From Roseicyclus persicicus (GTDB lineage Bacteria > Pseudomonadota > Alphaproteobacteria > Rhodobacterales > Rhodobacteraceae): a DNA stretch of 64,000 bases. Position numbers and translations under genes: made by a program. Below, one piece after another: positions 1 to 64,000 of this stretch (positions are counted from its first letter, which is position 1; every line of letters starts with the position of its first letter). The notes under the pieces were generated by a model. It was given only the letters and a program-made list of their open reading frames with translations, had not been told where the DNA came from and did not search any database. The DNA lies in assembly GCF_012395815.1 (NCBI RefSeq), contig NZ_JAAZQQ010000006.1, positions 186,001 through 250,000 of the forward strand, given 5' to 3'.

Positions 1-303
1 GAGCATGTTCAGCCCCGTCGCCATCGCCGCCTGCAGCCCCACCCCGCAGGTCGCCGCCATCCGCGCCGCGGCGATCGAGGGCGCCTGCGGCCCGTGGTCC
101 ACCGCCGCGACCAGCGCCGCTTCGAACAGCCGCGCCCGGTCGCCCGCGATCTCCTCGCCCATCACCATGAGCCAGATCATCTCGGCAAAGCCGGTCGTAC
201 CGATCAGCTCCTGCACCGGCCGCCCGCGCAGGTGGATGCGCCCCGGCTCCATGTCGATGATGCGGGTGCGCCACCAGTCGGCGACATCCTGTCCGTCGGT
301 CAA
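1..303 (-). CDS. Citryl-CoA lyase / citrate synthase-like protein (C-terminus outside window)
   Basis: Only the first 101 residues are inside the window; the gene runs off its left edge. The visible part reads like the N-terminus of the citrate synthase superfamily in its short citryl-CoA lyase form: RGRPVQELIG followed by FAEMIWLMVMGEE, then VDHGPQAPS, then an Ala-rich helix. Known members cleave citryl-CoA to acetyl-CoA and oxaloacetate or related acyl-CoAs. I infer a TTG start at 303-301, because it overlaps the stop of the upstream CoA-transferase gene by four bases (TTGA), a normal coupled arrangement here. The pairing with a CoA transferase suggests that a carboxylic acid is first loaded onto CoA and then cleaved. 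The catalytic His and Asp lie outside the window, so the reaction is not settled. Confidence 0.75.
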   Translation of the reverse strand, partial: MTDGQDVADWWRTRIIDMEPGRIHLRGRPVQELIGTTGFAEMIWLMVMGEEIAGDRARLFEAALVAAVDHGPQAPSIAAARMAATCGVGLQAAMATGLNML

Positions 304-1508
304 ATCACCCCCTCCGCCCGCAGCTCCGCGATCTCGGCCGCGCTGTAGCCCAGCCCCTCGAGGATCGCGTCGCCGTCCTGCCCCAGAAGCGGCGGTGGCC
401 TGTCGACCGCGGGCCGCACCCCGTCGATCATCGGCCCGATCCGGGCCACGTCGATCGCCCGGCCCACCCCCGGCACATCCTCGAACCGGGCGAGAAAGCC
501 GCGGCCCGCGACCTGCGGATGGGCCAGGATCTCGGGCACCGTCATCACCGCCCCCGCCGGCACGCCAAGGGCGGCCAGCTCGTCGGCCCAGTCGGCCGCG
601 GGCCGCGTGGTCAGCACCGTCTCCAGCTCCGCGCGCAGCCGGTGGCGGTTGCGCTTGCGGTCCTCCCGCGTGGCGAAATCGGGGTGCGCCAGCAGGTCCT
701 CCCGGCCCAGGTGACGGGCCAGCACCGCCCACTGCTCGTCCTTGTTCGCGGCGATGTTGATCGGCGCGTCGGCGCACTGGAAGGTACCCGAGGGCGCCGA
801 GGTCGGGTTCTCGTTGCCCTGCGGGCCCGGGGTCACGCCCCCGATCAGGTGGTTCGACACCACCCAGCCCATGGTCGCCAGCACCGAATCAAGCATCGCC
901 ACGTCGAGGAACGCCCCCCGCGGGTTCGCGTTCAACGCTGCGCAGATCGCCATCGCCGCGGTCAAGCCGCCCACCGTGTCGGCCAGCGGGTAGCCCACGC
1001 GCAACGGCGCGCTGTCCGCATCCCCCGTGATCGCCATGACCCCGGCGGCCCCCTGCACGATCTGGTCATAGGCCGGCCGGTCGGCCCAGGGCCCGGTCTG
1101 CCCGAAGCCCGAGATCGCGCAATAGATCAGCCGCGGGTTCTCCTGCCGCAGCACGGCCGGCCCCAGCTCCAGCCGGTCCATCACGCCTGGGCGGAAGTTC
1201 TCCACCAGCACGTCCGCGCCCGCCAACAGCCGCCTCAGCACCGCCTTGCCGCGCGGGTCCTTGAGGTTCAGCGTGAGCGACCTCTTGCCGGCGTTCTGCG
1301 CCAGGAAGCTGATCCCCATGTCGCGCGCCGACAACTCCGGGTCCGACCCCAGCGCGCGGGCCAGGTCGCCGCGCCCGACGGCCTCCACCTTGATCACCTC
1401 GGCGCCCAGATGCGCCAGCTGGTGGCAGCAGAACGGGCCGGCCAGCACGTTGGTCAGGTCCAGCACCCGCACCCCCTTGAGCGGCGCCGCCGTCGCCCCC
1501 TCCGCCAT
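300..1508 (-). CDS. CaiB/BaiF (class III) CoA-transferase family protein
   Basis: A 402-residue protein of the formyl-CoA transferase / CaiB family, which moves CoA between carboxylic acids in the cytoplasm. Visible family marks are LKGVRVLDLTNVLAGPF at the N-terminus, GAEVIKVE near residue 35, NFRPGVMDRLELG near 104 and AISGFGQTGPWADRPAYD near 131-148, where Asp148 matches the catalytic aspartate. The ATG at 1508 was chosen over an upstream start at 1619 because GGAGAGAGGC lies just before it and family homology starts there. Its stop overlaps the start of the citryl-CoA-lyase-like gene, so the two are translationally coupled. The substrate cannot be read from sequence. Confidence 0.88.
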   Translation of the reverse strand: MAEGATAAPLKGVRVLDLTNVLAGPFCCHQLAHLGAEVIKVEAVGRGDLARALGSDPELSARDMGISFLAQNAGKRSLTLNLKDPRGKAVLRRLLAGADVLVENFRPGVMDRLELGPAVLRQENPRLIYCAISGFGQTGPWADRPAYDQIVQGAAGVMAITGDADSAPLRVGYPLADTVGGLTAAMAICAALNANPRGAFLDVAMLDSVLATMGWVVSNHLIGGVTPGPQGNENPTSAPSGTFQCADAPINIAANKDEQWAVLARHLGREDLLAHPDFATREDRKRNRHRLRAELETVLTTRPAADWADELAALGVPAGAVMTVPEILAHPQVAGRGFLARFEDVPGVGRAIDVARIGPMIDGVRPAVDRPPPLLGQDGDAILEGLGYSAAEIAELRAEGVI

Positions 1509-1617
1509 GCCTCTCTCCCCGGTTTGTCGCGCAAACTCAACAGCATCGCTTGGGGGGTGGCAAGGGCCGGCGGATCGGGGCTTGCCGCGCAGCGCCGGCC
1601 ACGGCAGGACAGGGGCC

Positions 1618-2109
1618 ATGGACCTGCGTTACCACACCCCCCTCGACGCCCGCGCCTTGCGCGCCCTCGGCATCCCCGCGCCCTGGGGGTTCGGACTGGC
1701 CGACCGCGTCCGCTTCGGCGAGATCGACGCCCTCGGCCACGTCAACAACACCGCCTACCTGCGCTGGTTCGAAAGCTTCCGCCTGCCCTACCTGCAGGTG
1801 CGCCAGGTCACCGACTACGGCCCCGACAGCCCGCGGCTTGTCCTGAAACGCACCTCTTGCGACTACCTCGCCGAGATGTTCCAGGGCATGGATTACGTGG
1901 TGACGGGCCGCACGCGGGCCTTCCGCACCACCTCCTTCACGATGGAGTTCGCGGTCTGGCTGCCCGACCCCGCCGGGGCGCGCCAGACGGCGGCCGGCGA
2001 GGCGGTCATCGTGCTCCTGAACCGCGCGGGCCCCGGCCGCCACCCGATCCCCGAGGCCGGCCGCCGCGCCTTCACAGAGATCGACGGCGCCCTGCCCGAG
2101 ACCGCCTGA
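1618..2109 (+). CDS. Acyl-CoA thioesterase, hotdog (4HBT) fold
   Basis: A 163-residue single-domain hotdog protein. The strand-helix segment VRFGEIDALGHVNNTAYLRW (residues 31-50) carries the catalytic Asp37 and the HVNN turn of 4-hydroxybenzoyl-CoA/YbgC-type thioesterases, which hydrolyse acyl-CoA to free acid and CoA. It is divergent from the CoA-transferase gene with 109 bp between starts, so it may share that acyl-CoA theme, but the substrate is not evident. It ends just upstream of one copy of the recurrent intergenic motif. Confidence 0.85.
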   Translation: MDLRYHTPLDARALRALGIPAPWGFGLADRVRFGEIDALGHVNNTAYLRWFESFRLPYLQVRQVTDYGPDSPRLVLKRTSCDYLAEMFQGMDYVVTGRTRAFRTTSFTMEFAVWLPDPAGARQTAAGEAVIVLLNRAGPGRHPIPEAGRRAFTEIDGALPETA

Positions 2110-2110
2110 C

Positions 2111-2145
2111 CCTTCATCTTTCCCCAAATACGCCCTTCGGGGGCG
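2111..2145 (+). repeat. Recurrent intergenic motif with hairpin, copy 1
   Basis: TTCATCTTTCCCCAAATAC followed by a hairpin CGCCC-TTCG-GGGGCG, starting directly after the thioesterase stop codon. An identical motif is at 7079-7097. At 41149-41182 both motif and hairpin recur. More diverged forms are at 19381, 35108 and 56821. Confidence 0.85.
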
Positions 2146-2181
2146 ACACCGCCACCCCGCGCGACGCCCGCCTGCCGCGCC

Positions 2182-3786
2182 TCAGCCGCCCCGGGCAAAG
2201 GCGACAAGCGCCAGCGTGGAGCCATCCTTCCCCGCGCCCGGGTCCTCGCCCGCAAGCACCGGCTCCAGCGCCTTGGCCAGCTCCTTGCCCAGTTCCACCC
2301 CCCACTGGTCGAAGCTGTTGATCCCCAGGATCACCCCCTCCACGAACACCCGGTGCTCGTAAAGCGCGATGATCTGGCCCAGCACATGCGGCGTCAGCCG
2401 GCGGTAGATCAGCGTGGTCGACGGCCGGTTGCCCGGGAACACCCGGTGCCGCGCCTGCCGCTCCAGCTCCGCCCCCTCCAGCCCCCTGGCCGCCATCAGG
2501 GCGCGCGCCTCGTCCAGGCTCCGCCCCCGCATCAGCGCCTCGGATTGCGCCAGGCAATTCGCCACCAGCAGCCGGTGGTGATGCGCCAGCTCCGGCTCGT
2601 GCCCCTCGGCGGCGACGAGGAATTCGCAGGGGATGACCCGCGTGCCCTGGTGGATCAGCTGGTAGAAGGCGTGCTGGCCGTTGGTCCCCGGCTCGCCCCA
2701 GACCACGGGGCCCGACTCGACGGGCAGGTCGCGCCCGTCCATCGCCACGCGCTTGCCGTTGCTCTCCATCTCCAGCTGCTGCAGGTAGGCCGGCAGCCGC
2801 GCCAGCCGCTGGTCGTACGGCAGCACCGCCCGCGTCGCGTGGCCCTGCCCCTGGTTGTGCCAGATCCCTACCAGCGCCAGCAGCACCGGAAGGTTGTCCG
2901 AAAGCGCCGCGCTGCGGAAATGGTCGTCCATCGCCCGCCCGCCGGCGAGGAACTCCTCAAAGCGCCCGGGCCCGATGGCCAGCATCAGCCCCAGGCCGAT
3001 CGGCCCCCACATCGAATAGCGCCCGCCGACCCAGTCCTCGAAGCCGAAGACGCGGCTCGCGTCGATGCCGTAGGCGCCGGTCCGGTCCGTCGCGCTCGAC
3101 AGCGCGGCGAACTGCGACGCGGGCTCGGCCACGGCCCGCGCCATCCAGTCCCGCGCCGTGTCGGCGTTGGTCATGGTCTCGATGGTGGTGAAGGTCTTCG
3201 ACGCCACGATCACCAGGGTCCGTGTCGGATCAAGCCCTTGCAGCGTGTCGTGAATGTGCGCGCCGTCGACGTTCGACACGTAATGCACCCGCGGCCCGTC
3301 GTGGAACGGCGCCAGCGCCAGCGTCGCCATGGCCGGCCCGAGGTCCGAGCCGCCGATGCCGATGTTGACCACATCCGTGTAGGCTCCGCCCGCGCCCTTG
3401 ATCTCGCCCGACCGCACCTTGTCGGCAAAATCCGCCATCCGCGCCCGCGTCGCCCTGACCCCCGGCAGCACGTCCTGCCCGTCGACCAGGATCGGCCCCG
3501 CCTCGGCCCGGAGCGCCGTGTGCAGCACCGCCCGCCCCTCGGTCTCGTTGATCTTGGCACCGCCGAACATCGCGTCGCGCCGCGCCTCGACCTCCGCCGC
3601 GCGGGCAAGATCCAGCAGCACGGCCATCGCGTCGTCGTCCAGCTGCGTCTTGGAAAAGTCGAACAGCATGTCGCCAAGCGACCGGGAATAGCGCCGTGCG
3701 CGCCCTTCGTCCTCGAACAGCCGGCCCATCGGCCGCCCCTCGACCCGCGCCGCCTGGCGCTTCAGCTCGCTCCACAGCCTGTCCAT
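2182..3786 (-). CDS. pgi: Glucose-6-phosphate isomerase
   Basis: A 534-residue cytoplasmic enzyme interconverting glucose-6-phosphate and fructose-6-phosphate. Both family signatures are clear: [18 protein letters not shown] in the middle and [19 protein letters not shown] further on, with the sugar-phosphate-binding [12 protein letters not shown] before them. The ATG at 3786 follows GAGTGAGGG and lies 5 bp after the pgl stop. It is the last gene of zwf-pgl-pgi. In an Entner-Doudoroff organism this enzyme mainly returns fructose-6-phosphate to the oxidative route or supplies it for biosynthesis. Confidence 0.97.
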
Positions 3787-3791
3787 GACCC

Positions 3792-4463
3792 TCACTCCGC
3801 CCAATGCACCGTCGCCTGCCCCAGCACGCAGCGCACCGGCGCCTCGTGCACCGGCAGGTGCGCCGCCCGTTCGATCGCCGCCCGCTTCTCCGCGCCGGTG
3901 ATCAGGATATGCGTGCTCATCGCCCCCGTCAGCACCGGTGCCGTCAGGGTGATCCGCGGCTCGCCCGCGCCCTCGGCCCGCATCGCCATCAGGGGCGGCG
4001 CGTCGGCCGCCAGCGCCGCCGCGAGGTTGTCGGCCCCCGGGAACAGGCTCGCCGTGTGCATGTCGGCGCCCATGCCGAGCAGCAGCACCGACAGCGGCAG
4101 GTGCGGCGCCAGCCCCTCGGCAAGCGCCCCGATCTTGTCCTCGGGGGCCGGCGCCTCGGCGTAAAGCGGGATCAACGTCGCCGCGGAAGCCTTTGAAACC
4201 AGGAGACGTTTCTTCAACAGCCCCGTGTTCGACCGCGGGCTGTCCTCGGGCACCCAGCGCTCGTCGTTCAGCACGACGGCGACGCGGTCCCAATCCAGCG
4301 CCTGCTCGGACAGCACGTCGAAGACCGGCCCCGGCGTCGTCCCCCCCGGCACCGACAGGCTGACCCGGTCGTGGTGGCGCAGCGCCTCGGCCAGCTCGCT
4401 CGCCAGCCGGTCGGCCAGCGCCAGCATCATCAGGTCGCGGTCGGGGTATTCGACCAGCTCCAT
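3792..4463 (-). CDS. pgl: 6-phosphogluconolactonase
   Basis: A 223-residue protein of the DevB/Pgl type that hydrolyses 6-phosphoglucono-delta-lactone to 6-phosphogluconate. Visible marks are [17 protein letters not shown] near residue 35 and the [20 protein letters not shown] segment near 66-85, followed by [16 protein letters not shown] near 128. It sits 1 bp after the zwf stop and 5 bp before pgi, so the three genes are almost certainly one transcript. Confidence 0.96.
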
Positions 4464-4464
4464 C

Positions 4465-5910
4465 TCAGATCTCCCGCCAACGCCGGTCGTCCCGGTGCAT
4501 CAGGATCGCCGCCTCCTCCGGCCCGGTGCTGCCCGGCGCGTAGGGCACCGGCTGGTCGGCGCGCCGCGTCCAGGCCTCGATGATCGGGTCGGTCCAGCCC
4601 CATGCCGCCTCGACCTCGTCGCCGCGCATGAACAGCGTCTGGTTGCCCCGGATCACGTCCATGATGAGGCGTTCGTAGGCGTCGGGCACATCCGTCGCCT
4701 CGGGCCCCAGCGCATCGGCAAAGGACATGTCCAGCGGCACGTCGATCAGCCGCATCCCCCCCGGCCCGGGTTCCTTGATCGTCACCCGCAGGTCGATCCC
4801 CTCGTCGGGCTGCAGCCGGATCGACAGCACGTTCGACCGGCTGCCGGCATCGGCGTCGAAGATCGAATGGGGCGTCTTCTTGAAATGCACCACGATCTCG
4901 GACTTGCGCGATTTCAACCGCTTGCCCGTCCGCAGGTAGAAGGGCGTGCCGTTCCAGCGCCAGTTGGCGATGTGCAGCTTCATGGCGATGAAGCTTTCGG
5001 TCAGGCTGTCCTCGTTCTCCACGTCCTGCAGGTAGGACGGGTGCTGCCCGGCCTTGTACTGCCCCCGCACGATGTGCTCGGGCGCGACCGGGTCGAGGGC
5101 GCGGATCACCTTGAGCTTCTCGTCGCGCACCGCGTTCGGCTCGAAATGGGCGGGCGGCTCCATCGCGGTCAGGCACAGGAGCTGCATCAGGTGGTTCTGC
5201 ACCATGTCCCGCATCGCCCCGGACTTGTCGTAGTAGGCCCCGCGGCCGCCCACGCCCACCTCCTCGGCGACCGTGATCTGCACGTGGTCGACATATTGCG
5301 CGTTCCACAAGGGCTCGAACAGCGTGTTGCCGAAGCGCACCGCCATCAGGTTCTGGACCGTCTCCTTGCCGAGGTAATGGTCGATCCGGTAGATCTGCTG
5401 CTCGCGGAAATGCGCGGCCAGCGTCGCGTTCAGTTCGCGCGCCGAAGCAAGATCGCGCCCGAACGGCTTTTCCACAACGATTCTCGCATCATGCCGGGCG
5501 ATGTTCAGGTTGTGCAGCCGCTCGGCCAGCGCCCCGAACAGGCTGGGCGCCACCGAGAAGTAGAAGGCCTGCACCATGCCCTCGCGCATCTCGGCGCGCA
5601 GCGCGTCCCAGCCGGCCGTGCCCGTCGCGTCGATCGGCACGTAGCGCAGCCGCTCGCAGAACGCCTTGAGCCCCGCCGGGTCGCGCTTTTCCGCAGGCAG
5701 GAAGGTCTCGATCGCCTCGGCGACCTGCTCGACCCAGGCGGCGCTGTCCTGCTCGGTGCGGGCGGCGCCGATGATGCGGGCCTCGGGCGGCATCTGCCCG
5801 TCGCAGAACCGCCGGTAGAGCCCCGGCAGGATCTTGCGCCGCGCAAGGTCGCCCGTGGCGCCGAAGATGACGAGGTCGAACGGGTCGACCGGAATGACAC
5901 GCGAGACCAT
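4465..5910 (-). CDS. zwf: Glucose-6-phosphate 1-dehydrogenase
   Basis: A 481-residue enzyme that oxidises glucose-6-phosphate to 6-phosphogluconolactone with NAD(P)+. The N-terminal nucleotide-binding GATGDLARRK (near residue 18) and the active-site RIDHYLGKETVQNL (near 172) are intact. It is the first gene of zwf-pgl-pgi and has its own regulatory region: a promoter-like pair and a perfect palindromic operator also found in front of edd. This ties it to the Entner-Doudoroff genes at 18.7-21.2 kb. Confidence 0.97.
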   Translation of the reverse strand: MVSRVIPVDPFDLVIFGATGDLARRKILPGLYRRFCDGQMPPEARIIGAARTEQDSAAWVEQVAEAIETFLPAEKRDPAGLKAFCERLRYVPIDATGTAGWDALRAEMREGMVQAFYFSVAPSLFGALAERLHNLNIARHDARIVVEKPFGRDLASARELNATLAAHFREQQIYRIDHYLGKETVQNLMAVRFGNTLFEPLWNAQYVDHVQITVAEEVGVGGRGAYYDKSGAMRDMVQNHLMQLLCLTAMEPPAHFEPNAVRDEKLKVIRALDPVAPEHIVRGQYKAGQHPSYLQDVENEDSLTESFIAMKLHIANWRWNGTPFYLRTGKRLKSRKSEIVVHFKKTPHSIFDADAGSRSNVLSIRLQPDEGIDLRVTIKEPGPGGMRLIDVPLDMSFADALGPEATDVPDAYERLIMDVIRGNQTLFMRGDEVEAAWGWTDPIIEAWTRRADQPVPYAPGSTGPEEAAILMHRDDRRWREI

Positions 5911-5940
5911 GGCCCTGAATTCCCGATCCGGTTTGCGGAG

Positions 5941-5958
5941 CCTGTTAGCGCTAACAGG
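5941..5958. promoter_or_regulatory. LacI-family-type operator upstream of zwf
   Basis: A perfect 18-bp palindrome with the core TGTTAGCGCTAACA (5943-5956), 30 bp upstream of the zwf start. The central CG and 7-bp half-sites fit LacI/GalR-family operators. The same 14-bp core is at 21255-21268 before edd. It lies just downstream of the predicted zwf transcription start, which would suit repression. The cognate regulator is not identified here. Confidence 0.8.
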
Positions 5959-5972
5959 TTCCTCTGGTCCGG

Positions 5973-6001
5973 CATTTACACCCTGCCCACGCGCGAGTCT
6001 A
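5973..6001 (-). promoter_or_regulatory. Putative zwf promoter
   Basis: On the minus strand TAGACT (6001-5996) and TAAATG (5978-5973) are separated by 17 bp. This is a fair match to a housekeeping promoter, with the palindromic operator immediately downstream. Predicted by eye only. Confidence 0.4.
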
Positions 6002-6048
6002 GCAGATGCCCCGCCTGCGGCAACCGGGCGCCCCCGCGGGGCGGCGCG

Positions 6049-7005
6049 TTACTTCTGCATCGCGCAGAGCAGCTCGAACATCACCGACGCGCCCAGCCAC
6101 GCCGTGATCCCGCCCGTGTCGAAGGGCGGCGACACCTCCACCAGGTCCGCCCCGATGATGTCGAGCCCGCGCAGGCTGCGCACGCACCGGATCGCGTCGA
6201 AACTCGTCGGTCCACCCACCTCGGGCGTCCCCGTCCCCGGCGCATAGGCCGGATCGACGAAATCGATGTCGAAGCTGACATAGGTCGGCCCGTCCCCCAC
6301 GACGGCCCGGGCGATCTCCATCACGGCGGTCCAGCCCAGCTCCATGCACTCCTCGATCGGCACGATCCGCACGCCCTTGTCCCAGCCATACTGGAAATCG
6401 GCGTTGTTGTAGGAGGTCCCCCGCATCCCCACCATCACGCAGCGGGCGGGGTCGAGGCAGCCCTCCTCGATCCCCTGCCGGAACGGGTTGCCGTGGGTCA
6501 GGGTCTGGCCCCCGAAATACGGCGGGTAGAGGTCGGTGTGGCTGTCCAGGAGCACGAGGCCGAACGGCTCCCCCCGCGCCGCCCGCAGCTCCCGCAGCAC
6601 CGTCAGGGTGCACAGGTGATCGCCCCCCACCATGAAGGGCCGGATCCCCTGCCCCAGCACCCCGCGGATGAACGCCTGCGCGTTCCCCAACGCCTCGTCC
6701 TGGTCCACCGGGCTCATCGCCACGTCGCCCAGGTCGGCGATCCGCGCGGCGCGGAACGGCTCCTGCCCGGTCGCCCGGTTGCGCTCGCGGATCATGGTCG
6801 AGGCATCGCGCAAGGCCCGCGGCCCGTGGCGCGCCCCCGGCCGGTTCGAGGTCGCCCCGTCCCAGGGCAGCCCGAAGATCCCGATCTCCACCTCCCCCCG
6901 CCGCGGGTGATCGGGCGGCAGGTAGGGCAGCCGCATGAAGCTCGGCACGCCGGCATAGCGCGGCAGGTCGGTGCCCGAGGGCGGCTGGAAGAACGGGTCG
7001 GACAT
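6049..7005 (-). CDS. Agmatinase / ureohydrolase family enzyme
   Basis: A 318-residue member of the arginase-agmatinase family, which hydrolyses guanidino compounds to urea and an amine or amino acid with a binuclear Mn centre. All metal ligands are visible: His130 in GGDH, Asp154/His156/Asp158 in DSHTD, Asp246/Asp248 in SFDIDFVDPAYAPG. The usual DAHTD/DAHLD reads DSHTD here. Substrate specificity (agmatine, guanidinobutyrate or another guanidine) cannot be fixed from this. The gene stands alone and transcribes towards zwf's upstream region. Confidence 0.85.
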   Translation of the reverse strand: MSDPFFQPPSGTDLPRYAGVPSFMRLPYLPPDHPRRGEVEIGIFGLPWDGATSNRPGARHGPRALRDASTMIRERNRATGQEPFRAARIADLGDVAMSPVDQDEALGNAQAFIRGVLGQGIRPFMVGGDHLCTLTVLRELRAARGEPFGLVLLDSHTDLYPPYFGGQTLTHGNPFRQGIEEGCLDPARCVMVGMRGTSYNNADFQYGWDKGVRIVPIEECMELGWTAVMEIARAVVGDGPTYVSFDIDFVDPAYAPGTGTPEVGGPTSFDAIRCVRSLRGLDIIGADLVEVSPPFDTGGITAWLGASVMFELLCAMQK

Positions 7006-7076
7006 GAAGGCTGGCTCCGGGCAAGGTCTCTGGCCGCGACGCTAGCCGGCCCGGCGCCCCCTGTCACCCACCCTGC

Positions 7077-7098
7077 CCTTCATCTTTCCCCAAATACG
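7077..7098 (+). repeat. Recurrent intergenic motif, copy 2
   Basis: TTCATCTTTCCCCAAATAC at 7079-7097 in the 181-bp gap between the ureohydrolase start and the HNH-protein stop. No GGGGGCG hairpin follows this copy. Confidence 0.8.
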
Positions 7099-7186
7099 CA
7101 AGCCCCGACAGCCACGAGCCACCCCGCCCGGGCCATCGCAGCCCGGTCGCGGCGACGCGGGGCCGGCAGGCCCGAGGAGCGGCGGC

Positions 7187-7783
7187 TCAGGCCTCCAGCT
7201 CGCTGTCCCAGTAGAGATAATCGAGCCAGCTGTCGTGCAGGTAGTTCGGCGGGAACTTGCGGCCCACGTTGCGCAGCTCCTCCGCCCCCGGCCGCCGCGG
7301 CGGCTTGCGCAGGCTCAGCCCCGACTGCCGCAGGCTCTTGGACCCCTTGCGCAGGTTGCAGCCCGAACAGGCCGCCACCACGTTCTCCCAGCTGGTCACG
7401 CCGCCGCGCGCCCGCGGCACGACGTGGTCGAAGGTCAGGTCCCCCTTCGCCCCGCAGTACTGGCACGAGAACTCGTCGCGCAGGAACAGGTTGAACCGGG
7501 TGAAGGCCACCCGCTTCTGCGGCTTCACGAAATCCTTCAGCACCACCACCGAGGGGATGCGGATCGACGTGGACGGCGAGCGCACCACCTCGTCGTATTC
7601 CGCCACGATCTGCACCCGGTCGAGCCAGGCGGCCTTCACCGCCTCCTGCCAGGGCCAGAGCGACAGGGGATAGTAGCTCAGCGGCCGGTAATCCGCGTTC
7701 AGCACCAGCGCCGGATGGGACTTCAGCGCCCCCGGCTCCCGCACGAACTGCGTCCTGAACTCGATCTCCGTCGCGCCATCCAT
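7187..7783 (-). CDS. HNH endonuclease family protein
   Basis: A 198-residue protein with a C-terminal HNH domain. The zinc cysteines are C107-x2-C110 and C139-x2-C142. The catalytic H120 lies in LTFDHVVPRARGG and N134 in SWENVV. The N-terminal half (HPALVLNADYRPLSYYPLSLWPWQEA) is the conserved lead-in of a widespread single-copy family in this order whose cellular role is not established. The ATG at 7783 has GGAG upstream and matches where homology starts; an open frame continues 5' without clear coding character. Confidence 0.88.
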   Translation of the reverse strand: MDGATEIEFRTQFVREPGALKSHPALVLNADYRPLSYYPLSLWPWQEAVKAAWLDRVQIVAEYDEVVRSPSTSIRIPSVVVLKDFVKPQKRVAFTRFNLFLRDEFSCQYCGAKGDLTFDHVVPRARGGVTSWENVVAACSGCNLRKGSKSLRQSGLSLRKPPRRPGAEELRNVGRKFPPNYLHDSWLDYLYWDSELEA

Positions 7784-7979
7784 GCCGAGACTCCGTTCCC
7801 GCCCTGTCTGCCCCGTTTCCTGGCACCAGAGCGGGAGCCCCCGCTCCAGCATGACATCACTATATCTAGGCTTTTCGATCCGGCAAGCCCAACAACATGC
7901 AGTGGATGCCAGGGACAGCCCTAGCGCCCGGATCTGACGATTTCGTGACAGGAACGCCCGGTCGGCCGGCAGGCCCGCA

Positions 7980-8666
7980 TCAGTCGCCCGCGCCGCCGCG
8001 CTCCAGCCCGAAGACCTGCCGCAGGAAGGCCAGCGCGACGCCCAGGCCATCGGGCGCGATGCCGTGGCCGGTCCCGCGCATGACATGGGCGTAGACCTCG
8101 GTGAAGCCCGCCCGCTCCAGCGCCTCGGCCGCCTCGGGCAGCGCCTGCGGCGGCACCACGTCGTCGCGGTCGCCGTGCACCAGCAGGATCGGCGGGCGCA
8201 CCTGCACCTCGTCGACCAGCGCCTCGGGTTCGATCAGCCGGCCGGAAAAGCCGACGACCCCGGCAAAGGCCTCGTCCCGGCGCGGCGCGACATGCAGGCT
8301 CATCATGGTGCCCTGCGAGAAGCCCACCAGCGCCACCTGCTCGGCGATCATGTCGTGCTCGGCCATCACCCGGTCGAGACAGGCGTTCAGGTCCTCGACC
8401 GCGCGGGCCATGCCCTCGGCCGCCGCCTCCTCGGACGATCCGTCGATCCAGGGGATCGGGAACCACTGGTAGCCCATCGGGTTCATCACCGACCGCTCGG
8501 GCGCGTTCGGCGCCAGGAACACCGTGTCGGGCAGGTGCTGCTTCAACGGCTCGGCCAGCCCCAGCAGGTCGGCCCCGTCGGCGCCATAGCCGTGCAGGAA
8601 GATGACCATGCTGTCGGCCTCGCCCGACAGCGCCGGCACGGTGCCGTAATCCAGAACCCGCGTCAC
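7980..8666 (-). CDS. Alpha/beta hydrolase (carboxylesterase/phospholipase family)
   Basis: A 228-residue serine hydrolase of the carboxylesterase/YpfH type. The oxyanion segment FLHGYGADGADLLGL (near residue 23), nucleophile Ser117 in GFSQG, Asp in VHGDRDDVVP and His in GTGHGIAPDG form a complete triad. I use a GTG start at 8666 because it overlaps the stop of the DNA glycosylase gene (GTGA), giving translational coupling. No signal peptide, so cytoplasmic. The 196 bp between this gene's stop and the upstream side of the HNH gene hold no recognisable feature. Confidence 0.88.
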   Translation of the reverse strand: MTRVLDYGTVPALSGEADSMVIFLHGYGADGADLLGLAEPLKQHLPDTVFLAPNAPERSVMNPMGYQWFPIPWIDGSSEEAAAEGMARAVEDLNACLDRVMAEHDMIAEQVALVGFSQGTMMSLHVAPRRDEAFAGVVGFSGRLIEPEALVDEVQVRPPILLVHGDRDDVVPPQALPEAAEALERAGFTEVYAHVMRGTGHGIAPDGLGVALAFLRQVFGLERGGAGD

Positions 8667-9298
8667 AGACTGCCCTCCCGTCCGGTGTCCAGACGGTAGT
8701 AGGCCCAAAGCGCGCGGGCGGCAACCGCGCGGACGGGCGACCACGCCGCGGCCATCTCGCGCAGCGCGGGTTCGGAGGGGCGCGCGGGCAGGTCGAAGGC
8801 GCGGGCGGCCGCGACCTGCAGGGCAAGGTCGCCCGCGGCGAAGGCGTCGGCGTGGCCGAGGGCGAACTTGGCGTAGATCTCGGCGGTCCAGCGGCCGATG
8901 CCGGGCAGCGCGGTCAGGGTGGCGACGACGGTCTCGGTGTCGGCGGCGCGGAGCGCGCCGTAATCCAGCCGCGCCGCCGCCAGCGCCCGGACATAGCGGA
9001 TCTTGGGCCGCGACAGCCCGCAGGCCCTGAGCGCCTCCTCGGAGGCGGCCGCGGCCGCCCCCTCCTCGGCAAGACCCGCCGCCTCGAGCCGCCCGAGGAT
9101 CGCCGCCGCAGAGGCGGTCGAGACCTGCTGCCCCACGATCGCGGACAGGAGCGCGGGGAACCCGTCCGGCCGCCGCCGGAGCGGCAGGGGCCCCACCGCC
9201 GCCAGCACGGGCGCAAAGCACGGGGCACGCGCCACCAGCACGGCCGCGCCCGCCGCCAGGTCCGCCTCGGTCTCGATCCGCGCCGGTGCCTGCGCCAT
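8663..9298 (-). CDS. DNA-3-methyladenine glycosylase II (HhH-GPD, AlkA-like)
   Basis: A 211-residue base-excision repair enzyme that removes alkylated purines. The helix-hairpin-helix LPGIGRWTAEIYAKFALG (131-148) is followed by the catalytic Asp157 in DAFAAGDLAL. It lacks the AlkA N-terminal beta domain and is of the compact type. I prefer ATG 9298; an in-frame ATG at 9331 would add 11 residues. It is divergent from the MFS gene with 68 bp between starts. Confidence 0.9.
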   Translation of the reverse strand: MAQAPARIETEADLAAGAAVLVARAPCFAPVLAAVGPLPLRRRPDGFPALLSAIVGQQVSTASAAAILGRLEAAGLAEEGAAAAASEEALRACGLSRPKIRYVRALAAARLDYGALRAADTETVVATLTALPGIGRWTAEIYAKFALGHADAFAAGDLALQVAAARAFDLPARPSEPALREMAAAWSPVRAVAARALWAYYRLDTGREGSL

Positions 9299-9366
9299 GC
9301 CCTCGCCCCCTGTCCGCGACGCGCCGGCCACTGGACGGACGCCGGGATTCCCGATACCGCAGCGTC

Positions 9367-10635
9367 ATGACGGACACGACCCCCGATCTTCCGGGCCCCG
9401 ATCTTCCGGCCCCCGATCTCGCCGCCCCCGCGCACGACGACGCCCGCGCCCGGCGCAACGTCGCGGTGCTGGTGGCCGCGCAGGCGCTCCTGGGCAGCCA
9501 GATGCCGCTGATCTTCACGGTCGGCGGGCTGGCGGGGCTGATGATCGCGCCCTCGCCGGCGCTGGCGACGATCCCGATCTCGCTGATCGTGTTCGGGTCG
9601 ATGACGACCGCCCCGTGGCTCTCGGCGCTGATGCAGCGCTACGGCCGCAGGGTCGGCTTCCTCGCCGGGGCGCTCGGCGGCGCGGCCGGCGCGGCCGTCG
9701 CTGGCTGGGGGCTCTGGAGCGACCAGTTCCTGGTGTTCCTGTTCGGCTCCTACCTCACCGGCATCTACATGTCGGCGCAGGGCTTCTACCGCTTCGCCGC
9801 CGCCGACACCGCCTCGCCCGCCTTCCGGCCCAAGGCGATCTCCTACGTCATGGCGGGGGGCCTCCTGTCGGCGCTGATCGGCCCGCAACTGGTCAAGCTC
9901 ACCGCCGAGGCCACCGTGGTGCCCTTCGTCGGCGCCTATGCGGCCGTGGTGGCGATCAACCTTGTCGGCGCGCTCCTGTTCGTCTTCCTCGACCTGCCGA
10001 AACCCGCGGCACCCGCGCCGGGGGCGGCCACCGGGCGCAGCCGGGCCGAGCTGCTGCGCGACCCGCGGATCGCGGTGGCGATCATCTGCGGCATGGTCTC
10101 CTACGCGCTGATGAACCTGCTGATGACCTCGACGCCGCTGGCGGTGGTCGGCTGCGGCTTCACCACTGGCAACGCCGCCGACATCGTCTCGGCCCATGTC
10201 ATCGCCATGTTCGCGCCGTCCTTCTTCACCGGCCACCTGATCGCGCGCTTCGGCGCCATCCGCATCGTCGCCGTGGGCCTGTTCCTCTTGGCCTGCGCGG
10301 GCGGCGTCGCGCTGACCGGGGTGGAGCTGACGCAGTTCTTCGCGTCGCTGGTGCTGCTGGGGGTGGGCTGGAACTTTGGCTTCATCGGCGCGACGGCGCT
10401 GCTGACCCAGGCGCACAGCCCCGAGGAACGCGGGCGCGTGCAGGGGCTGAACGACTTCCTAGTGTTTGGCTGCGTGACCTTCGCCTCGCTGTCCTCGGGC
10501 CTGATGATGAGCTTCGGCGACGACGTGCAGACCGGCTGGACGGCGGTGAACCTCGCCATGCTGCCCTTCCTGGTGCTGGCGGGCGCGGCGCTGATCTGGC
10601 TCGCGCTCAGGCCGAAGGACGCCTTGGCCACCTGA
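9367..10635 (+). CDS. Major facilitator superfamily transporter
   Basis: A 422-residue protein with about 12 hydrophobic segments. The N-terminal tail repeats the tripeptide PDL (TPDLPGPDLPAPDL). The cytoplasmic loop between TM2 and TM3 has MQRYGRRVGFLAG, a variant of the MFS A-motif. A second half-repeat begins near residue 215 (RDPRIAVAIICGMVSYALMNLLM). The substrate is unknown. A start at 9286 is possible but would run through the divergent promoter region. Confidence 0.85.
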   Translation: MTDTTPDLPGPDLPAPDLAAPAHDDARARRNVAVLVAAQALLGSQMPLIFTVGGLAGLMIAPSPALATIPISLIVFGSMTTAPWLSALMQRYGRRVGFLAGALGGAAGAAVAGWGLWSDQFLVFLFGSYLTGIYMSAQGFYRFAAADTASPAFRPKAISYVMAGGLLSALIGPQLVKLTAEATVVPFVGAYAAVVAINLVGALLFVFLDLPKPAAPAPGAATGRSRAELLRDPRIAVAIICGMVSYALMNLLMTSTPLAVVGCGFTTGNAADIVSAHVIAMFAPSFFTGHLIARFGAIRIVAVGLFLLACAGGVALTGVELTQFFASLVLLGVGWNFGFIGATALLTQAHSPEERGRVQGLNDFLVFGCVTFASLSSGLMMSFGDDVQTGWTAVNLAMLPFLVLAGAALIWLALRPKDALAT

Positions 10636-10687
10636 CAAGCGCGCTTTGCTGAAGCAGGACGGCGGGAAGACCTGCAGGTCTTCGGCT

Positions 10688-11458
10688 TCACCAGCGCCCG
10701 GTCGCCGCCAGCCGCGCAAGGCGCAGGCTGTCCCTGATCCCCGCCCCCGGCAGGTCGCCCGCCGCCACCCGGCCCGGATCGGCCGCCGCCGCCCGCAGGG
10801 TCGCCTCGGCCCGCCAGCCGGCGAACAGCGCCGGCGCCGCCGCCCGCGGCACCGCCCCGCGCCCCGCCCGGGCCCGCGCCAGACGGTCCAGACCCTCGCG
10901 CGCCAGCCCCGCCACGGCCGCCGGCGTGCCCTCGACCAGCGGTTGGCGGCCCGCGGCCTCCAGCGCCGGGATCGCGCGCAGATAGGACGCAAGCCCGAAG
11001 GCCCAGCCTGCATCGGCCAGCACCGGACCGGCCGCCGCGGGCGCGCCCAAGGCGCGGGCGGCCACCGTCACCAGCGGCGCGGCGGTGTCGGCGATGTAGG
11101 CGTCGAACTCGGCCCGGTCGGCGAAGGGATCCTTGTGGATGTCGCGCCGGCGCGCGGCGACCAGCGCGTCCAGCCCCCCGGCCACAGCCGCCGGGATCGC
11201 GGCGGCCAGCGGCGCCACCACCTCATGGGCACGCGGGGTGCGGCCGGCGGCGATCTCCTCGACCACGTCGCGCCAGAACTGCAGCCGCATCTCGGCAATC
11301 AGCGGCTCGGCCGTGACCCAGGGCGCGCGCGTGACCTCGATGTTGAAGGCGTAGAGCGGGAACAGCACGGCCCGGGCGGCCACGGGTGCGGCCATGGCGG
11401 CGCGGAACCGGTCGGGGTCGCCCCGGGCGACGAGGTCGGCGCAGGCCTGCAGGCTCAT
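10688..11458 (-). CDS. Squalene/phytoene synthase-like protein
   Basis: A 256-residue all-alpha protein of the squalene/phytoene synthase superfamily. It keeps FPLYAFNIEVTRAP near residue 32, FWRDVVEEI near 59 and the RRRDIHKDPFAD segment near 100. The first Asp-rich DxxxD motif of true prenyl synthases is not evident, as in the NDUFAF6-like branch, so a structural or assembly role is as likely as carotenoid or hopanoid synthesis. It is the last gene of the cysS-cimA operon, its ATG overlapping the methyltransferase stop (ATGA). Confidence 0.75.
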   Translation of the reverse strand: MSLQACADLVARGDPDRFRAAMAAPVAARAVLFPLYAFNIEVTRAPWVTAEPLIAEMRLQFWRDVVEEIAAGRTPRAHEVVAPLAAAIPAAVAGGLDALVAARRRDIHKDPFADRAEFDAYIADTAAPLVTVAARALGAPAAAGPVLADAGWAFGLASYLRAIPALEAAGRQPLVEGTPAAVAGLAREGLDRLARARAGRGAVPRAAAPALFAGWRAEATLRAAAADPGRVAAGDLPGAGIRDSLRLARLAATGRW

Positions 11459-12174
11459 GCCGGGCGCACCACGCTGAGGAGGTAGCCGGTCTCGGCCCGG
11501 CAGGCGCGCCAGCCGGCGATCTCGGCCTCGGCCTCGTCCAGCACGGCCGCCAGCCCCGCATCGGCACCGGGACGGAGGCGGGCGATGCGCGCCTCCTGCG
11601 GGCGGAAGTAGCTTTCCCAGGCGATGTCGCCGAGGGCCCGGGTGGCCAGCGTCTCGTAGCCCGCGGCGGTGACCCGGGCGGCGATGCCGGCCGCGTCGGT
11701 CAGGCCCTCGTAGCCCTGCCAGAAGGCGATCGCCTCGGCGCTCGGGGCGTCGGTGAAGAGGCAGGGCTCGGAAAAGGCGATGGCCCCGCCCGGGGCGAGG
11801 CGCGGCCGCCAGGCGGCCAGCGCGGCCTCGATCCCGAGGAAGTAGACGGCGCCCGCGCACCAGATCAGGTCGAAGGGCCCCTCGGGCGTGGTCATGTCGC
11901 CCACCGTGAGCGTCACCCGACCGTCGGCGCCCCAGCGCGCGCGGGCGGCGTCGATGAAGGGCGCGTGGAGGTCGATGGCGGTGACATGCCCCTTGGGCGC
12001 GGCGCGAAGAAGCGCGCCGAGGTCGCCGCCGGGCCCGCAGGCGGCGTCGAGAATGCGGGCGGTGTCGGGCGTGCCGGCCACCTCCGCCGCCCAGGCCACG
12101 TCGGCGGTCTCGCCCGGCCCCTCGCGCGGCAGGTCGGCGTGCAGGACGAAGAAGGGGTGATCGGCGGGGATCAT
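11455..12174 (-). CDS. SAM-dependent methyltransferase
   Basis: A 239-residue class I methyltransferase. The SAM-binding motif I is ILDAACGPGGDLGALL (near 41), the acidic end of strand 2 is TAIDLHAPFIDAAR, and motif IV is FDLIWCAGAVYFLG. The substrate is unknown. It overlaps by four bases both the upstream cimA stop and the downstream phytoene-synthase-like start, so it is tightly coupled in that operon. Confidence 0.85.
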   Translation of the reverse strand: MIPADHPFFVLHADLPREGPGETADVAWAAEVAGTPDTARILDAACGPGGDLGALLRAAPKGHVTAIDLHAPFIDAARARWGADGRVTLTVGDMTTPEGPFDLIWCAGAVYFLGIEAALAAWRPRLAPGGAIAFSEPCLFTDAPSAEAIAFWQGYEGLTDAAGIAARVTAAGYETLATRALGDIAWESYFRPQEARIARLRPGADAGLAAVLDEAEAEIAGWRACRAETGYLLSVVRPA

Positions 12175-13790
12175 GCCGGCGGCGCCCCGTCGCGCACCAG
12201 TTTCCACATCACCGCGTCCAGCAGCGCCTCGAAGCTCGCGTCGACGATGTTGGCCGACACGCCCACGGTCGACCAGCGCCGGCCCGCGCCGTCCTCGCTG
12301 TCGATGATGACGCGGGTCACGGCCTCGGTGCCGCCCTGGGTGATCCGCACCTTGAAATCGACCAGCCGGATGTCGTCGATGTAGCGCTGGTAGGGCCCGA
12401 GGTCCTTGGCCAGCGCCTTGGACAGCGCGTTGACGGGGCCGCGGTCGGTGCCCTGCTCGTCCATCGATTCCGAGACCGACAGCATCTTCTCGTCGCCGAT
12501 CTTCACCACGACCACGGCCTCGGACAGGCTGACCATGCGGTCGTACTTGTTCTTGCGGCGCTCGACGGTGACCTTGTAGCGCTTGACCTCGAAGAACCGG
12601 GGCATTTCCCCGAGCGCCCGCCGGGCCAGCAACTCGAAGCTCGCCTGCGCGGTGTCGTAGCTGTAGCCCTGGTCCTCGCGGGCCTTGATCTCCTCGAGGA
12701 TGGCGGGGAGCGCGGGGTGGTCGCGGGGCACGTCGAGGCCGGCCTCGGCCAGGCGCCGGCGCAGGTTCGACTGGCCGGCCTGGTTCGACATCGGGATGAT
12801 GCGGGCGTTGCCGACCAGCGCGGGGTCGATGTGCTCGTAGGTGGCGGGGTTCTTGAGGATCGCGGAGGCATGCAGCCCCGCCTTGTGCGCGAAGGCCGAG
12901 GCGCCGACATAGGGCGCCTGCCGCATCGGCACGCGGTTCAGGATGTCGTCGAGCATCCGGCTGACGCGGGTCAGGTCGTGGAGCGCCTCGGGGCTGATCC
13001 CGGTCTCGAAGCGCGCGGCATAGGGCGCCTTGAGCATGAGCGTGGGGATCAGCGTGGTCAGGTTGGCGTTGCCGCAGCGCTCGCCCAGCCCGTTCAGCGT
13101 GCCCTGGATCTGGCGCGCGCCGGCCATGACGGCGGCAAGGCTGCCCGCGACCGCGGTGCCGGTGTCGTCGTGGGTGTGGATGCCGAGCCGGTCGCCCGGG
13201 ATGCCGGCGGCGATGACCTCGGCGGTGATGCGGCCGATCTCGTCGGGCAGCGTGCCGCCGTTGGTGTCGCACAGCACCACCCAGCGGGCGCCGGCGTCAT
13301 GGGCGGCGCGGAGGCATTGCAGCGCATAGGCGGGGTTGGCGGTGTAGCCGTCGAAGAAATGCTCGGCGTCGAACAGCGCCTCGCGGCCCCGTGCGACGCA
13401 ATGGGCGACGGAGGCGCGGATGCTCTCGAGGTTCTCGTCGAGGGTGATGCCGAGCGCCTCGGTGACGTGGAAGTCATGGGTCTTGCCGACGAGGCAGACG
13501 GCGGGCGTGCCGGCGTTGAGGACGGCGGCGAGCACGTCGTCGTTTTCCGCCGACCGGCCGGCGCGCTTGGTCATGCCGAAGGCGGTCATGGTGGCGCGGG
13601 TCGCGGGGGCGGTATCGAAGAAGGCGCTGTCGGTGGGGTTCGCGCCCGGCCAGCCGCCCTCGATGTAGTCCAGCCCGAGGGCGTCGAGCGCTTCGGCGAT
13701 GCGGGCCTTTTCCGCGGTGGAGAACTGCACGCCCTGCGTCTGCTGCCCGTCGCGCAGCGTGGTGTCGTAGAGGTAGAGACGGTCAGCCAT
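12171..13790 (-). CDS. cimA: (R)-citramalate synthase
   Basis: A 539-residue enzyme of the isopropylmalate-synthase family that condenses pyruvate and acetyl-CoA to citramalate, the first step of threonine-independent isoleucine synthesis. The catalytic [13 protein letters not shown] is at the N-terminus and the metal-binding HTHDDTG is near residue 200. A C-terminal LeuA-type regulatory dimer domain (about 400-530) suggests feedback control. The [13 protein letters not shown] start and the long spacing between barrel and regulatory domain fit the CimA type better than LeuA. Its start lies inside the last codons of cysS (8-bp overlap). Confidence 0.92.
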
Positions 13791-15171
13791 GGCAAGCCCA
13801 CAAGCGATCAAGCAGGTTGATGTCAAAGTGAGCGGCTTTCTCAAACTGCGGCTCACCTGATTTCACATCGCGAACAAGGACGCCAGCTTCTGCAAGTCCA
13901 TCGCGGATTGCGTCTGCACGCTGCCAGTCTTTGTTCGCGCGCGCTTGATCCCGCTTCTGCAGAAGATCGCGCACCAGCCCCATTTCGGCGTCCGAGAATC
14001 CCGGAACCCGCGCCCAATCCGGAACGCTGTCGGCTAGGAGGCCAAGCAAATGCAGGCTGCCGCGTAGCGCCGACACATCACCTGCGTTCGAGACGGCGTG
14101 GCATTGGGTCAGGGCCTCATGCGTATTGAGATCATCTGCAAGTGCCTCCACGACAGGCTGATAAGGTTCGGTTGCCGTGCTAAGACCGACCTGCCGATAC
14201 CACTTCATCAGCGTCCTCTCCGCCTCCTCCGCCTTCTTCGCCGTCCAATCCATCGGCTTCGAATAATGCGTCGACAGGAACACGAACCGGATCACCTCGC
14301 CCGGCACCCCCTGATCCAGCAGGTCGCGCACGGTGAAGAAGTTGCCGAGCGACTTCGACATCTTCTTGCCCTCGACCTGCAGCATCTCGTTGTGCATCCA
14401 GATCTGGGCCATCCGGTCGGTGTGGTTGGCGCAGCAGCTCTGGGCGATCTCGTTCTCGTGGTGCGGGAACATCAGGTCGTTGCCGCCGCCGTGGATGTCG
14501 AAGGTGTCGCCGAGCAGTGCCTTGGCCATCGCCGAGCACTCGATGTGCCAGCCGGGGCGGCCACGGCCCCAGGGGCTGTCCCAGCCGGGAAGATCGTCCG
14601 GCGACGGCTTCCACAGCACGAAATCCATCGGGTCTTCCTTGTAGGGCGCGACCTCGACCCGCGCGCCCGCGATCATGTCGTCAACCGACCGGCCCGACAG
14701 CTGGCCATAGGCGTCGAAGCTCCGTACCCGGAACAGGACATGCCCCTCGGCCGCATAGGCGTGGCCGTCGGCGATCAGCCCCTCGATCATGGCGACCATC
14801 TGGGCGATGTAGGCGGTCGCGCGCGGCATGTGGGTGGGCTCGCCCACGCCAAGCGCGGCCATGTCCTCGAGGTACCAGGCGATGGTTTCCTCGGTGATGG
14901 CCGAGATCGGCCGCCCGGTCTCGGCCGCGCGGGCGTTGATCTTGTCGTCCACGTCGGTGAAGTTGCGCACGTAGGTGACGTGCGCGGGGCCGTAGACATG
15001 CGCCAGCAGCCGGTAGAGCACGTCGAACACCACCGCCGGCCGGGCATTGCCCAGATGCGCGCGGTCGTAGACCGTGGGGCCGCAGACATACATCCGCACA
15101 TTGGCGGGATCGAGCGGGCGCAGCGGCTCGACCCGGCGCGTGCGGGAGTTGCGGAGGCGAATCTCGACCAT
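13783..15171 (-). CDS. cysS: Cysteinyl-tRNA synthetase
   Basis: A 462-residue class I aminoacyl-tRNA synthetase charging tRNA-Cys. Visible motifs are YVCGPTVYD with the first zinc cysteine, the HIGH-type [18 protein letters not shown] and [12 protein letters not shown] (remaining zinc ligands), and KMSKS near residue 267. Residues from about 320 to the end are encoded by markedly less GC-rich DNA than the rest: 31/60 GC at 13801-13860 and 33/60 at 14161-14220, against 45/60 at 14521-14580. The gene leads the cysS-cimA-methyltransferase-phytoene-synthase-like operon. Confidence 0.97.
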
Positions 15172-15371
15172 GGGGCAAGCCTTTCAACGGACCGAAGACC
15201 GGCGCCGGGGGCCTAACAGGTTGCGGTTGGGTTGAAAACCGATAGATGACCGGGCCGGCGACAGGGGGATGTCAGCGGCAGATACAGATCGCGGTGCGGG
15301 GACGCATCGGGTGGGTCATGGGCGCAACTGTGACCAAGTGCGCCGCGCGGCGCAAGGGGCTTCGACGGGCT

Positions 15372-15400
15372 TTGACAGTCGCCGCGGTATACCGTTGTAT
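15372..15400 (+). promoter_or_regulatory. Putative promoter close to the MmcQ-like gene start
   Basis: A consensus TTGACA (15372-15377) is followed after 17 bp by TTGTAT (15395-15400). The ATG at 15410 lies only 10 bp after the -10 element, so a transcript from here would be nearly leaderless. There is no clear Shine-Dalgarno sequence before that ATG, which fits. The -10 match is weak. Confidence 0.35.
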
Positions 15401-15409
15401 GTGCAAGAA

Positions 15410-15763
15410 ATGCGCCACGAGTTCATCGACCGCCACTGCCGGGCCCTGCCCAGGGCCGAACGGGACCAGCCCTTTGGCCCCGACACGGTCGTCTGGAAGA
15501 TCAACGGCCACATGTTCGCGGCCTACACCGAGACCGGCGAGGGGCTGTCGGTGCGGGTAACCAACATGGCGCGCGCCCTGGCGGTGATCCGGCGCAGCCG
15601 CCCGGCCTCGGCGCCCTACCTGTCGGGCGGCGGCTGGGTGCTCCTGCCCTGGGAGACCTCGCCCGAGGAGCTGCGCCTGCGGCTGATCGAGAGCTACAAC
15701 CTCGTGCGCCGCGACTGGCCGCGCGCCGACCCCACCGAGACACCCCAGCCCGGCGACGATTGA
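15410..15763 (+). CDS. MmcQ/YjbR family protein
   Basis: A 117-residue single-domain protein of the CyaY-like-fold MmcQ/YjbR family: MRHEFIDRHCRALPRAERD, then VVWKINGHMFAAYTETGEGLSVRV, then SGGGWVLLPW and ELRLRLIESYNLVRRDW near the end. The family is thought to bind DNA or nucleotides, but its role is not established. ATG 15410 is chosen because homology starts there; in-frame TTG 15395 and GTG 15401 are alternatives. It is divergent from cysS across 238 bp that otherwise hold nothing recognisable. Confidence 0.75.
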   Translation: MRHEFIDRHCRALPRAERDQPFGPDTVVWKINGHMFAAYTETGEGLSVRVTNMARALAVIRRSRPASAPYLSGGGWVLLPWETSPEELRLRLIESYNLVRRDWPRADPTETPQPGDD

Positions 15764-15809
15764 AGCGCCCGTGCCGGGCGACGACTGAGGCGCCCGTGCC
15801 GGGCGACGA
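15749..15809 (+). repeat. Tandem copies of the gene's 3' end
   Basis: GCCCGTGCCGGGCGACGA occurs twice with a 25-bp period (15767-15784 and 15792-15809). A third, shorter version (CCCGGCGACGA) forms the last codons of the MmcQ-like gene itself. The stop codon context (GACGATTGA, GACGACTGA, GACGACCAA) shows these are slipped copies of the gene end. Confidence 0.7.
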
Positions 15810-15887
15810 CCAAGGGCGCGGGTTGCGCCCGGGCAGCCGGCGTGGCCATCTGCGCGGCGCGAATCCCCCCTTGCCGGAGCCCTGCCC

Positions 15888-17057
15888 ATGCCCGCCCCCT
15901 CCACGCGCATCGCGACCCTGACCGGCGACGGCGACGACGGCTGGAGCCTGTTCTACCGCGCCCGCGCGATGATCGCGGCGGGCGAGGAGGTGCTGGAGCT
16001 GACCATCGGCGAGCACGACGTGCGCACCGCGCCCGACATCCTGGACGAGATGCACCGCGCGGCGCGGGCGGGCCACACCGGCTATGCCGCGGTGCCCGGC
16101 ATGGCGGCGCTGCGCCGGGCGGTGGCGGCGCGGCTGTCGGCCTCCCACGGCAGGGCCTATGGCCCCGAGAACGTGCTGATCACCCCCGGCGGCCAGGCGG
16201 CGCTGTTCGCGGCCCACCACGCGGCCTGCGACGAGGGCGACCGGGCGCTGCTGATCGACCCCTACTACGCCACCTACCCCGGCACGATCCGGGCCGTGGG
16301 CGCGGTGCCCGTCCCCGTCGCGGCGCGCAGCGAGGACGGGTTCCAGCCCGACCTCACGGCACTGGCCGCCGCGGCGCCCGGGGCGCGGTCGCTGCTGATC
16401 AACAGCCCCAACAACCCCACCGGGGCGGTCTATTCCGAGGCGAGCCTCGCGGGCATCGCCGCGATCGCCGAGGCCCACGACCTGTGGGTGATCTCGGACG
16501 AGGTCTACGACAGCCAGGTCTGGGCGGGGCGGCACATCCCGACGGCGTCGGTGCCGGGCATGGCGGCGCGCACCCTGACGGTGGGGTCGCTGTCGAAAAG
16601 CCACGCGATGACCGGCTCGCGGCTGGGCTGGCTGGCCGGCCCGGCCGAGGTGATCGCGCATCTGGTGACGCTGGCGACCCACACCACCTACGGGGTGCCG
16701 GGCTACATCCAGGAGGCGGGGCTCTACGCGCTGGGGCTGGGGCCCGAGGCCGAGGCGGCGGTGGCCGCGCCCTTCCTGCGGCGGCGGGCGATCCTGCTCG
16801 ACCGGATCGCGGGGCACCCCCGGCTGCGCGCGGTGCCGCCGGACGGGGCGATGTACGTGATGCTCGACATCCGCGCGACCGGCCTGAGCGGCGCGGCCTT
16901 CGCCGCGGGGCTGCTCGACGCCGAGCGGGTGGCCGTGATGCCGGGCGAAAGCTTCGGCCGGGCGGCGGCGGGCCACCTGCGGGTGGCGCTGACCCTTCCC
17001 GACGACCGTTTCGCCGAGGCGGTCGACCGGCTGGTCCGCTACGCCGACGGTCTGTGA
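15888..17057 (+). CDS. PLP-dependent aminotransferase, class I
   Basis: A 389-residue fold-type I aminotransferase resembling the aspartate aminotransferase subgroup. Visible are NSPNNPTGAVYS (residues 172-183), DEVYD with Asp204 and Tyr207, the PLP lysine Lys237 in SLSKSHAMTGSRLGW, and the C-terminal substrate-binding Arg region GHLRVALTLPDD. The amino donor and acceptor are not evident. It stands alone, followed by a strong terminator shared with the convergent outer-membrane gene. Confidence 0.9.
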   Translation: MPAPSTRIATLTGDGDDGWSLFYRARAMIAAGEEVLELTIGEHDVRTAPDILDEMHRAARAGHTGYAAVPGMAALRRAVAARLSASHGRAYGPENVLITPGGQAALFAAHHAACDEGDRALLIDPYYATYPGTIRAVGAVPVPVAARSEDGFQPDLTALAAAAPGARSLLINSPNNPTGAVYSEASLAGIAAIAEAHDLWVISDEVYDSQVWAGRHIPTASVPGMAARTLTVGSLSKSHAMTGSRLGWLAGPAEVIAHLVTLATHTTYGVPGYIQEAGLYALGLGPEAEAAVAAPFLRRRAILLDRIAGHPRLRAVPPDGAMYVMLDIRATGLSGAAFAAGLLDAERVAVMPGESFGRAAAGHLRVALTLPDDRFAEAVDRLVRYADGL

Positions 17058-17073
17058 CGGCGCGCGGAAAAGG

Positions 17074-17100
17074 AAAAGGGCCCGGAAGACCGGGCCCCTT
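17074..17100. terminator. Bidirectional rho-independent terminator
   Basis: GGGCCCGG-AAGA-CCGGGCCC (17078-17097), flanked by AAAA on the left and CTT on the right, between two convergent genes 73 bp apart. Confidence 0.75.
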
Positions 17101-17130
17101 GCAGGCGTGAGGATCGGGCAACGGCCCGGA

Positions 17131-17745
17131 TCAGAACTCGAAACCGATGCCCAGGCCGATCGTGGTGGCGTCGATGTCGGCGCCCGAGCCCGAGAAATCG
17201 TCGATGCGGTGGTACAGGACCTCGGCGGCCAGGAAGGTGCTGGCGCTCAGGCGGTAGTCCACGCCGAAGCCGCCGACGAAGCCCCAGTCGTAGTCGTCGA
17301 ACGGGCCGGAGGGCGAGATCGTCGCGCCGAACACGCCGGCGGTTCCGTAGAGGAAGGCGTTGCCGGTATCGACACCGTATTCCAGGGTGCCGCGGATCAG
17401 GCTGTCGACTTCGCCGACGCCGCCGCTGACGGACATGTCGCTCGACACGAGGTCAAGCTCGACGCCGAAGACGGTGCTGCCGTAATCCACGCGGTAACCC
17501 GCGAAGATGCCGTAGTTGATGCCGTCGATGTCGACGCTGGTCGGGCCGCGGCCCGGGGCGCCGCTGTTCGACACGGTGCCCTGGCCCCATTCGAGCATGA
17601 CACCGCCGTAGAACCCGCCCCAGTCGGGCGTCGGGGCGACGGGGATGATGACGGGCGGCTGGGCGGCGGGGCCGGTGCCGCCGGCCAGCGCAGGCCCGGT
17701 GAGGGCGAGGGCGGCGACGGTCGCGGCGAGCAGTGTACGGGTCAT
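17131..17745 (-). CDS. Outer-membrane beta-barrel protein, paralog 1
   Basis: A 204-residue exported protein. It has a signal peptide (about 1-21, cleaved near ALAGG) and a Pro-rich linker (PPVIIPVAPTP). The barrel then opens with DWGGFYGGVMLEWGQG and ends in GLGIGFEF with a C-terminal Phe, the outer-membrane assembly signal. It resembles the OmpA-like/Lom-type small barrels common in alphaproteobacteria. Two paralogs lie at 17959-18564 and 55883-56497. The function is unknown. Confidence 0.82.
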   Translation of the reverse strand: MTRTLLAATVAALALTGPALAGGTGPAAQPPVIIPVAPTPDWGGFYGGVMLEWGQGTVSNSGAPGRGPTSVDIDGINYGIFAGYRVDYGSTVFGVELDLVSSDMSVSGGVGEVDSLIRGTLEYGVDTGNAFLYGTAGVFGATISPSGPFDDYDWGFVGGFGVDYRLSASTFLAAEVLYHRIDDFSGSGADIDATTIGLGIGFEF

Positions 17746-17958
17746 TCAAATGCTCCTCGAAAAACGCAAAAGAGACGTAACACGTCCTTTGATACCCATA
17801 TAGCACGACCCGCGCCTTCCTGTATGCGCGGCTTCTTGCCGATGCTTGCTTGTTGCACGAAAGGCACGGCCCCCGGCGCCGCAGCGCGCGAGGGTCGCGG
17901 TGCCCCCCCCGGTCCGGGTCAGCCGAGCGGGCCTTGCCGGCCCGCCCGCGCGGCGGTG

Positions 17959-18564
17959 TCAGAACCGGATCGCGGCGTTGAGGCCGATCGTCGTCATCTC
18001 GACCGTGACCGGCGGCGGGTTGCCCGCCTCGTCGAACTCGTGCCGCAGCACCTCGAGGCCGACCGTCATCCGGTCGGTGACGGCGAAGTCGACCCCGATC
18101 CCGTAGAAATGGCCGTTGTTGTCGGTGGACCCCGCGGGGTCGGTCAGGCCGACACGCGCCCATCCTGCCGTCGCGTAGACGAGGGCCTGCCCGGCATCGA
18201 CCCCCGCCTCGAGGCCGAAGCGCAGGACATCGTCGACGCCGCCCGGCGACCCGGAGGTCAGTTCCCCGGCGACGAAGTCCAACTCGGCGCCGACGACGAT
18301 GGACCCGAAATCATGGCGATACCCGCCGAAGATCCCCGTGAACATGCCGTCGAAGTTCGGGTCGGGCGGACCGGGCTGGATGGTGGCATCGCCGCGCTCG
18401 ATCTGCAGGCCGAGATAGGGGCCGGTCCAGTCTGTCCCCGCGGGCACCGGCGCCACGGATGCGGTCGGCGCGGGCTGGGGCGCCGCCTCGTAGCCCCCGG
18501 CCAGACCCGGCGAGGCCAGCCCGCAGGCGACGGCAATGGCGATGGCGATGGCTGTGCGGGTCAT
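17959..18564 (-). CDS. Outer-membrane beta-barrel protein, paralog 2
   Basis: A 201-residue paralog of the neighbouring barrel. It has an N-terminal signal peptide (about 1-22), a Pro/Ala linker, DWTGPYLGLQIERGD, FGGYRHDFGSIVVGAELDF, YATAGWARVG, and a C-terminal AAIRF. The shared layout with the 17131-17745 gene and their tandem position indicate duplication followed by strong divergence. The 213 bp between them contain a less GC-rich stretch at 17760-17840 that probably holds the promoter of paralog 1. The function is unknown. Confidence 0.8.
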   Translation of the reverse strand: MTRTAIAIAIAVACGLASPGLAGGYEAAPQPAPTASVAPVPAGTDWTGPYLGLQIERGDATIQPGPPDPNFDGMFTGIFGGYRHDFGSIVVGAELDFVAGELTSGSPGGVDDVLRFGLEAGVDAGQALVYATAGWARVGLTDPAGSTDNNGHFYGIGVDFAVTDRMTVGLEVLRHEFDEAGNPPPVTVEMTTIGLNAAIRF

Positions 18565-18706
18565 GGTGCACCCTCCTCGATGTGAACGATCACACGCGAC
18601 GATAGTGGGCCATGCCTACCATTTCCAGCGCACCCCATGGTCAGGGGCCGGGACAGGACGGGGCTGTCGCCGCCGTGCAACAGGTCGGGCGGTCGAGGGC
18701 GGCGGT

Positions 18707-19348
18707 TCAGCGCCCCAGGGACGCGGCGGCGCGGGCGAGCGCCTCGATGCCGGCCCAGTCGCCGGCGGCCAGCCTGTCCCTGGGCGCGACCCAGGAGCCG
18801 CCGGCGCAGACCACGTTGGGCAGCGACAGGTAGCCCGGCGCGTTGGCCGGGGTGACGCCGCCCGTGGGGCAGAAGGCGACCTGCGGGATCGGCGCGCCGA
18901 TGGCCTTGAGGGCGGGGGCGCCGCCGGCGGCCTCGGCGGGGAAGAACTTGAGCATGTCGTAGCCCTGCTCGAACAGCACCATCACCTCGGTCGCGGTGGC
19001 CGCGCCCGGCAGGAGCGGCAGGCCCTCGGCGGCGCAGGCGGCGATCAGGCGCGGCGTGGCGCCCGGGGACACGCCGAAGCGGGCGCCGGCGGCCTTGGCG
19101 GCGCGCACGTCCTCGGGTGTCAGCAGCGTGCCGGCCCCGACGATGCCGCCCGGCACCGCGGCCATGGCGCGGATCGCGTCGAGCGCGCAGGGGGTGCGCA
19201 GCGTCACCTCCAGCGCGGGCAGGCCACCGGCGACCAGCGCCTCGGCCAGCGGGCGGGCGTGGGCGAGGTCGTCGATCACGAGCACGGGAATGATCGGCGC
19301 GCGGGCGGCGATCTCGCGGGTGGCGGCGGATTGCTCCTTGGGGGTCAT
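18707..19348 (-). CDS. eda: 2-keto-3-deoxy-6-phosphogluconate aldolase
   Basis: A 213-residue class I aldolase splitting KDPG to pyruvate and glyceraldehyde-3-phosphate, the last step of the Entner-Doudoroff route. Glu47 in LEVTLRT and the Schiff-base Lys134 in DMLKFFPAE are both present, as is the phosphate-binding CPTGGV. It is downstream of edd with a 61-bp gap that contains one copy of the recurrent intergenic motif in reverse orientation. Confidence 0.96.
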   Translation of the reverse strand: MTPKEQSAATREIAARAPIIPVLVIDDLAHARPLAEALVAGGLPALEVTLRTPCALDAIRAMAAVPGGIVGAGTLLTPEDVRAAKAAGARFGVSPGATPRLIAACAAEGLPLLPGAATATEVMVLFEQGYDMLKFFPAEAAGGAPALKAIGAPIPQVAFCPTGGVTPANAPGYLSLPNVVCAGGSWVAPRDRLAAGDWAGIEALARAAASLGR

Positions 19349-19380
19349 CGGCGGCTCTCGGGTCTCGGGCGTGGCGGTGC

Positions 19381-19400
19381 GTATTTTCGGAAAGATGAAG
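19381..19400 (-). repeat. Recurrent intergenic motif, copy 3 (reverse)
   Basis: Read on the minus strand, TTCATCTTTCCGAAAATAC, a variant of the motif at 2113 and 7079, inside the edd-eda spacer. Confidence 0.7.
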
Positions 19401-19409
19401 ACGGGACGG

Positions 19410-21215
19410 TCAGACCACCACCCCCGCGCCCTCGGTCGCGGGGCCGGCGGTGCGGCGGAAGATCTCGAACAGCTCGCGGCCGACGCCGTGGGCGTTGGCG
19501 GACAGGTCGGGCGTGGCGGGCGCGCGGTCGGCGACGCCGGGGGTGAGCACCTCGAGCCGGCCCGCGCGGGCGTCGACGCGGACGAGGTCGCCATCGGCGA
19601 GCCTGGCGATCAGGCCGCCGTCCAGCGCCTCGGGGGCGACGTGGATCGCGGCGGGAACCTTGCCCGACGCGCCCGACATGCGGCCGTCGGTGACCAGCGC
19701 GACCTTGTGGCCGCGGTCCTGCAGCACCGACAGGAGCGGCGTCAGCGCGTGCAGTTCCGGCATCCCGTTCGCCTTGGGGCCCTGGAAGCGGACGACGACG
19801 ACCACGTCGCGGTTCAGTTCGCCGCGCTGGAACGCGGCCTTGACCGCGGCCTGGTCGTGGAAGATGGCGGCCGGCGCCTCGATCACGTGGCGGGCGGGGT
19901 CGACGGCGGAGACCTTCATGACGCCGCGGCCGAGGTTGCCGGTCAGCTCCACCAGCCCGCCCTGGGGCTGGAAGGCGTCGGCGACCGGGCGGACGATGCG
20001 GTCGTTCAGGCTGGCGCGGGGGCCATCGGCCCAGGACAGGCGGCCGCCCTGGAGCGTGGGTTCCTGCGCGTAGAGCGACAGCCCCTGCCCCGCCACGGTG
20101 ACGGTGTCGGGGTGCAGGAGGCCCGCGTCGAGCAGTTCCCCGATCAGGAAGGCAAGGCCCCCCGCGGCGTGGAAATGGTTCACGTCGGCCAGCCCGTTGG
20201 GGTAGACCCGCGCCATCAGGGGCGTCGCGGCCGAGATGTCGGCGAAATCCGCGCAGTCGAGGATCACGCCCGCCGCCCGCGCCATGGCGACGAGGTGGAT
20301 CACCAGGTTGGTGGACCCGCCTGTGGCCATCAGGCCCACGATGCCGTTCACGAACGCGCGCTCGTCGAGGATGTCGCAGACCGGCGTGTAGGCGTTGCCG
20401 AGCGCGGTGATCGCCGCGGCCCGTTCCGTGGCGGCGTCGGTCAGCGCGTCGCGCAGGGGGGTGCCGGGGTTGACGAAGCTGGCGCCGGGCAGGTGCAGGC
20501 CCATGAATTCCATCAGCATCTGGTTGGAGTTCGCGGTGCCGTAGAAGGTGCAGGTGCCGGGGCCGTGGTAGGAGGCCATCTCGGCCTCCATCAGCTTGTC
20601 GCGGCCCACCTCGCCCGCGGCGAACTGCTGGCGGACCCTGGATTTCTCGTCGTTGGGCAGGCCCGAGACCATCGGGCCGGCGGGGACGAAGAGGCCGGGG
20701 AGATAGCCGAAGGTCGCCGCCGCGATGACGAGGCCCGGGACGATCTTGTCGCAGACGCCGAGGTAAAGCGCGGCGTCGAAGGTGTTGTGGGAAAGCGCCA
20801 CGCCGGTGGCCAGCGCGATCACGTCGCGGGAGAAGAGGCTGAGTTCCATCCCCACCTGGCCTTGCGTGACCCCGTCGCACATCGCCGGCACCCCGCCCGC
20901 GACCTGCGCGGTGGCGCCGACGCGGCGGGCGGCGGCCTTGATGCGGTCGGGGTAGTCCTTGAAGGGCTGATGGGCGCTCAGCATGTCGTTGTAGGCGGTG
21001 ACGATGCCGAGGTTCGGGGCGCGGGCGGCGACCAGCGCGTCCTTGTCGTCGCCCATCGCGGCATAGGCGTGGGCCTGGTTGCCGCAGGACAGGTGCGCGC
21101 GGCGCGGCCCGTCCTCGGCGAGGCGGCGCATCCGGTCGAGATAGACGCCGCGCGCGGCGCGCGAACGGTCGACGATCCGGTCGGTCACGGTGGCGATGCG
21201 GTGATCCAGTGCCAT
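19410..21215 (-). CDS. edd: 6-phosphogluconate dehydratase
   Basis: A 601-residue Fe-S dehydratase of the IlvD/Edd family converting 6-phosphogluconate to KDPG. Family marks include [21 protein letters not shown] near residue 74, CDGVTQGQ near 116, [18 protein letters not shown] near 320 and [18 protein letters not shown] near 515. The cysteines expected to hold the cluster are in the CDGVTQG and nearby segments. ATG 21215 is preferred over an in-frame TTG at 21227. It is transcribed with eda, from a region containing the same palindrome as zwf. Confidence 0.96.
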
Positions 21216-21254
21216 GTCGGCCCCCAAGCTGCGAGTCCTCGGCGTCTTCTACCG

Positions 21255-21268
21255 TGTTAGCGCTAACA
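21255..21268. promoter_or_regulatory. LacI-family-type operator upstream of edd
   Basis: Perfect palindrome TGTTAGCGCTAACA, identical over 14 bp to the zwf operator core at 5943-5956, centred about 46 bp upstream of the edd start. The match between two genes of one pathway supports a shared regulator. Confidence 0.8.
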
Positions 21269-21293
21269 TTGCCACCCCCTTTGCGGGGCGCGA

Positions 21294-22130
21294 TCAGGCC
21301 GGCCACTCGGCCAGGAGGCGGCGGGCGAGGTCGTCTTGCGACAGGGCGCGGGCACCCCCGCCGGGCGTCGCCTCGACGAAGCCGACGAAGCCGAAAGGCA
21401 GCGTGTCGTCGAGGGCGCCGGCCACGAGGCTGTCGATCAGGATCGTTTCGCGCCCGTAGATCGCGGTGCGCGGCAGCGGCGCGGCGGGGAAGGTCAGCGC
21501 GACCAGCTCGGCGCAGAACAGGGCCGAGGGGTCGGTGGCGTCGAAGCGCATGTCGAAGGGCGTGCCCATCCGCGCCAGCGCCCGGCCGAGCGCCGCGGCG
21601 CGGTCGGTGCGCGCGGGGCGGAGGACGGCGACGGCGTCGGTGTCGAGCACGATGTCGGGGCCGTGCAGCTGGACGCCGCCGTTCACCGCCTCGAGGTAGA
21701 TCGCGCCCGCGGCGATGGCGGGCTGGTGCGGCCGCAGCGCGGGGTGGTCCCAGAGGCCCGCATCCCTGAGCTGCGATTCGGTGCCGAGGTAGATCGCGGC
21801 ATGGGTGAAGAGGCCGGGCAGGACCAGCCCGGACATGCGGTTGGGCGAATGGAAGGCGAGCACGTCGAGCGGCCGCAGCGCGCCGGTCAGGAGCGCCATC
21901 GCCTCGGGCTGTTCGGTCAGGCGGCCGGGCCGGAACTGCACGAGGCCCAGTTCGAGCGTCAGGGCGGTGTTTCGGTCGGCCACCGCGACAAGCCAGTCAG
22001 GCAGGCGTTCGACGCCCCGCTGGCAGCAGTCGGACAAGGGCCGCGCGGGGTCGACGGCGGACGGATCCGGCGCGGCGCAGCCCACAGGCACCGCCGCCAG
22101 CAGAGCGAGCCCGAAGATCGCGTTGCGCAT
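21294..22130 (-). CDS. YiiX/YebB-like permuted NlpC/P60 lipoprotein
   Basis: A 278-residue predicted lipoprotein. It has a short N-terminal hydrophobic stretch and a lipobox VPVGC with Cys18. The mature part carries FTHAAIYLG (His near residue 109) followed much later by ALFCAELVALTFP. This His-then-Cys order is typical of circularly permuted papain-like amidases of the YiiX/YebB group. The substrate is not known; peptidoglycan or lipid-linked amides are possible. It is 78 bp upstream of edd in the same direction, but edd has its own operator. Confidence 0.7.
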   Translation of the reverse strand: MRNAIFGLALLAAVPVGCAAPDPSAVDPARPLSDCCQRGVERLPDWLVAVADRNTALTLELGLVQFRPGRLTEQPEAMALLTGALRPLDVLAFHSPNRMSGLVLPGLFTHAAIYLGTESQLRDAGLWDHPALRPHQPAIAAGAIYLEAVNGGVQLHGPDIVLDTDAVAVLRPARTDRAAALGRALARMGTPFDMRFDATDPSALFCAELVALTFPAAPLPRTAIYGRETILIDSLVAGALDDTLPFGFVGFVEATPGGGARALSQDDLARRLLAEWPA

Positions 22131-22169
22131 GTCCGCCCCCTGCCCCGGCACGATGCAAGCCTAGCAGAT

Positions 22170-22195
22170 GGCGCCGCGGCGCGATACGCGGCGCC
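22170..22195. terminator. Hairpin downstream of aglK
   Basis: GGCGCCGCG (22170-22178) pairs with CGCGGCGCC (22187-22195) in the 79-bp gap between the aglK stop and the YiiX-like start. There is no T-run, so it may protect a 3' end rather than terminate on its own. Confidence 0.4.
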
Positions 22196-22209
22196 GTGGC
22201 GCGCGGGTC

Positions 22210-23343
<1,134 letters not shown>

Positions 23344-23379
23344 GATCCCCGTTTCCTCCCTCGTGGTCCCTGCCCGGCC

Positions 23380-25044
23380 TCAGGCCGCCTCGGCGGCGGC
23401 GAAAAAGGCCTGGTAGGGCGGCAACGTCACCTGCCGCCCGCTGTCGTCGTCGATCGCCGTGAAGGGCGCGCCCTTGTCCTGCCGCCAGCCGCCCTCGGGC
23501 AGCGTGACGGGCTGCGCCATGTTGGTCAGGTTGAAGGCGCAGAACAGGCGCTGGCCGTCATGGGCGCGCACGAAGCTGACCACGCCGTCCTCGGCGCGCA
23601 GGTCCTGCAGGCTGCCCTTGACCAGCGGCGCCCAGGCCTGCCGGAACCGCACCATGCGGCGGTAGAAATGCAGCGTGCTGTCCTCGTCCGACAGCTGGTT
23701 GCCGACCGCGCGGGTCAGGTGCTCGACCGCCATGGGCAGCCAGGGCTTGGTGTCGGAAAAGCCGCCGTTCTGGTTGTCCGAGATCCACGGGATCGGCGTG
23801 CGGCAGCCGTCGCGGCCCTTGAACTTGGGCCAGAATCGGATGCCGTAGGGGTCCTGCAGATCCTCGTAGGAGACATAGGCTTCGGTCAGGCCCAGCTCCT
23901 CGCCCTGGTAGAGACACACGCTGCCCCGGAGCGACAGCAGAAGCGCGGCGTAGAGGCGGCGCGCCTCCTCGCCCAGATTCCAGCGGCTGGCGTGGCGGAC
24001 CACGTCGTGGTTGGAAAACGCCCAGCAGGCCCAGCCGTCGCCGATCTGGTCCTCGTAGGTGGCCAGCACCTCGGCCACGCGCTCGGGCGTGGGGGCGGTG
24101 CCGGACAGGAACTCGAAGGAATAGCACATGTGCACCTTGTCCCCGCCCGAGGTGTACTCGGCCTGGATCTCCATGCCGCGCTGCGCGTCGCCCACCTCGC
24201 CCACCGCCGTTGCGGCCGGGTATTCATCCAGCAGCGCGCGGAACCGGCGCAGGAAATCGAGGTTCTCGGGCTGGTTCTTGTCGTAGAGGTGCTCCTGCCA
24301 GTTGTAGGGGTTCACCTCGGGCGCGATGGTGGCGTTGCGGCGCTCGGGCGCGAGCGCAGGGTTGTCGCGCAACTCCTTGTCGTGGAAATAGAAGTTGATG
24401 GTGTCGAGGCGGAACCCGTCGACGCCCCGGTCGAGCCAGAAGCGCGCGACCGACAGAAGCTCGTCCTGCACCTCCGCGTTGTGCAGGTTCAGGTCCGGCT
24501 GCTCCTTGAGGAAATTGTGCAGGTAATACTGCATCCGGTCGCCCGACCATTCCCAGGCCGAGCCGCCGAAGATCGACAGCCAGTTGTTCGGCGGCGTTCC
24601 GTCGGGCTTGGCGTCGGCCCAGACGTACCAGTCGGCCTTGGGATTGTCGCGGCTGGTCTGGCTTTCGTGGAACCAGGGGTGCTGGTTCGAGGTGTGGCTG
24701 AGCACCAGGTCGATCAGAACCCGCAGCCCCAGCTCGTGCGCGCGGGAAATCAGCGCGTCGAAATCGCCGAGGCTGCCGAACATCGGGTCGACGTCGCGGT
24801 AGTCGCTGACGTCGTAGCCGAAATCCAGCATGGGCGAGCGGAAAAACGGGCTGATCCAGATCGCGTCCACGCCCAGTTCCGCCACATGCGGCAGGCGGTG
24901 GATGATGCCGGCGAGGTCGCCCACGCCGTCATGGTTCGAATCCTGGAAGCTGCGCGGGTAGATCTGGTAGATCACCGCCCCCCGCCACCAGTCACGGTCG
25001 GCGGCGAGGATGTCGTCGCGCTTGAGGTCCTGCATCAGGTTCAT
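23380..25044 (-). CDS. aglA: Alpha-glucosidase, GH13
   Basis: A 554-residue cytoplasmic GH13 hydrolase that splits imported alpha-glucosides (maltose, sucrose, trehalose and similar). The catalytic set is complete: nucleophile Asp214 in DGFRLDTIN, acid Glu283 in VGEVGD, and His346-Asp347 in FSNHD. The N-terminal VIYQIYPRSFQDSNHDGVGDL is the usual oligo-1,6-glucosidase-like opening. ATG 25044 has AAGGAAAG about 10 bases upstream; an in-frame ATG at 25035 is the alternative. It lies between the permease and ATPase genes, 19 bp after aglG. Confidence 0.95.
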   Translation of the reverse strand: MNLMQDLKRDDILAADRDWWRGAVIYQIYPRSFQDSNHDGVGDLAGIIHRLPHVAELGVDAIWISPFFRSPMLDFGYDVSDYRDVDPMFGSLGDFDALISRAHELGLRVLIDLVLSHTSNQHPWFHESQTSRDNPKADWYVWADAKPDGTPPNNWLSIFGGSAWEWSGDRMQYYLHNFLKEQPDLNLHNAEVQDELLSVARFWLDRGVDGFRLDTINFYFHDKELRDNPALAPERRNATIAPEVNPYNWQEHLYDKNQPENLDFLRRFRALLDEYPAATAVGEVGDAQRGMEIQAEYTSGGDKVHMCYSFEFLSGTAPTPERVAEVLATYEDQIGDGWACWAFSNHDVVRHASRWNLGEEARRLYAALLLSLRGSVCLYQGEELGLTEAYVSYEDLQDPYGIRFWPKFKGRDGCRTPIPWISDNQNGGFSDTKPWLPMAVEHLTRAVGNQLSDEDSTLHFYRRMVRFRQAWAPLVKGSLQDLRAEDGVVSFVRAHDGQRLFCAFNLTNMAQPVTLPEGGWRQDKGAPFTAIDDDSGRQVTLPPYQAFFAAAEAA

Positions 25045-25063
25045 GGATGCGGGTCTTTCCTTG

Positions 25064-26239
25064 TCATTTCACCGATCCGGCCAGGAGGCCGCGGACCAGG
25101 TAGCGTTGCATGGCGAAGAACACGACCAGCGGCACCGCGATGGACACGAAGGCCGAGGTCGCAAGGATTTCCCAGTCGCCGCCGCGGGTGCCCAGCAGTT
25201 CGACGATCTGGCGGGTCATCACGGTGGTCTCGCCCGAGCTGTCGATCAGGAACACCATGGCGACCAGCAGGTCGTTCCAGGTCCAGAGGAACTGGAAGAT
25301 GGCGAAGCTGGCCAGCGCGGGGAAGCTGAGGGGAAGGATGATCTTGACGAAGATCTGGAAGTCGGTCGCCCCGTCCACCTTGGCGCATTCGATGATCTCG
25401 CGCGGCAGGCCGACCATGTAGTTGCGCAACAGGTAGATCGCGAGCGGCAGGCCGAAGCCCGTGTGGGCAAGCCAGACGCCGAGATACCCCTTCCCGATGC
25501 CGATGTCGTTGTGCAGCGTCAGGAGCGGGATCAGCGCCAGCTGCAACGGCACCACGAGGAGCGCCACCACCCCCGCGACCAGCAGCGCCCGGCCGGGAAA
25601 CTCCATCCAGGCCAGCGCGTAGGCCGCGAAGGCCGCGATCAGGATCGGGATGATGGTGGCCGGGATCGTCACCGTGAGGGTGTTGAAGAAGGCCTTGGCC
25701 ATCCCCTCGCGGTTGCCGGGGTCGAACAGCACCGTCTGGTAGTTGTCGAAGGTGAATTCCGGCGGGCTTTCGGCGGTGACGAAGACGCGCTGGCCGCGGC
25801 CGCTCAGCTGGTCGTCGCTGCCGGTCCAGACGTAATCGCCGTTGGCCTCCACCGTCATGGTCTCGCCGTCGCCCAGGTCGGCGGTCTCGCCGGGGGCATA
25901 GGCGCCGATGGCGCGGGACGAGGTGCCCCAGGCCTGCACCACGGCGGCCACGTCCCCGTCGGTGTCGGCGCGGCCGGCGACGACGTAGAGGTTGCCCTCG
26001 ACCACGAATACGCCGTCGCGCTCCACCCGGAACTCGCCCGGGTCGGCGGTGCGGAACACCTCGTTCTGCACCGCGGGAAACAGCGCCGCCCACCAGCCCG
26101 AGGACCGGATCTGGTCGGTGGTGCGGAAGGAGGACACCAGCAGGCCCAGCGTGGGGAAGATCCACAGCAGCACCAGCGCCGCGACCGAGATGTGGACGGC
26201 CCAGGTCAGGCCCGATTTCTTGCCGGCGATGTTATCCAT
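25064..26239 (-). CDS. aglG: Alpha-glucoside ABC transporter permease
   Basis: A 391-residue MalG-type inner-membrane permease. The coupling EAA motif, ECAKVDGATDFQIFVKIILPL, is near residue 285. Between TM1 and TM2 lies an unusually long extracytoplasmic insert (about residues 40-150) with repeated short strands such as RVERDGVFVVEGNLYVV and a Gly/Asp-rich ADLGDGETMTV. MalG-type proteins are usually about 280 residues, and AglG proteins are known to be longer. It follows aglF with a 30-bp gap. Confidence 0.94.
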   Translation of the reverse strand: MDNIAGKKSGLTWAVHISVAALVLLWIFPTLGLLVSSFRTTDQIRSSGWWAALFPAVQNEVFRTADPGEFRVERDGVFVVEGNLYVVAGRADTDGDVAAVVQAWGTSSRAIGAYAPGETADLGDGETMTVEANGDYVWTGSDDQLSGRGQRVFVTAESPPEFTFDNYQTVLFDPGNREGMAKAFFNTLTVTIPATIIPILIAAFAAYALAWMEFPGRALLVAGVVALLVVPLQLALIPLLTLHNDIGIGKGYLGVWLAHTGFGLPLAIYLLRNYMVGLPREIIECAKVDGATDFQIFVKIILPLSFPALASFAIFQFLWTWNDLLVAMVFLIDSSGETTVMTRQIVELLGTRGGDWEILATSAFVSIAVPLVVFFAMQRYLVRGLLAGSVK

Positions 26240-26269
26240 GAGTCGATGCTCCCATACGGTCGCGGGCCA

Positions 26270-27271
26270 TCACCGCATCTCCTTCCGGGCGTTGTAGACG
26301 TTCCAGACGAGGATCGGCGTCACCAGCAGCATGATGATCATGGCGCTGGCCGATCCCACGCCCCAGTCGTTGGCGCGGAACAGCTTGTCGTACATGTAGT
26401 TGGCCAGCACCTGCGTCTCCCATTGCCCGTTGGTCATGGCAAAGACGATGTCGAACACCTTGAGCACGACGATGGTGATGGTGGTCCACACCACCACGAT
26501 GGTGCCCGCGATCTGGGGCACCTTGATCTTGAAGAAGATCTGGAACGGGTTCGCCCCGTCGACGATGGCGGCCTCGATGGTCTCCTCGGGGATGCCGCGC
26601 AGCGCGGCGGACAGGATCACCATGGCAAAGCCGGTCTGGATCCAGATCAGCACGACCATCAGGAAGATGTTGTTCCAGAACGGCACCGTCAGCCAGGTGA
26701 TCGGGCTCTCGCCGCCGAGCTGCAGGTAGATCGCGTTCAGGACGCCGATCTGCGCCACGTCCTCGGGGCGGGCGTCGTAGACCAGCTTGAAGATCACCGC
26801 GGCGCCGACGAAGGAAATCGCCATCGGCATGAAGATCAGCGACTTGGCGATGTTGCCCCAGCTGATGCGGTCGGTCAGCTGGGCGGCCAGCAGCCCGAAG
26901 GCGGTGGAGGCCGCGGGCACGATCAGCAGCCAGAGGAAGTTGTTGCGCACCGCTTCCCAGAACTTCGGGTCGGCGGCCATGCGGCTGTAGTTGTCCAGCC
27001 CCACGAAGGCGCCGCCGGCGCTGCGGTCGGTCAGCGACAGGCGCAGCGTCTCGAACACCGGGTAGGCGAGGTAGAGGCCGAGGGCGAACAGCGCGGGGAA
27101 CAGGAACAGCCAGGGCCGGATCGCGTTGGCGCGGTTGATGTTGCGCCCGGTGTTCGGCCCGCGCGGCGGAAACAGCACGCGGTCGAGGAACTGGTTCGAC
27201 AGGTAGAAGTAGGCCACGCAGCCGCCGACGCCGACGACGATGGTGATCAATCCCTGCAATGCCGGATTCAT
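26270..27271 (-). CDS. aglF: Alpha-glucoside ABC transporter permease
   Basis: A 333-residue MalF-type permease with about eight hydrophobic segments. The EAA loop is near residue 240 (EAAIVDGANPFQIFFKIKVP). ATG 27271 is chosen; a slightly longer frame starts at 27286. Upstream, a 128-bp spacer with a strong stem-loop separates it from the binding-protein gene, probably making aglE mRNA more abundant than the permease mRNA. Confidence 0.93.
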   Translation of the reverse strand: MNPALQGLITIVVGVGGCVAYFYLSNQFLDRVLFPPRGPNTGRNINRANAIRPWLFLFPALFALGLYLAYPVFETLRLSLTDRSAGGAFVGLDNYSRMAADPKFWEAVRNNFLWLLIVPAASTAFGLLAAQLTDRISWGNIAKSLIFMPMAISFVGAAVIFKLVYDARPEDVAQIGVLNAIYLQLGGESPITWLTVPFWNNIFLMVVLIWIQTGFAMVILSAALRGIPEETIEAAIVDGANPFQIFFKIKVPQIAGTIVVVWTTITIVVLKVFDIVFAMTNGQWETQVLANYMYDKLFRANDWGVGSASAMIIMLLVTPILVWNVYNARKEMR

Positions 27272-27344
27272 GGCGACCCCTCCCAAGGCGCGCGCGGCGG
27301 GGCCCGCGGCCTGCGGCGGCCGCCCTGCCCCACCCGGGGTGGAC

Positions 27345-27370
27345 GGGTCCGGCCGCGCACGGCCGGACCC
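27345..27370. terminator. Strong intra-operon stem-loop between aglE and aglF
   Basis: A perfect 11-bp stem (GGGTCCGGCCG with CGGCCGGACCC) and a CGCA loop, without a T-run. It lies 29 bp past the aglE stop. Such hairpins behind binding-protein genes commonly stabilise the upstream message or attenuate read-through. Confidence 0.65.
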
Positions 27371-27399
27371 CTGGTCATGTCACGGGGCGGAAACCCGCC

Positions 27400-28758
27400 T
27401 CAGTTCAGCGCGTCCCAGCTGGCCTGGATCGCGTCGGCCACGGCCTGCGCGTCGGCGCCGCCGACATAATCGACCATCCCGGTCCAGAAGCTGCCGGCGC
27501 CCACGCCCGCGGGCATCAGGTCGGAGCCGTCGAAGCGGAAGGTGGTCGCGCCCAGCAGGATCTCGCCCTGGCCGGCCTCGACCGCCGAGGCGTAGGCCTC
27601 GAGGTTCACGCCCGAATGCGGCGTGAGGAAGCCGCCCTGCGCCATCATGATCTCATGCGCGAAGGGGGTCTGCAGGAACTGCATGAAGGCCATGGTCGCG
27701 TCCGACGGATCGGTGACCGCCATCAGCGTGCCGCCGCCGAGCACCGGGTTGCCGAGATCCTCGCCCTCGAAGGAGGGGAAGTAGAAGAAGTCGGCGTCCT
27801 GCCCCACGACCGTGCCATCGGGGAAGAAGGCCGGGATGAACGACGCCTGGCGGTGCATGTAGCAGCCTGGCGGCGAGGCGAAGAGGCCCGAGGGGCTGTC
27901 GCGGAAATCGGTGGTGGCGACCGTGCCGGCGCCGCCCATGACGTAGTCGTCGTTGCGGGCGAAGGAGCCGAAGATCTCGATCGCGTTCACGACGCGGGGG
28001 TCGTTGAACGGGATCTCGTTGGTCGTCCAGCCGTCGTAGACCTCGGGCGGCTGGGTGCGGAGCATGATGTCCTCGACCCAGTCGGTGGCCGGCCAGCCGG
28101 TGGCCGCACCCGAGCCCAGGCCGATGCACCAGGGCGTCTCGCCGTCGGCGGCGATCTGCTCGGTCAGCGCGATCAGCTCCTCCATGGTGGTCGGGATCTC
28201 GTAGCCCGCATCCTCGAAGTTCTCGGGGACGTACCAGACCAGCGACTTGAGGTTCACGTTGAAGAAGAAGCCGTAGAACTCGTCCTCGCCGCTCGCGTTG
28301 GCATAGGTGCCGAGATCCACCCAGGACGAGCCCGCGGCGTAGTTCTCGGCCACCCAGGCGGCCATGTCGTCACCCAGTGGCGTCAGCTGCCCCTGCCCGG
28401 CCAGCACGGCGGCCAGGCCCGGCTGCGGGAACACGGCGATGTTGGGGGCCGAGCCCGCCTCGACGTCGATCACGATCTGCTGCTCGAAGCTGTCCGAGCC
28501 GGTGTAGCTGGCCTCGGCGCCGGTCGCGGCCTCGAAGTAGTTCAGCAGGATGTCGAAGCGGTCGGCCTCGGGCGACAGCCAGGGGCCCGAGACCGTCACC
28601 GTCTGCCCAGACAGGTCCGGCGCGGACTCGGCGAAGGCGGCATAGCTGTCCCAGTTGAAGGCGCCCTCGCCCTCGGCGAAGGGCATGTGGGCATCGGCCA
28701 GCGCGCCGCCCGCGGACAGCGCCAGCGCCGCGGCGCTCGCGTAAAGCGTGTGTTTCAT
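27400..28758 (-). CDS. aglE: Alpha-glucoside ABC transporter substrate-binding protein
   Basis: A 452-residue periplasmic solute-binding protein (family 1). The signal peptide is about 1-22 (MKHTLYASAAALALSAGGALA) and the mature protein starts near DAHMPFAEG. GPWLSPEADRFDILLNYFEAATG and WCIGLGSGAATGWPATDWVED are typical of AglE. ATG 28758 has an excellent GGGAGGA ribosome site, so the longer frame to 28995 is not used. It is the first gene of the operon, and its promoter region is shared with the divergent aglR. Confidence 0.95.
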   Translation of the reverse strand: MKHTLYASAAALALSAGGALADAHMPFAEGEGAFNWDSYAAFAESAPDLSGQTVTVSGPWLSPEADRFDILLNYFEAATGAEASYTGSDSFEQQIVIDVEAGSAPNIAVFPQPGLAAVLAGQGQLTPLGDDMAAWVAENYAAGSSWVDLGTYANASGEDEFYGFFFNVNLKSLVWYVPENFEDAGYEIPTTMEELIALTEQIAADGETPWCIGLGSGAATGWPATDWVEDIMLRTQPPEVYDGWTTNEIPFNDPRVVNAIEIFGSFARNDDYVMGGAGTVATTDFRDSPSGLFASPPGCYMHRQASFIPAFFPDGTVVGQDADFFYFPSFEGEDLGNPVLGGGTLMAVTDPSDATMAFMQFLQTPFAHEIMMAQGGFLTPHSGVNLEAYASAVEAGQGEILLGATTFRFDGSDLMPAGVGAGSFWTGMVDYVGGADAQAVADAIQASWDALN

Positions 28759-28837
28759 GTGGTCCTCCCAATCACAGCCGGTCGTTGATGCCGGCGGGGT
28801 CGTCTGCCCAAGCGACACGGGGCCCCGAGGGGCATTT

Positions 28838-28851
28838 CCAAAGCGCTTTGG
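28838..28851. promoter_or_regulatory. AglR-type operator 1 (perfect palindrome)
   Basis: CCAAAGCGCTTTGG, a 14-bp perfect palindrome with a central CG, 80 bp upstream of aglE and just downstream of its putative promoter. LacI-family regulators bind sites of this form. Confidence 0.82.
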
Positions 28852-28860
28852 GTTGCGGAC

Positions 28861-28889
28861 ACCCTGTGCAAAGCCGCCGAGTCTGTCAA
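28861..28889 (-). promoter_or_regulatory. Putative aglE promoter
   Basis: Minus-strand TTGACA (28889-28884), then 17 bp, then CAGGGT (28866-28861). The -35 is consensus and the -10 weak. Operator 1 begins about 10 bp further on. Confidence 0.4.
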
Positions 28890-28962
28890 TCCACTTAAGA
28901 AATGGCGTGGAAATTAAGCGGGTTCCTTCGCAGGTGCAGAAACCAGATGCACTTTTGAACCT

Positions 28963-28992
28963 TTGACAAGCGCAGACAACCGACGATAGCTT
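28963..28992 (+). promoter_or_regulatory. Putative aglR promoter
   Basis: TTGACA (28963-28968), 18 bp, TAGCTT (28987-28992), in a notably AT-richer stretch. Operator 2 follows about 10 bp downstream, which would give negative autoregulation. Confidence 0.5.
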
Positions 28993-29001
28993 CACCCGGA
29001 C

Positions 29002-29015
29002 TCAAACCGCTTTGG
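29002..29015. promoter_or_regulatory. AglR-type operator 2 (imperfect)
   Basis: TCAAACCGCTTTGG matches operator 1 at 12 of 14 positions and sits 13 bp before the aglR start codon. Confidence 0.65.
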
Positions 29016-29028
29016 CTGTTCTTTTGCC

Positions 29029-30054
29029 ATGAATCTCAAGGAACTGGCCGACTCGCTGAACCTCAGCCCCACAACCGTGAGCCGTGCGCTCAACGGCTAT
29101 CCCGAGGTGCGCGAGGAGACGCGGGCGCGGGTTCTGGCGGCGGCCAAGGCGGCGAACTACGCGCCCAACAGCCGGGCGCGGCGTCTGGCCACGGGGCGGG
29201 CGATGACCATCGGGCATGTCATCCCGCTGACCGGCCGGGCCGAGATGGTGAACCCGATCTTCGCCGATTTCCTGATCGGCGCGGGTGAGGTCTACGCCCG
29301 CGAGGGCTATGACCTGCTGCTGTCGATGGTCACCGACGGCGACACCGAGGGCGCGTTCCGGCAACTGGCCGCCAACGGGTCGGTCGACGGGGTGATGGTG
29401 CAGGCGCCCGTGGCCGACGACCCGCGCATCGCGCTCCTGAAGGAGCTGGACCTGCCCTTTCTCGTCCACGGCCGCACCGGCGACCCCACCGGCTACAGCT
29501 GGCTCGACATCGCCAACATCCGCGCCTTCCGCCGGGCGACCGACTTCCTGCTCGATCTCGGGCACCGGCGCATCGCGCTCCTGAACGGGCAGGAGGCCTT
29601 CGACTTCGCGCAGCGCCGGCGCCGCGGCTTCGAGGAGGCGCTGGCCGCCCGCGGCCTCGCCCCCCTGCCGCACCTCATGGCCGACGACGCGATGACCGAA
29701 AGCTTCGGCTACCTGACCGCCTCGGCCATGCTGGACGGACCCGAGCCGCCCACGGCCTTCCTCGCCTCGTCGGTCATCATCGCCATCGGCATCCGCCGCG
29801 CGGCCAGCGAGCGGGGCCTGCGGCTGGGGCGCGACCTGTCGGTGATCTGCCACGACGACGAACTCAGCTACCTGAACAACGACGTGGGCGGGCCAGCCTT
29901 CACCGCCACGCGGTCCTCGATCCGCGCCGCCGGCCGGCGCTGCGCCGAGATCCTGATCGAGCTGATCCGCCACCCCGAGCGCCCGCCGATCCAGGAGCTG
30001 TGGGATACCGACCTGACCGTGGGCCAGTCGACCGGCCCCTGCCCGACCCGCTGA
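29029..30054 (+). CDS. aglR: LacI-family transcriptional regulator of the agl locus
   Basis: A 341-residue LacI/GalR repressor. The N-terminal helix-turn-helix and hinge are clear (MNLKELADSLNLSPTTVSRALNGY, residues 1-24; NSRARRLATGRAMTIG near 48). A periplasmic-binding-protein-like sugar domain follows (about 60-330). It is divergent from aglE and first in aglR-bgl-glk, as in other alphaproteobacterial agl loci. It most likely represses both directions until an alpha-glucoside or glucose-derived signal binds. Confidence 0.9.
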   Translation: MNLKELADSLNLSPTTVSRALNGYPEVREETRARVLAAAKAANYAPNSRARRLATGRAMTIGHVIPLTGRAEMVNPIFADFLIGAGEVYAREGYDLLLSMVTDGDTEGAFRQLAANGSVDGVMVQAPVADDPRIALLKELDLPFLVHGRTGDPTGYSWLDIANIRAFRRATDFLLDLGHRRIALLNGQEAFDFAQRRRRGFEEALAARGLAPLPHLMADDAMTESFGYLTASAMLDGPEPPTAFLASSVIIAIGIRRAASERGLRLGRDLSVICHDDELSYLNNDVGGPAFTATRSSIRAAGRRCAEILIELIRHPERPPIQELWDTDLTVGQSTGPCPTR

Positions 30055-30080
30055 GGCCCAGCCACACAAAGGACGCCGCC

Positions 30081-31394
30081 ATGGACTTCACCCGCCGCGA
30101 TTTCCCCGAGGGGTTCCTCTTCGGGGTCGCCACCTCGTCCTACCAGATCGAGGGCCACCGCTTCGGCGGCGCGGGGCCCACGCACTGGGACAGCTTCGCC
30201 GCGACGCCCGGCAACGTGGTGCGCGCCGAGGACGGGGCGACCGCCTGCGACCACTACCACCGCTGGGCCGAGGACCTCGACCTCGTGCGCGACCTCGGCG
30301 CCGACGTCTACCGCTTCTCGACCAGCTGGGCCCGCGTGCTGCCCGAGGGCACGGGCCAGCCCAACGCCGAGGGCCTCGATTTCTACGACCGGCTGGTGGA
30401 CGGGATGCTGGCGCGGGGCGTGAAGCCCGCCGCCACCCTCTACCACTGGGAACTGCCGCAGGCGCTGGCCGACAAGGGCGGCTGGCGCAACGCCGACATG
30501 CCCGACTGGTTCGCGGATTACACCGAGGTCATCATGCGACGGATCGGCGACCGCGTCTGGTCGGCCGCCCCGATCAACGAGCCCTGGTGCGTCGGCTGGC
30601 TGAGCCATTTCGAGGGCGTTCACGCGCCCGGCCTGCGCGACATCCGCGCCACCGCGCGGGCCATGCACCACGTGCTGGTCAGCCACGGCCGCGCGATCGA
30701 GGTGATGCGGTCGTTGGGCATGTCCAACCTCGGCGCGGTCTGCAACTTCGAGTGGGCGACGCCCGCCTCGGACGCGCCCGAGGACGTGGCGGCGGCCACC
30801 CGATACGACGCGATCTACAACCGCTTCTTCCTCGGCGGGCTGTTCAAGGGCGCCTATCCGGCCGAGGTGCTGGAGGGGCTCGGCCCCCACCTGCCCACGG
30901 GCTGGCAGGACGACTTCGCCACCATCCGCGCGCCGCTCGACTGGCTCGGGGTGAATTATTATACAAGAAAACTCGTCCGCCACGTCGACGGCCCCTGGCC
31001 CCACACCGGCGAGGCGCCCACGCGCCTGCCGCTGACGCAGATGGGCTGGGAGATCTACCCCGACGGGCTGCGCGATTTCCTGATCCGCAACGCGCGCGAA
31101 TATTCCGGCGACCTGCCGATCTTCGTGACCGAGAACGGCATGGCGAACCCCGACACCCACAACACGCCCGACGGGCCGCGCATCGACTACCTGACGTCGC
31201 ACCTGCGGGCCGTGCAGGAGGCCATCGCCGCCGGCGCGCCGGTCGCGGGCTACTACGTCTGGTCGCTGATGGACAATTACGAGTGGTCGCTCGGCTACGA
31301 AAAGCGCTTCGGCCTCGTCCACGTCGATTTCGACAGCTTGGCAAGGACCCCGAAAGCGTCCTATCAGGCGCTCGCGCGCTGGTGGCGCGCGTGA
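30081..31394 (+). CDS. Beta-glucosidase, GH1
   Basis: A 437-residue family 1 glycoside hydrolase. The N-terminal FPEGFLFGVATSSYQIEG, acid/base Glu167 in INEPWC and nucleophile Glu351 in VTENGM are all present. There is no signal peptide, so it acts in the cytoplasm on imported beta-glucosides. ATG 30081 starts 26 bp after aglR. Its place between aglR and glk shows that the locus handles beta- as well as alpha-linked glucose. Confidence 0.94.
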   Translation: MDFTRRDFPEGFLFGVATSSYQIEGHRFGGAGPTHWDSFAATPGNVVRAEDGATACDHYHRWAEDLDLVRDLGADVYRFSTSWARVLPEGTGQPNAEGLDFYDRLVDGMLARGVKPAATLYHWELPQALADKGGWRNADMPDWFADYTEVIMRRIGDRVWSAAPINEPWCVGWLSHFEGVHAPGLRDIRATARAMHHVLVSHGRAIEVMRSLGMSNLGAVCNFEWATPASDAPEDVAAATRYDAIYNRFFLGGLFKGAYPAEVLEGLGPHLPTGWQDDFATIRAPLDWLGVNYYTRKLVRHVDGPWPHTGEAPTRLPLTQMGWEIYPDGLRDFLIRNAREYSGDLPIFVTENGMANPDTHNTPDGPRIDYLTSHLRAVQEAIAAGAPVAGYYVWSLMDNYEWSLGYEKRFGLVHVDFDSLARTPKASYQALARWWRA

Positions 31395-31446
31395 CAACCT
31401 TGACGCGCAGGGCGCGCGGGACGGCAGGGCAACCGGGGCGGGCATC

Positions 31447-32406
31447 ATGGGCGATCTGACGGGCGAGACGGGCCTCAGCCTGGTGGCCGACATCGGCGGC
31501 ACCAACACCCGCGTGGCGCTGGCCCGCGGGCCGGTGGTCGACCGCGCCACGGTCACGCGCTATGCCAATGCCGCGCATCCCGACCTGTCGGCGGTGCTGG
31601 CGCGCTACCTGTCCGAGACCGGCGTCGAAAGCGGCCAGATCACCGGCGCCTGCGTCGCCGCCGCGGGGCCGGTGCATGACGGGGTGGCCGAGCTTACGAA
31701 CCTCGACTGGACCATCGACCGCGCCACCCTCGCCCGCGCCCTCAGCGCCGACCGGGTCGCGGTGCTGAACGACCTGCAGGCGCAGGGCCACGCCATCGGC
31801 CACATCGACGCCGCCGACCTCGACGCGGTGCTGCCCCAGCCCGAGGTGCCGGCCCATGCCACGCGGCTGGTGATCGGGCTTGGCACCGGCTTCAACGCCT
31901 GCCCGGTGTTCGAGACGCCGGGCGGCCGCTTCGTCCCGCCGTCCGAGGCCGGCCACGTCAGCCTGCCCGCGCTGTGCGGCGAGATGGCGGCGCTGACCGA
32001 CGCCATGGTCCGCGATTTCGGCTTCGCCTCCGTGGAGGAGGTGCTGTCGGGCCGCGGCATCCGCTACCTGCACCGCGTGCTGCACGGGGTCGAGGCGGAA
32101 CCGTCCGAGATCATGGCCGCCATCGCCGCGGGCGATGCGGCCGCCGAGGCGACCTGCGCCGCCTTCGTGCGCGTCACGGGCACGGTCGTGGGCGACCTCG
32201 CGCTGTCGCATCTGCCCTTTGGCGGCATCTACCTGATCGGCGGCGTCACCCGGGCCTTCGCCCCCTATTTCGACCGCTTCGGCTTTGCCGAGGCGCTGCG
32301 GTCCAAGGGCCGCTTCACCGAGTTCATGGGCCAGTTCGGCGTCTTCGTGGTGCGCGACGACTACGCCGCGCTGACCGGCTGCGCCTCGCACCTGTCCAAG
32401 CTATAG
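31447..32406 (+). CDS. glk: Glucokinase
   Basis: A 319-residue bacterial glucokinase phosphorylating glucose with ATP. The phosphate-binding ADIGGTNTRVAL is near residue 14 and the second ATP motif IGLGTGFNACPVF near 140, with the sugar-binding NLDWTID region near 84. It is the last gene of aglR-bgl-glk, 52 bp after bgl, and feeds glucose-6-phosphate into Zwf. Its last 6 bp overlap the tail of the convergent M32 carboxypeptidase gene. Confidence 0.94.
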   Translation: MGDLTGETGLSLVADIGGTNTRVALARGPVVDRATVTRYANAAHPDLSAVLARYLSETGVESGQITGACVAAAGPVHDGVAELTNLDWTIDRATLARALSADRVAVLNDLQAQGHAIGHIDAADLDAVLPQPEVPAHATRLVIGLGTGFNACPVFETPGGRFVPPSEAGHVSLPALCGEMAALTDAMVRDFGFASVEEVLSGRGIRYLHRVLHGVEAEPSEIMAAIAAGDAAAEATCAAFVRVTGTVVGDLALSHLPFGGIYLIGGVTRAFAPYFDRFGFAEALRSKGRFTEFMGQFGVFVVRDDYAALTGCASHLSKL

Positions 32407-33870
32407 GCCGTAAAGCGCCCCGAACTTGGCCTCGAGGTAATCGAGCAGCGGCGCCTCGCTGACGGCCGCGCCGGTCGCGTGTTCGATGGTCGCCCGCGGC
32501 TCGCGCAGCGCGCCATGGGTCTGCACCCGCTCCCGCAGCCAGCCAAGCGCCGGCGCAAGGTTCCCCTCCGCCAGCCGGTCGTCGAGGTCCGGCATCGCGT
32601 CCCGCAGCGCGGCGTGCAGGCAGCCCGCGTAGACATTGCCAAGGCTGTAGGTCGGGAAATACCCGAACAGCCCCACCGGCCAGTGCACGTCCTGCAGCAC
32701 GCCGTTCGACGGCCTGTCCACCGCCACCCCGAAATCGGCGTGGAAGCGGTCGTTCCACGCGGCCTCCAGGTCGGCCAGCGTCAGGTCGCCCCGCATCAGC
32801 GCCCGTTCAAGGTCAAACCGCAGCATGATATGCAGGTTGTAATGCACCTCGTCCGCCTCGGTGCGGATGTAGCCCGAGGCCACCCGGTTCACCGCGCGGG
32901 CAAAGTCCTCGGGGCCGCCGACCGACAGCTTGCCGAACCGGTCCACCATCCGGCCATGGAGCCACCCGCAGAAGGCCGGCGATCGGCCCAGCTGGTTCTC
33001 GTAGATCCGGCTCTGGCTCTCGTGCACGCCCATCGACACGCCCTGCCCCAGCACGCTGAGGCCATACCCCTGCGCCACGTTCTGCTCGTAGCCCGCGTGG
33101 CCCACCTCGTGGATCGTGGAGTAGATGCAGCCGAGCGGCTCCGCCTCGTCCACCCGCGTCGTGATCCGCACGTCATTGTGCGAACCCGAGGAAAACGGGT
33201 GCACCGCCTCGTCGATCCGGCCACGGGCCAGGTCGTAGCCGAAGGCCACCGCCACCTCCTCGGCCAACGCGCGCTGCTGGTCGCGCGGGAAATGCCCGGT
33301 CAGCTGGGGCGCGGGCGGGGCCGCCATCAGCGCCTCGCGCAAGGCCACGATCCGCGGCCGCATCCGGTCGAACAGCGCCGCGATCTCGGCCCCGGTGATG
33401 CCGGGCTCGTAGCCGTCGAGGAGCGCGTCATAGGCGTCCCCGCCGTCGGCGAGCGCCGCCGCCTCCTCGCGCCTGAGGTCGATCACCTGCCCCAGCACCG
33501 GCAGGAACCCCTGCAGATCCTGCGCCTTCCGCGCCGCCGCCCATTTCCCCTGCGCAACCGAGGTCACCCGCGCGATCTCGGCCGCGAGCCGCGCCGGCAC
33601 CTTGCGCGTCCGGTCGTAGCTCCGCCGGATCAGCCTCAGCTGCGCGGCCTCCTCCTCGGTGGCAGCCTCCGCTGCCGCCAGCCAGTCGCCGATCCGCGGA
33701 TCGGTGCGCCGCGCGTGCAGCACCCCCTCCAGCGCCGCCATCTCCTCGCCGCGCTGCTCGGCCGCGCCGCGGGGCATCATCGTTTCCTGGTCCCAGCCCA
33801 GCCGGCCCATGACCTGCGACAGCGCTTCCGTCTCGCGCTGGAACGCCAGCAGCTCCTGCACCGCGCTCAT
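32401..33870 (-). CDS. Carboxypeptidase, M32 family
   Basis: A 489-residue metallocarboxypeptidase of the Taq carboxypeptidase type, removing C-terminal residues from peptides in the cytoplasm. The zinc motif HEVGH is at 254-258, with the third ligand Glu284 in GVHESQSR. The M32-specific HPFS (224-227), IRTEADE and GYFPTYSLGN motifs are also present. Its ATG overlaps the ctaA stop (ATGA), so it is coupled to heme A synthase without an obvious functional link. Confidence 0.94.
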   Translation of the reverse strand: MSAVQELLAFQRETEALSQVMGRLGWDQETMMPRGAAEQRGEEMAALEGVLHARRTDPRIGDWLAAAEAATEEEAAQLRLIRRSYDRTRKVPARLAAEIARVTSVAQGKWAAARKAQDLQGFLPVLGQVIDLRREEAAALADGGDAYDALLDGYEPGITGAEIAALFDRMRPRIVALREALMAAPPAPQLTGHFPRDQQRALAEEVAVAFGYDLARGRIDEAVHPFSSGSHNDVRITTRVDEAEPLGCIYSTIHEVGHAGYEQNVAQGYGLSVLGQGVSMGVHESQSRIYENQLGRSPAFCGWLHGRMVDRFGKLSVGGPEDFARAVNRVASGYIRTEADEVHYNLHIMLRFDLERALMRGDLTLADLEAAWNDRFHADFGVAVDRPSNGVLQDVHWPVGLFGYFPTYSLGNVYAGCLHAALRDAMPDLDDRLAEGNLAPALGWLRERVQTHGALREPRATIEHATGAAVSEAPLLDYLEAKFGALYGL

Positions 33871-35009
33871 GCCTTGGCCCCCTTCACACTCTGCGGCAAC
33901 GGGTACATCGACAGGAACCGTGCGCGCAGCACCAGCACCAGCACCGCCACCGCGCCCAGCTGGTGCCAGATCGCGATGTACCAGGGCGAGGAATGCATCA
34001 CCGTCACGATCCCCAGCACCACCTGCCCGAAGACCATCACCGCCACCCAGTCGAAGGCCCGCTTCGTCGCCACCCGCGCCGTCCGGCGCGAGGCGACCCA
34101 CGCCCCGATGGCCAGAAGGAACACCAGGTAGCCCACCATCCGGTGGATGAACTGCACCGTGCCGTCATTCTCGAACAGGTTGCGCCAGCCGGGCTCCAGC
34201 ACCCAGAAATTGGGCGGCAGGAAGCCCCCCGCCATCAGCGGCCAGTCGATGTAGTTGCGGCCCGCGTCGATGCCGGCGACCAGCGCGCCGATCACGATCT
34301 GCAGGAAGGACAGGTGCAACAGGCCCGTGGCCATCCCCTTCAGCTTGCGGTCCCCGTCGCGGCGGGCCTGCATCAGCTGCGCCTCCTCGCGGCCGAGCTT
34401 GAAGATGTACCAGGCGATCAGCCCCAGGATCAGGAAGGCAAGGCCCAGGTGCGTCGCCAGCCGGTAGGACGCCACGTCCAGCATCCCCTCCTGCAGCCCC
34501 GAATGCACCATCCACCAGCCGATGGCGCCTTGCGCCCCGCCCAGCACGCCCAAGAGGAACAGCCGCCCGGTCCAGCCCGGCGGGATGTTCCTCGTCGCCA
34601 GCAGCCCGAAGAACCCGATCGCCCAGACCAGCCCGATCACCCGGCCCAGCTGTCGGTGCCCCCATTCCCACCAGTAGATCACCTTGAACTCGTCCAGGCT
34701 CATGCCCCGGTTCTGCAGCTGGTATTCCGGGATCTGGCGGTAGGCGTCGAACTCGCGCGCCCAGTCCTCGGCACTCAGCGGCGGGATCGCGCCCGACAAG
34801 GGCGCCCATTCCGTGATCGACAGCCCCGAATCCGTCAGCCGCGTCAGCCCGCCCACGGCGACCATCGTCACCACCAGCGCGAACAGCACCATCAGCCAGC
34901 CCCGCACGCGCGCCCGCGCCCGCCCCCGGTCCCGCGTCACGCCGCCCGGCGTCGCCGCCGGCCGCTGCGTCTCGCCGACCTCTTCGAAGATGCTGCGCTT
35001 CTGTGCCAT
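33867..35009 (-). CDS. ctaA: Heme A synthase
   Basis: A 380-residue inner-membrane protein with about eight transmembrane helices that oxidises heme O to heme A for cytochrome aa3 oxidase. The conserved segments VGGLTRLTDSGLSITEW, YWWEWGHRQLGR, QGAIGWWMVHSGL, VASYRLATHLGLA, FIHRMVGY and WHQLGAVAV supply the heme-ligand histidines. It is the alphaproteobacterial type-2 form with a long first loop. No cox genes are in the window. Confidence 0.95.
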   Translation of the reverse strand: MAQKRSIFEEVGETQRPAATPGGVTRDRGRARARVRGWLMVLFALVVTMVAVGGLTRLTDSGLSITEWAPLSGAIPPLSAEDWAREFDAYRQIPEYQLQNRGMSLDEFKVIYWWEWGHRQLGRVIGLVWAIGFFGLLATRNIPPGWTGRLFLLGVLGGAQGAIGWWMVHSGLQEGMLDVASYRLATHLGLAFLILGLIAWYIFKLGREEAQLMQARRDGDRKLKGMATGLLHLSFLQIVIGALVAGIDAGRNYIDWPLMAGGFLPPNFWVLEPGWRNLFENDGTVQFIHRMVGYLVFLLAIGAWVASRRTARVATKRAFDWVAVMVFGQVVLGIVTVMHSSPWYIAIWHQLGAVAVLVLVLRARFLSMYPLPQSVKGAKA

Positions 35010-35265
35010 GGGCTGCTCCCCGTCTCTCGTCCGCGCCCAGACCTATCCCGCCACCCCCACCCCTTCAAGCGACCGCGGCATCCTGCCCATCCGCGCGCGA
35101 CGCCCCCTCATCTTTGCTTGGCAAATACTCCGGGGGTCCGGGGGCTGGCCCCCGGGCGCTCTCCGCCAATCCCTCCGCCTGCGCCATCACGCTGCAAGAT
35201 ACGGGGGGTCCGGGGGCAAAGCCCCCGGCGGGTCGCCCGCGCAGCGGGCGAAACACGCCGAAGCT
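35010..35265. repeat. Intergenic repeat block: motif copy 4 and GC hairpins
   Basis: This 256-bp gap between ctaA and trmJ contains TCATCTTTGCTTGGCAAATAC (variant of the recurrent motif, 35108-35128). Two stem-loops sharing CCGGGGGC/GCCCCCGG arms follow (about 35137-35156 and 35211-35231), each preceded by GGGGGTCCGG, and then a CGCCCGC-GCA-GCGGGCG hairpin near 35235. No coding potential is seen. Confidence 0.65.
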
Positions 35266-36027
35266 TCAGCGCCCGCGCCGCTTCCCCTCGGCCCAGCGGA
35301 CCATCTGGCGCAGCATCCCGTGAAAGGTCTGCACGTCCGCCTCGGTCAGGGGCAGCCGGCTCCAGACCTGCCGCAGGTTCCGCCGCATCCGCTCGGCCTT
35401 GTCTTCGGGAAAGAAGAACCCGGCCTCCTCCAGCCGCGCCTCGGCATGGTCGGCCAGCGCCGTCACCTCGGCGTGGGTGGCCAGCCGCGTGCGCGCCATC
35501 TCCAGCACCTCGGGCGGCGTGGCGTCCTCGGCCCGGCGGAACTCGTAGGCGCAGAGCAGCACGCATTGCGCCAGGTTGATCGACGGGAACTCCGGGTTCA
35601 CCGGCACCGTGATGATCGCGTTCGCCCGCGCGATGTCCTCGTTCTCCAGCCCCGACCGCTCGGGCCCGAACAGCACGCCCACGCGCCCCCCCTCGGCCAG
35701 CATGGCGCGGGCTTGTTGCATCGCGCGCTCGGGCGTGACCACCGGCAGGGTGATCCCCCGCGGCCGCGCCGTGGTGGCGAAGACATAGGTGCAGTCGGCC
35801 ACCGCCGCGGACACGTCGTCGAACATCCCCGCGTGGTCCAGAAGCCGCCCGGCCCCCGAGGCCAGCGCCACCGCGCGCTCGTTCGGCCAGCCGTCGCGGG
35901 GCGCGACGACCCGCATCCGGTCGAGGCCGAAGTTCCACATCCCCCGCGCGGCCGCGCCGATGTTCTCGCCCATCTGCGGGCGGACGAGGATGAAGTTCGG
36001 CTGGCGGGTCTCGGGCGTATCTGTCAT
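35266..36027 (-). CDS. trmJ: tRNA/rRNA 2'-O-methyltransferase, TrmJ type
   Basis: A 253-residue SPOUT methyltransferase that by family 2'-O-methylates position 32 of tRNAs. The three knot motifs are visible: PQMGENIGAAARGMWNFGL near residue 19, VLFGPERSGLENEDIARAN near 118, and PSINLAQCVLLCAYE near 147. A C-terminal helical extension (about 165-250) is typical of TrmJ. ATG 36027 is where homology starts. Confidence 0.9.
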   Translation of the reverse strand: MTDTPETRQPNFILVRPQMGENIGAAARGMWNFGLDRMRVVAPRDGWPNERAVALASGAGRLLDHAGMFDDVSAAVADCTYVFATTARPRGITLPVVTPERAMQQARAMLAEGGRVGVLFGPERSGLENEDIARANAIITVPVNPEFPSINLAQCVLLCAYEFRRAEDATPPEVLEMARTRLATHAEVTALADHAEARLEEAGFFFPEDKAERMRRNLRQVWSRLPLTEADVQTFHGMLRQMVRWAEGKRRGR

Positions 36028-36058
36028 GGCCGCGGCGATAGCGCAGGCCCGGCGCGGC

Positions 36059-36148
36059 GGCAAGCGCCCCCCCGCCCGCGCCCGCCCCGGCAAGCGCCCC
36101 CCAGCCCGCGCCCGCCCAGGCAAGCGCCCCATTGCCCCGCCCGCCCCC
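36059..36148 (+). repeat. Three tandem 30-bp repeats
   Basis: Three consecutive 30-bp units start with GGCAAGCGCCCC at 36059, 36089 and 36119. The first two differ by only two bases and the third is more diverged. They fill the gap between the divergent trmJ and ThiE-like genes. Confidence 0.85.
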
Positions 36149-36188
36149 GGCCGCTATCAGGCGCGCCAAGCCCGAGGAAGCCCCGCCC

Positions 36189-36809
36189 ATGTCCGACACC
36201 GACCAGCCGAACCTCTACCTCGTCACCCCCGCCGCCTTCGATCTCGACGCCTTCCTGCCGCGCCTCGCGGCCGTGATCGACGCCGAGCCCGTCGCCTGCC
36301 TGCGCCTCGCGCTGGTGGCCGACGACGAGGACGACCTTGCCCGCGCCGCCGACGCGCTGCGCGAGGTGGCCCATGCCCGCGACGTGCCGCTGGTCGTGAC
36401 CGGCCATGCCGGGCTGGTGGAGCGCCTCGGCCTCGACGGCGTGCACCTGACCGACGGCGCCCGCAGCGTGCGGGCGACGCGCAAGGCGCTCGGGGCAGAC
36501 GCCATCGTCGGCGCCTTCTGCGGCGCCTCGCGCCACGACGGCATGAACGCGGGCGAGGCGGGCGCGGATTACATCGCCTTCGGGCCCATCGGCGACAGCC
36601 CGCTGGCGCAGGGCCCACGGGCCGAGCACGACCTCTTCGCCTGGTGGTCGCAGATGATCGAGCTGCCCGTGGTGGCCGAGGGCGCGCTCGACACCGCGCT
36701 GATCGAAGCCTTCGCCCCGGTGACCGATTTCTTCGCGATCGGCCCGGAAATCTGGCGCGAGGACGACGCGGTGGCCGCGCTCCGTCGCCTGATCGCGCCC
36801 ATCCGCTAG
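36189..36809 (+). CDS. Thiamine phosphate synthase (ThiE/TenI)-family protein
   Basis: A 206-residue TIM-barrel protein of the ThiE/TenI family. Supporting segments are LYLVTPAAFD at the N-terminus, VPLVVTGHAGLVERLGLDGVH, and GADYIAFGPIG near residue 122, the most conserved part of the family. The usual HLGQ-type active-site segment reads HLTDGARSV, and it is not in a thiamine cluster, so true ThiE activity is doubtful. It is followed 60 bp later by the patatin gene. Confidence 0.75.
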   Translation: MSDTDQPNLYLVTPAAFDLDAFLPRLAAVIDAEPVACLRLALVADDEDDLARAADALREVAHARDVPLVVTGHAGLVERLGLDGVHLTDGARSVRATRKALGADAIVGAFCGASRHDGMNAGEAGADYIAFGPIGDSPLAQGPRAEHDLFAWWSQMIELPVVAEGALDTALIEAFAPVTDFFAIGPEIWREDDAVAALRRLIAPIR

Positions 36810-36869
36810 GACAGCCCGGCCCGGGCCCCTATCTCTGGTCCCGTGCAGACGGCGCAAGGAGACCGGCCC

Positions 36870-37904
36870 ATGCCCAGCCCGAAACCGATCACGCTCGCGC
36901 TGCAGGGCGGCGGCGCGCACGGCGCCTTCACCTGGGGCGTGCTCGACCGGCTGCTGGAAACCGACGAGCTGGAGATCGCGGGCCTGTCCGGCACCTCGGC
37001 CGGCGCGCTGAACGGCGCGGCGCTCAAGGCGGGCCTCGTCACCGGCGGGCGCAGCGCCGCGCGCGACAACCTCGCCTGGGTCTGGGAACAGGTCGGCGCG
37101 ATCACCGACGACCGCCTCGCGCCCTGGCTCGCGGCCGTGTCCCCCATGGCCGTCAGCGCCGCGATCGAGGCGTCCTGGCCCTTCGCGGTCGGCGACGGGC
37201 TGTCACGGGTGGTCAGCCCCTACGCCTCGGGGCCCTTCTACAGCAATCCGCTGGAGCGCGTGGTTCGCAAGCTGCGCTACGACGCCGTCTGCGGGCAGCC
37301 CGGCCCCGCCTTCTCGATCTGCGCGACCAACGTGCGCACCGGCAAGATCCGCGTCTTTTCCGGCCCCGAGATCACGCCCGACGCGATCCTCGCCTCGGCC
37401 TGCCTGCCGACCCTGTTCCGCGCGGTCGAGATCGAGGACCCTGAACCCGGCCGCGTCGAGGCCTACTGGGATGGCGGCTACACCGGCAACCCGGCCCTGT
37501 TCCCGCTCTTCGCGCCCGAACTGCCGTCCGACATCGTGGTGGTGAACATCAACCCGCTCCTGCGCGAGGAGCTGCCGACCTCGGCGCGCGCGATCCAGAA
37601 CCGGATCAACGAGATCAGCTTCAACTCCTCGCTCCTGCGCGAGCTGCGCGCCATCGACTTCGTGCAGCGCCTCTTGTCCGAGGGCCGCATCGGCGAGGGC
37701 CAGATGAAGCGGATCCACGTGCACATGATCGCCGACGACGCGCTGATGCGGCAGCTGTCGGTGGCGACCAAGATCGTGCCGGTGCCCGCCGTGCTGCACC
37801 AGCTGTTCGAAGCCGGCCGCGCGGCGGCGGACGGGTTCCTCGACGCCCATCTCGGGCAGGTGGGCGTCGGCAGCAGCGTCGATCTCAGGGCGATGTTCGG
37901 CTAG
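36870..37904 (+). CDS. Patatin-like phospholipase
   Basis: A 344-residue cytoplasmic patatin-family lipase. The oxyanion loop LQGGGAHGAFTWG (11-23), nucleophile Ser43 in GTSAG and catalytic Asp201 in YWDGGYTGNP form the Ser-Asp dyad. It hydrolyses acyl esters of phospholipids by family. ATG 36870 is preferred over an upstream frame start at 36843 because homology begins there. Confidence 0.92.
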   Translation: MPSPKPITLALQGGGAHGAFTWGVLDRLLETDELEIAGLSGTSAGALNGAALKAGLVTGGRSAARDNLAWVWEQVGAITDDRLAPWLAAVSPMAVSAAIEASWPFAVGDGLSRVVSPYASGPFYSNPLERVVRKLRYDAVCGQPGPAFSICATNVRTGKIRVFSGPEITPDAILASACLPTLFRAVEIEDPEPGRVEAYWDGGYTGNPALFPLFAPELPSDIVVVNINPLLREELPTSARAIQNRINEISFNSSLLRELRAIDFVQRLLSEGRIGEGQMKRIHVHMIADDALMRQLSVATKIVPVPAVLHQLFEAGRAAADGFLDAHLGQVGVGSSVDLRAMFG

Positions 37905-37916
37905 CGGCCGGACCGC

Positions 37917-38243
37917 TCACTCCTCGGTGTCGACGTAGCCGAAGCTCATCACCGGCGTGCCCTGCACGAGGTCGTAGCCGAGGCCGAACACGCTGTGATC
38001 CATCAGGTAGCCGGCGAACACGTCGATGCCGACGGTGTTGCTCTGCGGGAAATAGGTCACGCCGGCGCCCAGCGTGCTCTCGTCGCGCCGGTTGTTCTCG
38101 AGGAGCCGGAGCGACACGCCCAGCTCGGTGCCGCGGTTGGCGCCGAAGGTGACGGTGCCGCCGAGCATCACGTTGACATCGGCTGCGGCGGGGGTGGCGA
38201 CGGCCGCGAGGGCGCCGACGGCGAGGACGGGGATGTATTTCAT
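37917..38243 (-). CDS. Small exported protein of unknown function
   Basis: A 108-residue protein with a clear signal peptide (about 1-21, MKYIPVLAVGALAAVATPAAA). The short mature part has alternating hydrophobic strands (LGGTVTFGANRGTELGVSLRLLE, GVTYFPQSNTVGIDVFAGYL, VMSFGYV). I do not recognise a family. The strand pattern suggests a small beta-rich envelope protein. ATG 38243 is chosen for the signal peptide. Confidence 0.65.
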   Translation of the reverse strand: MKYIPVLAVGALAAVATPAAADVNVMLGGTVTFGANRGTELGVSLRLLENNRRDESTLGAGVTYFPQSNTVGIDVFAGYLMDHSVFGLGYDLVQGTPVMSFGYVDTEE

Positions 38244-38339
38244 GGACCTGCTCGTTCTTGTGATGATTTTGGCCGTGATTGTAGCAGGATCGCGGCAGGA
38301 CACAACCGGTTGCGTGCTCACCCAGAGCCCGCCCCCCCC

Positions 38340-38957
38340 TCAGCCCAGCGAGGTCACCCACAGGATCGTCGCGTCATCCTCGGAGAGCGAGATCACGTTG
38401 TGCCCCATCGAGGCGTCGTAATAGGCGCTGTCGCCGCGGCGCAGGTCGACGGGGGCGTAGAATTCGGTCATCAGACGCACCACCCCGGTCAGGACGTAGA
38501 GGAACTCCTCCCCGTCGTGGCGCACCCAGCCGTCGAATTCCTCGAAGCTGCGGGCGCGGATGCGGGCGCGGTAGGGCAGCATCGCCTTGCGGGTCAGGGC
38601 GCCGGCCAGCAACTCGTGCTCGTAGGTGGCGGTCGGGTGCGCCTGCCCCTCGCCGCCGCGCGTCACCGCCATGCGGCCGTTGACCTGCGCCTGCGAGGGC
38701 GGCGTGAACAGCTGCGGCACCGTGATGCCCAGCCCCTGCGCCAGCTTCTTGAGCGCCTCGTAGGTGGGCGACATCTGCCCGTTCTCGATCTTGGACAGGG
38801 TCGACCGCGCCAGCCCCGCGTGGCTCGCCGCCTGCTCCAGCGTCCAGTCCCGCGCGCGGCGCAGCTCGCGCACCCGCAGCCCCAGGTCCACGGGCTGCGG
38901 CGGGGCGCTGTCGCCGCTTTCGCGGGCAAGGCGGATCAGGCTCGGCTCGTCCTTCAT
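38340..38957 (-). CDS. XRE-family regulator with C-terminal cupin
   Basis: A 205-residue regulator with an N-terminal helix-turn-helix (about 29-80, RVRELRRARDWTLEQAASHA, ARSTLSKIENGQMSPTYEAL) and a C-terminal cupin (about 130-200, VRHDGEEFLYVLTGVVRL, GDSAYYDASMGHNV). This architecture is common among local metabolic repressors that sense a small molecule through the cupin. It is divergent from the acyl-CoA ligase gene with 66 bp between starts, so that gene pair is its most likely target. Confidence 0.88.
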   Translation of the reverse strand: MKDEPSLIRLARESGDSAPPQPVDLGLRVRELRRARDWTLEQAASHAGLARSTLSKIENGQMSPTYEALKKLAQGLGITVPQLFTPPSQAQVNGRMAVTRGGEGQAHPTATYEHELLAGALTRKAMLPYRARIRARSFEEFDGWVRHDGEEFLYVLTGVVRLMTEFYAPVDLRRGDSAYYDASMGHNVISLSEDDATILWVTSLG

Positions 38958-39023
38958 GGCTCGGCGATGTAGCAAGCGCCCCCGTGCCTTGCAACCTGCG
39001 CGGGCGCCGCTTAAGCGAAGGGG

Positions 39024-40505
39024 ATGGAGCCCTGCCCCACCCCCTTCAACCTCGCCGACACCGTGCTGGCGGCGGGCCGCGCCACGCCCGACAAGATCGC
39101 GCTGGCCGTGCTCGGCCCGGCGCGCGCCGAACGCTGGAGCTTCGCCCGGCTCGAGGCGGCGGTGCGCGGGCTGGCGGGCGGGCTCCTGGCGCGCGGGCTC
39201 CGGCCCGGCGACCGGGTGCTCCTGCGGATCGGCAACACGCCGGCCTTTCCGGTGGCCTTCCTCGGCTGCGTGACGGCGGGGCTAATCCCGGTCCCGACCG
39301 CCGAGGGGCTGACCGTGCCCGAGCTCGACCGGATCACGCCGCTGGTCGCGCCCGCCGCGATCCTCGCCGCCCCGGGCGTCACCCTGCCCTCCGCCCCGCC
39401 CTGCCCGGTCATGACCGACCTCGACGCGCTGATGGATCACGCGCCGGCCGACTACGCGATGGGCGACCCCGACCGGCTGGCCTACCTCGTGTTCACCTCC
39501 GGCTCCTCGGGCGCGCCCAAGCCCGTGGCCCACGCCCACCGCGCGGTCTGGGCGCGGCGGATGATGTGGGACGGCTGGTACGGCCTCCGGCCCGCCGACC
39601 GGGTGCTGCACGCGGGGGCCTTCAACTGGACCTTCACGCTGGGCACCGGGCTGCTCGACCCCTGGGCGATCGGCGCGACCGCCCTGATCCCCGCCCCGGG
39701 CACCGCGCCCGAGGCGCTGGGGCTCCTGCTCCGGCGCCACGACGCGACCCTGTTCGCCGCCGCGCCCGGCGTGTTCCGCAAGTTGCTGCACGGCGACACC
39801 CCCCTCGCCCTGCCGAAACTCCGCCACGCGCTGGCCGCGGGCGAGAAACTGCCCGAGAGCCTCCGCGCCCGCTGGCAGGACGCGACCGGCACCGCGATCC
39901 ACGAGGCGCTCGGGATGTCGGAATGCTCCACCTTCGTCTCGGGCAGCCCCGGCCGCCCCGCGCCCGCGGGCACGCTCGGCTACCCCCAGCCCGGCCGCCG
40001 CGTGGCGATCCTGGCCGAGGACGGCACGCCGGTGGCGCAGGGCGAGACCGGCATCCTCGCCATCCACCGCGGCGACCCGGGCCTGATGCTGGGCTACCTG
40101 ACGGACGGCGCCCCGGCGCTGCCCCTCACCGGCGACTGGTTCCTGACCGGCGACCTGGTGTCCGCCGACCCCGACGGCGCGCTGCGCTACCACGGCCGGC
40201 GCGACGACCTGCTGACCACCGGCGGCTTCCGCGTCTCGCCACTCGAGATCGAGGCCGCGCTCCAGTCCGCCCCGGGCCTAGCCGACTGCGCGGCCTGCGC
40301 CGTCGCGGTCAAGGCACACACGGAGGTCATCGCGCTGGCCTTCACCGGCCCGGCCGACCCCGCCGCGCTCGCGGCGCTGGCCGAGGCCCGCCTCGCCCGC
40401 TACAAGCAGCCCCGCCTCTACATCCCGCTGCCCGCCCTGCCCCGCTCGCCCAACGGCAAGCTCGACCGCCGGGCGCTGGCCCGCCTCCTGAAGGACCGGA
40501 CATGA
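39024..40505 (+). CDS. AMP-dependent acyl/aryl-CoA ligase
   Basis: A 493-residue adenylate-forming enzyme that activates a carboxylic acid to its CoA thioester. The phosphate loop is LVFTSGSSGAPKPVAH (near 152). Other marks are EALGMSECSTF, the hinge-region TGDLV and YHGRRDDLLTTGGFRVSP, and the catalytic lysine in SPNGKLDRRAL at the end. The overall form resembles benzoate-CoA ligase/acetyl-CoA synthetase relatives; the substrate is unknown. Its stop overlaps the DsbA-like gene (ATGA). Confidence 0.9.
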   Translation: MEPCPTPFNLADTVLAAGRATPDKIALAVLGPARAERWSFARLEAAVRGLAGGLLARGLRPGDRVLLRIGNTPAFPVAFLGCVTAGLIPVPTAEGLTVPELDRITPLVAPAAILAAPGVTLPSAPPCPVMTDLDALMDHAPADYAMGDPDRLAYLVFTSGSSGAPKPVAHAHRAVWARRMMWDGWYGLRPADRVLHAGAFNWTFTLGTGLLDPWAIGATALIPAPGTAPEALGLLLRRHDATLFAAAPGVFRKLLHGDTPLALPKLRHALAAGEKLPESLRARWQDATGTAIHEALGMSECSTFVSGSPGRPAPAGTLGYPQPGRRVAILAEDGTPVAQGETGILAIHRGDPGLMLGYLTDGAPALPLTGDWFLTGDLVSADPDGALRYHGRRDDLLTTGGFRVSPLEIEAALQSAPGLADCAACAVAVKAHTEVIALAFTGPADPAALAALAEARLARYKQPRLYIPLPALPRSPNGKLDRRALARLLKDRT

Positions 40506-41146
40506 TCAAGCTCGACATCCTCTCCGACCCGATCTGCCCCTGGTGCTACATCGGCTGGACCAACCTCGCCCGCGCGCTCGAGGCCCGGCCCGAGCACCCG
40601 CTGGCGATCGAGTGGCACCCGTTCCAGCTCAACCCCGACATGCCCCCCGGCGGCATTGACCGCCGCGCCTACCTCGAGGCCAAGTTCGGCGGGCAGGAGG
40701 GCGCGGTGCGCGCCTACCTCCCCGTGGCACAGCACGCCGAGGCGGCGGGTCTCACCCTCCACCTCGACCGGATCCCGCGCACGCCCAACACGCTGGACGC
40801 CCACCGCCTGATCCACTGGGCCGGGATCGAGGGGCGCCAGACCCCCGTCGCCCTCGCGCTGTTCAAGGCCTATTTCGTCGACGGGCAGGACATCGGCGAC
40901 CCCGCCACGCTGGCCGACATCGCCGCCGGCGCGGGCCTCGACCGCGCGATGATCGAGACGCTGCTGGCGGGCGACGCCGACGCCGCCGACATCGCCGCCC
41001 GCGACGCCCACGCCCGCCGCCGCGGCGTCACCGGCGTTCCGACCTTCGTGCTCGCCAACCAGCACGTGCTCAGCGGCGCCCAGCCCACGCAGCTGTGGCT
41101 CGACGTCATCGACGAGATCGCGGGCCAGCTGGCCGACCAGTCGTGA
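40502..41146 (+). CDS. DsbA-family oxidoreductase (FrnE / HCCA-isomerase-like)
   Basis: A 214-residue thioredoxin-fold protein with CPWC at 12-15, cis-Pro segment GVTGVPTFVLANQHVLSGAQ, and an inserted helical domain, typical of the FrnE/2-hydroxychromene-2-carboxylate isomerase branch. No signal peptide, so cytoplasmic. Translationally coupled to the acyl-CoA ligase. The family includes both thiol-disulfide enzymes and glutathione-dependent isomerases, and the intact CPWC favours the former. Confidence 0.85.
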   Translation: MIKLDILSDPICPWCYIGWTNLARALEARPEHPLAIEWHPFQLNPDMPPGGIDRRAYLEAKFGGQEGAVRAYLPVAQHAEAAGLTLHLDRIPRTPNTLDAHRLIHWAGIEGRQTPVALALFKAYFVDGQDIGDPATLADIAAGAGLDRAMIETLLAGDADAADIAARDAHARRRGVTGVPTFVLANQHVLSGAQPTQLWLDVIDEIAGQLADQS

Positions 41147-41148
41147 CC

Positions 41149-41182
41149 CCTTCATCTTTCCCCAAATACGCCCTTCGGGGGC
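41149..41182 (+). repeat. Recurrent intergenic motif with hairpin, copy 5
   Basis: TTCATCTTTCCCCAAATAC then CGCCC-TTCG-GGGGC, starting 2 bp after the DsbA-like stop. The motif and CGCCCTTCGGGGGC are identical to the copy at 2111. Confidence 0.85.
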
Positions 41183-41207
41183 AACGCCCGCCGCGGGGCG
41201 CGCGCGC

Positions 41208-42416
41208 ATGAGCGGGGCGGCGCAGCCCCGGCTGTCGCGCGCCGAGTTCATCGCCCTGATGGGCATGATCTTCGCCACGGTCGCCTTCTCCATCGACGCG
41301 ATGCTGCCGGCCCTGCCCGAGATCGCGGCCGCGCTGACCCCCGCCGCGCCGAACCTCGCCCAGCTCGTGCTGACGAGCTTCGTGCTCGGCCTCGGCGTCG
41401 GCACGCTGTTCACCGGCCCGCTGTCCGACACCTTCGGCCGCAAGCCGGTGATGCTGGGGGGCGCCGCGCTCTACGTCACCGGCGCGGTGCTGGCCTGGGC
41501 CGCGCCCTCGCTCGAGCTCCTGCTCGCCGCGCGGCTCCTGCAGGGCCTTGGCGCCGCGGGCCCGCGGGTGGTGGCGACCGCGATCATCCGCGACCTCTAT
41601 TCGGGCCGGCAGATGGCGCAGATCGTCAGCTTCGCCATGCTGATCTTCACGATCTTCCCCGCCGTGGCGCCGATGATCGGGGCGGCGATCATCTGGGGCT
41701 TCGGCTGGCGCGCGATCTTCCTCGCCTTCCTTGCCTTCTCGGTCGTCTCGGTCGGCTGGCTGATGCTGCGCCAGCCCGAGACCCTGCCGCCGGACGCGCG
41801 CCGCCCCTTCCGCCTCGCGCCCCTGCGCGCGGCGCTGGCCGAAACCCTGCGGCTGCGGCAGATGCAGCTGTCGATCCTGGTGCAGACGCTGGTCTTCGGC
41901 ATCCTGTTCGGCACCATCTCGTCGATCCAGCCGATCTTCGACGAGACCTACGGCCGCGCCGACAGCTTCCCCTACTGGTTCGCGCTGATCGCGGCGGTGG
42001 CCGCGCCGGCCGCGCCGATCAACGGCACGCTGGTGGTCCGGCTGGGGATGCGGCCGCTGGTGCGGCGCGCGCTGGCGACGCAGATGGCGGGCTCGGTCGC
42101 GGTGGCCACGCTGCTGGCCAAGGGCGCCCTCGGGCCGGCGGAATTCTGGGTGGTGTTCCTGTGGTCCTGCACGGTTTTCGCGCTGGCCGGCTTCACCATC
42201 GGCAACCTCAACGCGCTGGCGCTGGAGCCGCTGGGCCACATCGCCGGCATGGCCGCCTCGGTCATGGGCGCGCTTGCCACGGTGGGGGGCGCGGCGCTCG
42301 GCGCGCTCATCGGCCAGTTCTTCGACGGCACGCCCCTGCCGCTGGTGGCCAGCGCCGCGGCGCTTTCGGCCACCGGCGCGCTGGTGATGCGGTGGATGCC
42401 GCGCGACCCGGCCTGA
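41208..42416 (+). CDS. Multidrug efflux MFS transporter, Bcr/CflA type
   Basis: A 402-residue MFS antiporter with about 12 membrane segments. The N-terminal signature GMIFATVAFSIDAMLPALPEI and the loop motif GPLSDTFGRKPVMLGG are characteristic of Bcr/CflA drug exporters, as is GAAGPRVVATAIIRDL (motif C-like region). The substrate is unknown. Its stop codon is only 5 bp from the first palindrome of array A. Confidence 0.9.
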   Translation: MSGAAQPRLSRAEFIALMGMIFATVAFSIDAMLPALPEIAAALTPAAPNLAQLVLTSFVLGLGVGTLFTGPLSDTFGRKPVMLGGAALYVTGAVLAWAAPSLELLLAARLLQGLGAAGPRVVATAIIRDLYSGRQMAQIVSFAMLIFTIFPAVAPMIGAAIIWGFGWRAIFLAFLAFSVVSVGWLMLRQPETLPPDARRPFRLAPLRAALAETLRLRQMQLSILVQTLVFGILFGTISSIQPIFDETYGRADSFPYWFALIAAVAAPAAPINGTLVVRLGMRPLVRRALATQMAGSVAVATLLAKGALGPAEFWVVFLWSCTVFALAGFTIGNLNALALEPLGHIAGMAASVMGALATVGGAALGALIGQFFDGTPLPLVASAAALSATGALVMRWMPRDPA

Positions 42417-42421
42417 CCCGC

Positions 42422-42511
42422 GCAAGCCTCTTGCAAGAGGCTTGCCCGCGATTTGCAAATCGCGGGGCACCGCCTTGCAAGGCGGTGGCAAGGCTCTTGC
42501 AAGAGCCTTGC
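42422..42511. repeat. TTGCAA palindrome array A (4 units)
   Basis: Four contiguous perfect palindromes: 42422-42445 (24 bp), 42445-42466 (22), 42468-42487 (20), 42488-42511 (24). Each is centred on TTGCAA, and the centres are exactly 22 bp apart (42433/34, 42455/56, 42477/78, 42499/500). Right arms read CAAGAGGCTTGC, CAAATCGCGGG, CAAGGCGGTG and CAAGAGCCTTGC. The array fills the space between the stops of two convergent genes. Confidence 0.97.
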
Positions 42512-42515
42512 GCCC

Positions 42516-45500
42516 TCAGGCCGCCGCCTTGCCCTCGGCCTGCAGCGCGAGGTCGCGGGCGATGGCGAAGGCGCCCTTGATCTTGTCGGCCTCGCTCGCC
42601 CAGTCGTGGCGGACCACGATCTTGTTGTCCTTCACCTTGGCCAGCCCTTTCTGGTTCTGCACGAAGGCCACCAGCCCCGCGGGGTTGGGGAACTTGTCCA
42701 TGTGGAACTGCACCGTCGCCCCCTTCGGCCCGGCATCGAGCCGCGCGATATGGGCGCGCTTGCACATCGCCTTGATCCGCACGACGAGGAGCAGCGTGTT
42801 CACCTCCTTCGGCAGCGACCCGAACCGGTCGATCAGCTCGGCGGCAAAGCCCTCCAACTCCACCTTGGTCTCCAGCTGCGACAGCCGGCGATAGAGCCCC
42901 AGCCGCACGTCGAGGTCCGGCACGTAGTCCTCGGGGATCAGCACCGGAACCCCGAGGTTGATCGTCGGCGACCACTGCCCGTCCTCGGGCAGCCCCTCGG
43001 CCTCGCCCGATCGGATCCGCGCGATCGCCTCCTCCAGCATCGACTGGTACAGCTCGAAGCCCACCTCGCGGACATGCCCCGACTGCTCCTCGCCCACGAT
43101 GTTGCCCGCGCCCCGGATGTCGAGGTCCTGGCTGGCGATGGTGAACCCCGCCCCGAGGCTGTCGAGGCTGCCCAGCACGCGCAGCCGCTTCTCCGCCGCC
43201 GGCGTCAGCTTGGCCCGCGGCTTGGTCGTCAGGTAGGCATAGGCCCGCGTCTTGGCGCGGCCCACGCGGCCCCGGATCTGGTAGAGCTGCGCCAGCCCGA
43301 ACATGTCGGCGCGGTGGATGACCATCGTGTTCGCGGTCGGGATGTCGATGCCGGATTCCACGATGGTCGTGGCCAGCAGCACGTCGTATTTCCCGTCGTA
43401 GAAGGCGTTCATCCGGTCGTCGAGCTCGCCGGCCGCCATCTGGCCATGGGCGACGACGAAGGTCACCTCGGGCACCTGCGCGCGCAGGAATTCCTCGATC
43501 TCGGGCAGGTCCTCGATCCGCGGCACCACGTAGAAGGACTGCCCGCCGCGGTAATGCTCGCGCAGGAGCGCCTCGCGGATCGTCACCGCGTCGAACTCGG
43601 ACACGTAGGTGCGGATCGCCAGCCGGTCGACCGGCGGCGTGCCGATCATCGACAGGTCGCGCACGCCCGACAGCGACATCTGCAGCGTGCGCGGGATCGG
43701 CGTCGCCGACAGGGTCAGGACATGCACGTCCGAGCGCATCTCCTTCAGCCGTTCCTTGTGGGTCACGCCGAAGCGCTGTTCCTCGTCCACGATCAGCAGG
43801 CCCAGCGACTTGAACCGCACCCCCTTGGCCAGCAGCGCATGGGTGCCGATCACGATGTCGACCGACCCGTCCGCCAGCCCCGCCCGCGTCTCGTTGGCCT
43901 GTTTCTGGGGCACGAAACGGCTCAGCTGCCGGACCACCACGGGAAAGCCGCGGAAGCGGTCGGCGAAGGTCTTGGCGTGCTGGCGCGCGAGCAGCGTGGT
44001 CGGCGCGATCACGGCCACCTGCAGCCCCTGCGCCGCCGCGACGAAGGCCGCGCGCATGGCGACCTCGGTCTTGCCGAAGCCCACGTCGCCCACCACCAGC
44101 CGGTCCATCGGCCGGCCCACCTCGAGGTCGGTCAGCACGTCGGCGATGGCCGCCAGCTGGTCGTCGGTCTCCTCGTAGGGAAACCGCGCGCAGAAGGCCT
44201 CCCACATGTCGCCGGGGGGTTCGAGGATGGGCGCCGCGCGCAGTTCCCGCTCGGCCGCGATGCGGATCAGCTTGTCCGCGATCTGGCGCAGCCGTTCCTT
44301 CAGCCGCGCCTTCTTGGCCTGCCACGCGCCCCCGCCGAGCTTGTCGAGCAGCCCCTCGTCATGGCCGTAGCGGCTGAGAAGCTCGATGTTCTCGACCGGC
44401 AGGTACAGCCGGTCGCCGCCCGCATACTCCAGCAACAGGCACTCGTGCGGCGCGCCCATCGCGGTGACGGTCTCGAGGCCCTTGTAGCGCCCGACCCCGT
44501 GGTCGACATGGACAACGAGGTCGCCCGGTGACAGCGACTGCGCCTCGGTCAGGTAGTTCTCGGCGCGCTTGGTCTTGCGCTTGGGCCGGATCAGCCGGTC
44601 GCCCAGCACGTCCTGCTCCGAGATCACGGTCAGCCCGCCGCCGGTGAACCCCTCCTCCAGCGGCCAGACCGCCAGCGACAGCGTCCCCTTGCCGCCGATG
44701 TCGCGCGCGTCGTCGATCAGCCGGGCATCGGCGAGGCCCTGGTCCTCCAGCAGCCCGTGCAGCCGTTCCCGCGCGCCCTCGGACCAGGACGCGATGATCA
44801 CGGCGCTGTCTTCGCGCATTGCCTTCACGTGGTCGGCCAAGGCCCCGAACAGGCTCAGGTTCTCGTTCTGGCGCTCGGGCGCGAAGCTGCGCCCGATGCG
44901 CCCGCCCGCGTTGATGACGCCCGGCCCCGGCGCGGCGGCGATGGGCGAGAACTGCACCACGCGGTGATCGGCCGTGGCGCGGCCCCAGGCGGCATCGTCG
45001 AGATACAGCAGCTGCGGCGGCACCGGCTTGTAGACCGTGTCCATCCGCCCCTTCTGGGTCAGGGCGGTCTTGCGGGTGTCGTACTGGTCGGCGATCGCGT
45101 CCCACCGCGACAGGCGCTGCGGTGTCGCCTGGTCGTCCAGCGTGATCCGCGCGCCGGGCAGGTAGTCGAACAGCGTCTCCAGCCGCTCGTGGAAGAACGG
45201 CAGCCAGTGCTCCACCCCCTGGTGCTTGCGGCCCGCGCTGACCGCTTCATACAGCGGGTCGTCGGTGCCCGCCGCGCCGAATTCGATGCGGTAGTTCTGG
45301 CGGAACCGGGTGATCGACGCCTCGTCGAGGATCACCTCGGACACAGGCGCCAGCTCCACCCGGGTCAGCTTCTCGGTGGTGCGCTGGCTGACCGGGTCGA
45401 AGCGCCGCGCGCCGTCCAGCACGTCACCGAACAGGTCGAGCCGCACCGGCCCGCTCTCGCCCGGCGGCCAGACGTCGATGATGCCGCCGCGCACCGCGTA

Positions 45501-45968
45501 GTCGCCGGGTTCCGTCACCGTGGGCGCCTGCACGAAGCCCATGCGCACCAGGAAATCCTTGAGCCCCGCCTCGTCGACCTGCCCGCCCACCGTGGCGACG
45601 AAGGCCGACCGGCGCAGCAGGTCGCGCGCGGGCACGTATTGCGTGGCGGCGTTCAGCGTCGTCAGCAGGACGAAGGGCCCGGTCACGCCCGCCGCCAGCC
45701 CCGCGAGCGTCGCCATGCGCATGGCCGAGATCTCGGGGTTGGGCGACACGCGGTCGTAGGACAGGCAATCCCAGCCCGGGAAGGTCAGGACCGGCACGGT
45801 CGGGTCGAAGAAGGCCAGCGCGCGGGCCATCGCGGCCAGCCGCTTGTCGTCGCGGGCGACATGCACCACGGGCACGCCGCCGCCCTGCGCCAGTTCCTTG
45901 AGCACCAGCGTGGCGTCGAAGCCCTCGGGCGCGCCCGAGGCGAGGATGTGGGTGGGCGTCTGGACCAT
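42516..45968 (-). CDS. mfd: Transcription-repair coupling factor
   Basis: A 1150-residue ATP-dependent translocase that removes stalled RNA polymerase and recruits UvrA. The domains in order are: a UvrB-like N-terminal module (about 1-450), the CarD-like polymerase-interaction domain (LSPGDLVVHVDHGVGRYKGL near 480), the RecG-like helicase core with Walker A VGDVGFGKTEVAMR and DEEQ box IVDEEQRFGVTHKE, and the C-terminal TRCF domain. ATG 45968 fits the family start; the frame is open to 46004. Confidence 0.97.
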   Translation of the reverse strand: MVQTPTHILASGAPEGFDATLVLKELAQGGGVPVVHVARDDKRLAAMARALAFFDPTVPVLTFPGWDCLSYDRVSPNPEISAMRMATLAGLAAGVTGPFVLLTTLNAATQYVPARDLLRRSAFVATVGGQVDEAGLKDFLVRMGFVQAPTVTEPGDYAVRGGIIDVWPPGESGPVRLDLFGDVLDGARRFDPVSQRTTEKLTRVELAPVSEVILDEASITRFRQNYRIEFGAAGTDDPLYEAVSAGRKHQGVEHWLPFFHERLETLFDYLPGARITLDDQATPQRLSRWDAIADQYDTRKTALTQKGRMDTVYKPVPPQLLYLDDAAWGRATADHRVVQFSPIAAAPGPGVINAGGRIGRSFAPERQNENLSLFGALADHVKAMREDSAVIIASWSEGARERLHGLLEDQGLADARLIDDARDIGGKGTLSLAVWPLEEGFTGGGLTVISEQDVLGDRLIRPKRKTKRAENYLTEAQSLSPGDLVVHVDHGVGRYKGLETVTAMGAPHECLLLEYAGGDRLYLPVENIELLSRYGHDEGLLDKLGGGAWQAKKARLKERLRQIADKLIRIAAERELRAAPILEPPGDMWEAFCARFPYEETDDQLAAIADVLTDLEVGRPMDRLVVGDVGFGKTEVAMRAAFVAAAQGLQVAVIAPTTLLARQHAKTFADRFRGFPVVVRQLSRFVPQKQANETRAGLADGSVDIVIGTHALLAKGVRFKSLGLLIVDEEQRFGVTHKERLKEMRSDVHVLTLSATPIPRTLQMSLSGVRDLSMIGTPPVDRLAIRTYVSEFDAVTIREALLREHYRGGQSFYVVPRIEDLPEIEEFLRAQVPEVTFVVAHGQMAAGELDDRMNAFYDGKYDVLLATTIVESGIDIPTANTMVIHRADMFGLAQLYQIRGRVGRAKTRAYAYLTTKPRAKLTPAAEKRLRVLGSLDSLGAGFTIASQDLDIRGAGNIVGEEQSGHVREVGFELYQSMLEEAIARIRSGEAEGLPEDGQWSPTINLGVPVLIPEDYVPDLDVRLGLYRRLSQLETKVELEGFAAELIDRFGSLPKEVNTLLLVVRIKAMCKRAHIARLDAGPKGATVQFHMDKFPNPAGLVAFVQNQKGLAKVKDNKIVVRHDWASEADKIKGAFAIARDLALQAEGKAAA

Positions 45969-46008
45969 GGCCGCGTGACCTACGCCGCGGGGGCCCGGTG
46001 TCAAGACA

Positions 46009-46527
46009 CTAGCGCAGCGGGGTGAAGGTGACGTTCGTGTACATGCCCCAGAAGGCGGTGACGAAGATGAACACGATTCCCATGCCCTGCACCATCAGCC
46101 GGTGGTTGCGCAGCCGGATCTCCAGCCGCTCGAAGCCGCTGTCGTGCAGCCGGCGCGCGGTGTGCACGGTCAGCGCCGTCACCAGGATCAGCGGCATGAG
46201 GAGCAGGATCACGGCCTGCGCGAATTCCACCCGGTAGCCCCAGCCCAGCACGGCCAGCGAGGACAGCACGAAGGCCGAGGCCGCGACGAAGCCCGTGCCC
46301 GACAGGTCCGCGAAGCCCAGGATGCGGCGGCTGTTGATCTCGGCCAGCGCGTAGAGGTCGCGCAGGCTTTCGGCGTCGCCGCGGCGGGCGCGCTGGACCA
46401 GATGATAGGGGATGCCCAGCACCCAGTGCGACAGGGTCGACCACAGGATGGCGAGCACGATCCAGTACCACAGGTTCGAGAACGACCTGAAATCGATCAC
46501 CTCTGTGACGAGATCGAAGAAATCCAA
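46009..46527 (-). CDS. Membrane protein of the type labelled 'component of SufBCD complex'
   Basis: A 172-residue membrane protein with about four hydrophobic segments, starting (L/M)DFFDLVTEVIDFRSFSNLWYWIVLAILWS. This matches a Rhodobacterales-specific family conventionally labelled 'component of SufBCD complex'; no suf genes are near, and I know of no function shown for it. The C-terminus (RNHRLMVQGMGIVFIFVTAFWGMYTNV) is highly conserved in that family. The start appears to be TTG at 46527 with no good ribosome site, so the exact N-terminus is uncertain. Confidence 0.75.
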   Translation of the reverse strand: MDFFDLVTEVIDFRSFSNLWYWIVLAILWSTLSHWVLGIPYHLVQRARRGDAESLRDLYALAEINSRRILGFADLSGTGFVAASAFVLSSLAVLGWGYRVEFAQAVILLLMPLILVTALTVHTARRLHDSGFERLEIRLRNHRLMVQGMGIVFIFVTAFWGMYTNVTFTPLR

Positions 46528-46693
46528 GATGGGCCGCCCGACTGCTCCGGTTTCGTGGCGGGCACCCTAGCGGCGGGGTGCGGGGGTTTCCAGCCCAGAA
46601 GCGCACCCGCGCGCCGCGGCCATGGGGCGCGGCCCGACCGGCCCCCGGGCGGCCCCTGGCGGTCGGGGAAACACGGCCCTGCGCCGTCCTCCG

Positions 46694-46807
46694 GGCAAGC
46701 CGGGACACGTCCGCCCCATGCCCCCCGGCAAGCCGGGACACGCCCCCCGTTGTCGTCCCGGCAAGCCGGGACACGCCCCCCAGTTGTCATCCCGGCAAGC
46801 CGGGACA
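46694..46807 (+). repeat. Four tandem CCGGCAAGCCGGG hairpin repeats
   Basis: GGCAAGCCGGGACA occurs at 46694, 46727, 46760 and 46794, a period of 33-34 bp. Each is preceded by C-rich sequence, so that CCCGGC-AA-GCCGGG forms a short hairpin (the first copy has CCGGGCAAGCCGGG). The third and fourth copies share GTTGTC(G/A)TCCCGGCAAG. The block lies 72 bp upstream of hemB in a 352-bp gap. Confidence 0.9.
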
Positions 46808-46879
46808 ACCTGCGCCCTTGTCCTTGGCCGCCCCCCATGTCACCGCTATCCCCCGAGAGACGACACGAAAGACCCCGCC

Positions 46880-47872
46880 ATGCCCCAGGCCCCCTTTCCC
46901 ATGACCCGCCACCGCCGCGTCCGCGCCAGCGCCGCGCTGCGCAACCTGGTGCGGGAGAACGAGCTCAGCGTGAACGACCTGATCTGGCCGGTCTTCGTGC
47001 GCGACGGGCAGGGCATCGAGGAACCCGTGGCCTCCATGCCGGGCGTGGTGCGGCGCAGCGTCGACAGGATCGTCGAGGCGGCGCGCGAGGCGGCCTCGCT
47101 CGGCATCCCGGCGATCTGCCTGTTTCCCTACACCGACCCCGCGCTGAAGACCGAGCTCTGCGAAGAGGCGTGGAACCCCGACAACCTGTCGAACCGCGCG
47201 ATCAAGGCGATCCGCGACGCCGGCATCGAGATCGCGATCATGACCGACATCGCGCTCGACCCCTACAACATCAACGGCCACGACGGGATCGTCCGCGACG
47301 GCGTGATCGTGAACGACGAAACCGTCGAGGCGCTGGTGAAGATGGCGCTGGCGCAGGCCGAGGCGGGTGCCGACATCCTCGGCCCGTCCGACATGATGGA
47401 CGGCCGCATCGGCGCGATCCGGGCGGCGCTGGAGGAGAACGGCCACTCCAACGTGACGATCATGTCCTACGCGGCCAAGTTCGCCAGCGCCTTCTACGGG
47501 CCGTTCCGCGACGCGGTGGGCGCGTCCGGCGCGCTCAAGGGCGACAAGTTCACCTACCAGATCGACCCGGCCAACCGGCTGGCCGCGCTCCGTTGCGTCG
47601 AACGCGACCTGATGGAAGGCGCCGACATGGTGATGGTCAAGCCCGGCCTGCCCTACCTCGACATGGTGCGCGAGGTGAAGGACCGCTTCGGCGCGCCGAC
47701 CTACGCCTACCAGGTCAGCGGCGAATACGCGATGATCGAGGCCGCCGCCGCCAATGGCTGGATCCAGGGCGAAAAGGTGATGCTGGAAAGCCTGATGTGC
47801 TTCCGCCGGGCGGGCTGCGACGGGGTGCTGACCTATTTCGCGCCGCGCGTCGCCAGGATCCTCAACGGGTAG
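46880..47872 (+). CDS. hemB: Delta-aminolevulinic acid dehydratase (porphobilinogen synthase)
   Basis: A 330-residue enzyme joining two 5-aminolevulinates to porphobilinogen for heme and bacteriochlorophyll. Schiff-base lysines are Lys200 in SYAAKFASAFYGPFRD and Lys254 in MVMVKPGLPYLD. The metal segment reads TDIALDPYNINGHDG, the Asp-rich form without the zinc cysteines, as in the Rhodobacter enzyme. Standard housekeeping gene; the preceding intergenic region carries the hairpin repeats. Confidence 0.96.
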   Translation: MPQAPFPMTRHRRVRASAALRNLVRENELSVNDLIWPVFVRDGQGIEEPVASMPGVVRRSVDRIVEAAREAASLGIPAICLFPYTDPALKTELCEEAWNPDNLSNRAIKAIRDAGIEIAIMTDIALDPYNINGHDGIVRDGVIVNDETVEALVKMALAQAEAGADILGPSDMMDGRIGAIRAALEENGHSNVTIMSYAAKFASAFYGPFRDAVGASGALKGDKFTYQIDPANRLAALRCVERDLMEGADMVMVKPGLPYLDMVREVKDRFGAPTYAYQVSGEYAMIEAAAANGWIQGEKVMLESLMCFRRAGCDGVLTYFAPRVARILNG

Positions 47873-48007
47873 CGGGCGGATCGGCGGCAGACCGCCAAGT
47901 GTGGTGCTTTGCCGGGTGACAGGGCGGCCGGATCGGCGTATCCTGTGACATAATCCGCGGGCGTGAAACGACCCGCCCCCCTGAGGCAACCCGGCATGAG
48001 GCCCCCG

Positions 48008-48565
48008 ATGAGCAAGCTCACCCGTCGTCATTTCGTGATCACCGGCACGTCCCTGCCGCTGCTCGCCGCCTGCGGCAACGGCATCAACTCCGGCGGTGCC
48101 GCCCGGATCGACGGCCGCGTCGATTCCGCGATCGAGTTCATGTACACCGAGGTGCCCGGCACCCGCGACCTGGCCATGGACGCCGCCGGCATCCTCGTGA
48201 TGCCGCTGGTGACCGAGGCGGGCTTCGGCTTCGGCGGCTCCTACGGGCGCGGCGCGCTGCGCATCAACGGGGTCACGGTGGACTACTACTCGGCCGTGTC
48301 CGGCACCTTCGGCCTGCAGATCGGTGCGCAGCAATACGCCCACACCCTGTTCTTCATGACCGAGGCCGCGCTGCGCGAGTTCCGCACCTCGCCCGGCTGG
48401 GCGGTGGGCGGCGACGTGCGCTACGCGATCAACGACCGCGGCGCCAACCTGGGCGCGGACACCACCACCCTGTCGGACCCGGTGATCGCTGTGATCTACG
48501 GCCAGGCCGGCCTGATCGTGGGCGCCACGCTGGACGGCACGCGCTACACCCGCATCATTCCCTGA
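48008..48565 (+). CDS. SYLF/YSC84-domain lipoprotein
   Basis: A 185-residue exported lipoprotein. The N-terminus has a twin-arginine-like RRHFVITG followed by a lipobox LLAAC with Cys22. The mature part has AAGILVMPLVTEAGFGFGGSYGRGAL, YSAVSGTFGLQIGAQQYAHTLFFMTEAALREF and a C-terminal GQAGLIVGATLDGTRYTRI, typical of the lipid-binding SYLF (YSC84) domain. The role in bacteria is not established. ATG 48008 is chosen because the signal sequence starts there. Confidence 0.85.
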   Translation: MSKLTRRHFVITGTSLPLLAACGNGINSGGAARIDGRVDSAIEFMYTEVPGTRDLAMDAAGILVMPLVTEAGFGFGGSYGRGALRINGVTVDYYSAVSGTFGLQIGAQQYAHTLFFMTEAALREFRTSPGWAVGGDVRYAINDRGANLGADTTTLSDPVIAVIYGQAGLIVGATLDGTRYTRIIP

Positions 48566-48650
48566 CCGGGGCGCCGACCCCACGGCAGAGGTTTGCATTC
48601 CCGCGGGCCTGCGGTAGCTGTGCCCCGGTGAATCGCGCACCCGAGGGACC

Positions 48651-51134
48651 ATGGCTCTCCTGCTCCGCTGGCTCGTCCGACTGGTCTCGGTCGCCGTCGC
48701 CCTGACGGTTGCCGTGGTGCTGGCGGCCTGGTGGATCGGGTCGCGCTCGATCCCCGACTACGACGCCGAGTGGACGGTGCCGGGGCTGGCCGCGCCGGTC
48801 GAGATCGTGCGCAACACCGCCGCGGTGCCGCACATCTTCGGGCAGACCGACGCCGACGTGTTCTACGGCCTCGGCGTCGCCCATGCGCAGGACCGGCTGT
48901 GGCAGATGCTGATGATGCGGCGCACCGCGCAGGGGCAGCTGTCGGAGCTGTTCGGCGAGCCGACGCTGCAGATCGACGACCTGATCCGGCGGCTCGACGT
49001 CTACCAGCTCGCCACCGACTCGGTCGCGGTGCTGGAGCCCGAGACGCTGGCCGCGCTCGAGGCCTACGCGGCGGGGGTGAACGCGTGGCTCCGGCTGGTG
49101 GGCGAGGAGGCGCTGGGGCGCGGCGCGCCGGAACTGTTCCTGTTCGAGCCCGATATCGCGCCCTGGCGGCCCGCCGACAGCGTCGCGGTGACCTTCATGA
49201 TGGCGCTGCAGGTGGCGTTCCACCACGAGGACGAGGTGCTGCGCGCGCGCCTGTCGCTGGCTCTCGACGATCCCGACCGGCTGCGCGACCTGATGCCCGA
49301 CGCGCCGGGCGCGGGCGTGGCCGAGATCGCCGGGCTGACCGACTATCGCGGCCTGTTCGACAGCGCCCTGCCCCGCTTTGCCGAGACCGGGACGGCCCCG
49401 CGCCACCCGCTGCACCCCAACGTGCTGGGCCGGACGGGCGCCGGGGCCTCCAACGTCTTCGCCGCCACCCCGGCCCGCGCGGCCGCCTCCGGGGCGCTCC
49501 TGGCCAATGACCCGCACCTGGGCCTGACCGCGCCCTCGATCTGGTATCTCGCGCGGCTGGAGCTGGAAACCGGCGGGGTGATCGGCGCCACGATCCCGGG
49601 GATGCCGGTGATCCTCGCGGGGCGGTCCGAGCGGCTGGCCTGGGGGATCACCTCGGCCTACCTCGACGACATCGACCTCTACGTCGAGGAGCTGAACCCC
49701 GACGACGTCACCCAGTACCGCACGCCCGACGGCTGGGCCGAGTTCCGCACCGACCGCCGGGTGATCGAGGTCGCCGGAGCCGAGCCCGTCACCATCACCC
49801 GCCGCTGGACCGAGAACGGCCCGGTGATCCCCGGCAGCCACTACGGCTTCGGCACCGTCACCCCGCCCGGTCATGTCATGGCGATGGCCTGGACCGCGCT
49901 GACCGACGAGAACACCTCGATCCAGACCGGGCTGCGCCTTATGCGGGCGGGCACGATCGAGGAGGCGCTGGAGGCGGGCGAGGATTTCGTGGCCCCGGCG
50001 CAGAACCTGATGCTGGCCTCGGCCGACGGGCGCATCGCGATGCAGGTGATCGGCCACATGCCCTGGCGCATGACGGCGCACCAGACGCAGGCGCGGATGC
50101 CCTCACCCGGCTGGATCGACACCAACCGCTGGCAGGGCGTGACGCAGTATTTCGCCAATCCCACCTTCCTCGACCCCGAAAGCGGCATCCTGGGCAACAC
50201 CAACAACAAGACGGTGGACCGCGACTTCCCGCTGCACGTGTCCTTCGCCTGGGGCGACACCCAGCGCATCACCCGGCTGACCCGGCTGATGGAGGCGCGC
50301 GACGTCCACACCCGCGACAGCTTCATCGAGGCGCAGCTCGACACCGTGTCGGCGGCGGCGCGCAACATCCTGCCGCTGGTGGCGCGCGACCTGTGGTTCA
50401 CCGGCGAGACCGCCGCGGCCGGCACGCCCGAGCGGCGCCGGCAGCGGGCGCTGGCGCTGCTCGCCGAGTGGAACGGCGAGATGAACGAGCACCTGCCGGA
50501 ACCGCTGATCTACGCCGCCTGGATGCGCGAGCTGCAGCAGCGCCTGATCCGCGACGAGATCGGCCCGCTCGCCGACGAGTTCCAGTCGGTCGAGCCGATC
50601 TTCCTCGAGCGCGTCTTCCGCGACATCGGCGGCGCGAGCGCCTGGTGCGACGTCGCCCCCTCGACCGCCGAGGAGACCTGCACCGACATCGCGCGGCTTG
50701 CGCTCGACGACGCGCTGCAGGCGCTGGAGGAACGCTACGGCAGCGACCTGGAAAGCTGGCGCTGGGGCGCGGCGCACGAGGCCCGCCACGACCACCCGGT
50801 GCTGGGTCAGACGCGGCTGTTCTCGTGGCTGGTGAACATCCGCCAGCCGACCTCGGGCGGCGACTTCACCCTGAACCGCGGTGCGACGCCGGGCACGATG
50901 CCCGACCCGTTCCTCAACATCCACGCGGCGGGCTACCGCGGCGTCTACGACTTCGCCGACCCCGACAGCTCGGTCTTCGTGATCGCCACGGGGCAGTCGG
51001 GCAATCCCCTGTCGCGCCACTACGACGACCTGGGCGAGCTGTGGCGGCGGGGCGACTACATCCCGATGTCGCTCGACCCCGAGCTGGCGCGGGCCGGCAA
51101 CATCGGCGTCACGGTCCTGACCCCGCAGGAGTGA
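48651..51134 (+). CDS. Penicillin acylase family protein (Ntn hydrolase)
   Basis: An 827-residue precursor of an N-terminal-nucleophile amidohydrolase. A membrane/signal segment is at 7-30, an alpha subunit region runs to about 266, and the autoproteolytic site precedes nucleophile Ser267 in GAGASNVF. NDPHLGLTAPSIWYLA (beta subunit), NRGATPGTMPDPFLNI and ATGQSGNPLSRHYDD near the end are family motifs. Members hydrolyse acyl amides, including acyl-homoserine lactones in some bacteria; the substrate here is unknown. The stop is 4 bp before palindrome array B. Confidence 0.92.
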   Translation: MALLLRWLVRLVSVAVALTVAVVLAAWWIGSRSIPDYDAEWTVPGLAAPVEIVRNTAAVPHIFGQTDADVFYGLGVAHAQDRLWQMLMMRRTAQGQLSELFGEPTLQIDDLIRRLDVYQLATDSVAVLEPETLAALEAYAAGVNAWLRLVGEEALGRGAPELFLFEPDIAPWRPADSVAVTFMMALQVAFHHEDEVLRARLSLALDDPDRLRDLMPDAPGAGVAEIAGLTDYRGLFDSALPRFAETGTAPRHPLHPNVLGRTGAGASNVFAATPARAAASGALLANDPHLGLTAPSIWYLARLELETGGVIGATIPGMPVILAGRSERLAWGITSAYLDDIDLYVEELNPDDVTQYRTPDGWAEFRTDRRVIEVAGAEPVTITRRWTENGPVIPGSHYGFGTVTPPGHVMAMAWTALTDENTSIQTGLRLMRAGTIEEALEAGEDFVAPAQNLMLASADGRIAMQVIGHMPWRMTAHQTQARMPSPGWIDTNRWQGVTQYFANPTFLDPESGILGNTNNKTVDRDFPLHVSFAWGDTQRITRLTRLMEARDVHTRDSFIEAQLDTVSAAARNILPLVARDLWFTGETAAAGTPERRRQRALALLAEWNGEMNEHLPEPLIYAAWMRELQQRLIRDEIGPLADEFQSVEPIFLERVFRDIGGASAWCDVAPSTAEETCTDIARLALDDALQALEERYGSDLESWRWGAAHEARHDHPVLGQTRLFSWLVNIRQPTSGGDFTLNRGATPGTMPDPFLNIHAAGYRGVYDFADPDSSVFVIATGQSGNPLSRHYDDLGELWRRGDYIPMSLDPELARAGNIGVTVLTPQE

Positions 51135-51138
51135 GGCA

Positions 51139-51253
51139 CGGCAGATCCTTGCAAGGATCTGCCGGAAGGACCTTGCAAGGTCCTTCCGCCGGTCTTGCAA
51201 GACCGGCCCCAGCCTTTTGCAAAAGGCTGGCAAAAGCCTTGCAAGGCTTTTGC
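51139..51253. repeat. TTGCAA palindrome array B (5 units)
   Basis: Five contiguous or slightly overlapping perfect palindromes: 51139-51164 (26 bp), 51163-51188 (26), 51188-51207 (20), 51209-51230 (22), 51230-51253 (24). All are centred on TTGCAA, with centres 24, 22, 22 and 22 bp apart. Right arms read CAAGGATCTGCCG, CAAGGTCCTTCCG, CAAGACCGGC, CAAAAGGCTGG and CAAGGCTTTTGC. The array lies between two genes of the same direction. Confidence 0.97.
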
Positions 51254-51311
51254 ACCCCACCGCCAGCTGCGCTATCAGCACCCCCGAGACATCCCTCGCC
51301 CGAGGCCGCCC

Positions 51312-52190
51312 ATGCCCCTTCTCTACGACAGCCCCGCCGCCTGGGAGGCGGCCCCCGACAAGCGCCTCGCCGTGTTCGGCATGTCGGGCCTCGGCAAAAC
51401 CCGGCTGGCCGCGCTCCTGCGCGGGGCGGGCGACTGGTATCACTACTCGATCGACTACCGCATCGGCACCGCCTACATGGGCGAGCACATCAACGACAAC
51501 CTCAAGCGGCAGGCGATGCAGGTGCCGTTCCTCGCGGAACTGCTCAGGTCGGATTCGATCTACATCTCGTCCAACATCTCCTTCGGCAACCTCGCGCCGC
51601 TCTCGACCTTCCTCGGCAAGCCCGGCGATCCGGCCAGGGGCGGCCTGCCCTTCGACGAATACATGCGCCGGCAGGCCCTGCACCGCCGGGCCGAGATCAA
51701 CGCGCTTCTGGATACACCCTCCTTCATCGCGCGGGCCCGCGACCTCTACGGCTACCCGCATTTCATCGCCGACACCGGCGGTTCGATCTGCGAGGTGGTG
51801 GACCCCGACGACCCGGCCGACGAGGTGCTGCGCACCCTGTCGGGCACCTGCCTGATGGTCTGGATCGAGGGCCCCGAAAGCCACACCGCCGAGCTGATCC
51901 GCCGCTTCGAGCGCGACCCCAAGCCGATGTACTACAAGCCCGAGTTCCTGCTGCCCCTGTGGCAGGCCTGGCTCGACGCGCAGGGCGTGACCGCCGAGAC
52001 CGCCGACCCCGACGCCTTCATCCGCCACGCCTACCGCCGCGCCATGGCGCACCGGGCGCCGCTCTATGCCGCGATGGCGCGGAACTGGGGCGTGACCGTC
52101 ACCGCGGCCGAGGTCGAGGCGGTGCGCGACGCGGCCGATGCCGTCGCCATGGTCGCCGCCGCCCTTGGCAGGGCCGCCGCGCGCCCCTAA
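51312..52190 (+). CDS. P-loop ATPase/kinase-like protein of unknown function
   Basis: A 292-residue cytoplasmic protein with Walker A GMSGLGKT at 23-30 directly after a short N-terminal strand (KRLAVFG). Conserved-looking segments follow: WYHYSIDYRIGTAYMGEHIND (43-63), DSIYISSNISFGNLAPLSTFLG and YPHFIADTGGSICEV. I see no clear helicase or kinase subfamily signature; the small-molecule kinase-like P-loop start is the strongest lead. It is 30 bp upstream of metA and may be co-transcribed with it. Confidence 0.7.
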   Translation: MPLLYDSPAAWEAAPDKRLAVFGMSGLGKTRLAALLRGAGDWYHYSIDYRIGTAYMGEHINDNLKRQAMQVPFLAELLRSDSIYISSNISFGNLAPLSTFLGKPGDPARGGLPFDEYMRRQALHRRAEINALLDTPSFIARARDLYGYPHFIADTGGSICEVVDPDDPADEVLRTLSGTCLMVWIEGPESHTAELIRRFERDPKPMYYKPEFLLPLWQAWLDAQGVTAETADPDAFIRHAYRRAMAHRAPLYAAMARNWGVTVTAAEVEAVRDAADAVAMVAAALGRAAARP

Positions 52191-52220
52191 CTCCGGCTTT
52201 CCAGCGACAAGGATCCCCCG

Positions 52221-53165
52221 ATGCCGATCAAGCTGCCCACGACGCTGCCCGCCTTCACCGTGCTCCGGCGCGAGGGCGTGATGGTGATGGGCGCCGACGC
52301 GGCCGACCGGCAGGACATCCGGCCGATCCGCATCGGGCTGCTGAACCTGATGCCCAAGAAGATCCAGACCGAGACGCAGTTCGCGCGCCTGATCGGCGCC
52401 ACGCCGCTGCAGGTCGAGCTGTCGCTGATCCGCATGACGGACCACGAGACCCGCAACACCGCCGCCGAGCACATGGAGGAATTCTACCGCCCCTTCGCCG
52501 AGGTGGCCGACAGCGGCGAGAAGTTCGACGGCCTGATCATCACCGGCGCGCCGATCGAGCACCTGCCCTTCGAGGCCGTCACCTACTGGGACGAGCTGAC
52601 CCAGGTCTTCGACTGGACGCAGGCCCATGTCCATTCGACCTTCGGCGTCTGCTGGGGCGGGATGGCGATGATCAACCACTTCCACGGCGTCGAGAAGCAC
52701 ATGCTGGACCACAAGGCGTTCGGCTGTTTCCGCCACAAGGTGCTGGAGCCCGCCTCGCCCTACCTGCGCGGCTTTTCCGACGAGTTCATCATCCCCGTCA
52801 GCCGCTGGACCGAGATGCGCCAGGCCGAGATCGACGCGGTGCCGGGGCTGACCACGCTGATCGGCTCGCCCGAGGTGGGGCCCTGCCTGGTCGAGGACCG
52901 GGCGCACCGGGCGCTCTACATCTTCAACCACTTCGAATACGACAGCGATACGCTGAAACAGGAATACGACCGCGACGTGGCGGGCGGCACGCCCATCAAC
53001 GTGCCGCGCAACTACTACCCCGATGACGACCCCTCGCGGATGCCGCTGAACCGCTGGCGCAGCCACGCGCATCTGCTCTACGGCAACTGGGTCTCCGAGG
53101 TGTACCTGACCACGCCCTTCGACATGGCCGAGATCGGGCAGCGCTCGACCGACTGGCGGGCATGA
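52221..53165 (+). CDS. metA: Homoserine O-acetyltransferase, MetA family
   Basis: A 314-residue enzyme of methionine synthesis that acylates homoserine. The catalytic Cys144 is in FGVCWGG, and the His/Glu pair in NHFEYD is present. At the position that sets acyl donor ([10 protein letters not shown], Glu113) it has glutamate, which in characterised MetA proteins goes with acetyl-CoA; glycine goes with succinyl-CoA. So despite the MetA fold it is probably an acetyltransferase. The next gene starts on its stop codon (ATGA). Confidence 0.93.
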
Positions 53166-54109
53166 AGATCGCGCTGATCCTGCTCGGGCTGCTGGCGGCC
53201 TTCTGGGGCGTGACCCTGTGGAAGGCCGCCCGCCACGAGGCACGCGCGGTGGTGCAGCATCCGCCGCTGGGCCGGTTCGTCACCGTCGACGGCGTGCGGC
53301 TGCACATCCTGCAGGCGGGCACGGGCCCCGACCTCGTGCTGATCCACGGCGCCAGCGGCAACATGCGGGATTTCACGCTGGACCTGGTGGGCCGCCTGAC
53401 CGACCGCTACCGCGTCACCGTGGTGGACCGCCCGGGCCTCGGCCATTCCGACCGGCTCGACCGCGACGGGGCGACGATCTTCGAGCAGGCCGACATCCTG
53501 GTGCGGGCGGTGGCGCAGCTGGGCGTCGAGCGCCCGCTGGTGCTGGGCCATTCCTACGGCGGCGCCGTCGCGCTGGCCTGGGCCACGCGCCACTCCGAGG
53601 CGACGGCTGGGCTGATCCTGCTCGCCGCCGCGTCGAACCCCTGGGACACGCCGCTCTCCACCTATTACCGCGTCCTGTCGCACCCGCTGGGGCAGGTCTT
53701 CGCGGTGCCGGTCCTGACCGCCTGGGTGCCCGACCACGTCGTCACCGACACCATCGCCAGCGTCTTCGCCCCGCAGCCGACGCCGCCGGGCTATGTCGAC
53801 TACATCGGCGCCGGCCTGACGCTGCAGCGGCGCGCGCTGCGCGAGAACGCGCTGCAGCGCGCGGGAATCCTGGCCGAGGTCACGCGGATGGTGCCCGACT
53901 ACGCCGCCCTCGACCTGCCGGTGGAGATCCTGCACGGCGACCGCGACACGACCGTGTGGCTGACGATCCATTCCGAGCCGCTGTCGCGCCAGATCGCGGG
54001 CGCGAACCTGGTGGTGATGGAGGGTGTCGGCCATTCGCCGCACTTCGCCGAGCCCGACATCGTGGTCGCCGCCATCGACCGGGCCGCCGCGCGGGCCGGA
54101 TTGCGCTGA
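53162..54109 (+). CDS. Alpha/beta hydrolase, membrane-anchored
   Basis: A 315-residue alpha/beta hydrolase with an N-terminal hydrophobic segment (about 1-20, [20 protein letters not shown]) that probably anchors or exports it. The oxyanion [10 protein letters not shown], nucleophile Ser in [11 protein letters not shown], Asp in [12 protein letters not shown] and His in [12 protein letters not shown] are intact. It resembles epoxide hydrolase/haloperoxidase relatives; the substrate is unknown. Coupled to metA by a 4-bp overlap. Confidence 0.87.
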
Positions 54110-54142
54110 GCCGGGCGGGGGCCTAGTGTGAAGGGCCATAAC

Positions 54143-55051
54143 ATGACGGGGCCGAGCGGCATGTCCAAACCCTTCGACGGCGCGATCACCGCCTTCTACG
54201 AGACCGGGGCGCCCGAGGACGTGCGCACCGCCATCCGCGACGCGAAGAAGGACAGCGTGCTGAGTGCGTCCTTTCCCTACCGCCACCGGATGGACAAGGA
54301 CGACTACGAGGACCAGCTGGCCGCGCTGCAGATCGAGCTGGTCAAGTTCCACGCCTGGGTCCGCGACAGCCGCCAGCGCATCGCCGTGGTGTTCGAGGGC
54401 CGCGACGCCGCCGGCAAGGGCGGCTGCATCGCGCGGGTGCGCCAGAACCTGAACCCGCGGGTCGCGGGCGTGGTGGCGCTGCAGAAACCGACCGAGCGCG
54501 AGGCCGCGCAGTGGTATTTCCAGCGCTACATCCACCACCTGCCCGCCCGCGGCGAGATCCGGCTGTTCGACCGAAGCTGGTACAACCGCGGCGTGGTCGA
54601 GCATGTGTTCGGCTTCTGCACGCCCGAGGAACGGCGGACCTTCTTCCGCCAGCTGCCCGACTACGAGCAGATGCTGGTCGACGACGGCATCCGGCTGACC
54701 AAGATCTGGCTCAACGTCGGCCGGGCCGAGCAGCTGCGCCGGTTCCTCGACCGCGAAAGCGACCCGCTCAAGCAGTGGAAGCTGTCGGCGATCGACGTCG
54801 AGGGGCTGAAGAAATGGGACGCCTACTCCGACGCCATCTCCGAGACGCTGGCGCTGGGGCACACCGCCCACGCGCCCTGGACGGTGATCCGGTCGGACGA
54901 CAAGCGCCGGGCGCGGCTGGCGGTGATCCGGGCGATCCTGTGCGACGTCGACTATGACGGCAAGGACCTCGCCGTGGTCGGCCGGCCCGACCCCGCCATC
55001 TGCGGCGGGCCCGAGATGTGGACCGACCACACCGCGCCCGCGGCCGGCTGA
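54143..55051 (+). CDS. ppk2: Polyphosphate kinase 2
   Basis: A 302-residue PPK2-family kinase that transfers phosphate between polyphosphate and nucleotides. Walker [11 protein letters not shown], the lid region [21 protein letters not shown] and [16 protein letters not shown] are diagnostic, as is the one-domain length near 300. Class I PPK2 enzymes favour making NTP from NDP. The start is uncertain: ATG 54143 has GAAGGG upstream, ATG 54161 and a GTG at 54128 are alternatives. Confidence 0.94.
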
Positions 55052-55057
55052 GCGGCG

Positions 55058-55675
55058 ATGCAGAAACGCGGCTACCATCACGGCAACCTCAGGCAGGCGC
55101 TGGTCGACGCGGCGCTGGAGCTGATCGAGGAGAAGGGGCCGACGGGCTTCACCCTGTCCGAGGCCGCCAAGAACGCCGGCGTGACGCCGGCGGCCGTCTA
55201 CCGCCATTTCGAGGGGCGCGACGAGCTGATCGCGGAATGCGCGCGGCAGGGGCACGAGATCTTTGCCGAGCTGATGGCCCATGCCTATGCCGACGGCCAG
55301 CCCTCGGCGCTGGCGGCCTTCGAGGCGACGGGGCGGGCCTACCTCGCCTTTGCGCGGAGATATCCCGGCCATTACATGGCGATGTTCGAAAGCGGCACCT
55401 CGGTGAACGCCACGCCCGAGCTGGCGGCGGCGGCGGGCAAGTCGCGGGCGGTGCTGGAACGGGCCGCCGAGGCGCTGTCGCAGCAACTGCCCCCCGACCG
55501 GCGGCCGCCGCCGGCGATGTTCTCGGCCCATATCTGGGCGATGAGCCACGGGGTGGTGGAGCTGTTCGCGCGCGGGCGTCCCGGGGCGAACGCGCCGTTT
55601 CCGCCCGAGGACCTGCTGGAAGCGGGGATCGGGATCTACCTGCGCGGGCTGGGGCTGATCCGGCCGGACAGCTGA
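55058..55675 (+). CDS. TetR/AcrR-family transcriptional regulator
   Basis: A 205-residue repressor with an N-terminal helix-turn-helix (LSEAAKNAGVTPAAVYRHFEGRDELI, about 33-58) after the typical YHHGNLRQALVDAALELI. The C-terminal domain (TetR_C_33-like WHG segment, HIWAMSHGVVELF) binds the ligand. It starts 6 bp after ppk2 in the same direction. Its last 36 codons are duplicated as a degraded fragment 1 kb downstream (56584-56703). Confidence 0.92.
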   Translation: MQKRGYHHGNLRQALVDAALELIEEKGPTGFTLSEAAKNAGVTPAAVYRHFEGRDELIAECARQGHEIFAELMAHAYADGQPSALAAFEATGRAYLAFARRYPGHYMAMFESGTSVNATPELAAAAGKSRAVLERAAEALSQQLPPDRRPPPAMFSAHIWAMSHGVVELFARGRPGANAPFPPEDLLEAGIGIYLRGLGLIRPDS

Positions 55676-55882
55676 GGCGCCCGGCCTCGACGCGCGCCGC
55701 CCCCATCGGCCGCCGTGGATCCCTCGCCGGTCGAGGAAACGGCGCGGGCCGCGATGCATCATTTTTGTGACAATTCCCGCGAAAAGATCGATCCGCGGAA
55801 TCATTCGTTGAAGCATCGCGCCGCCCGGATAACGTTACGCTATTCTCCATTGGCGTTGCCAATCAGTTGTCGCGAGGACCAC

Positions 55883-56497
55883 ATGCGCAATCTCCTTCTC
55901 GCCGCCACTTTGACCGTCGCCTCGGCGACGACAGCAATCGCTGGGGGCGTAGCTCCGACCACCACTCCGCCGCCCGCCGTCACGCCGGCGGCGCCGGTCT
56001 ACAACTGGGGCGGCTTCTACGCCGGTCTGAGCTACGGCGAGGTGTCGGGCGGCATCACCAGGAACTCCGCGGTTCCCACCCAGCTTCCGGATCTGGTCGG
56101 CACGGGCGCCGGCGGTGGCTTCGTCGGCTACAACTGGCAGACGGCCAACAACCTCGTCTTCGGTGGCGAACTGAACATCACGTCGTTCGACACCCCCTAC
56201 GTGGGCTTCCCGATTTCCATCCAGAGCGATAGCACCGAACTGCGCGGCCGCGTCGGGATGGCGCTGAACCGGGCGCTGTTCTACGGATTCGTCGGCTATG
56301 CGGAAACCGAGTTAAGCAATGGCGGGACAATCTTCGAGATGGACGGGGTGGTCTACGGCCTCGGCGTCGACGTGATGATCACCGAACGCTTCTTCGGCGG
56401 CATCGAGGTGGCTCGCCGGGACGTCTCGGGCGCGAATGGATTTGAACTGGACGTCGAAATCGATACGGTTGCGCTGCGGCTCGGCGTGCGCTTCTAG
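55883..56497 (+). CDS. Outer-membrane beta-barrel protein, paralog 3
   Basis: A 204-residue exported barrel with signal peptide (about 1-20), a Thr/Pro linker (TTTPPPAVTPAAP), then YNWGGFYAGLSYGEVSG and a C-terminal LGVRF. It shares linker style and the WGGFY entry with the barrels at 17131-17745 and 17959-18564. The 207 bp upstream include an AT-richer stretch (55755-55860) likely to hold its promoter. It sits between the TetR gene and that gene's duplicated tail. The function is unknown. Confidence 0.83.
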   Translation: MRNLLLAATLTVASATTAIAGGVAPTTTPPPAVTPAAPVYNWGGFYAGLSYGEVSGGITRNSAVPTQLPDLVGTGAGGGFVGYNWQTANNLVFGGELNITSFDTPYVGFPISIQSDSTELRGRVGMALNRALFYGFVGYAETELSNGGTIFEMDGVVYGLGVDVMITERFFGGIEVARRDVSGANGFELDVEIDTVALRLGVRF

Positions 56498-56525
56498 GCT
56501 GCGCCAAGGAGACGGATTGATCGGG

Positions 56526-56555
56526 CGGGCGGCTTACGGCCGCCCGTTTCCTTTT
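56526..56555 (+). terminator. Rho-independent terminator of the barrel gene
   Basis: CGGGCGGC-TTACG-GCCGCCCG (56526-56546) followed by TTTCCTTTT, 29 bp after the stop at 56497. Confidence 0.85.
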
Positions 56556-56583
56556 CGCAAGGACGTGTCAGAGCCGGCCGTGC

Positions 56584-56703
56584 ATCCGCGACGTCGCGCG
56601 CGGCCAGCCCGGGGCGAACGTGCCCTTCCCGTCCGAAGACCTGCTCAAGGCGGGGATCGGGATATACCTCCGGGGGCTGGGGCTCATCCCGCCGGATTCC
56701 TGA
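56584..56703 (+). pseudogene. Degraded duplicate of the TetR gene's 3' end
   Basis: Reading frame 56584-56703 ends in ARGQPGANVPFPSEDLL, then KAGIGIYLRGLGLIPPDS and a stop. The intact regulator ends in ARGRPGANAPFPPEDLL, then EAGIGIYLRGLGLIRPDS and a stop. About 36 codons are recognisable (five differences in the last 35); homology fades upstream and there is no start. The barrel gene and its terminator lie between original and copy. Confidence 0.85.
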
Positions 56704-56820
56704 AAAGGGTTTGCGCCGCCATTGGCGTAGCGGGCGGGCGCGCCGCGTGCGCGGCGCGGTCGGGGGTTTCACCCCGTCGCCATTGTCGCTCGGACCAATG
56801 GCGCGCCAATGGCGACCCCC

Positions 56821-56847
56821 GGAGTATTTTAGAAGCAAAGATGAGGG
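56821..56847 (-). repeat. Recurrent intergenic motif, copy 6 (reverse)
   Basis: On the minus strand CCCTCATCTTTGCTTC then TAAAATACTCC, close to the form at 35108. It ends 1-2 bp from the stop codon of the HerA-like gene. The stretch 56704-56820 before it has GC-rich inverted repeats (CGCGCCGCG/CGCGGCGCG near 56740) and no coding signal. Confidence 0.7.
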
Positions 56848-56848
56848 C

Positions 56849-58408
56849 TTAGCGGCTCCGAAACAGGCCGCCGAGAACACCCCGGACGATGGCGCGGCCC
56901 GACTGGGTGCCGAGCTGGCGGGCGAAGCTTTTCGCGAAAGCCTCGCCGACCGAGTCCGAGCGGGAGGAGGAGGACCGCCGCGTCGTCGGTGCGGGCTGCG
57001 TGCTCCCCGTGCGGCTGCCGCTGTAGCGGCGGGCGGCCTTGAACTCGCGCTCCTCCTCGGCGGCCCTTTCCTCGGCGCGCTCCGCCTCGGCGGCCTCGCG
57101 GGCGGCGTCGGCGGCGCGGGCCTGCAGGATCTCGAAGGCGCTTTCGCGGTCGAGGAGCGTATCGTACTTGCCCGCCAGCGGCGACATGCCGATCAGCGCG
57201 GCGCGGGTCGCCTCCGCGATCGGGCCCAGATGCGACGAGGGCGGCCGGATCAGCGTGCGTTCCGCGACACCCGGCGCGCCCTTGCGCTCCAGCATCGAGG
57301 TCACGGCCTCGCCGGTGCCGACCTCGCGGATCGCGTCCTCGATCACGAAGCGCGGGTTGTCGCGGTAGGTCATCGCGGCCTGCCGCAGGTCCTGCCGGTC
57401 CTTGGCGGTGAAGGCGCGCAGCGCGTGCTGCACCCGGTTGCCGAGCTGGCCGAGGATGTCCTCGGGAACGTCGGCGGGGTTCTGGGTGACGAAGTAGACG
57501 CCGACGCCCTTGGACCGGATCAGGCGGGCGACCTGTTCCACCTTGTCGACCAGCGCCTTGGGGGCGTCGTCGAACAGCAGGTGCGCCTCGTCGAAGAAGA
57601 AGACCAGCTTGGGCTTGTCGGGGTCGCCCACCTCGGGGAGTTCCTCGAAGAGCTCGGACAGGAGCCAGAGGAGGAAGGTCGCGTAGAGCCGCGGCGACTG
57701 CATCAGGCGGTCGGCGGCGAGGATGTTGACGCGGCCCGCGCCGCTGGCGTCGGTCAGGAACAGGTCGGCGAGGTCGAGCGCCGGTTCCCCGAACAGGCGG
57801 TCGCCGCCTTGCCCCTCCAGCACGAGGAGCCGGCGCTGGATCGCGCCGATCGAGGCCGGGGCCACGTTGCCGTAGCGCAAGGAGAGCGCGGCCCGCGCCT
57901 CGCCCACGAAGGTCAGGAGCGCCTGCAGGTCCTTGAGGTCCAGAAGCGCCATCCCCTCCTCGTCGGCGACGCGGAAGGCGATGTTCAGCACGCCCTCCTG
58001 CGCCTCGGTCAGTTCGAGGAGACGGGCGAGCAGGAGCGGCCCCATCTCGGACACGGTGGTGCGGATCGGGTGGCCCTGCGCGCCGTAGAGGTCCCAGAAG
58101 GTGACCGGGAAGGCGCGATAGGCGAAATCGGCAAATCCGATCTTCGCCGCGCGCTCGGTGAACGGGCCGTGCAGCTTGCCCTCGGGGCTGCCCGCCTGCG
58201 CGAGCCCCGCGAGGTCGCCCTTCACGTCGGACAGGAACACCGGCACGCCCCGGGCCGAGAAGCTTTCGGCGAGGATCTGCAGCGTCACCGTCTTGCCGGT
58301 GCCGGTCGCCCCCGCGATCAGCCCGTGCCGGTTGGCGTATTTCAGCAGAAGCTGCTGCGGCACCGCGTAGTCCTCGCCGCCGCCGCCGATGAAGATGCCC
58401 TCGTCCAT
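56849..58408 (-). CDS. HerA-like ATPase, DUF853 (YjgR type)
   Basis: A 519-residue P-loop ATPase of the HerA/FtsK-like superfamily. Walker A GATGTGKT is at 33-40, [12 protein letters not shown] is near 59, Walker B is [12 protein letters not shown] near 270, and the sensor region is [31 protein letters not shown] charged coiled-coil ([20 protein letters not shown]) and a Ser/Arg-rich tail follow. The family is widespread; its role, perhaps DNA translocation or repair, is not established. ATG 58408 fits the family start. Confidence 0.92.
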
Positions 58409-58523
58409 GCCTGCCTCCGCACAATTCCCGTCTGGGAACAATACATTGTTAACCTTCCTGCGCCAGAGTGTACCGGCGCCGGCCGCTCCCTTGGCCGGCG
58501 CGGACTTCCTCCCTGTCAACTGG

Positions 58524-58550
58524 CCGCGCCCGACCCGGGCGCGGTTCTTT
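58524..58550 (+). terminator. Terminator-like hairpin with no known gene before it
   Basis: CCGCGCCCG-ACC-CGGGCGCGG (58524-58544) followed by TTCTTT. It is oriented to the right in a region with no plus-strand gene upstream, so it may end a short transcript arising near 58440 or insulate the following element. Confidence 0.55.
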
Positions 58551-58620
58551 CCGCCCCCGGCAAAAAGCCCGGAGCGCCGCGATTTGGGCTGTTGACGGAT
58601 GGGATCGCGTGTCATAGCGT

Positions 58621-58699
58621 CCCCCCAGAAAGTCGGCCAGTCCGACAGGGAGAGAAAAAAAGATGCAAAGGGTCCGGTCTCCGGGCCCTTTCGCTTTTT
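58621..58699 (+). ncRNA. Candidate small RNA
   Basis: A promoter-like pair TTGACG (58592-58597), 17 bp, TAGCGT (58615-58620) is followed by a short stem-loop GTCGG-CCAGT-CCGAC (58632-58646) and a purine-rich linker. A strong terminator comes next: an 11-bp stem (58667-58677 with 58681-58691, loop TCT, one G-U pair), then CGCTTTTT. The predicted transcript is about 70-75 nt. No coding gene uses this terminator. A ribosome-site-like GGGAGAG precedes an ATG at 58663 that would read into the terminator. Confidence 0.5.
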
Positions 58700-58889
58700 G
58701 GCCTGCGGCGGCCCCGCGCAGGCCCGTGCCGGACCCCGGCGCGGCGCACCCTCGCCCGGCCCGGCGCCGACCCCGCCGACCGGCAAGGCGGTGCCGGTGG
58801 CCCGGCGCGGCGCCGATTTTGCCCCTGACAGCGCCGCGCCGACATGGTAGCGAACCGCCGAGACAAGACCGCGAAAGGAGACCCCTCGC

Positions 58890-59543
58890 ATGTCGTTTCA
58901 GATCGTCCTCCGTGCCGGCCTGATCGCCGGGCTGACCGCCCTGCCCGTCGCCGCCCTCGCGCAGACCGCGACCGAGGCGCCGGTGACCGAGGAGGATGGC
59001 CTGCCCGTGGGTCAGACGCCGGTCGGCCAGACCTATGTCGCCGAGACCCACGGCGACTGGGAGATCCGCTGCATCCGCGCCGAGGAAGGCCAGCCCGAAC
59101 CCTGCCAGCTGTACCAGCTGCTGGTCGACCAGAACGGCGGCCCGGTGGCCGAATTCAACGTGTTCGACCTGCCCGACGAGGGTCAGGTGATCGCGGGCGC
59201 CACCATCGTGACGCCGCTCGACACGCTGCTGACGCCGGGCATCCGGGTGCGGGTGGATGACGGCCAGTGGTCGGAGTATCCCTTCGCCTTCTGCCAGCAG
59301 ATCGGCTGCTTTGCCCGGCTCGGCCTGACCGCGGCGAACGTCGACGCGCTGCGCGCGGGCGGCAGCGCCAACGTCGCGCTGGTGCCGCTGCCGGCGCCCG
59401 ACCAGGTGGTGCAGCTGACCGCCTCGCTCAGCGGCTTCACCGCCGGTTTCGCGGCGCTCGAGGCCCGCAACGAGGCCGCCATCGCCCTGTTCGAGCAGCT
59501 GCGCGCGGCGCAGGGCGCGGGCGAAGGCGCCGCCAGCGACTGA
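58890..59543 (+). CDS. Invasion-associated locus B (IalB) family protein
   Basis: A 217-residue exported protein with signal peptide (about 1-24, ending ALAQT). An IalB domain follows: [35 protein letters not shown], then [18 protein letters not shown], with paired cysteines likely forming disulfides. The family is periplasmic and named from Bartonella; its role in free-living bacteria is unknown. A clear terminator follows. Confidence 0.88.
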
Positions 59544-59572
59544 CCGGCCGCACCTCGCCGTCCCGGACAACA

Positions 59573-59605
59573 GGCCCGCACCGTCCCCCGGCGCGGGCCT
59601 TTTCC
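59573..59605 (+). terminator. Rho-independent terminator of the IalB-family gene
   Basis: GGCCCGC (59573-59579) pairs with GCGGGCC (59593-59599), followed by TTTTCCTT, 29 bp after the stop. Confidence 0.7.
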
Positions 59606-59625
59606 TTCCGCGCGGGCCCGGCCCG

Positions 59626-60090
59626 TCACGCCCCGCCGGGGAACCCCGCCGCCGCCATCCGGCGCAGCCGCGCCTGCCGGTGCCGGTAGAACACCCGCGC
59701 GAAGCCCGCCACCAGCGGCGTCAGCCACCCCGCCTCGATGCGGATGGCGTCGGTGTAGCGGCTGCCGTCGCCCTCGGGCAGCACGGTGATGCGGTGGTCC
59801 CAGACCCGCGCCAGCCCGCCATGCCCCGCGTCGTGGAGCGCGAAGCCGCCCGGCGGGGGCGCGGGGAAACTGACCGAGATGACCTGCCGGCCCAGCGGCA
59901 GCACGCCGAACAGCCGCATCGTGACCAGATGGTCGCCGGCGGCCCAGACCTCGGGAAAGCGCGGCGGATCGACCGGCCGGATCTCCAGCAGCGGGCGCGA
60001 CACCTGCACCAGCGTCGCGGGGCGGCGCAGCGCGGCCGCCACCGCGGCGGGCGGCGCGGCGAGGTGCGTGGCGAGGCGGAGGTCGGCCAT
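59626..60090 (-). CDS. SRPBCC-fold protein
   Basis: A 154-residue protein of the START/SRPBCC (polyketide cyclase-like) fold: MADLRLATHLAAPPAAVAAAL start, central WAAGDHLVTMRLFGVLPLGRQVISV, and C-terminal ARVFYRHRQARLRRM helix. Such domains bind hydrophobic ligands. It follows the ketoacyl synthase gene by 80 bp in the same direction, so a lipid-related ligand is possible; no specific function is recognised. Confidence 0.7.
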   Translation of the reverse strand: MADLRLATHLAAPPAAVAAALRRPATLVQVSRPLLEIRPVDPPRFPEVWAAGDHLVTMRLFGVLPLGRQVISVSFPAPPPGGFALHDAGHGGLARVWDHRITVLPEGDGSRYTDAIRIEAGWLTPLVAGFARVFYRHRQARLRRMAAAGFPGGA

Positions 60091-60170
60091 GGCGTCCCCG
60101 AACCGATGCTGGACGGAGGCCGCCAGCCTAGCGCGGCGCGGCCGGGCCCGTCCAGCGGCGGCGCGGGCCG

Positions 60171-61382
60171 TCAGGGGGCGCGGCGGAGCGCGATCACGGC
60201 GTTGAAGCCGCCGAAGGCGAAGGCGTTGGACAGGCAGGCCTCGACCCTCGCCTCGCGGGCCACGTTCGGCACCACGTCCAGCGCGCATTCGGGGTCGGGT
60301 TCCTCGTAGCCGATCGTCGGCGCGATGATCCCGTCGCGCAGCGCCATGATGCAGGCGAGCAGTTCCACCGCTCCGGTGCCGCCGATCAGGTGGCCGTGCA
60401 TCGACTTGGTGGACGAGATCATCAGGTCGTCGGCGTGGTGGCCGAAGGCATCGGCCACGGCCGCGCATTCCACCTTGTCGTTGGCCGCCGTCCCGGTGCC
60501 GTGGGCGTTGATGTAGCACACGTCCGAGGGGTTCAGCCGGGCGTCCTTGAGCGCGCCCGAGATGGTGCGCGCGGCGCCCTGTTTCGACGGCATCACGATG
60601 TCGGCCGCGTCCGAGGTCATGGCGAAGCCCACCACCTCGGCAAGGATGTCGGCCCCGCGTTTCTTCGCGTGCTCGTATTCCTCGAAGATGAACACCGCCG
60701 CGCCCTCGCCCTGCACCATCCCGTTGCGGTTGGCGCTGAAGGGGCGGCAGGCGTCCTTGGACATGACGCGCAGCCCCTCCCAGGCCTTGACGCCGCCGAA
60801 GGACAGCATCGCCTCGGAGCCGCCCGTGACCATCACGTCGGCCGCGCCGCCGCGGATCAGCTGGAAGGCGAGGCCCATGGCGTGGTTCGAGGACGCGCAG
60901 GCGGTGGCGACGGAGAAGGACGGCCCTTTGAGGTTCCACTCCATCGACACGTGGCTGGCCGCCGCGTTGTTCATCAGCTTCGGCACGACGAAGGGATGGA
61001 CGCGGTTCTTCCCCTCCTCGTAGACGGTGCGGTAATTCTCGTCCCAGGTGTTCACGCCGCCGCCCGCGGTGCCCAGCACCACGCCCGAGCGCACCGACAG
61101 CTCGCCCGCGAAGGTCAGGCCCGAGGCGTCCAGCGCCTGGTGCGCGGCGATCAGCGTGAACTGGGTGAAGCGGTCGTAGAGCGCGATCTGCTGGCGGTTG
61201 AACAGCGCCTCGGGGTCGTAGTTCTTGACCTGCCCGCCTATCCTGACGCTCAGCCGGTCGAGGTCGCGCAGCTCCAGCTCGGCGATGCCGCAGCGGCCCT
61301 CGCGCATCGCCTCGAGCGTCTGCGGCACGTCATGCCCCAGCGCGTTGATCGTGCCCTGCCCGGTGATGACGACGCGGCGCAT
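60171..61382 (-). CDS. Beta-ketoacyl-ACP synthase II-like
   Basis: A 403-residue condensing enzyme of the FabF/NodE type. The triad is Cys162 in ATACASSNHAMG, His294 in NAHGTGTAAND and His331 in MHGHLIGGTGA. It elongates acyl chains on ACP by malonyl-ACP condensation. It lies 6 bp after a dedicated acyl carrier protein gene, which suggests a specialised chain rather than general fatty acid synthesis; the housekeeping fabF is expected elsewhere. Confidence 0.92.
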   Translation of the reverse strand: MRRVVITGQGTINALGHDVPQTLEAMREGRCGIAELELRDLDRLSVRIGGQVKNYDPEALFNRQQIALYDRFTQFTLIAAHQALDASGLTFAGELSVRSGVVLGTAGGGVNTWDENYRTVYEEGKNRVHPFVVPKLMNNAAASHVSMEWNLKGPSFSVATACASSNHAMGLAFQLIRGGAADVMVTGGSEAMLSFGGVKAWEGLRVMSKDACRPFSANRNGMVQGEGAAVFIFEEYEHAKKRGADILAEVVGFAMTSDAADIVMPSKQGAARTISGALKDARLNPSDVCYINAHGTGTAANDKVECAAVADAFGHHADDLMISSTKSMHGHLIGGTGAVELLACIMALRDGIIAPTIGYEEPDPECALDVVPNVAREARVEACLSNAFAFGGFNAVIALRRAP

Positions 61383-61388
61383 GGGGGC

Positions 61389-61658
61389 TCAGGCGCCCTT
61401 CTGCTCGGCCACCAGCGCCTCGACCGCCGCGATGATGGCGGCGACCGACGAGATGTCGAACTCGCTCGCCTCGGGCTCGTTGGCGTTGAAGGGGACCTGG
61501 ATGTCGAAGGCTTCCTCGATGGCGAAGATCGACTCGACGAGGCCGAGGCTGTCGATGCCGAGATCCTCCAGCGTGGCCTCGGGCGCCACGTCGCCGGGCT
61601 CCAGCACCGCCTGCTCGGCGATGATCGCGATCACCTTGTCCCTGACACTGTCGGCCAT
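61389..61658 (-). CDS. Acyl carrier protein
   Basis: An 89-residue acidic carrier protein with the phosphopantetheine serine Ser37 in LGIDSLGLVESIFAIEE. It is longer than housekeeping AcpP and its C-terminal half (ANEPEASEFDISSVAAII) differs, as in secondary ACPs such as AcpXL. It sits between lpxD and a ketoacyl synthase, pointing to supply of a special acyl chain, possibly for lipid A. Confidence 0.9.
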   Translation of the reverse strand: MADSVRDKVIAIIAEQAVLEPGDVAPEATLEDLGIDSLGLVESIFAIEEAFDIQVPFNANEPEASEFDISSVAAIIAAVEALVAEQKGA

Positions 61659-61716
61659 GGCCTCAACCCCGCTCTCGTTTGCCGGTCACTTACGGTGTGT
61701 TGACCCCGCGGGTCAC

Positions 61717-62814
61717 TTACGGCGTCTCATCCGACTTGAAAACGGCTTTCTGCAGCTCCGCGACAGCCTGCGCCAGCCGCGGGAGGCGGCGGAGGCCCTT
61801 GTACATCTCGACCTGCGTTTCCATGCGCACGGCGGGGTAGCCCAGCAGCGCCCGGCCGGGCGGGACGGTCGACAGGATGATGGTCGAGGCCCCCGTCACC
61901 ACGTCCGATCCGATCTCGAGATTGTCCGCCACGCCGGTCTGCCCGCCCAGCACCACGCGGTCGCCGACCTTGACCGACCCGGCGATGCCGACCTGCCCGC
62001 ACAGCAGGCAGTCGCGCCCGATCCGGCAGTTGTGGCCGACATGGACCATGTTGTCGAGCTTGCTGCCGTCGCCGATCACGGTGTCGGCCACGGTGCCCCG
62101 GTCGACGGTGGCGTTCGCCCCGATCTCCACGTCGTGGCCGATGCGGACGGAGCCGAGCGAATGGATGCGGGTCCAGCTTTGCGGGGTCACGGCGGCGTCG
62201 GCGCGGCCGAGGCTGGCGCGGGTGCGTTCCACCTGGCTGGTCTCGGGGGTGACGAAGCTGAAGCCGTCGGCGCCGATCACGCAATTGGGGTGCAGGATAG
62301 CCCGGTCGCCGATCACCACCCGCGCACCGATGCGGGCGCCCTGCAGGATCAGCGCGTCGTCGCCCAGATGGGCGCCCTCGGCGATGGAGACATGGCTCGC
62401 GATCCGCGCCCGCGCGCCGATGCGCGCGCCGGGGCCGATCACCACGAAGGGGCCGATGGCCGCCCCGATGCCGACCTGCGCCGCAGGGTCGATCACCGCG
62501 GTCGGGTGGATGCCCGGCGCGATCTGCGGCCCCGGGTCCAGCGCGCGCGTCACGCCCGCCATGGCCAGCCGCGGGCGGGCGACGACCAGCGCGGCCCGCA
62601 GCCCCAGCGCCTGCCAGTCCATGCCGGCGCCAAGCACGGCGGCGCGGGCCTGCCCCTCGGCCAGCTGGTCGGCGTATTTCGGGCTCATCGCCATGGCGAG
62701 GTCGGCGGGGCCGGCGTGGCGCGGCTCGGCCACGCCCGTCACAACGAGGTCTGCGTCGCCCAGGGGCTCCACCCCGAGCGCCGCCGCGATGTCCCTGATG
62801 CTGTGGCCCGGCAT
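61717..62814 (-). CDS. lpxD: UDP-3-O-acylglucosamine N-acyltransferase
   Basis: A 365-residue lipid A biosynthesis enzyme that adds a 3-hydroxyacyl chain from ACP to UDP-3-O-acylglucosamine. The N-terminal uridine-binding domain is about 1-100. It is followed by a left-handed beta-helix of hexapeptide repeats (from about 100), with catalytic His261 in MVHVGHNCRIG. It is not next to lpxA/fabZ as is usual; instead it precedes a dedicated ACP and ketoacyl synthase, 58 bp apart. Confidence 0.93.
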   Translation of the reverse strand: MPGHSIRDIAAALGVEPLGDADLVVTGVAEPRHAGPADLAMAMSPKYADQLAEGQARAAVLGAGMDWQALGLRAALVVARPRLAMAGVTRALDPGPQIAPGIHPTAVIDPAAQVGIGAAIGPFVVIGPGARIGARARIASHVSIAEGAHLGDDALILQGARIGARVVIGDRAILHPNCVIGADGFSFVTPETSQVERTRASLGRADAAVTPQSWTRIHSLGSVRIGHDVEIGANATVDRGTVADTVIGDGSKLDNMVHVGHNCRIGRDCLLCGQVGIAGSVKVGDRVVLGGQTGVADNLEIGSDVVTGASTIILSTVPPGRALLGYPAVRMETQVEMYKGLRRLPRLAQAVAELQKAVFKSDETP

Positions 62815-62852
62815 GGCCGCCCCCCTTGAGATGCCTCTCGCGGGGGACAGCC

Positions 62853-64000
62853 TTAGCTGGATGCCTCGGGCATGACCACCCCGGCCTGCTGGATCGCGCG
62901 GCTGAGGATGGCGTTGCGCCCGTAGATGTCGGCCCGCGTCTGCAGGCGCCCGTCCGATTCCACCCAGGCCGTCCAGTAGACGAGGTGCACCGGGATGTAG
63001 GTCTCGAGGTCCACCTGCGTCTCGTTGCCCGTGGCCAGGATGCCCTGGAACAGCCCGACCGGGTCGTCGGTCTGGCGGGCGAGCAGGTGATAGGCGAACT
63101 CGTGCGGGTCGGCGAGGCGGATGCAGCCCGAGGAATAGGCCCGCACCTCGCGGTCCATCAGGTGCTGCTCGGGCGTGTCGTGCAGGTAGATGGCGTGGCG
63201 GTTGGGGAACATGAACTTGACCGTCCCCAGCGCGTTGCGCGGCCCCGGGGGCTGGCGCAGGTCGAAGGGGAAGTTCGACACGGTGTAGCGGCTCATGTCG
63301 ACGCTGGCGGGGTTCACCGGCCGGCCGTTCGCCATTAGCTGCAGGTAGGTGCCGCCGCCCGCCAGGATGTTGGGGATGTAGCTGCGCATCGCGATCGAGC
63401 GCGGCACCCACCAGGACGGGTTGATGACCATGTGCTCCATCTCGTCCGAGAACTCGGGCGTCTGGCGGTCGCGGGCGCCGATCACCGAGCGGGTCTCGAA
63501 AGTGACCTCGCCGTCGTCGATCACGCGGGTGCGGAAATCGGTCAGGTTGACGAAGATCAGCCGGTCATGGACCTGCCCGTCGTTCAGCCAGCGGTGCCGC
63601 TCCATCGCCAGCACCACCTCGTTCCAGTGGTCCTCGACCGAGCGGTTCACCGCCGCGATGGTGTCGGCGCCGGCGATCCCGTCGGCCGAGATGCCGTTGC
63701 TGGCCTGGAAGGCGACCACGGCCGCCTGCAGCCGGCTGTCGTATTCCGCCGTGGCCGACCGCTCCAGGTAGCCCATCCGCATCAGCCGGTTGCGCAGCTG
63801 CACGACCGCGGGGCCGGTGTCGCCGGGGCGCAGGCTGCCGGCCTGCACGGTCGGGCCGTAGCCGCCGTTGGCCGCCAGCTCCTCCAGCTCGAACTTCATC
63901 CGCATCAGGCGGACGTAGCCCGGGCTCTGCGGCGGCAGGTCGGCCATGAAGCGGTGCGGGTTGCTGTCCAGGAACTCCGTCATCAGCGCGTAGGGGTCGC
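62853..64000 (-). CDS. L,D-transpeptidase, YcbB/LdtD type (N-terminus outside window)
   Basis: The last 382 residues of a larger protein; the frame is open through the right edge. A peptidoglycan-binding domain (about RPGDTGPAVVQLRNRLMRMG to GADTIAAVN) precedes a YkuD catalytic domain with YLHDTPE, then YSSGCIRLADP, holding the catalytic His and Cys. These enzymes form 3-3 cross-links in peptidoglycan in the periplasm. It is 38 bp upstream of lpxD in the same direction. Confidence 0.93.
   Translation of the reverse strand, partial: DPYALMTEFLDSNPHRFMADLPPQSPGYVRLMRMKFELEELAANGGYGPTVQAGSLRPGDTGPAVVQLRNRLMRMGYLERSATAEYDSRLQAAVVAFQASNGISADGIAGADTIAAVNRSVEDHWNEVVLAMERHRWLNDGQVHDRLIFVNLTDFRTRVIDDGEVTFETRSVIGARDRQTPEFSDEMEHMVINPSWWVPRSIAMRSYIPNILAGGGTYLQLMANGRPVNPASVDMSRYTVSNFPFDLRQPPGPRNALGTVKFMFPNRHAIYLHDTPEQHLMDREVRAYSSGCIRLADPHEFAYHLLARQTDDPVGLFQGILATGNETQVDLETYIPVHLVYWTAWVESDGRLQTRADIYGRNAILSRAIQQAGVVMPEASS

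What the first reader, a model, noticed from the sequence alone, without database searches (positions are those of the whole stretch)
51139..51253. Second phased TTGCAA palindrome array, locus B, with unrelated arms
Five perfect palindromes (26, 26, 20, 22, 24 bp) with centres 24, 22, 22 and 22 bp apart, starting 4 bp after a stop codon, between genes of the same direction. Across both arrays all nine centres are TTGCAA (seven CTTGCAAG, two TTTGCAAA), while arms share little. So the conserved features are the centre, the spacing and the symmetry, not the sequence. This points to a structural or protein-phasing element that can expand or change unit by unit. Positions just after stop codons suggest a 3'-end role or a tolerated insertion site.
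Basis: partly seen in the sequence, partly recalled or inferred. Interest (0 to 1): 0.85.

Follow-up and report, generated by a model that had tools for sequence, protein, structure and literature searches.

The report
Tandem hairpin arrays at gene ends
Just after the ends of dozens of genes, one genus of bacteria carries rows of mostly three to five small hairpins whose stems change in matched pairs and tend not to resemble their neighbours, which looks like a two-way stop or end-cap for RNA copies of the genes.

Summary
The window's genome (genus of Roseicyclus) has about 31 TTGCAA arrays; I collected 93 from seven genomes. None lies between divergent genes (53 convergent, 37 co-directional, 3 unresolved); the facing stop codon is a median 8 bp away. 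In orthologous arrays stem pairs 4-9 from the centre change together (47 paired against 4 broken, G000-G003), with a twofold excess of A-T/G-C transitions over nearby non-coding DNA, as for a single-strand stem. Units of one array repeat each other less than chance, and their grouping favours self-folding in the three genomes tested. TTGCAA is not essential: a second class (centre CTGCAG/CTCGAG, 23-bp pitch) occurs in 10 of 13 genomes of the genus and stands at two orthologous gaps where others have TTGCAA arrays. What is conserved is a row of separately folding hairpins at a 3' end. Best reading: a bidirectional, U-tract-free tandem-hairpin terminator or 3'-end barrier. No RNA data show termination. 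Near-absence of G-U pairs and lack of a strand bias in mismatches are the main results against a pure RNA reading.

The parts
51139..51164 (.). array B unit 1, perfect 26-bp palindrome, centre CTTGCAAG
51163..51188 (.). array B unit 2, perfect 26-bp palindrome, centre CTTGCAAG (shares 2 bp with unit 1)
51188..51207 (.). array B unit 3, perfect 20-bp palindrome, centre CTTGCAAG
51209..51230 (.). array B unit 4, perfect 22-bp palindrome, centre TTTGCAAA
51230..51253 (.). array B unit 5, perfect 24-bp palindrome, centre CTTGCAAG
48651..51134 (+). upstream gene, penicillin amidase family, whose stop codon precedes array B by 4 bp
   Evidence: Pfam PF01804 E 1.2e-201
51312..52190 (+). downstream gene, no Pfam match at E 0.001; starts 58 bp after array B
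51250..51278 (+). promoter-like pair TTGCAC-17-TATCAG directly after and partly inside unit 5; similar letters in several array-less relatives. Resemblance by eye only
   Evidence: sequence; inference
42422..42445 (.). array A unit 1, perfect 24-bp palindrome
42445..42466 (.). array A unit 2, perfect 22-bp palindrome, centre TTTGCAAA
42468..42487 (.). array A unit 3, perfect 20-bp palindrome
42488..42511 (.). array A unit 4, perfect 24-bp palindrome
41208..42416 (+). left gene of the convergent pair around array A (MFS transporter); array starts 5 bp after its stop
42516..46004 (-). right gene of the convergent pair around array A (domains of Mfd, transcription-repair coupling factor); array ends 4 bp before its stop codon

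Best explanation
The array is one copy of a genus-specific family of 3'-end elements: two to five short hairpins in a row, placed directly after stop codons and most often in the gap between two convergent genes. Transcribed from either side it gives the same kind of row of strong hairpins, because each unit is its own reverse complement. I think it works as a bidirectional boundary: the row of hairpins forms behind RNA polymerase and promotes release without a U-tract, or leaves a protected 3' end. What selection keeps is pairing in each stem (about six pairs beyond the centre), a fixed loop within one class, and stems different enough within an array that each unit tends to fold on itself rather than with a neighbour. 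Shown here: position, paired evolution, mutual difference of units, exchange with a second class at the same gene ends. Inferred: that it is transcribed, that it stops polymerase, that it protects RNA.
For: Position: 93 distinct arrays, 53 convergent, 37 co-directional, 0 divergent, 3 unresolved; 120 of 145 facing stop codons within 0-20 bp. Median 8 bp to the facing stop, 59 bp to the next start (94 records, one duplicate). In G000 0 of 31 are divergent where 60 of 235 gaps of 20 bp or more in a 400-kb sample are, P about 1e-4. Paired change at positions 4-9, paired against broken in one genome, relaxed units: G000-G003 47:4 of 324 cells, G000-G011 52:3 of 318, G000-G004 24:0 of 156 (strict units 47:3, 46:2, 24:0). 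Switch type: A-T/G-C transitions 32 of 47 against 104 of 299 nearby non-coding substitutions, P 2e-5; for G011 31 of 46 against 41 of 142, P 8e-6; these two share a branch and are not independent. Mutual difference: identical units within an array 1 against 5.8 expected (G000), 0 against 3.3 (G003), 0 against 4.3 (G011). Predicted self-folding of native arrays of three or more units (28, 21 and 19 arrays) exceeds all 150 permutations of units in each of these three genomes; four copies of one unit would not fold separately. Exchange: a class II array at the orthologous gap in G002 (G000, G003, G011 and G004 have class I) and in G005 (G000 has class I). Array B folds at -79.5 kcal/mol as five separate hairpins, z -9.1. 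No T-run terminator in any of 28 array gaps, against 10 of 44 other convergent gaps; convergent arrays alone 0 of 17, P 0.049 (some of the 44 hold class II arrays).
Against: No hairpin plus T-run was found in the array gaps, and no RNA data were available. G-U pairs are almost absent: 2 of 834 stem pairs in co-directional arrays at positions 4-9 (1 of 278 at positions 8-9, the part least shaped by detection), whereas Bacillus cereus terminators hold 4.0% G-U and switch mostly through it (PMC5381666, abstract and passages). Mismatches at positions 10-12 show no preference for G-U over A-C: 17 and 20 in co-directional arrays, 19 and 39 in convergent ones with each half assigned to the nearer gene. 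Array A as a whole is predicted to fold with units 1 and 4 paired to each other, not as four separate hairpins; 43 of 341 units do not self-fold in the array minimum. Array-less relatives do without: 10 of 11 resolved orthologous gaps of B and at least 9 of 11 of A have no TTGCAA array, several of the latter being 3-34 bp (gap ends extrapolated from BLAST). The mutual-difference test could partly reflect copies of one ancestral four-unit array.
Confidence: 0.5

Rival explanations
1. The hairpins protect the 3' end or insulate translation after the stop codon (like REP/BIME stabilisers or the ribosome termination structure) but do not stop polymerase.
For: Same position data; arrays begin a median 8 bp after the stop, close to the reported ribosome-termination-structure position in E. 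coli (minimum 5 nt after the stop, PMC7518266 passages). No T-run.
Against: T-run terminators absent from all 28 array gaps suggests arrays stand in for them, though the convergent contrast is weak (P 0.049). Filling of convergent gaps fits a two-way stop better than a translation insulator (inference).
Confidence: 0.2
2. The perfection is made by mutation, not selection: dispersed repeats whose arms are corrected to each other by template switching in replication, tolerated after stop codons because nothing there is harmed.
For: Unpaired stem cells are very rare (10 of 2034 at positions 4-9). Some orthologous units differ by 4-6 pairs at once. Arrays share unit orders at unrelated loci. Template switching can create and maintain stems (PMC8794818, abstract).
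Against: Does not by itself predict the transition bias of switches, mutual difference and self-folding grouping of units, a fixed loop, or replacement by another class at the same gap. Broken states are relatively commoner in close pairs (paired:broken G004-G011 0:2, G003-G004 2:2, G003-G011 9:6), as stepwise change predicts, though a delay of correction would give the same.
Confidence: 0.15
3. A DNA-level device: a row of cruciform-prone palindromes that buffers torsion where polymerases meet.
For: Convergent placement; AT-rich centres in GC-rich DNA; symmetry on both strands, no G-U preference among mismatches.
Against: Transition bias of switches is not expected for double-strand symmetry. 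Class II central dinucleotides are non-palindromic in 10 of 77 units. Stems of about 10 bp are short for cruciforms (recalled).
Confidence: 0.08
4. A protein-phasing array: a dimeric DNA-binding protein sits on each TTGCAA.
For: Centre TTGCAA nearly invariant within class I; fairly regular pitch.
Against: Arms change in matched pairs, pitch slips, other centres at the same gene ends.
Confidence: 0.05

Closest known systems
Clustered (tandem) hairpin intrinsic terminators without obligatory U-trail (Gupta and Pal 2021, PMC8355165; abstract, outline and passages seen)
   Same: Two or more adjacent hairpins close after the stop codon; a section heading states that poly A/U trails are not necessary; a passage expects more clusters in GC-rich genomes.
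   Different: Here perfect self-complementary units, mostly four (there two-hairpin clusters are commonest), nearly fixed loop per class, matched-pair evolution, units mutually different; termination not measured.
REP/BIME elements (GTAG and CGTC families, PMC3733652; passages seen)
   Same: Short dispersed palindromes, mostly between convergent and co-directional genes, downstream of coding regions; complementary stem changes noted.
   Different: No Y1 transposase (PF01797) in 13 of 13 genomes; stems not conserved; rows of mostly 3-5 perfect dyads. GTAG/CGTC tags were not looked for by any search.
Bidirectional intrinsic terminators and their compensatory evolution (Bacillus cereus, PMC5381666; abstract and passages seen)
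   Same: Stem pairs switch together; A-U/G-C switches dominate (79% there; 32 of 47 here); shared by convergent genes.
   Different: No T-run found, near-zero G-U, several stems in a row.
Ribosome termination structure (PMC7518266; abstract and passages seen)
   Same: Stable RNA structure right after stop codons.
   Different: That is a general folding signal; this is a defined repeat family with unit architecture.

Membership tests
Canonical intrinsic terminator | GC-rich hairpin after the stop codon | tested here: met
Canonical intrinsic terminator | T-run directly after the hairpin | tested here: not met
   0 of 28 array gaps of G000 with a home-made hairpin+T-run scan
Canonical intrinsic terminator | transcripts end there | not testable with these tools
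   no RNA data held
Tandem/cluster hairpin terminator (PMC8355165) | two or more hairpins less than 15 bases apart, starting within about 80 bases of the stop | tested here: met
   120 of 145 facing stops within 0-20 bp, pitch mostly 22-23 bp; rows of four or five end beyond 80 bases
Tandem/cluster hairpin terminator (PMC8355165) | termination shown by RNA-seq | not testable with these tools
   no RNA data held
REP/BIME | conserved stem sequence repeated across the genome | tested here: not met
   51 distinct half-arms (positions 4-9) in 114 units of G000, although some recur, the commonest 14 times
REP/BIME | extragenic, at 3' ends, rarely between divergent genes | tested here: met
REP/BIME | RAYT-type transposase (PF01797) in the genome | tested here: not met
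   0 of 13 genomes, 5 of 14 control genomes rang; not all REPs have one in the same genome (recalled)
REP/BIME | GTAG or CGTC tag at one end | not tested
   -
DNA-binding-protein site array | conservation independent of pairing between arms | tested here: not met
Rfam families | match over gathering score | tested here: not met
   window 42000-52000: one match, a plant miRNA family over array A at 32.7 bits, gathering 100

The most novel reading that the evidence does not exclude
A modular, fast-evolving class of two-way transcript boundaries in which the loop is fixed within a class, each stem may take many sequences, and selection keeps the stems of one array mutually non-pairing, so that whole units and whole classes can be exchanged at a gene end without loss of function. 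That would be selection against misfolding between neighbouring hairpins, visible in sequence alone.
Probability: 0.35. Interest if true: 0.72.

Novelty: new variant of a known kind. Interest (0 to 1): 0.6.

Why it matters
It gives a natural series of about ninety related arrays, many with orthologues, in which the role of hairpin number, loop and stem in U-tract-free termination could be tested by simple reporter swaps. It also offers a system to separate selection from template switching as the cause of perfect stems, an open question for structured RNA.

Tried and rejected
Rejected: chance. Single isolated units: none with a TTGCAA centre and half-arm of 7 in 400 kb of G000, stretches chosen away from known arrays. 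Known RNA family. RAYT mobility. Viral origin: 0 matches of the strict three-unit pattern in viral contigs. Spread through the family by sequence: class I 0 true of 392 other genera, one genome each, with one non-palindromic chance hit in G322; class II 0 of 197 other genera. By architecture: no array in 293 kb from other genera (20 handles, several of them short contigs).

RNA-strand test by G-U against A-C gave no G-U preference: reported as evidence against. Papers: 10 searches listed no paper whose title or abstract start describes these arrays; the library lacks most subscription journals.

Limits: genes were called by my own codon-score script. Strict array detection needs a perfect half-arm of 7, so stem counts at positions 4-7 are perfect by construction; one search repeats them with relaxed units (12 added to 337), which still asks for 5 of 6 centre bases and 3 of 6 stem pairs. 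A first relaxed look outside 58 arrays found 4 imperfect neighbours. Two class I distances of -68 and -70 and some large ones, and one class II array called inside a gene, are probably gene-calling errors. Orthologous comparisons share branches. G003, G011 and G004 arrays are those that listings and BLAST rows showed, not a complete census. One search failed on a missing file and on an off-by-one; both were redone. One search was spoiled by runs of N and redone as with N counted as unpaired.

Full report
WHAT IS THERE. Array B (51139-51253) is five perfect palindromes, as described, and begins 4 bp after the stop codon of a penicillin amidase gene. Array A (42422-42511) is four palindromes that fill the 99-bp gap between a convergent transporter gene and mfd, 5 and 4 bp from the two stop codons. 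These nine are the only perfect palindromes of 20 bp or more in the window.

NOT TWO BUT DOZENS. The window's own genome (G000, 3.71 Mb) has 86 TTGCAA pairs at this spacing, control 0; the 31 arrays that I collected account for 83 of them if all their steps fall in the pattern's range. The genus is that of Roseicyclus: equal contig lengths tie G011 to Roseicyclus sp. Amp-Y-6, G003 to HKCCSP123, G004 to MAG McBI.24 and G001 to MAG ERR2206770_bin.7. Class I arrays abound in 4 of 13 genomes of the genus (G000 70 CTTGCAAG pairs; G003, G004, G011 37 each), G001 has 2 pairs, 8 have none. In the family, one genome per genus, 0 of 392 other genera have true ones. The contigs UBA8790 and SDUM158016 bring the collected set to seven genomes.

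WHERE THEY SIT. 93 distinct arrays (94 records; one G001 array was held twice): 53 convergent, 37 co-directional, none divergent, 3 unresolved; 60 have four units, 22 three, 8 two, 3 five. 120 of 145 facing stop codons lie within 0-20 bp; the median is 8 bp, against 59 bp to the next start. In a 400-kb sample of G000 60 of 235 gaps of 20 bp or more are divergent, so 0 of 31 is unlikely by chance (P about 1e-4). None of 28 array gaps has a hairpin with T-run. Of other convergent gaps 5 of 11 in the same loci and 5 of 33 in the sample do, class II gaps included; the contrast for convergent gaps alone is weak (0 of 17 against 10 of 44, P 0.049).

WHAT EVOLVES. In 70 reciprocal orthologous array pairs the units mostly keep order and symmetry while stems change. 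Strict detection makes positions 4-7 perfect by construction, so I recounted with relaxed units. At positions 4-9 paired changes against pairs broken in one genome are 47:4 (G000-G003), 52:3 (G000-G011), 24:0 (G000-G004), 9:6 (G003-G011), 2:2 (G003-G004), 0:2 (G004-G011); at positions 8-9 alone 12:3, 16:2, 7:0, 4:4, 1:2, 0:2. At position 10 the constraint fades (strict units, G000-G003: 8 paired, 8 one-sided, 1 broken on both sides). Locus A shows it plainly: unit 4 has CTTGCAAG in G000 and TTTGCAAA in G011 and G004, both halves changed. At locus B, G003 has four units, one with the centre changed to TTTCAA. Whole units are sometimes replaced (4-6 pairs).

RNA OR DNA. For single-strand stems: of paired switches 68% and 67% are A-T/G-C transitions (32 of 47; 31 of 46), against 35% and 29% of nearby non-coding substitutions (strict units); in B. 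cereus terminators it is 79% (PMC5381666). Against a simple RNA reading: G-U pairs hardly occur now (2 of 834 co-directional stem cells; B. cereus 4.0%), and mismatches at positions 10-12 do not prefer G-U over A-C (17 to 20 co-directional, 19 to 39 convergent). Two-way use would explain the lack of G-U for convergent arrays, not for co-directional ones; correction by template switching (PMC8794818, abstract) could add to it.

UNITS AVOID EACH OTHER. The same half-arm twice in an array occurs 1, 0 and 0 times, against 5.8, 3.3 and 4.3 expected in G000, G003 and G011 (P 0.012, 0.027, 0.006). With the real units of each array of three or more units (28, 21, 19 arrays; a fixed two-base linker), the predicted chance that each unit folds on itself is 0.74, 0.80 and 0.78, higher than all 150 permutations in each genome (means 0.62, 0.63, 0.60). 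G004, with 13 arrays, was not tested. Four equal units would pair with each other instead. Not all arrays obey: array A's predicted fold pairs unit 1 with unit 4, and 298 of 341 units self-fold in the array minimum. Shared descent of arrays with a canonical unit order could account for part of this.

A SECOND CLASS. A search for tandem palindromes whatever their centre found in 400 kb of G000 four more arrays, with arms such as GAAAAC and centres CTGCAG or CTCGAG at 23 bp, and none in three random controls; a looser scan adds a 29-bp-pitch pair on CGTACG. Class II occurs in 10 of 13 genomes of the genus, including six that lack class I, and in 0 of 197 other genera sampled. Of 29 class II arrays read, 16 are convergent, 12 co-directional, 1 was called inside a gene; 36 of 44 facing stops are within 12 bp. 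Its central dinucleotide is not palindromic in 10 of 77 units, as expected of a loop. At the gap of G000 L144 four genomes have class I and G002 has class II. At the gap of L142 G000 has class I and G005 class II. At L130, G011 and G003 share one flank with G000 and have class II. These are the only such cases among the class II loci read; the other class II loci matched no class I flank. Further pairs centred on TTCGAA and CGTACG sit between convergent genes in G006.

MECHANISM. I infer a two-way boundary: a row of hairpins in the nascent RNA of either convergent gene that promotes release without a U-tract, as proposed for hairpin clusters (PMC8355165; abstract, outline and passages), or that caps the 3' end. 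The promoter-like TTGCAC-17-TATCAG right after array B fits a boundary between transcription units (resemblance only). Shown: position, paired evolution, mutual difference, exchange of classes. Not shown: transcription, termination, protection. At the orthologous gaps most relatives lack an array (10 of 11 resolved for B; for A two of twelve have one, nine do not, one was not resolved), so the element is not needed at a given gene end.

VERDICT. Real, genome-wide and under pairing constraint; works like a tandem-hairpin terminator; membership unproved because the function cannot be measured here and a U-tract is lacking. New variant of a known kind.

Noticed in passing
L025, L029, L034, L039 and other Bacteroidaceae loci: Rows of TCCTTGCAAGGA at an exact 22-bp pitch in Bacteroidaceae MAGs, mostly not palindromic beyond 12 bp: a different kind of array with the same core and pitch.
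   Followed up: no
G168 (another genus), L270: 32 copies of TTCGTACGAA-N16-TTCGTACGAA (spacer length as in the ten places listed), several with CTTGCAAG between the two: a dispersed palindrome element.
   Followed up: no
orthologous gap of array B in G011 and G012: Unrelated DNA, gaps of about 686 and 1188 bp, stands in place of the array.
   Followed up: no
orthologous gap of array B in G006: Two inverted repeats GGTGCGCCTNAAGGCGCACC, perhaps a further palindrome family.
   Followed up: no
G000 contigs C2 and C4: No class I array listed on C2 or C4 (468 kb) although a class II pair is on C4; C4 may be another replicon.
   Followed up: no
window 56497-56560 and 59543-59626: Sequences that look by eye like ordinary hairpin plus T-run terminators, so the genome seems to use both kinds of gene end.
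   Followed up: partly
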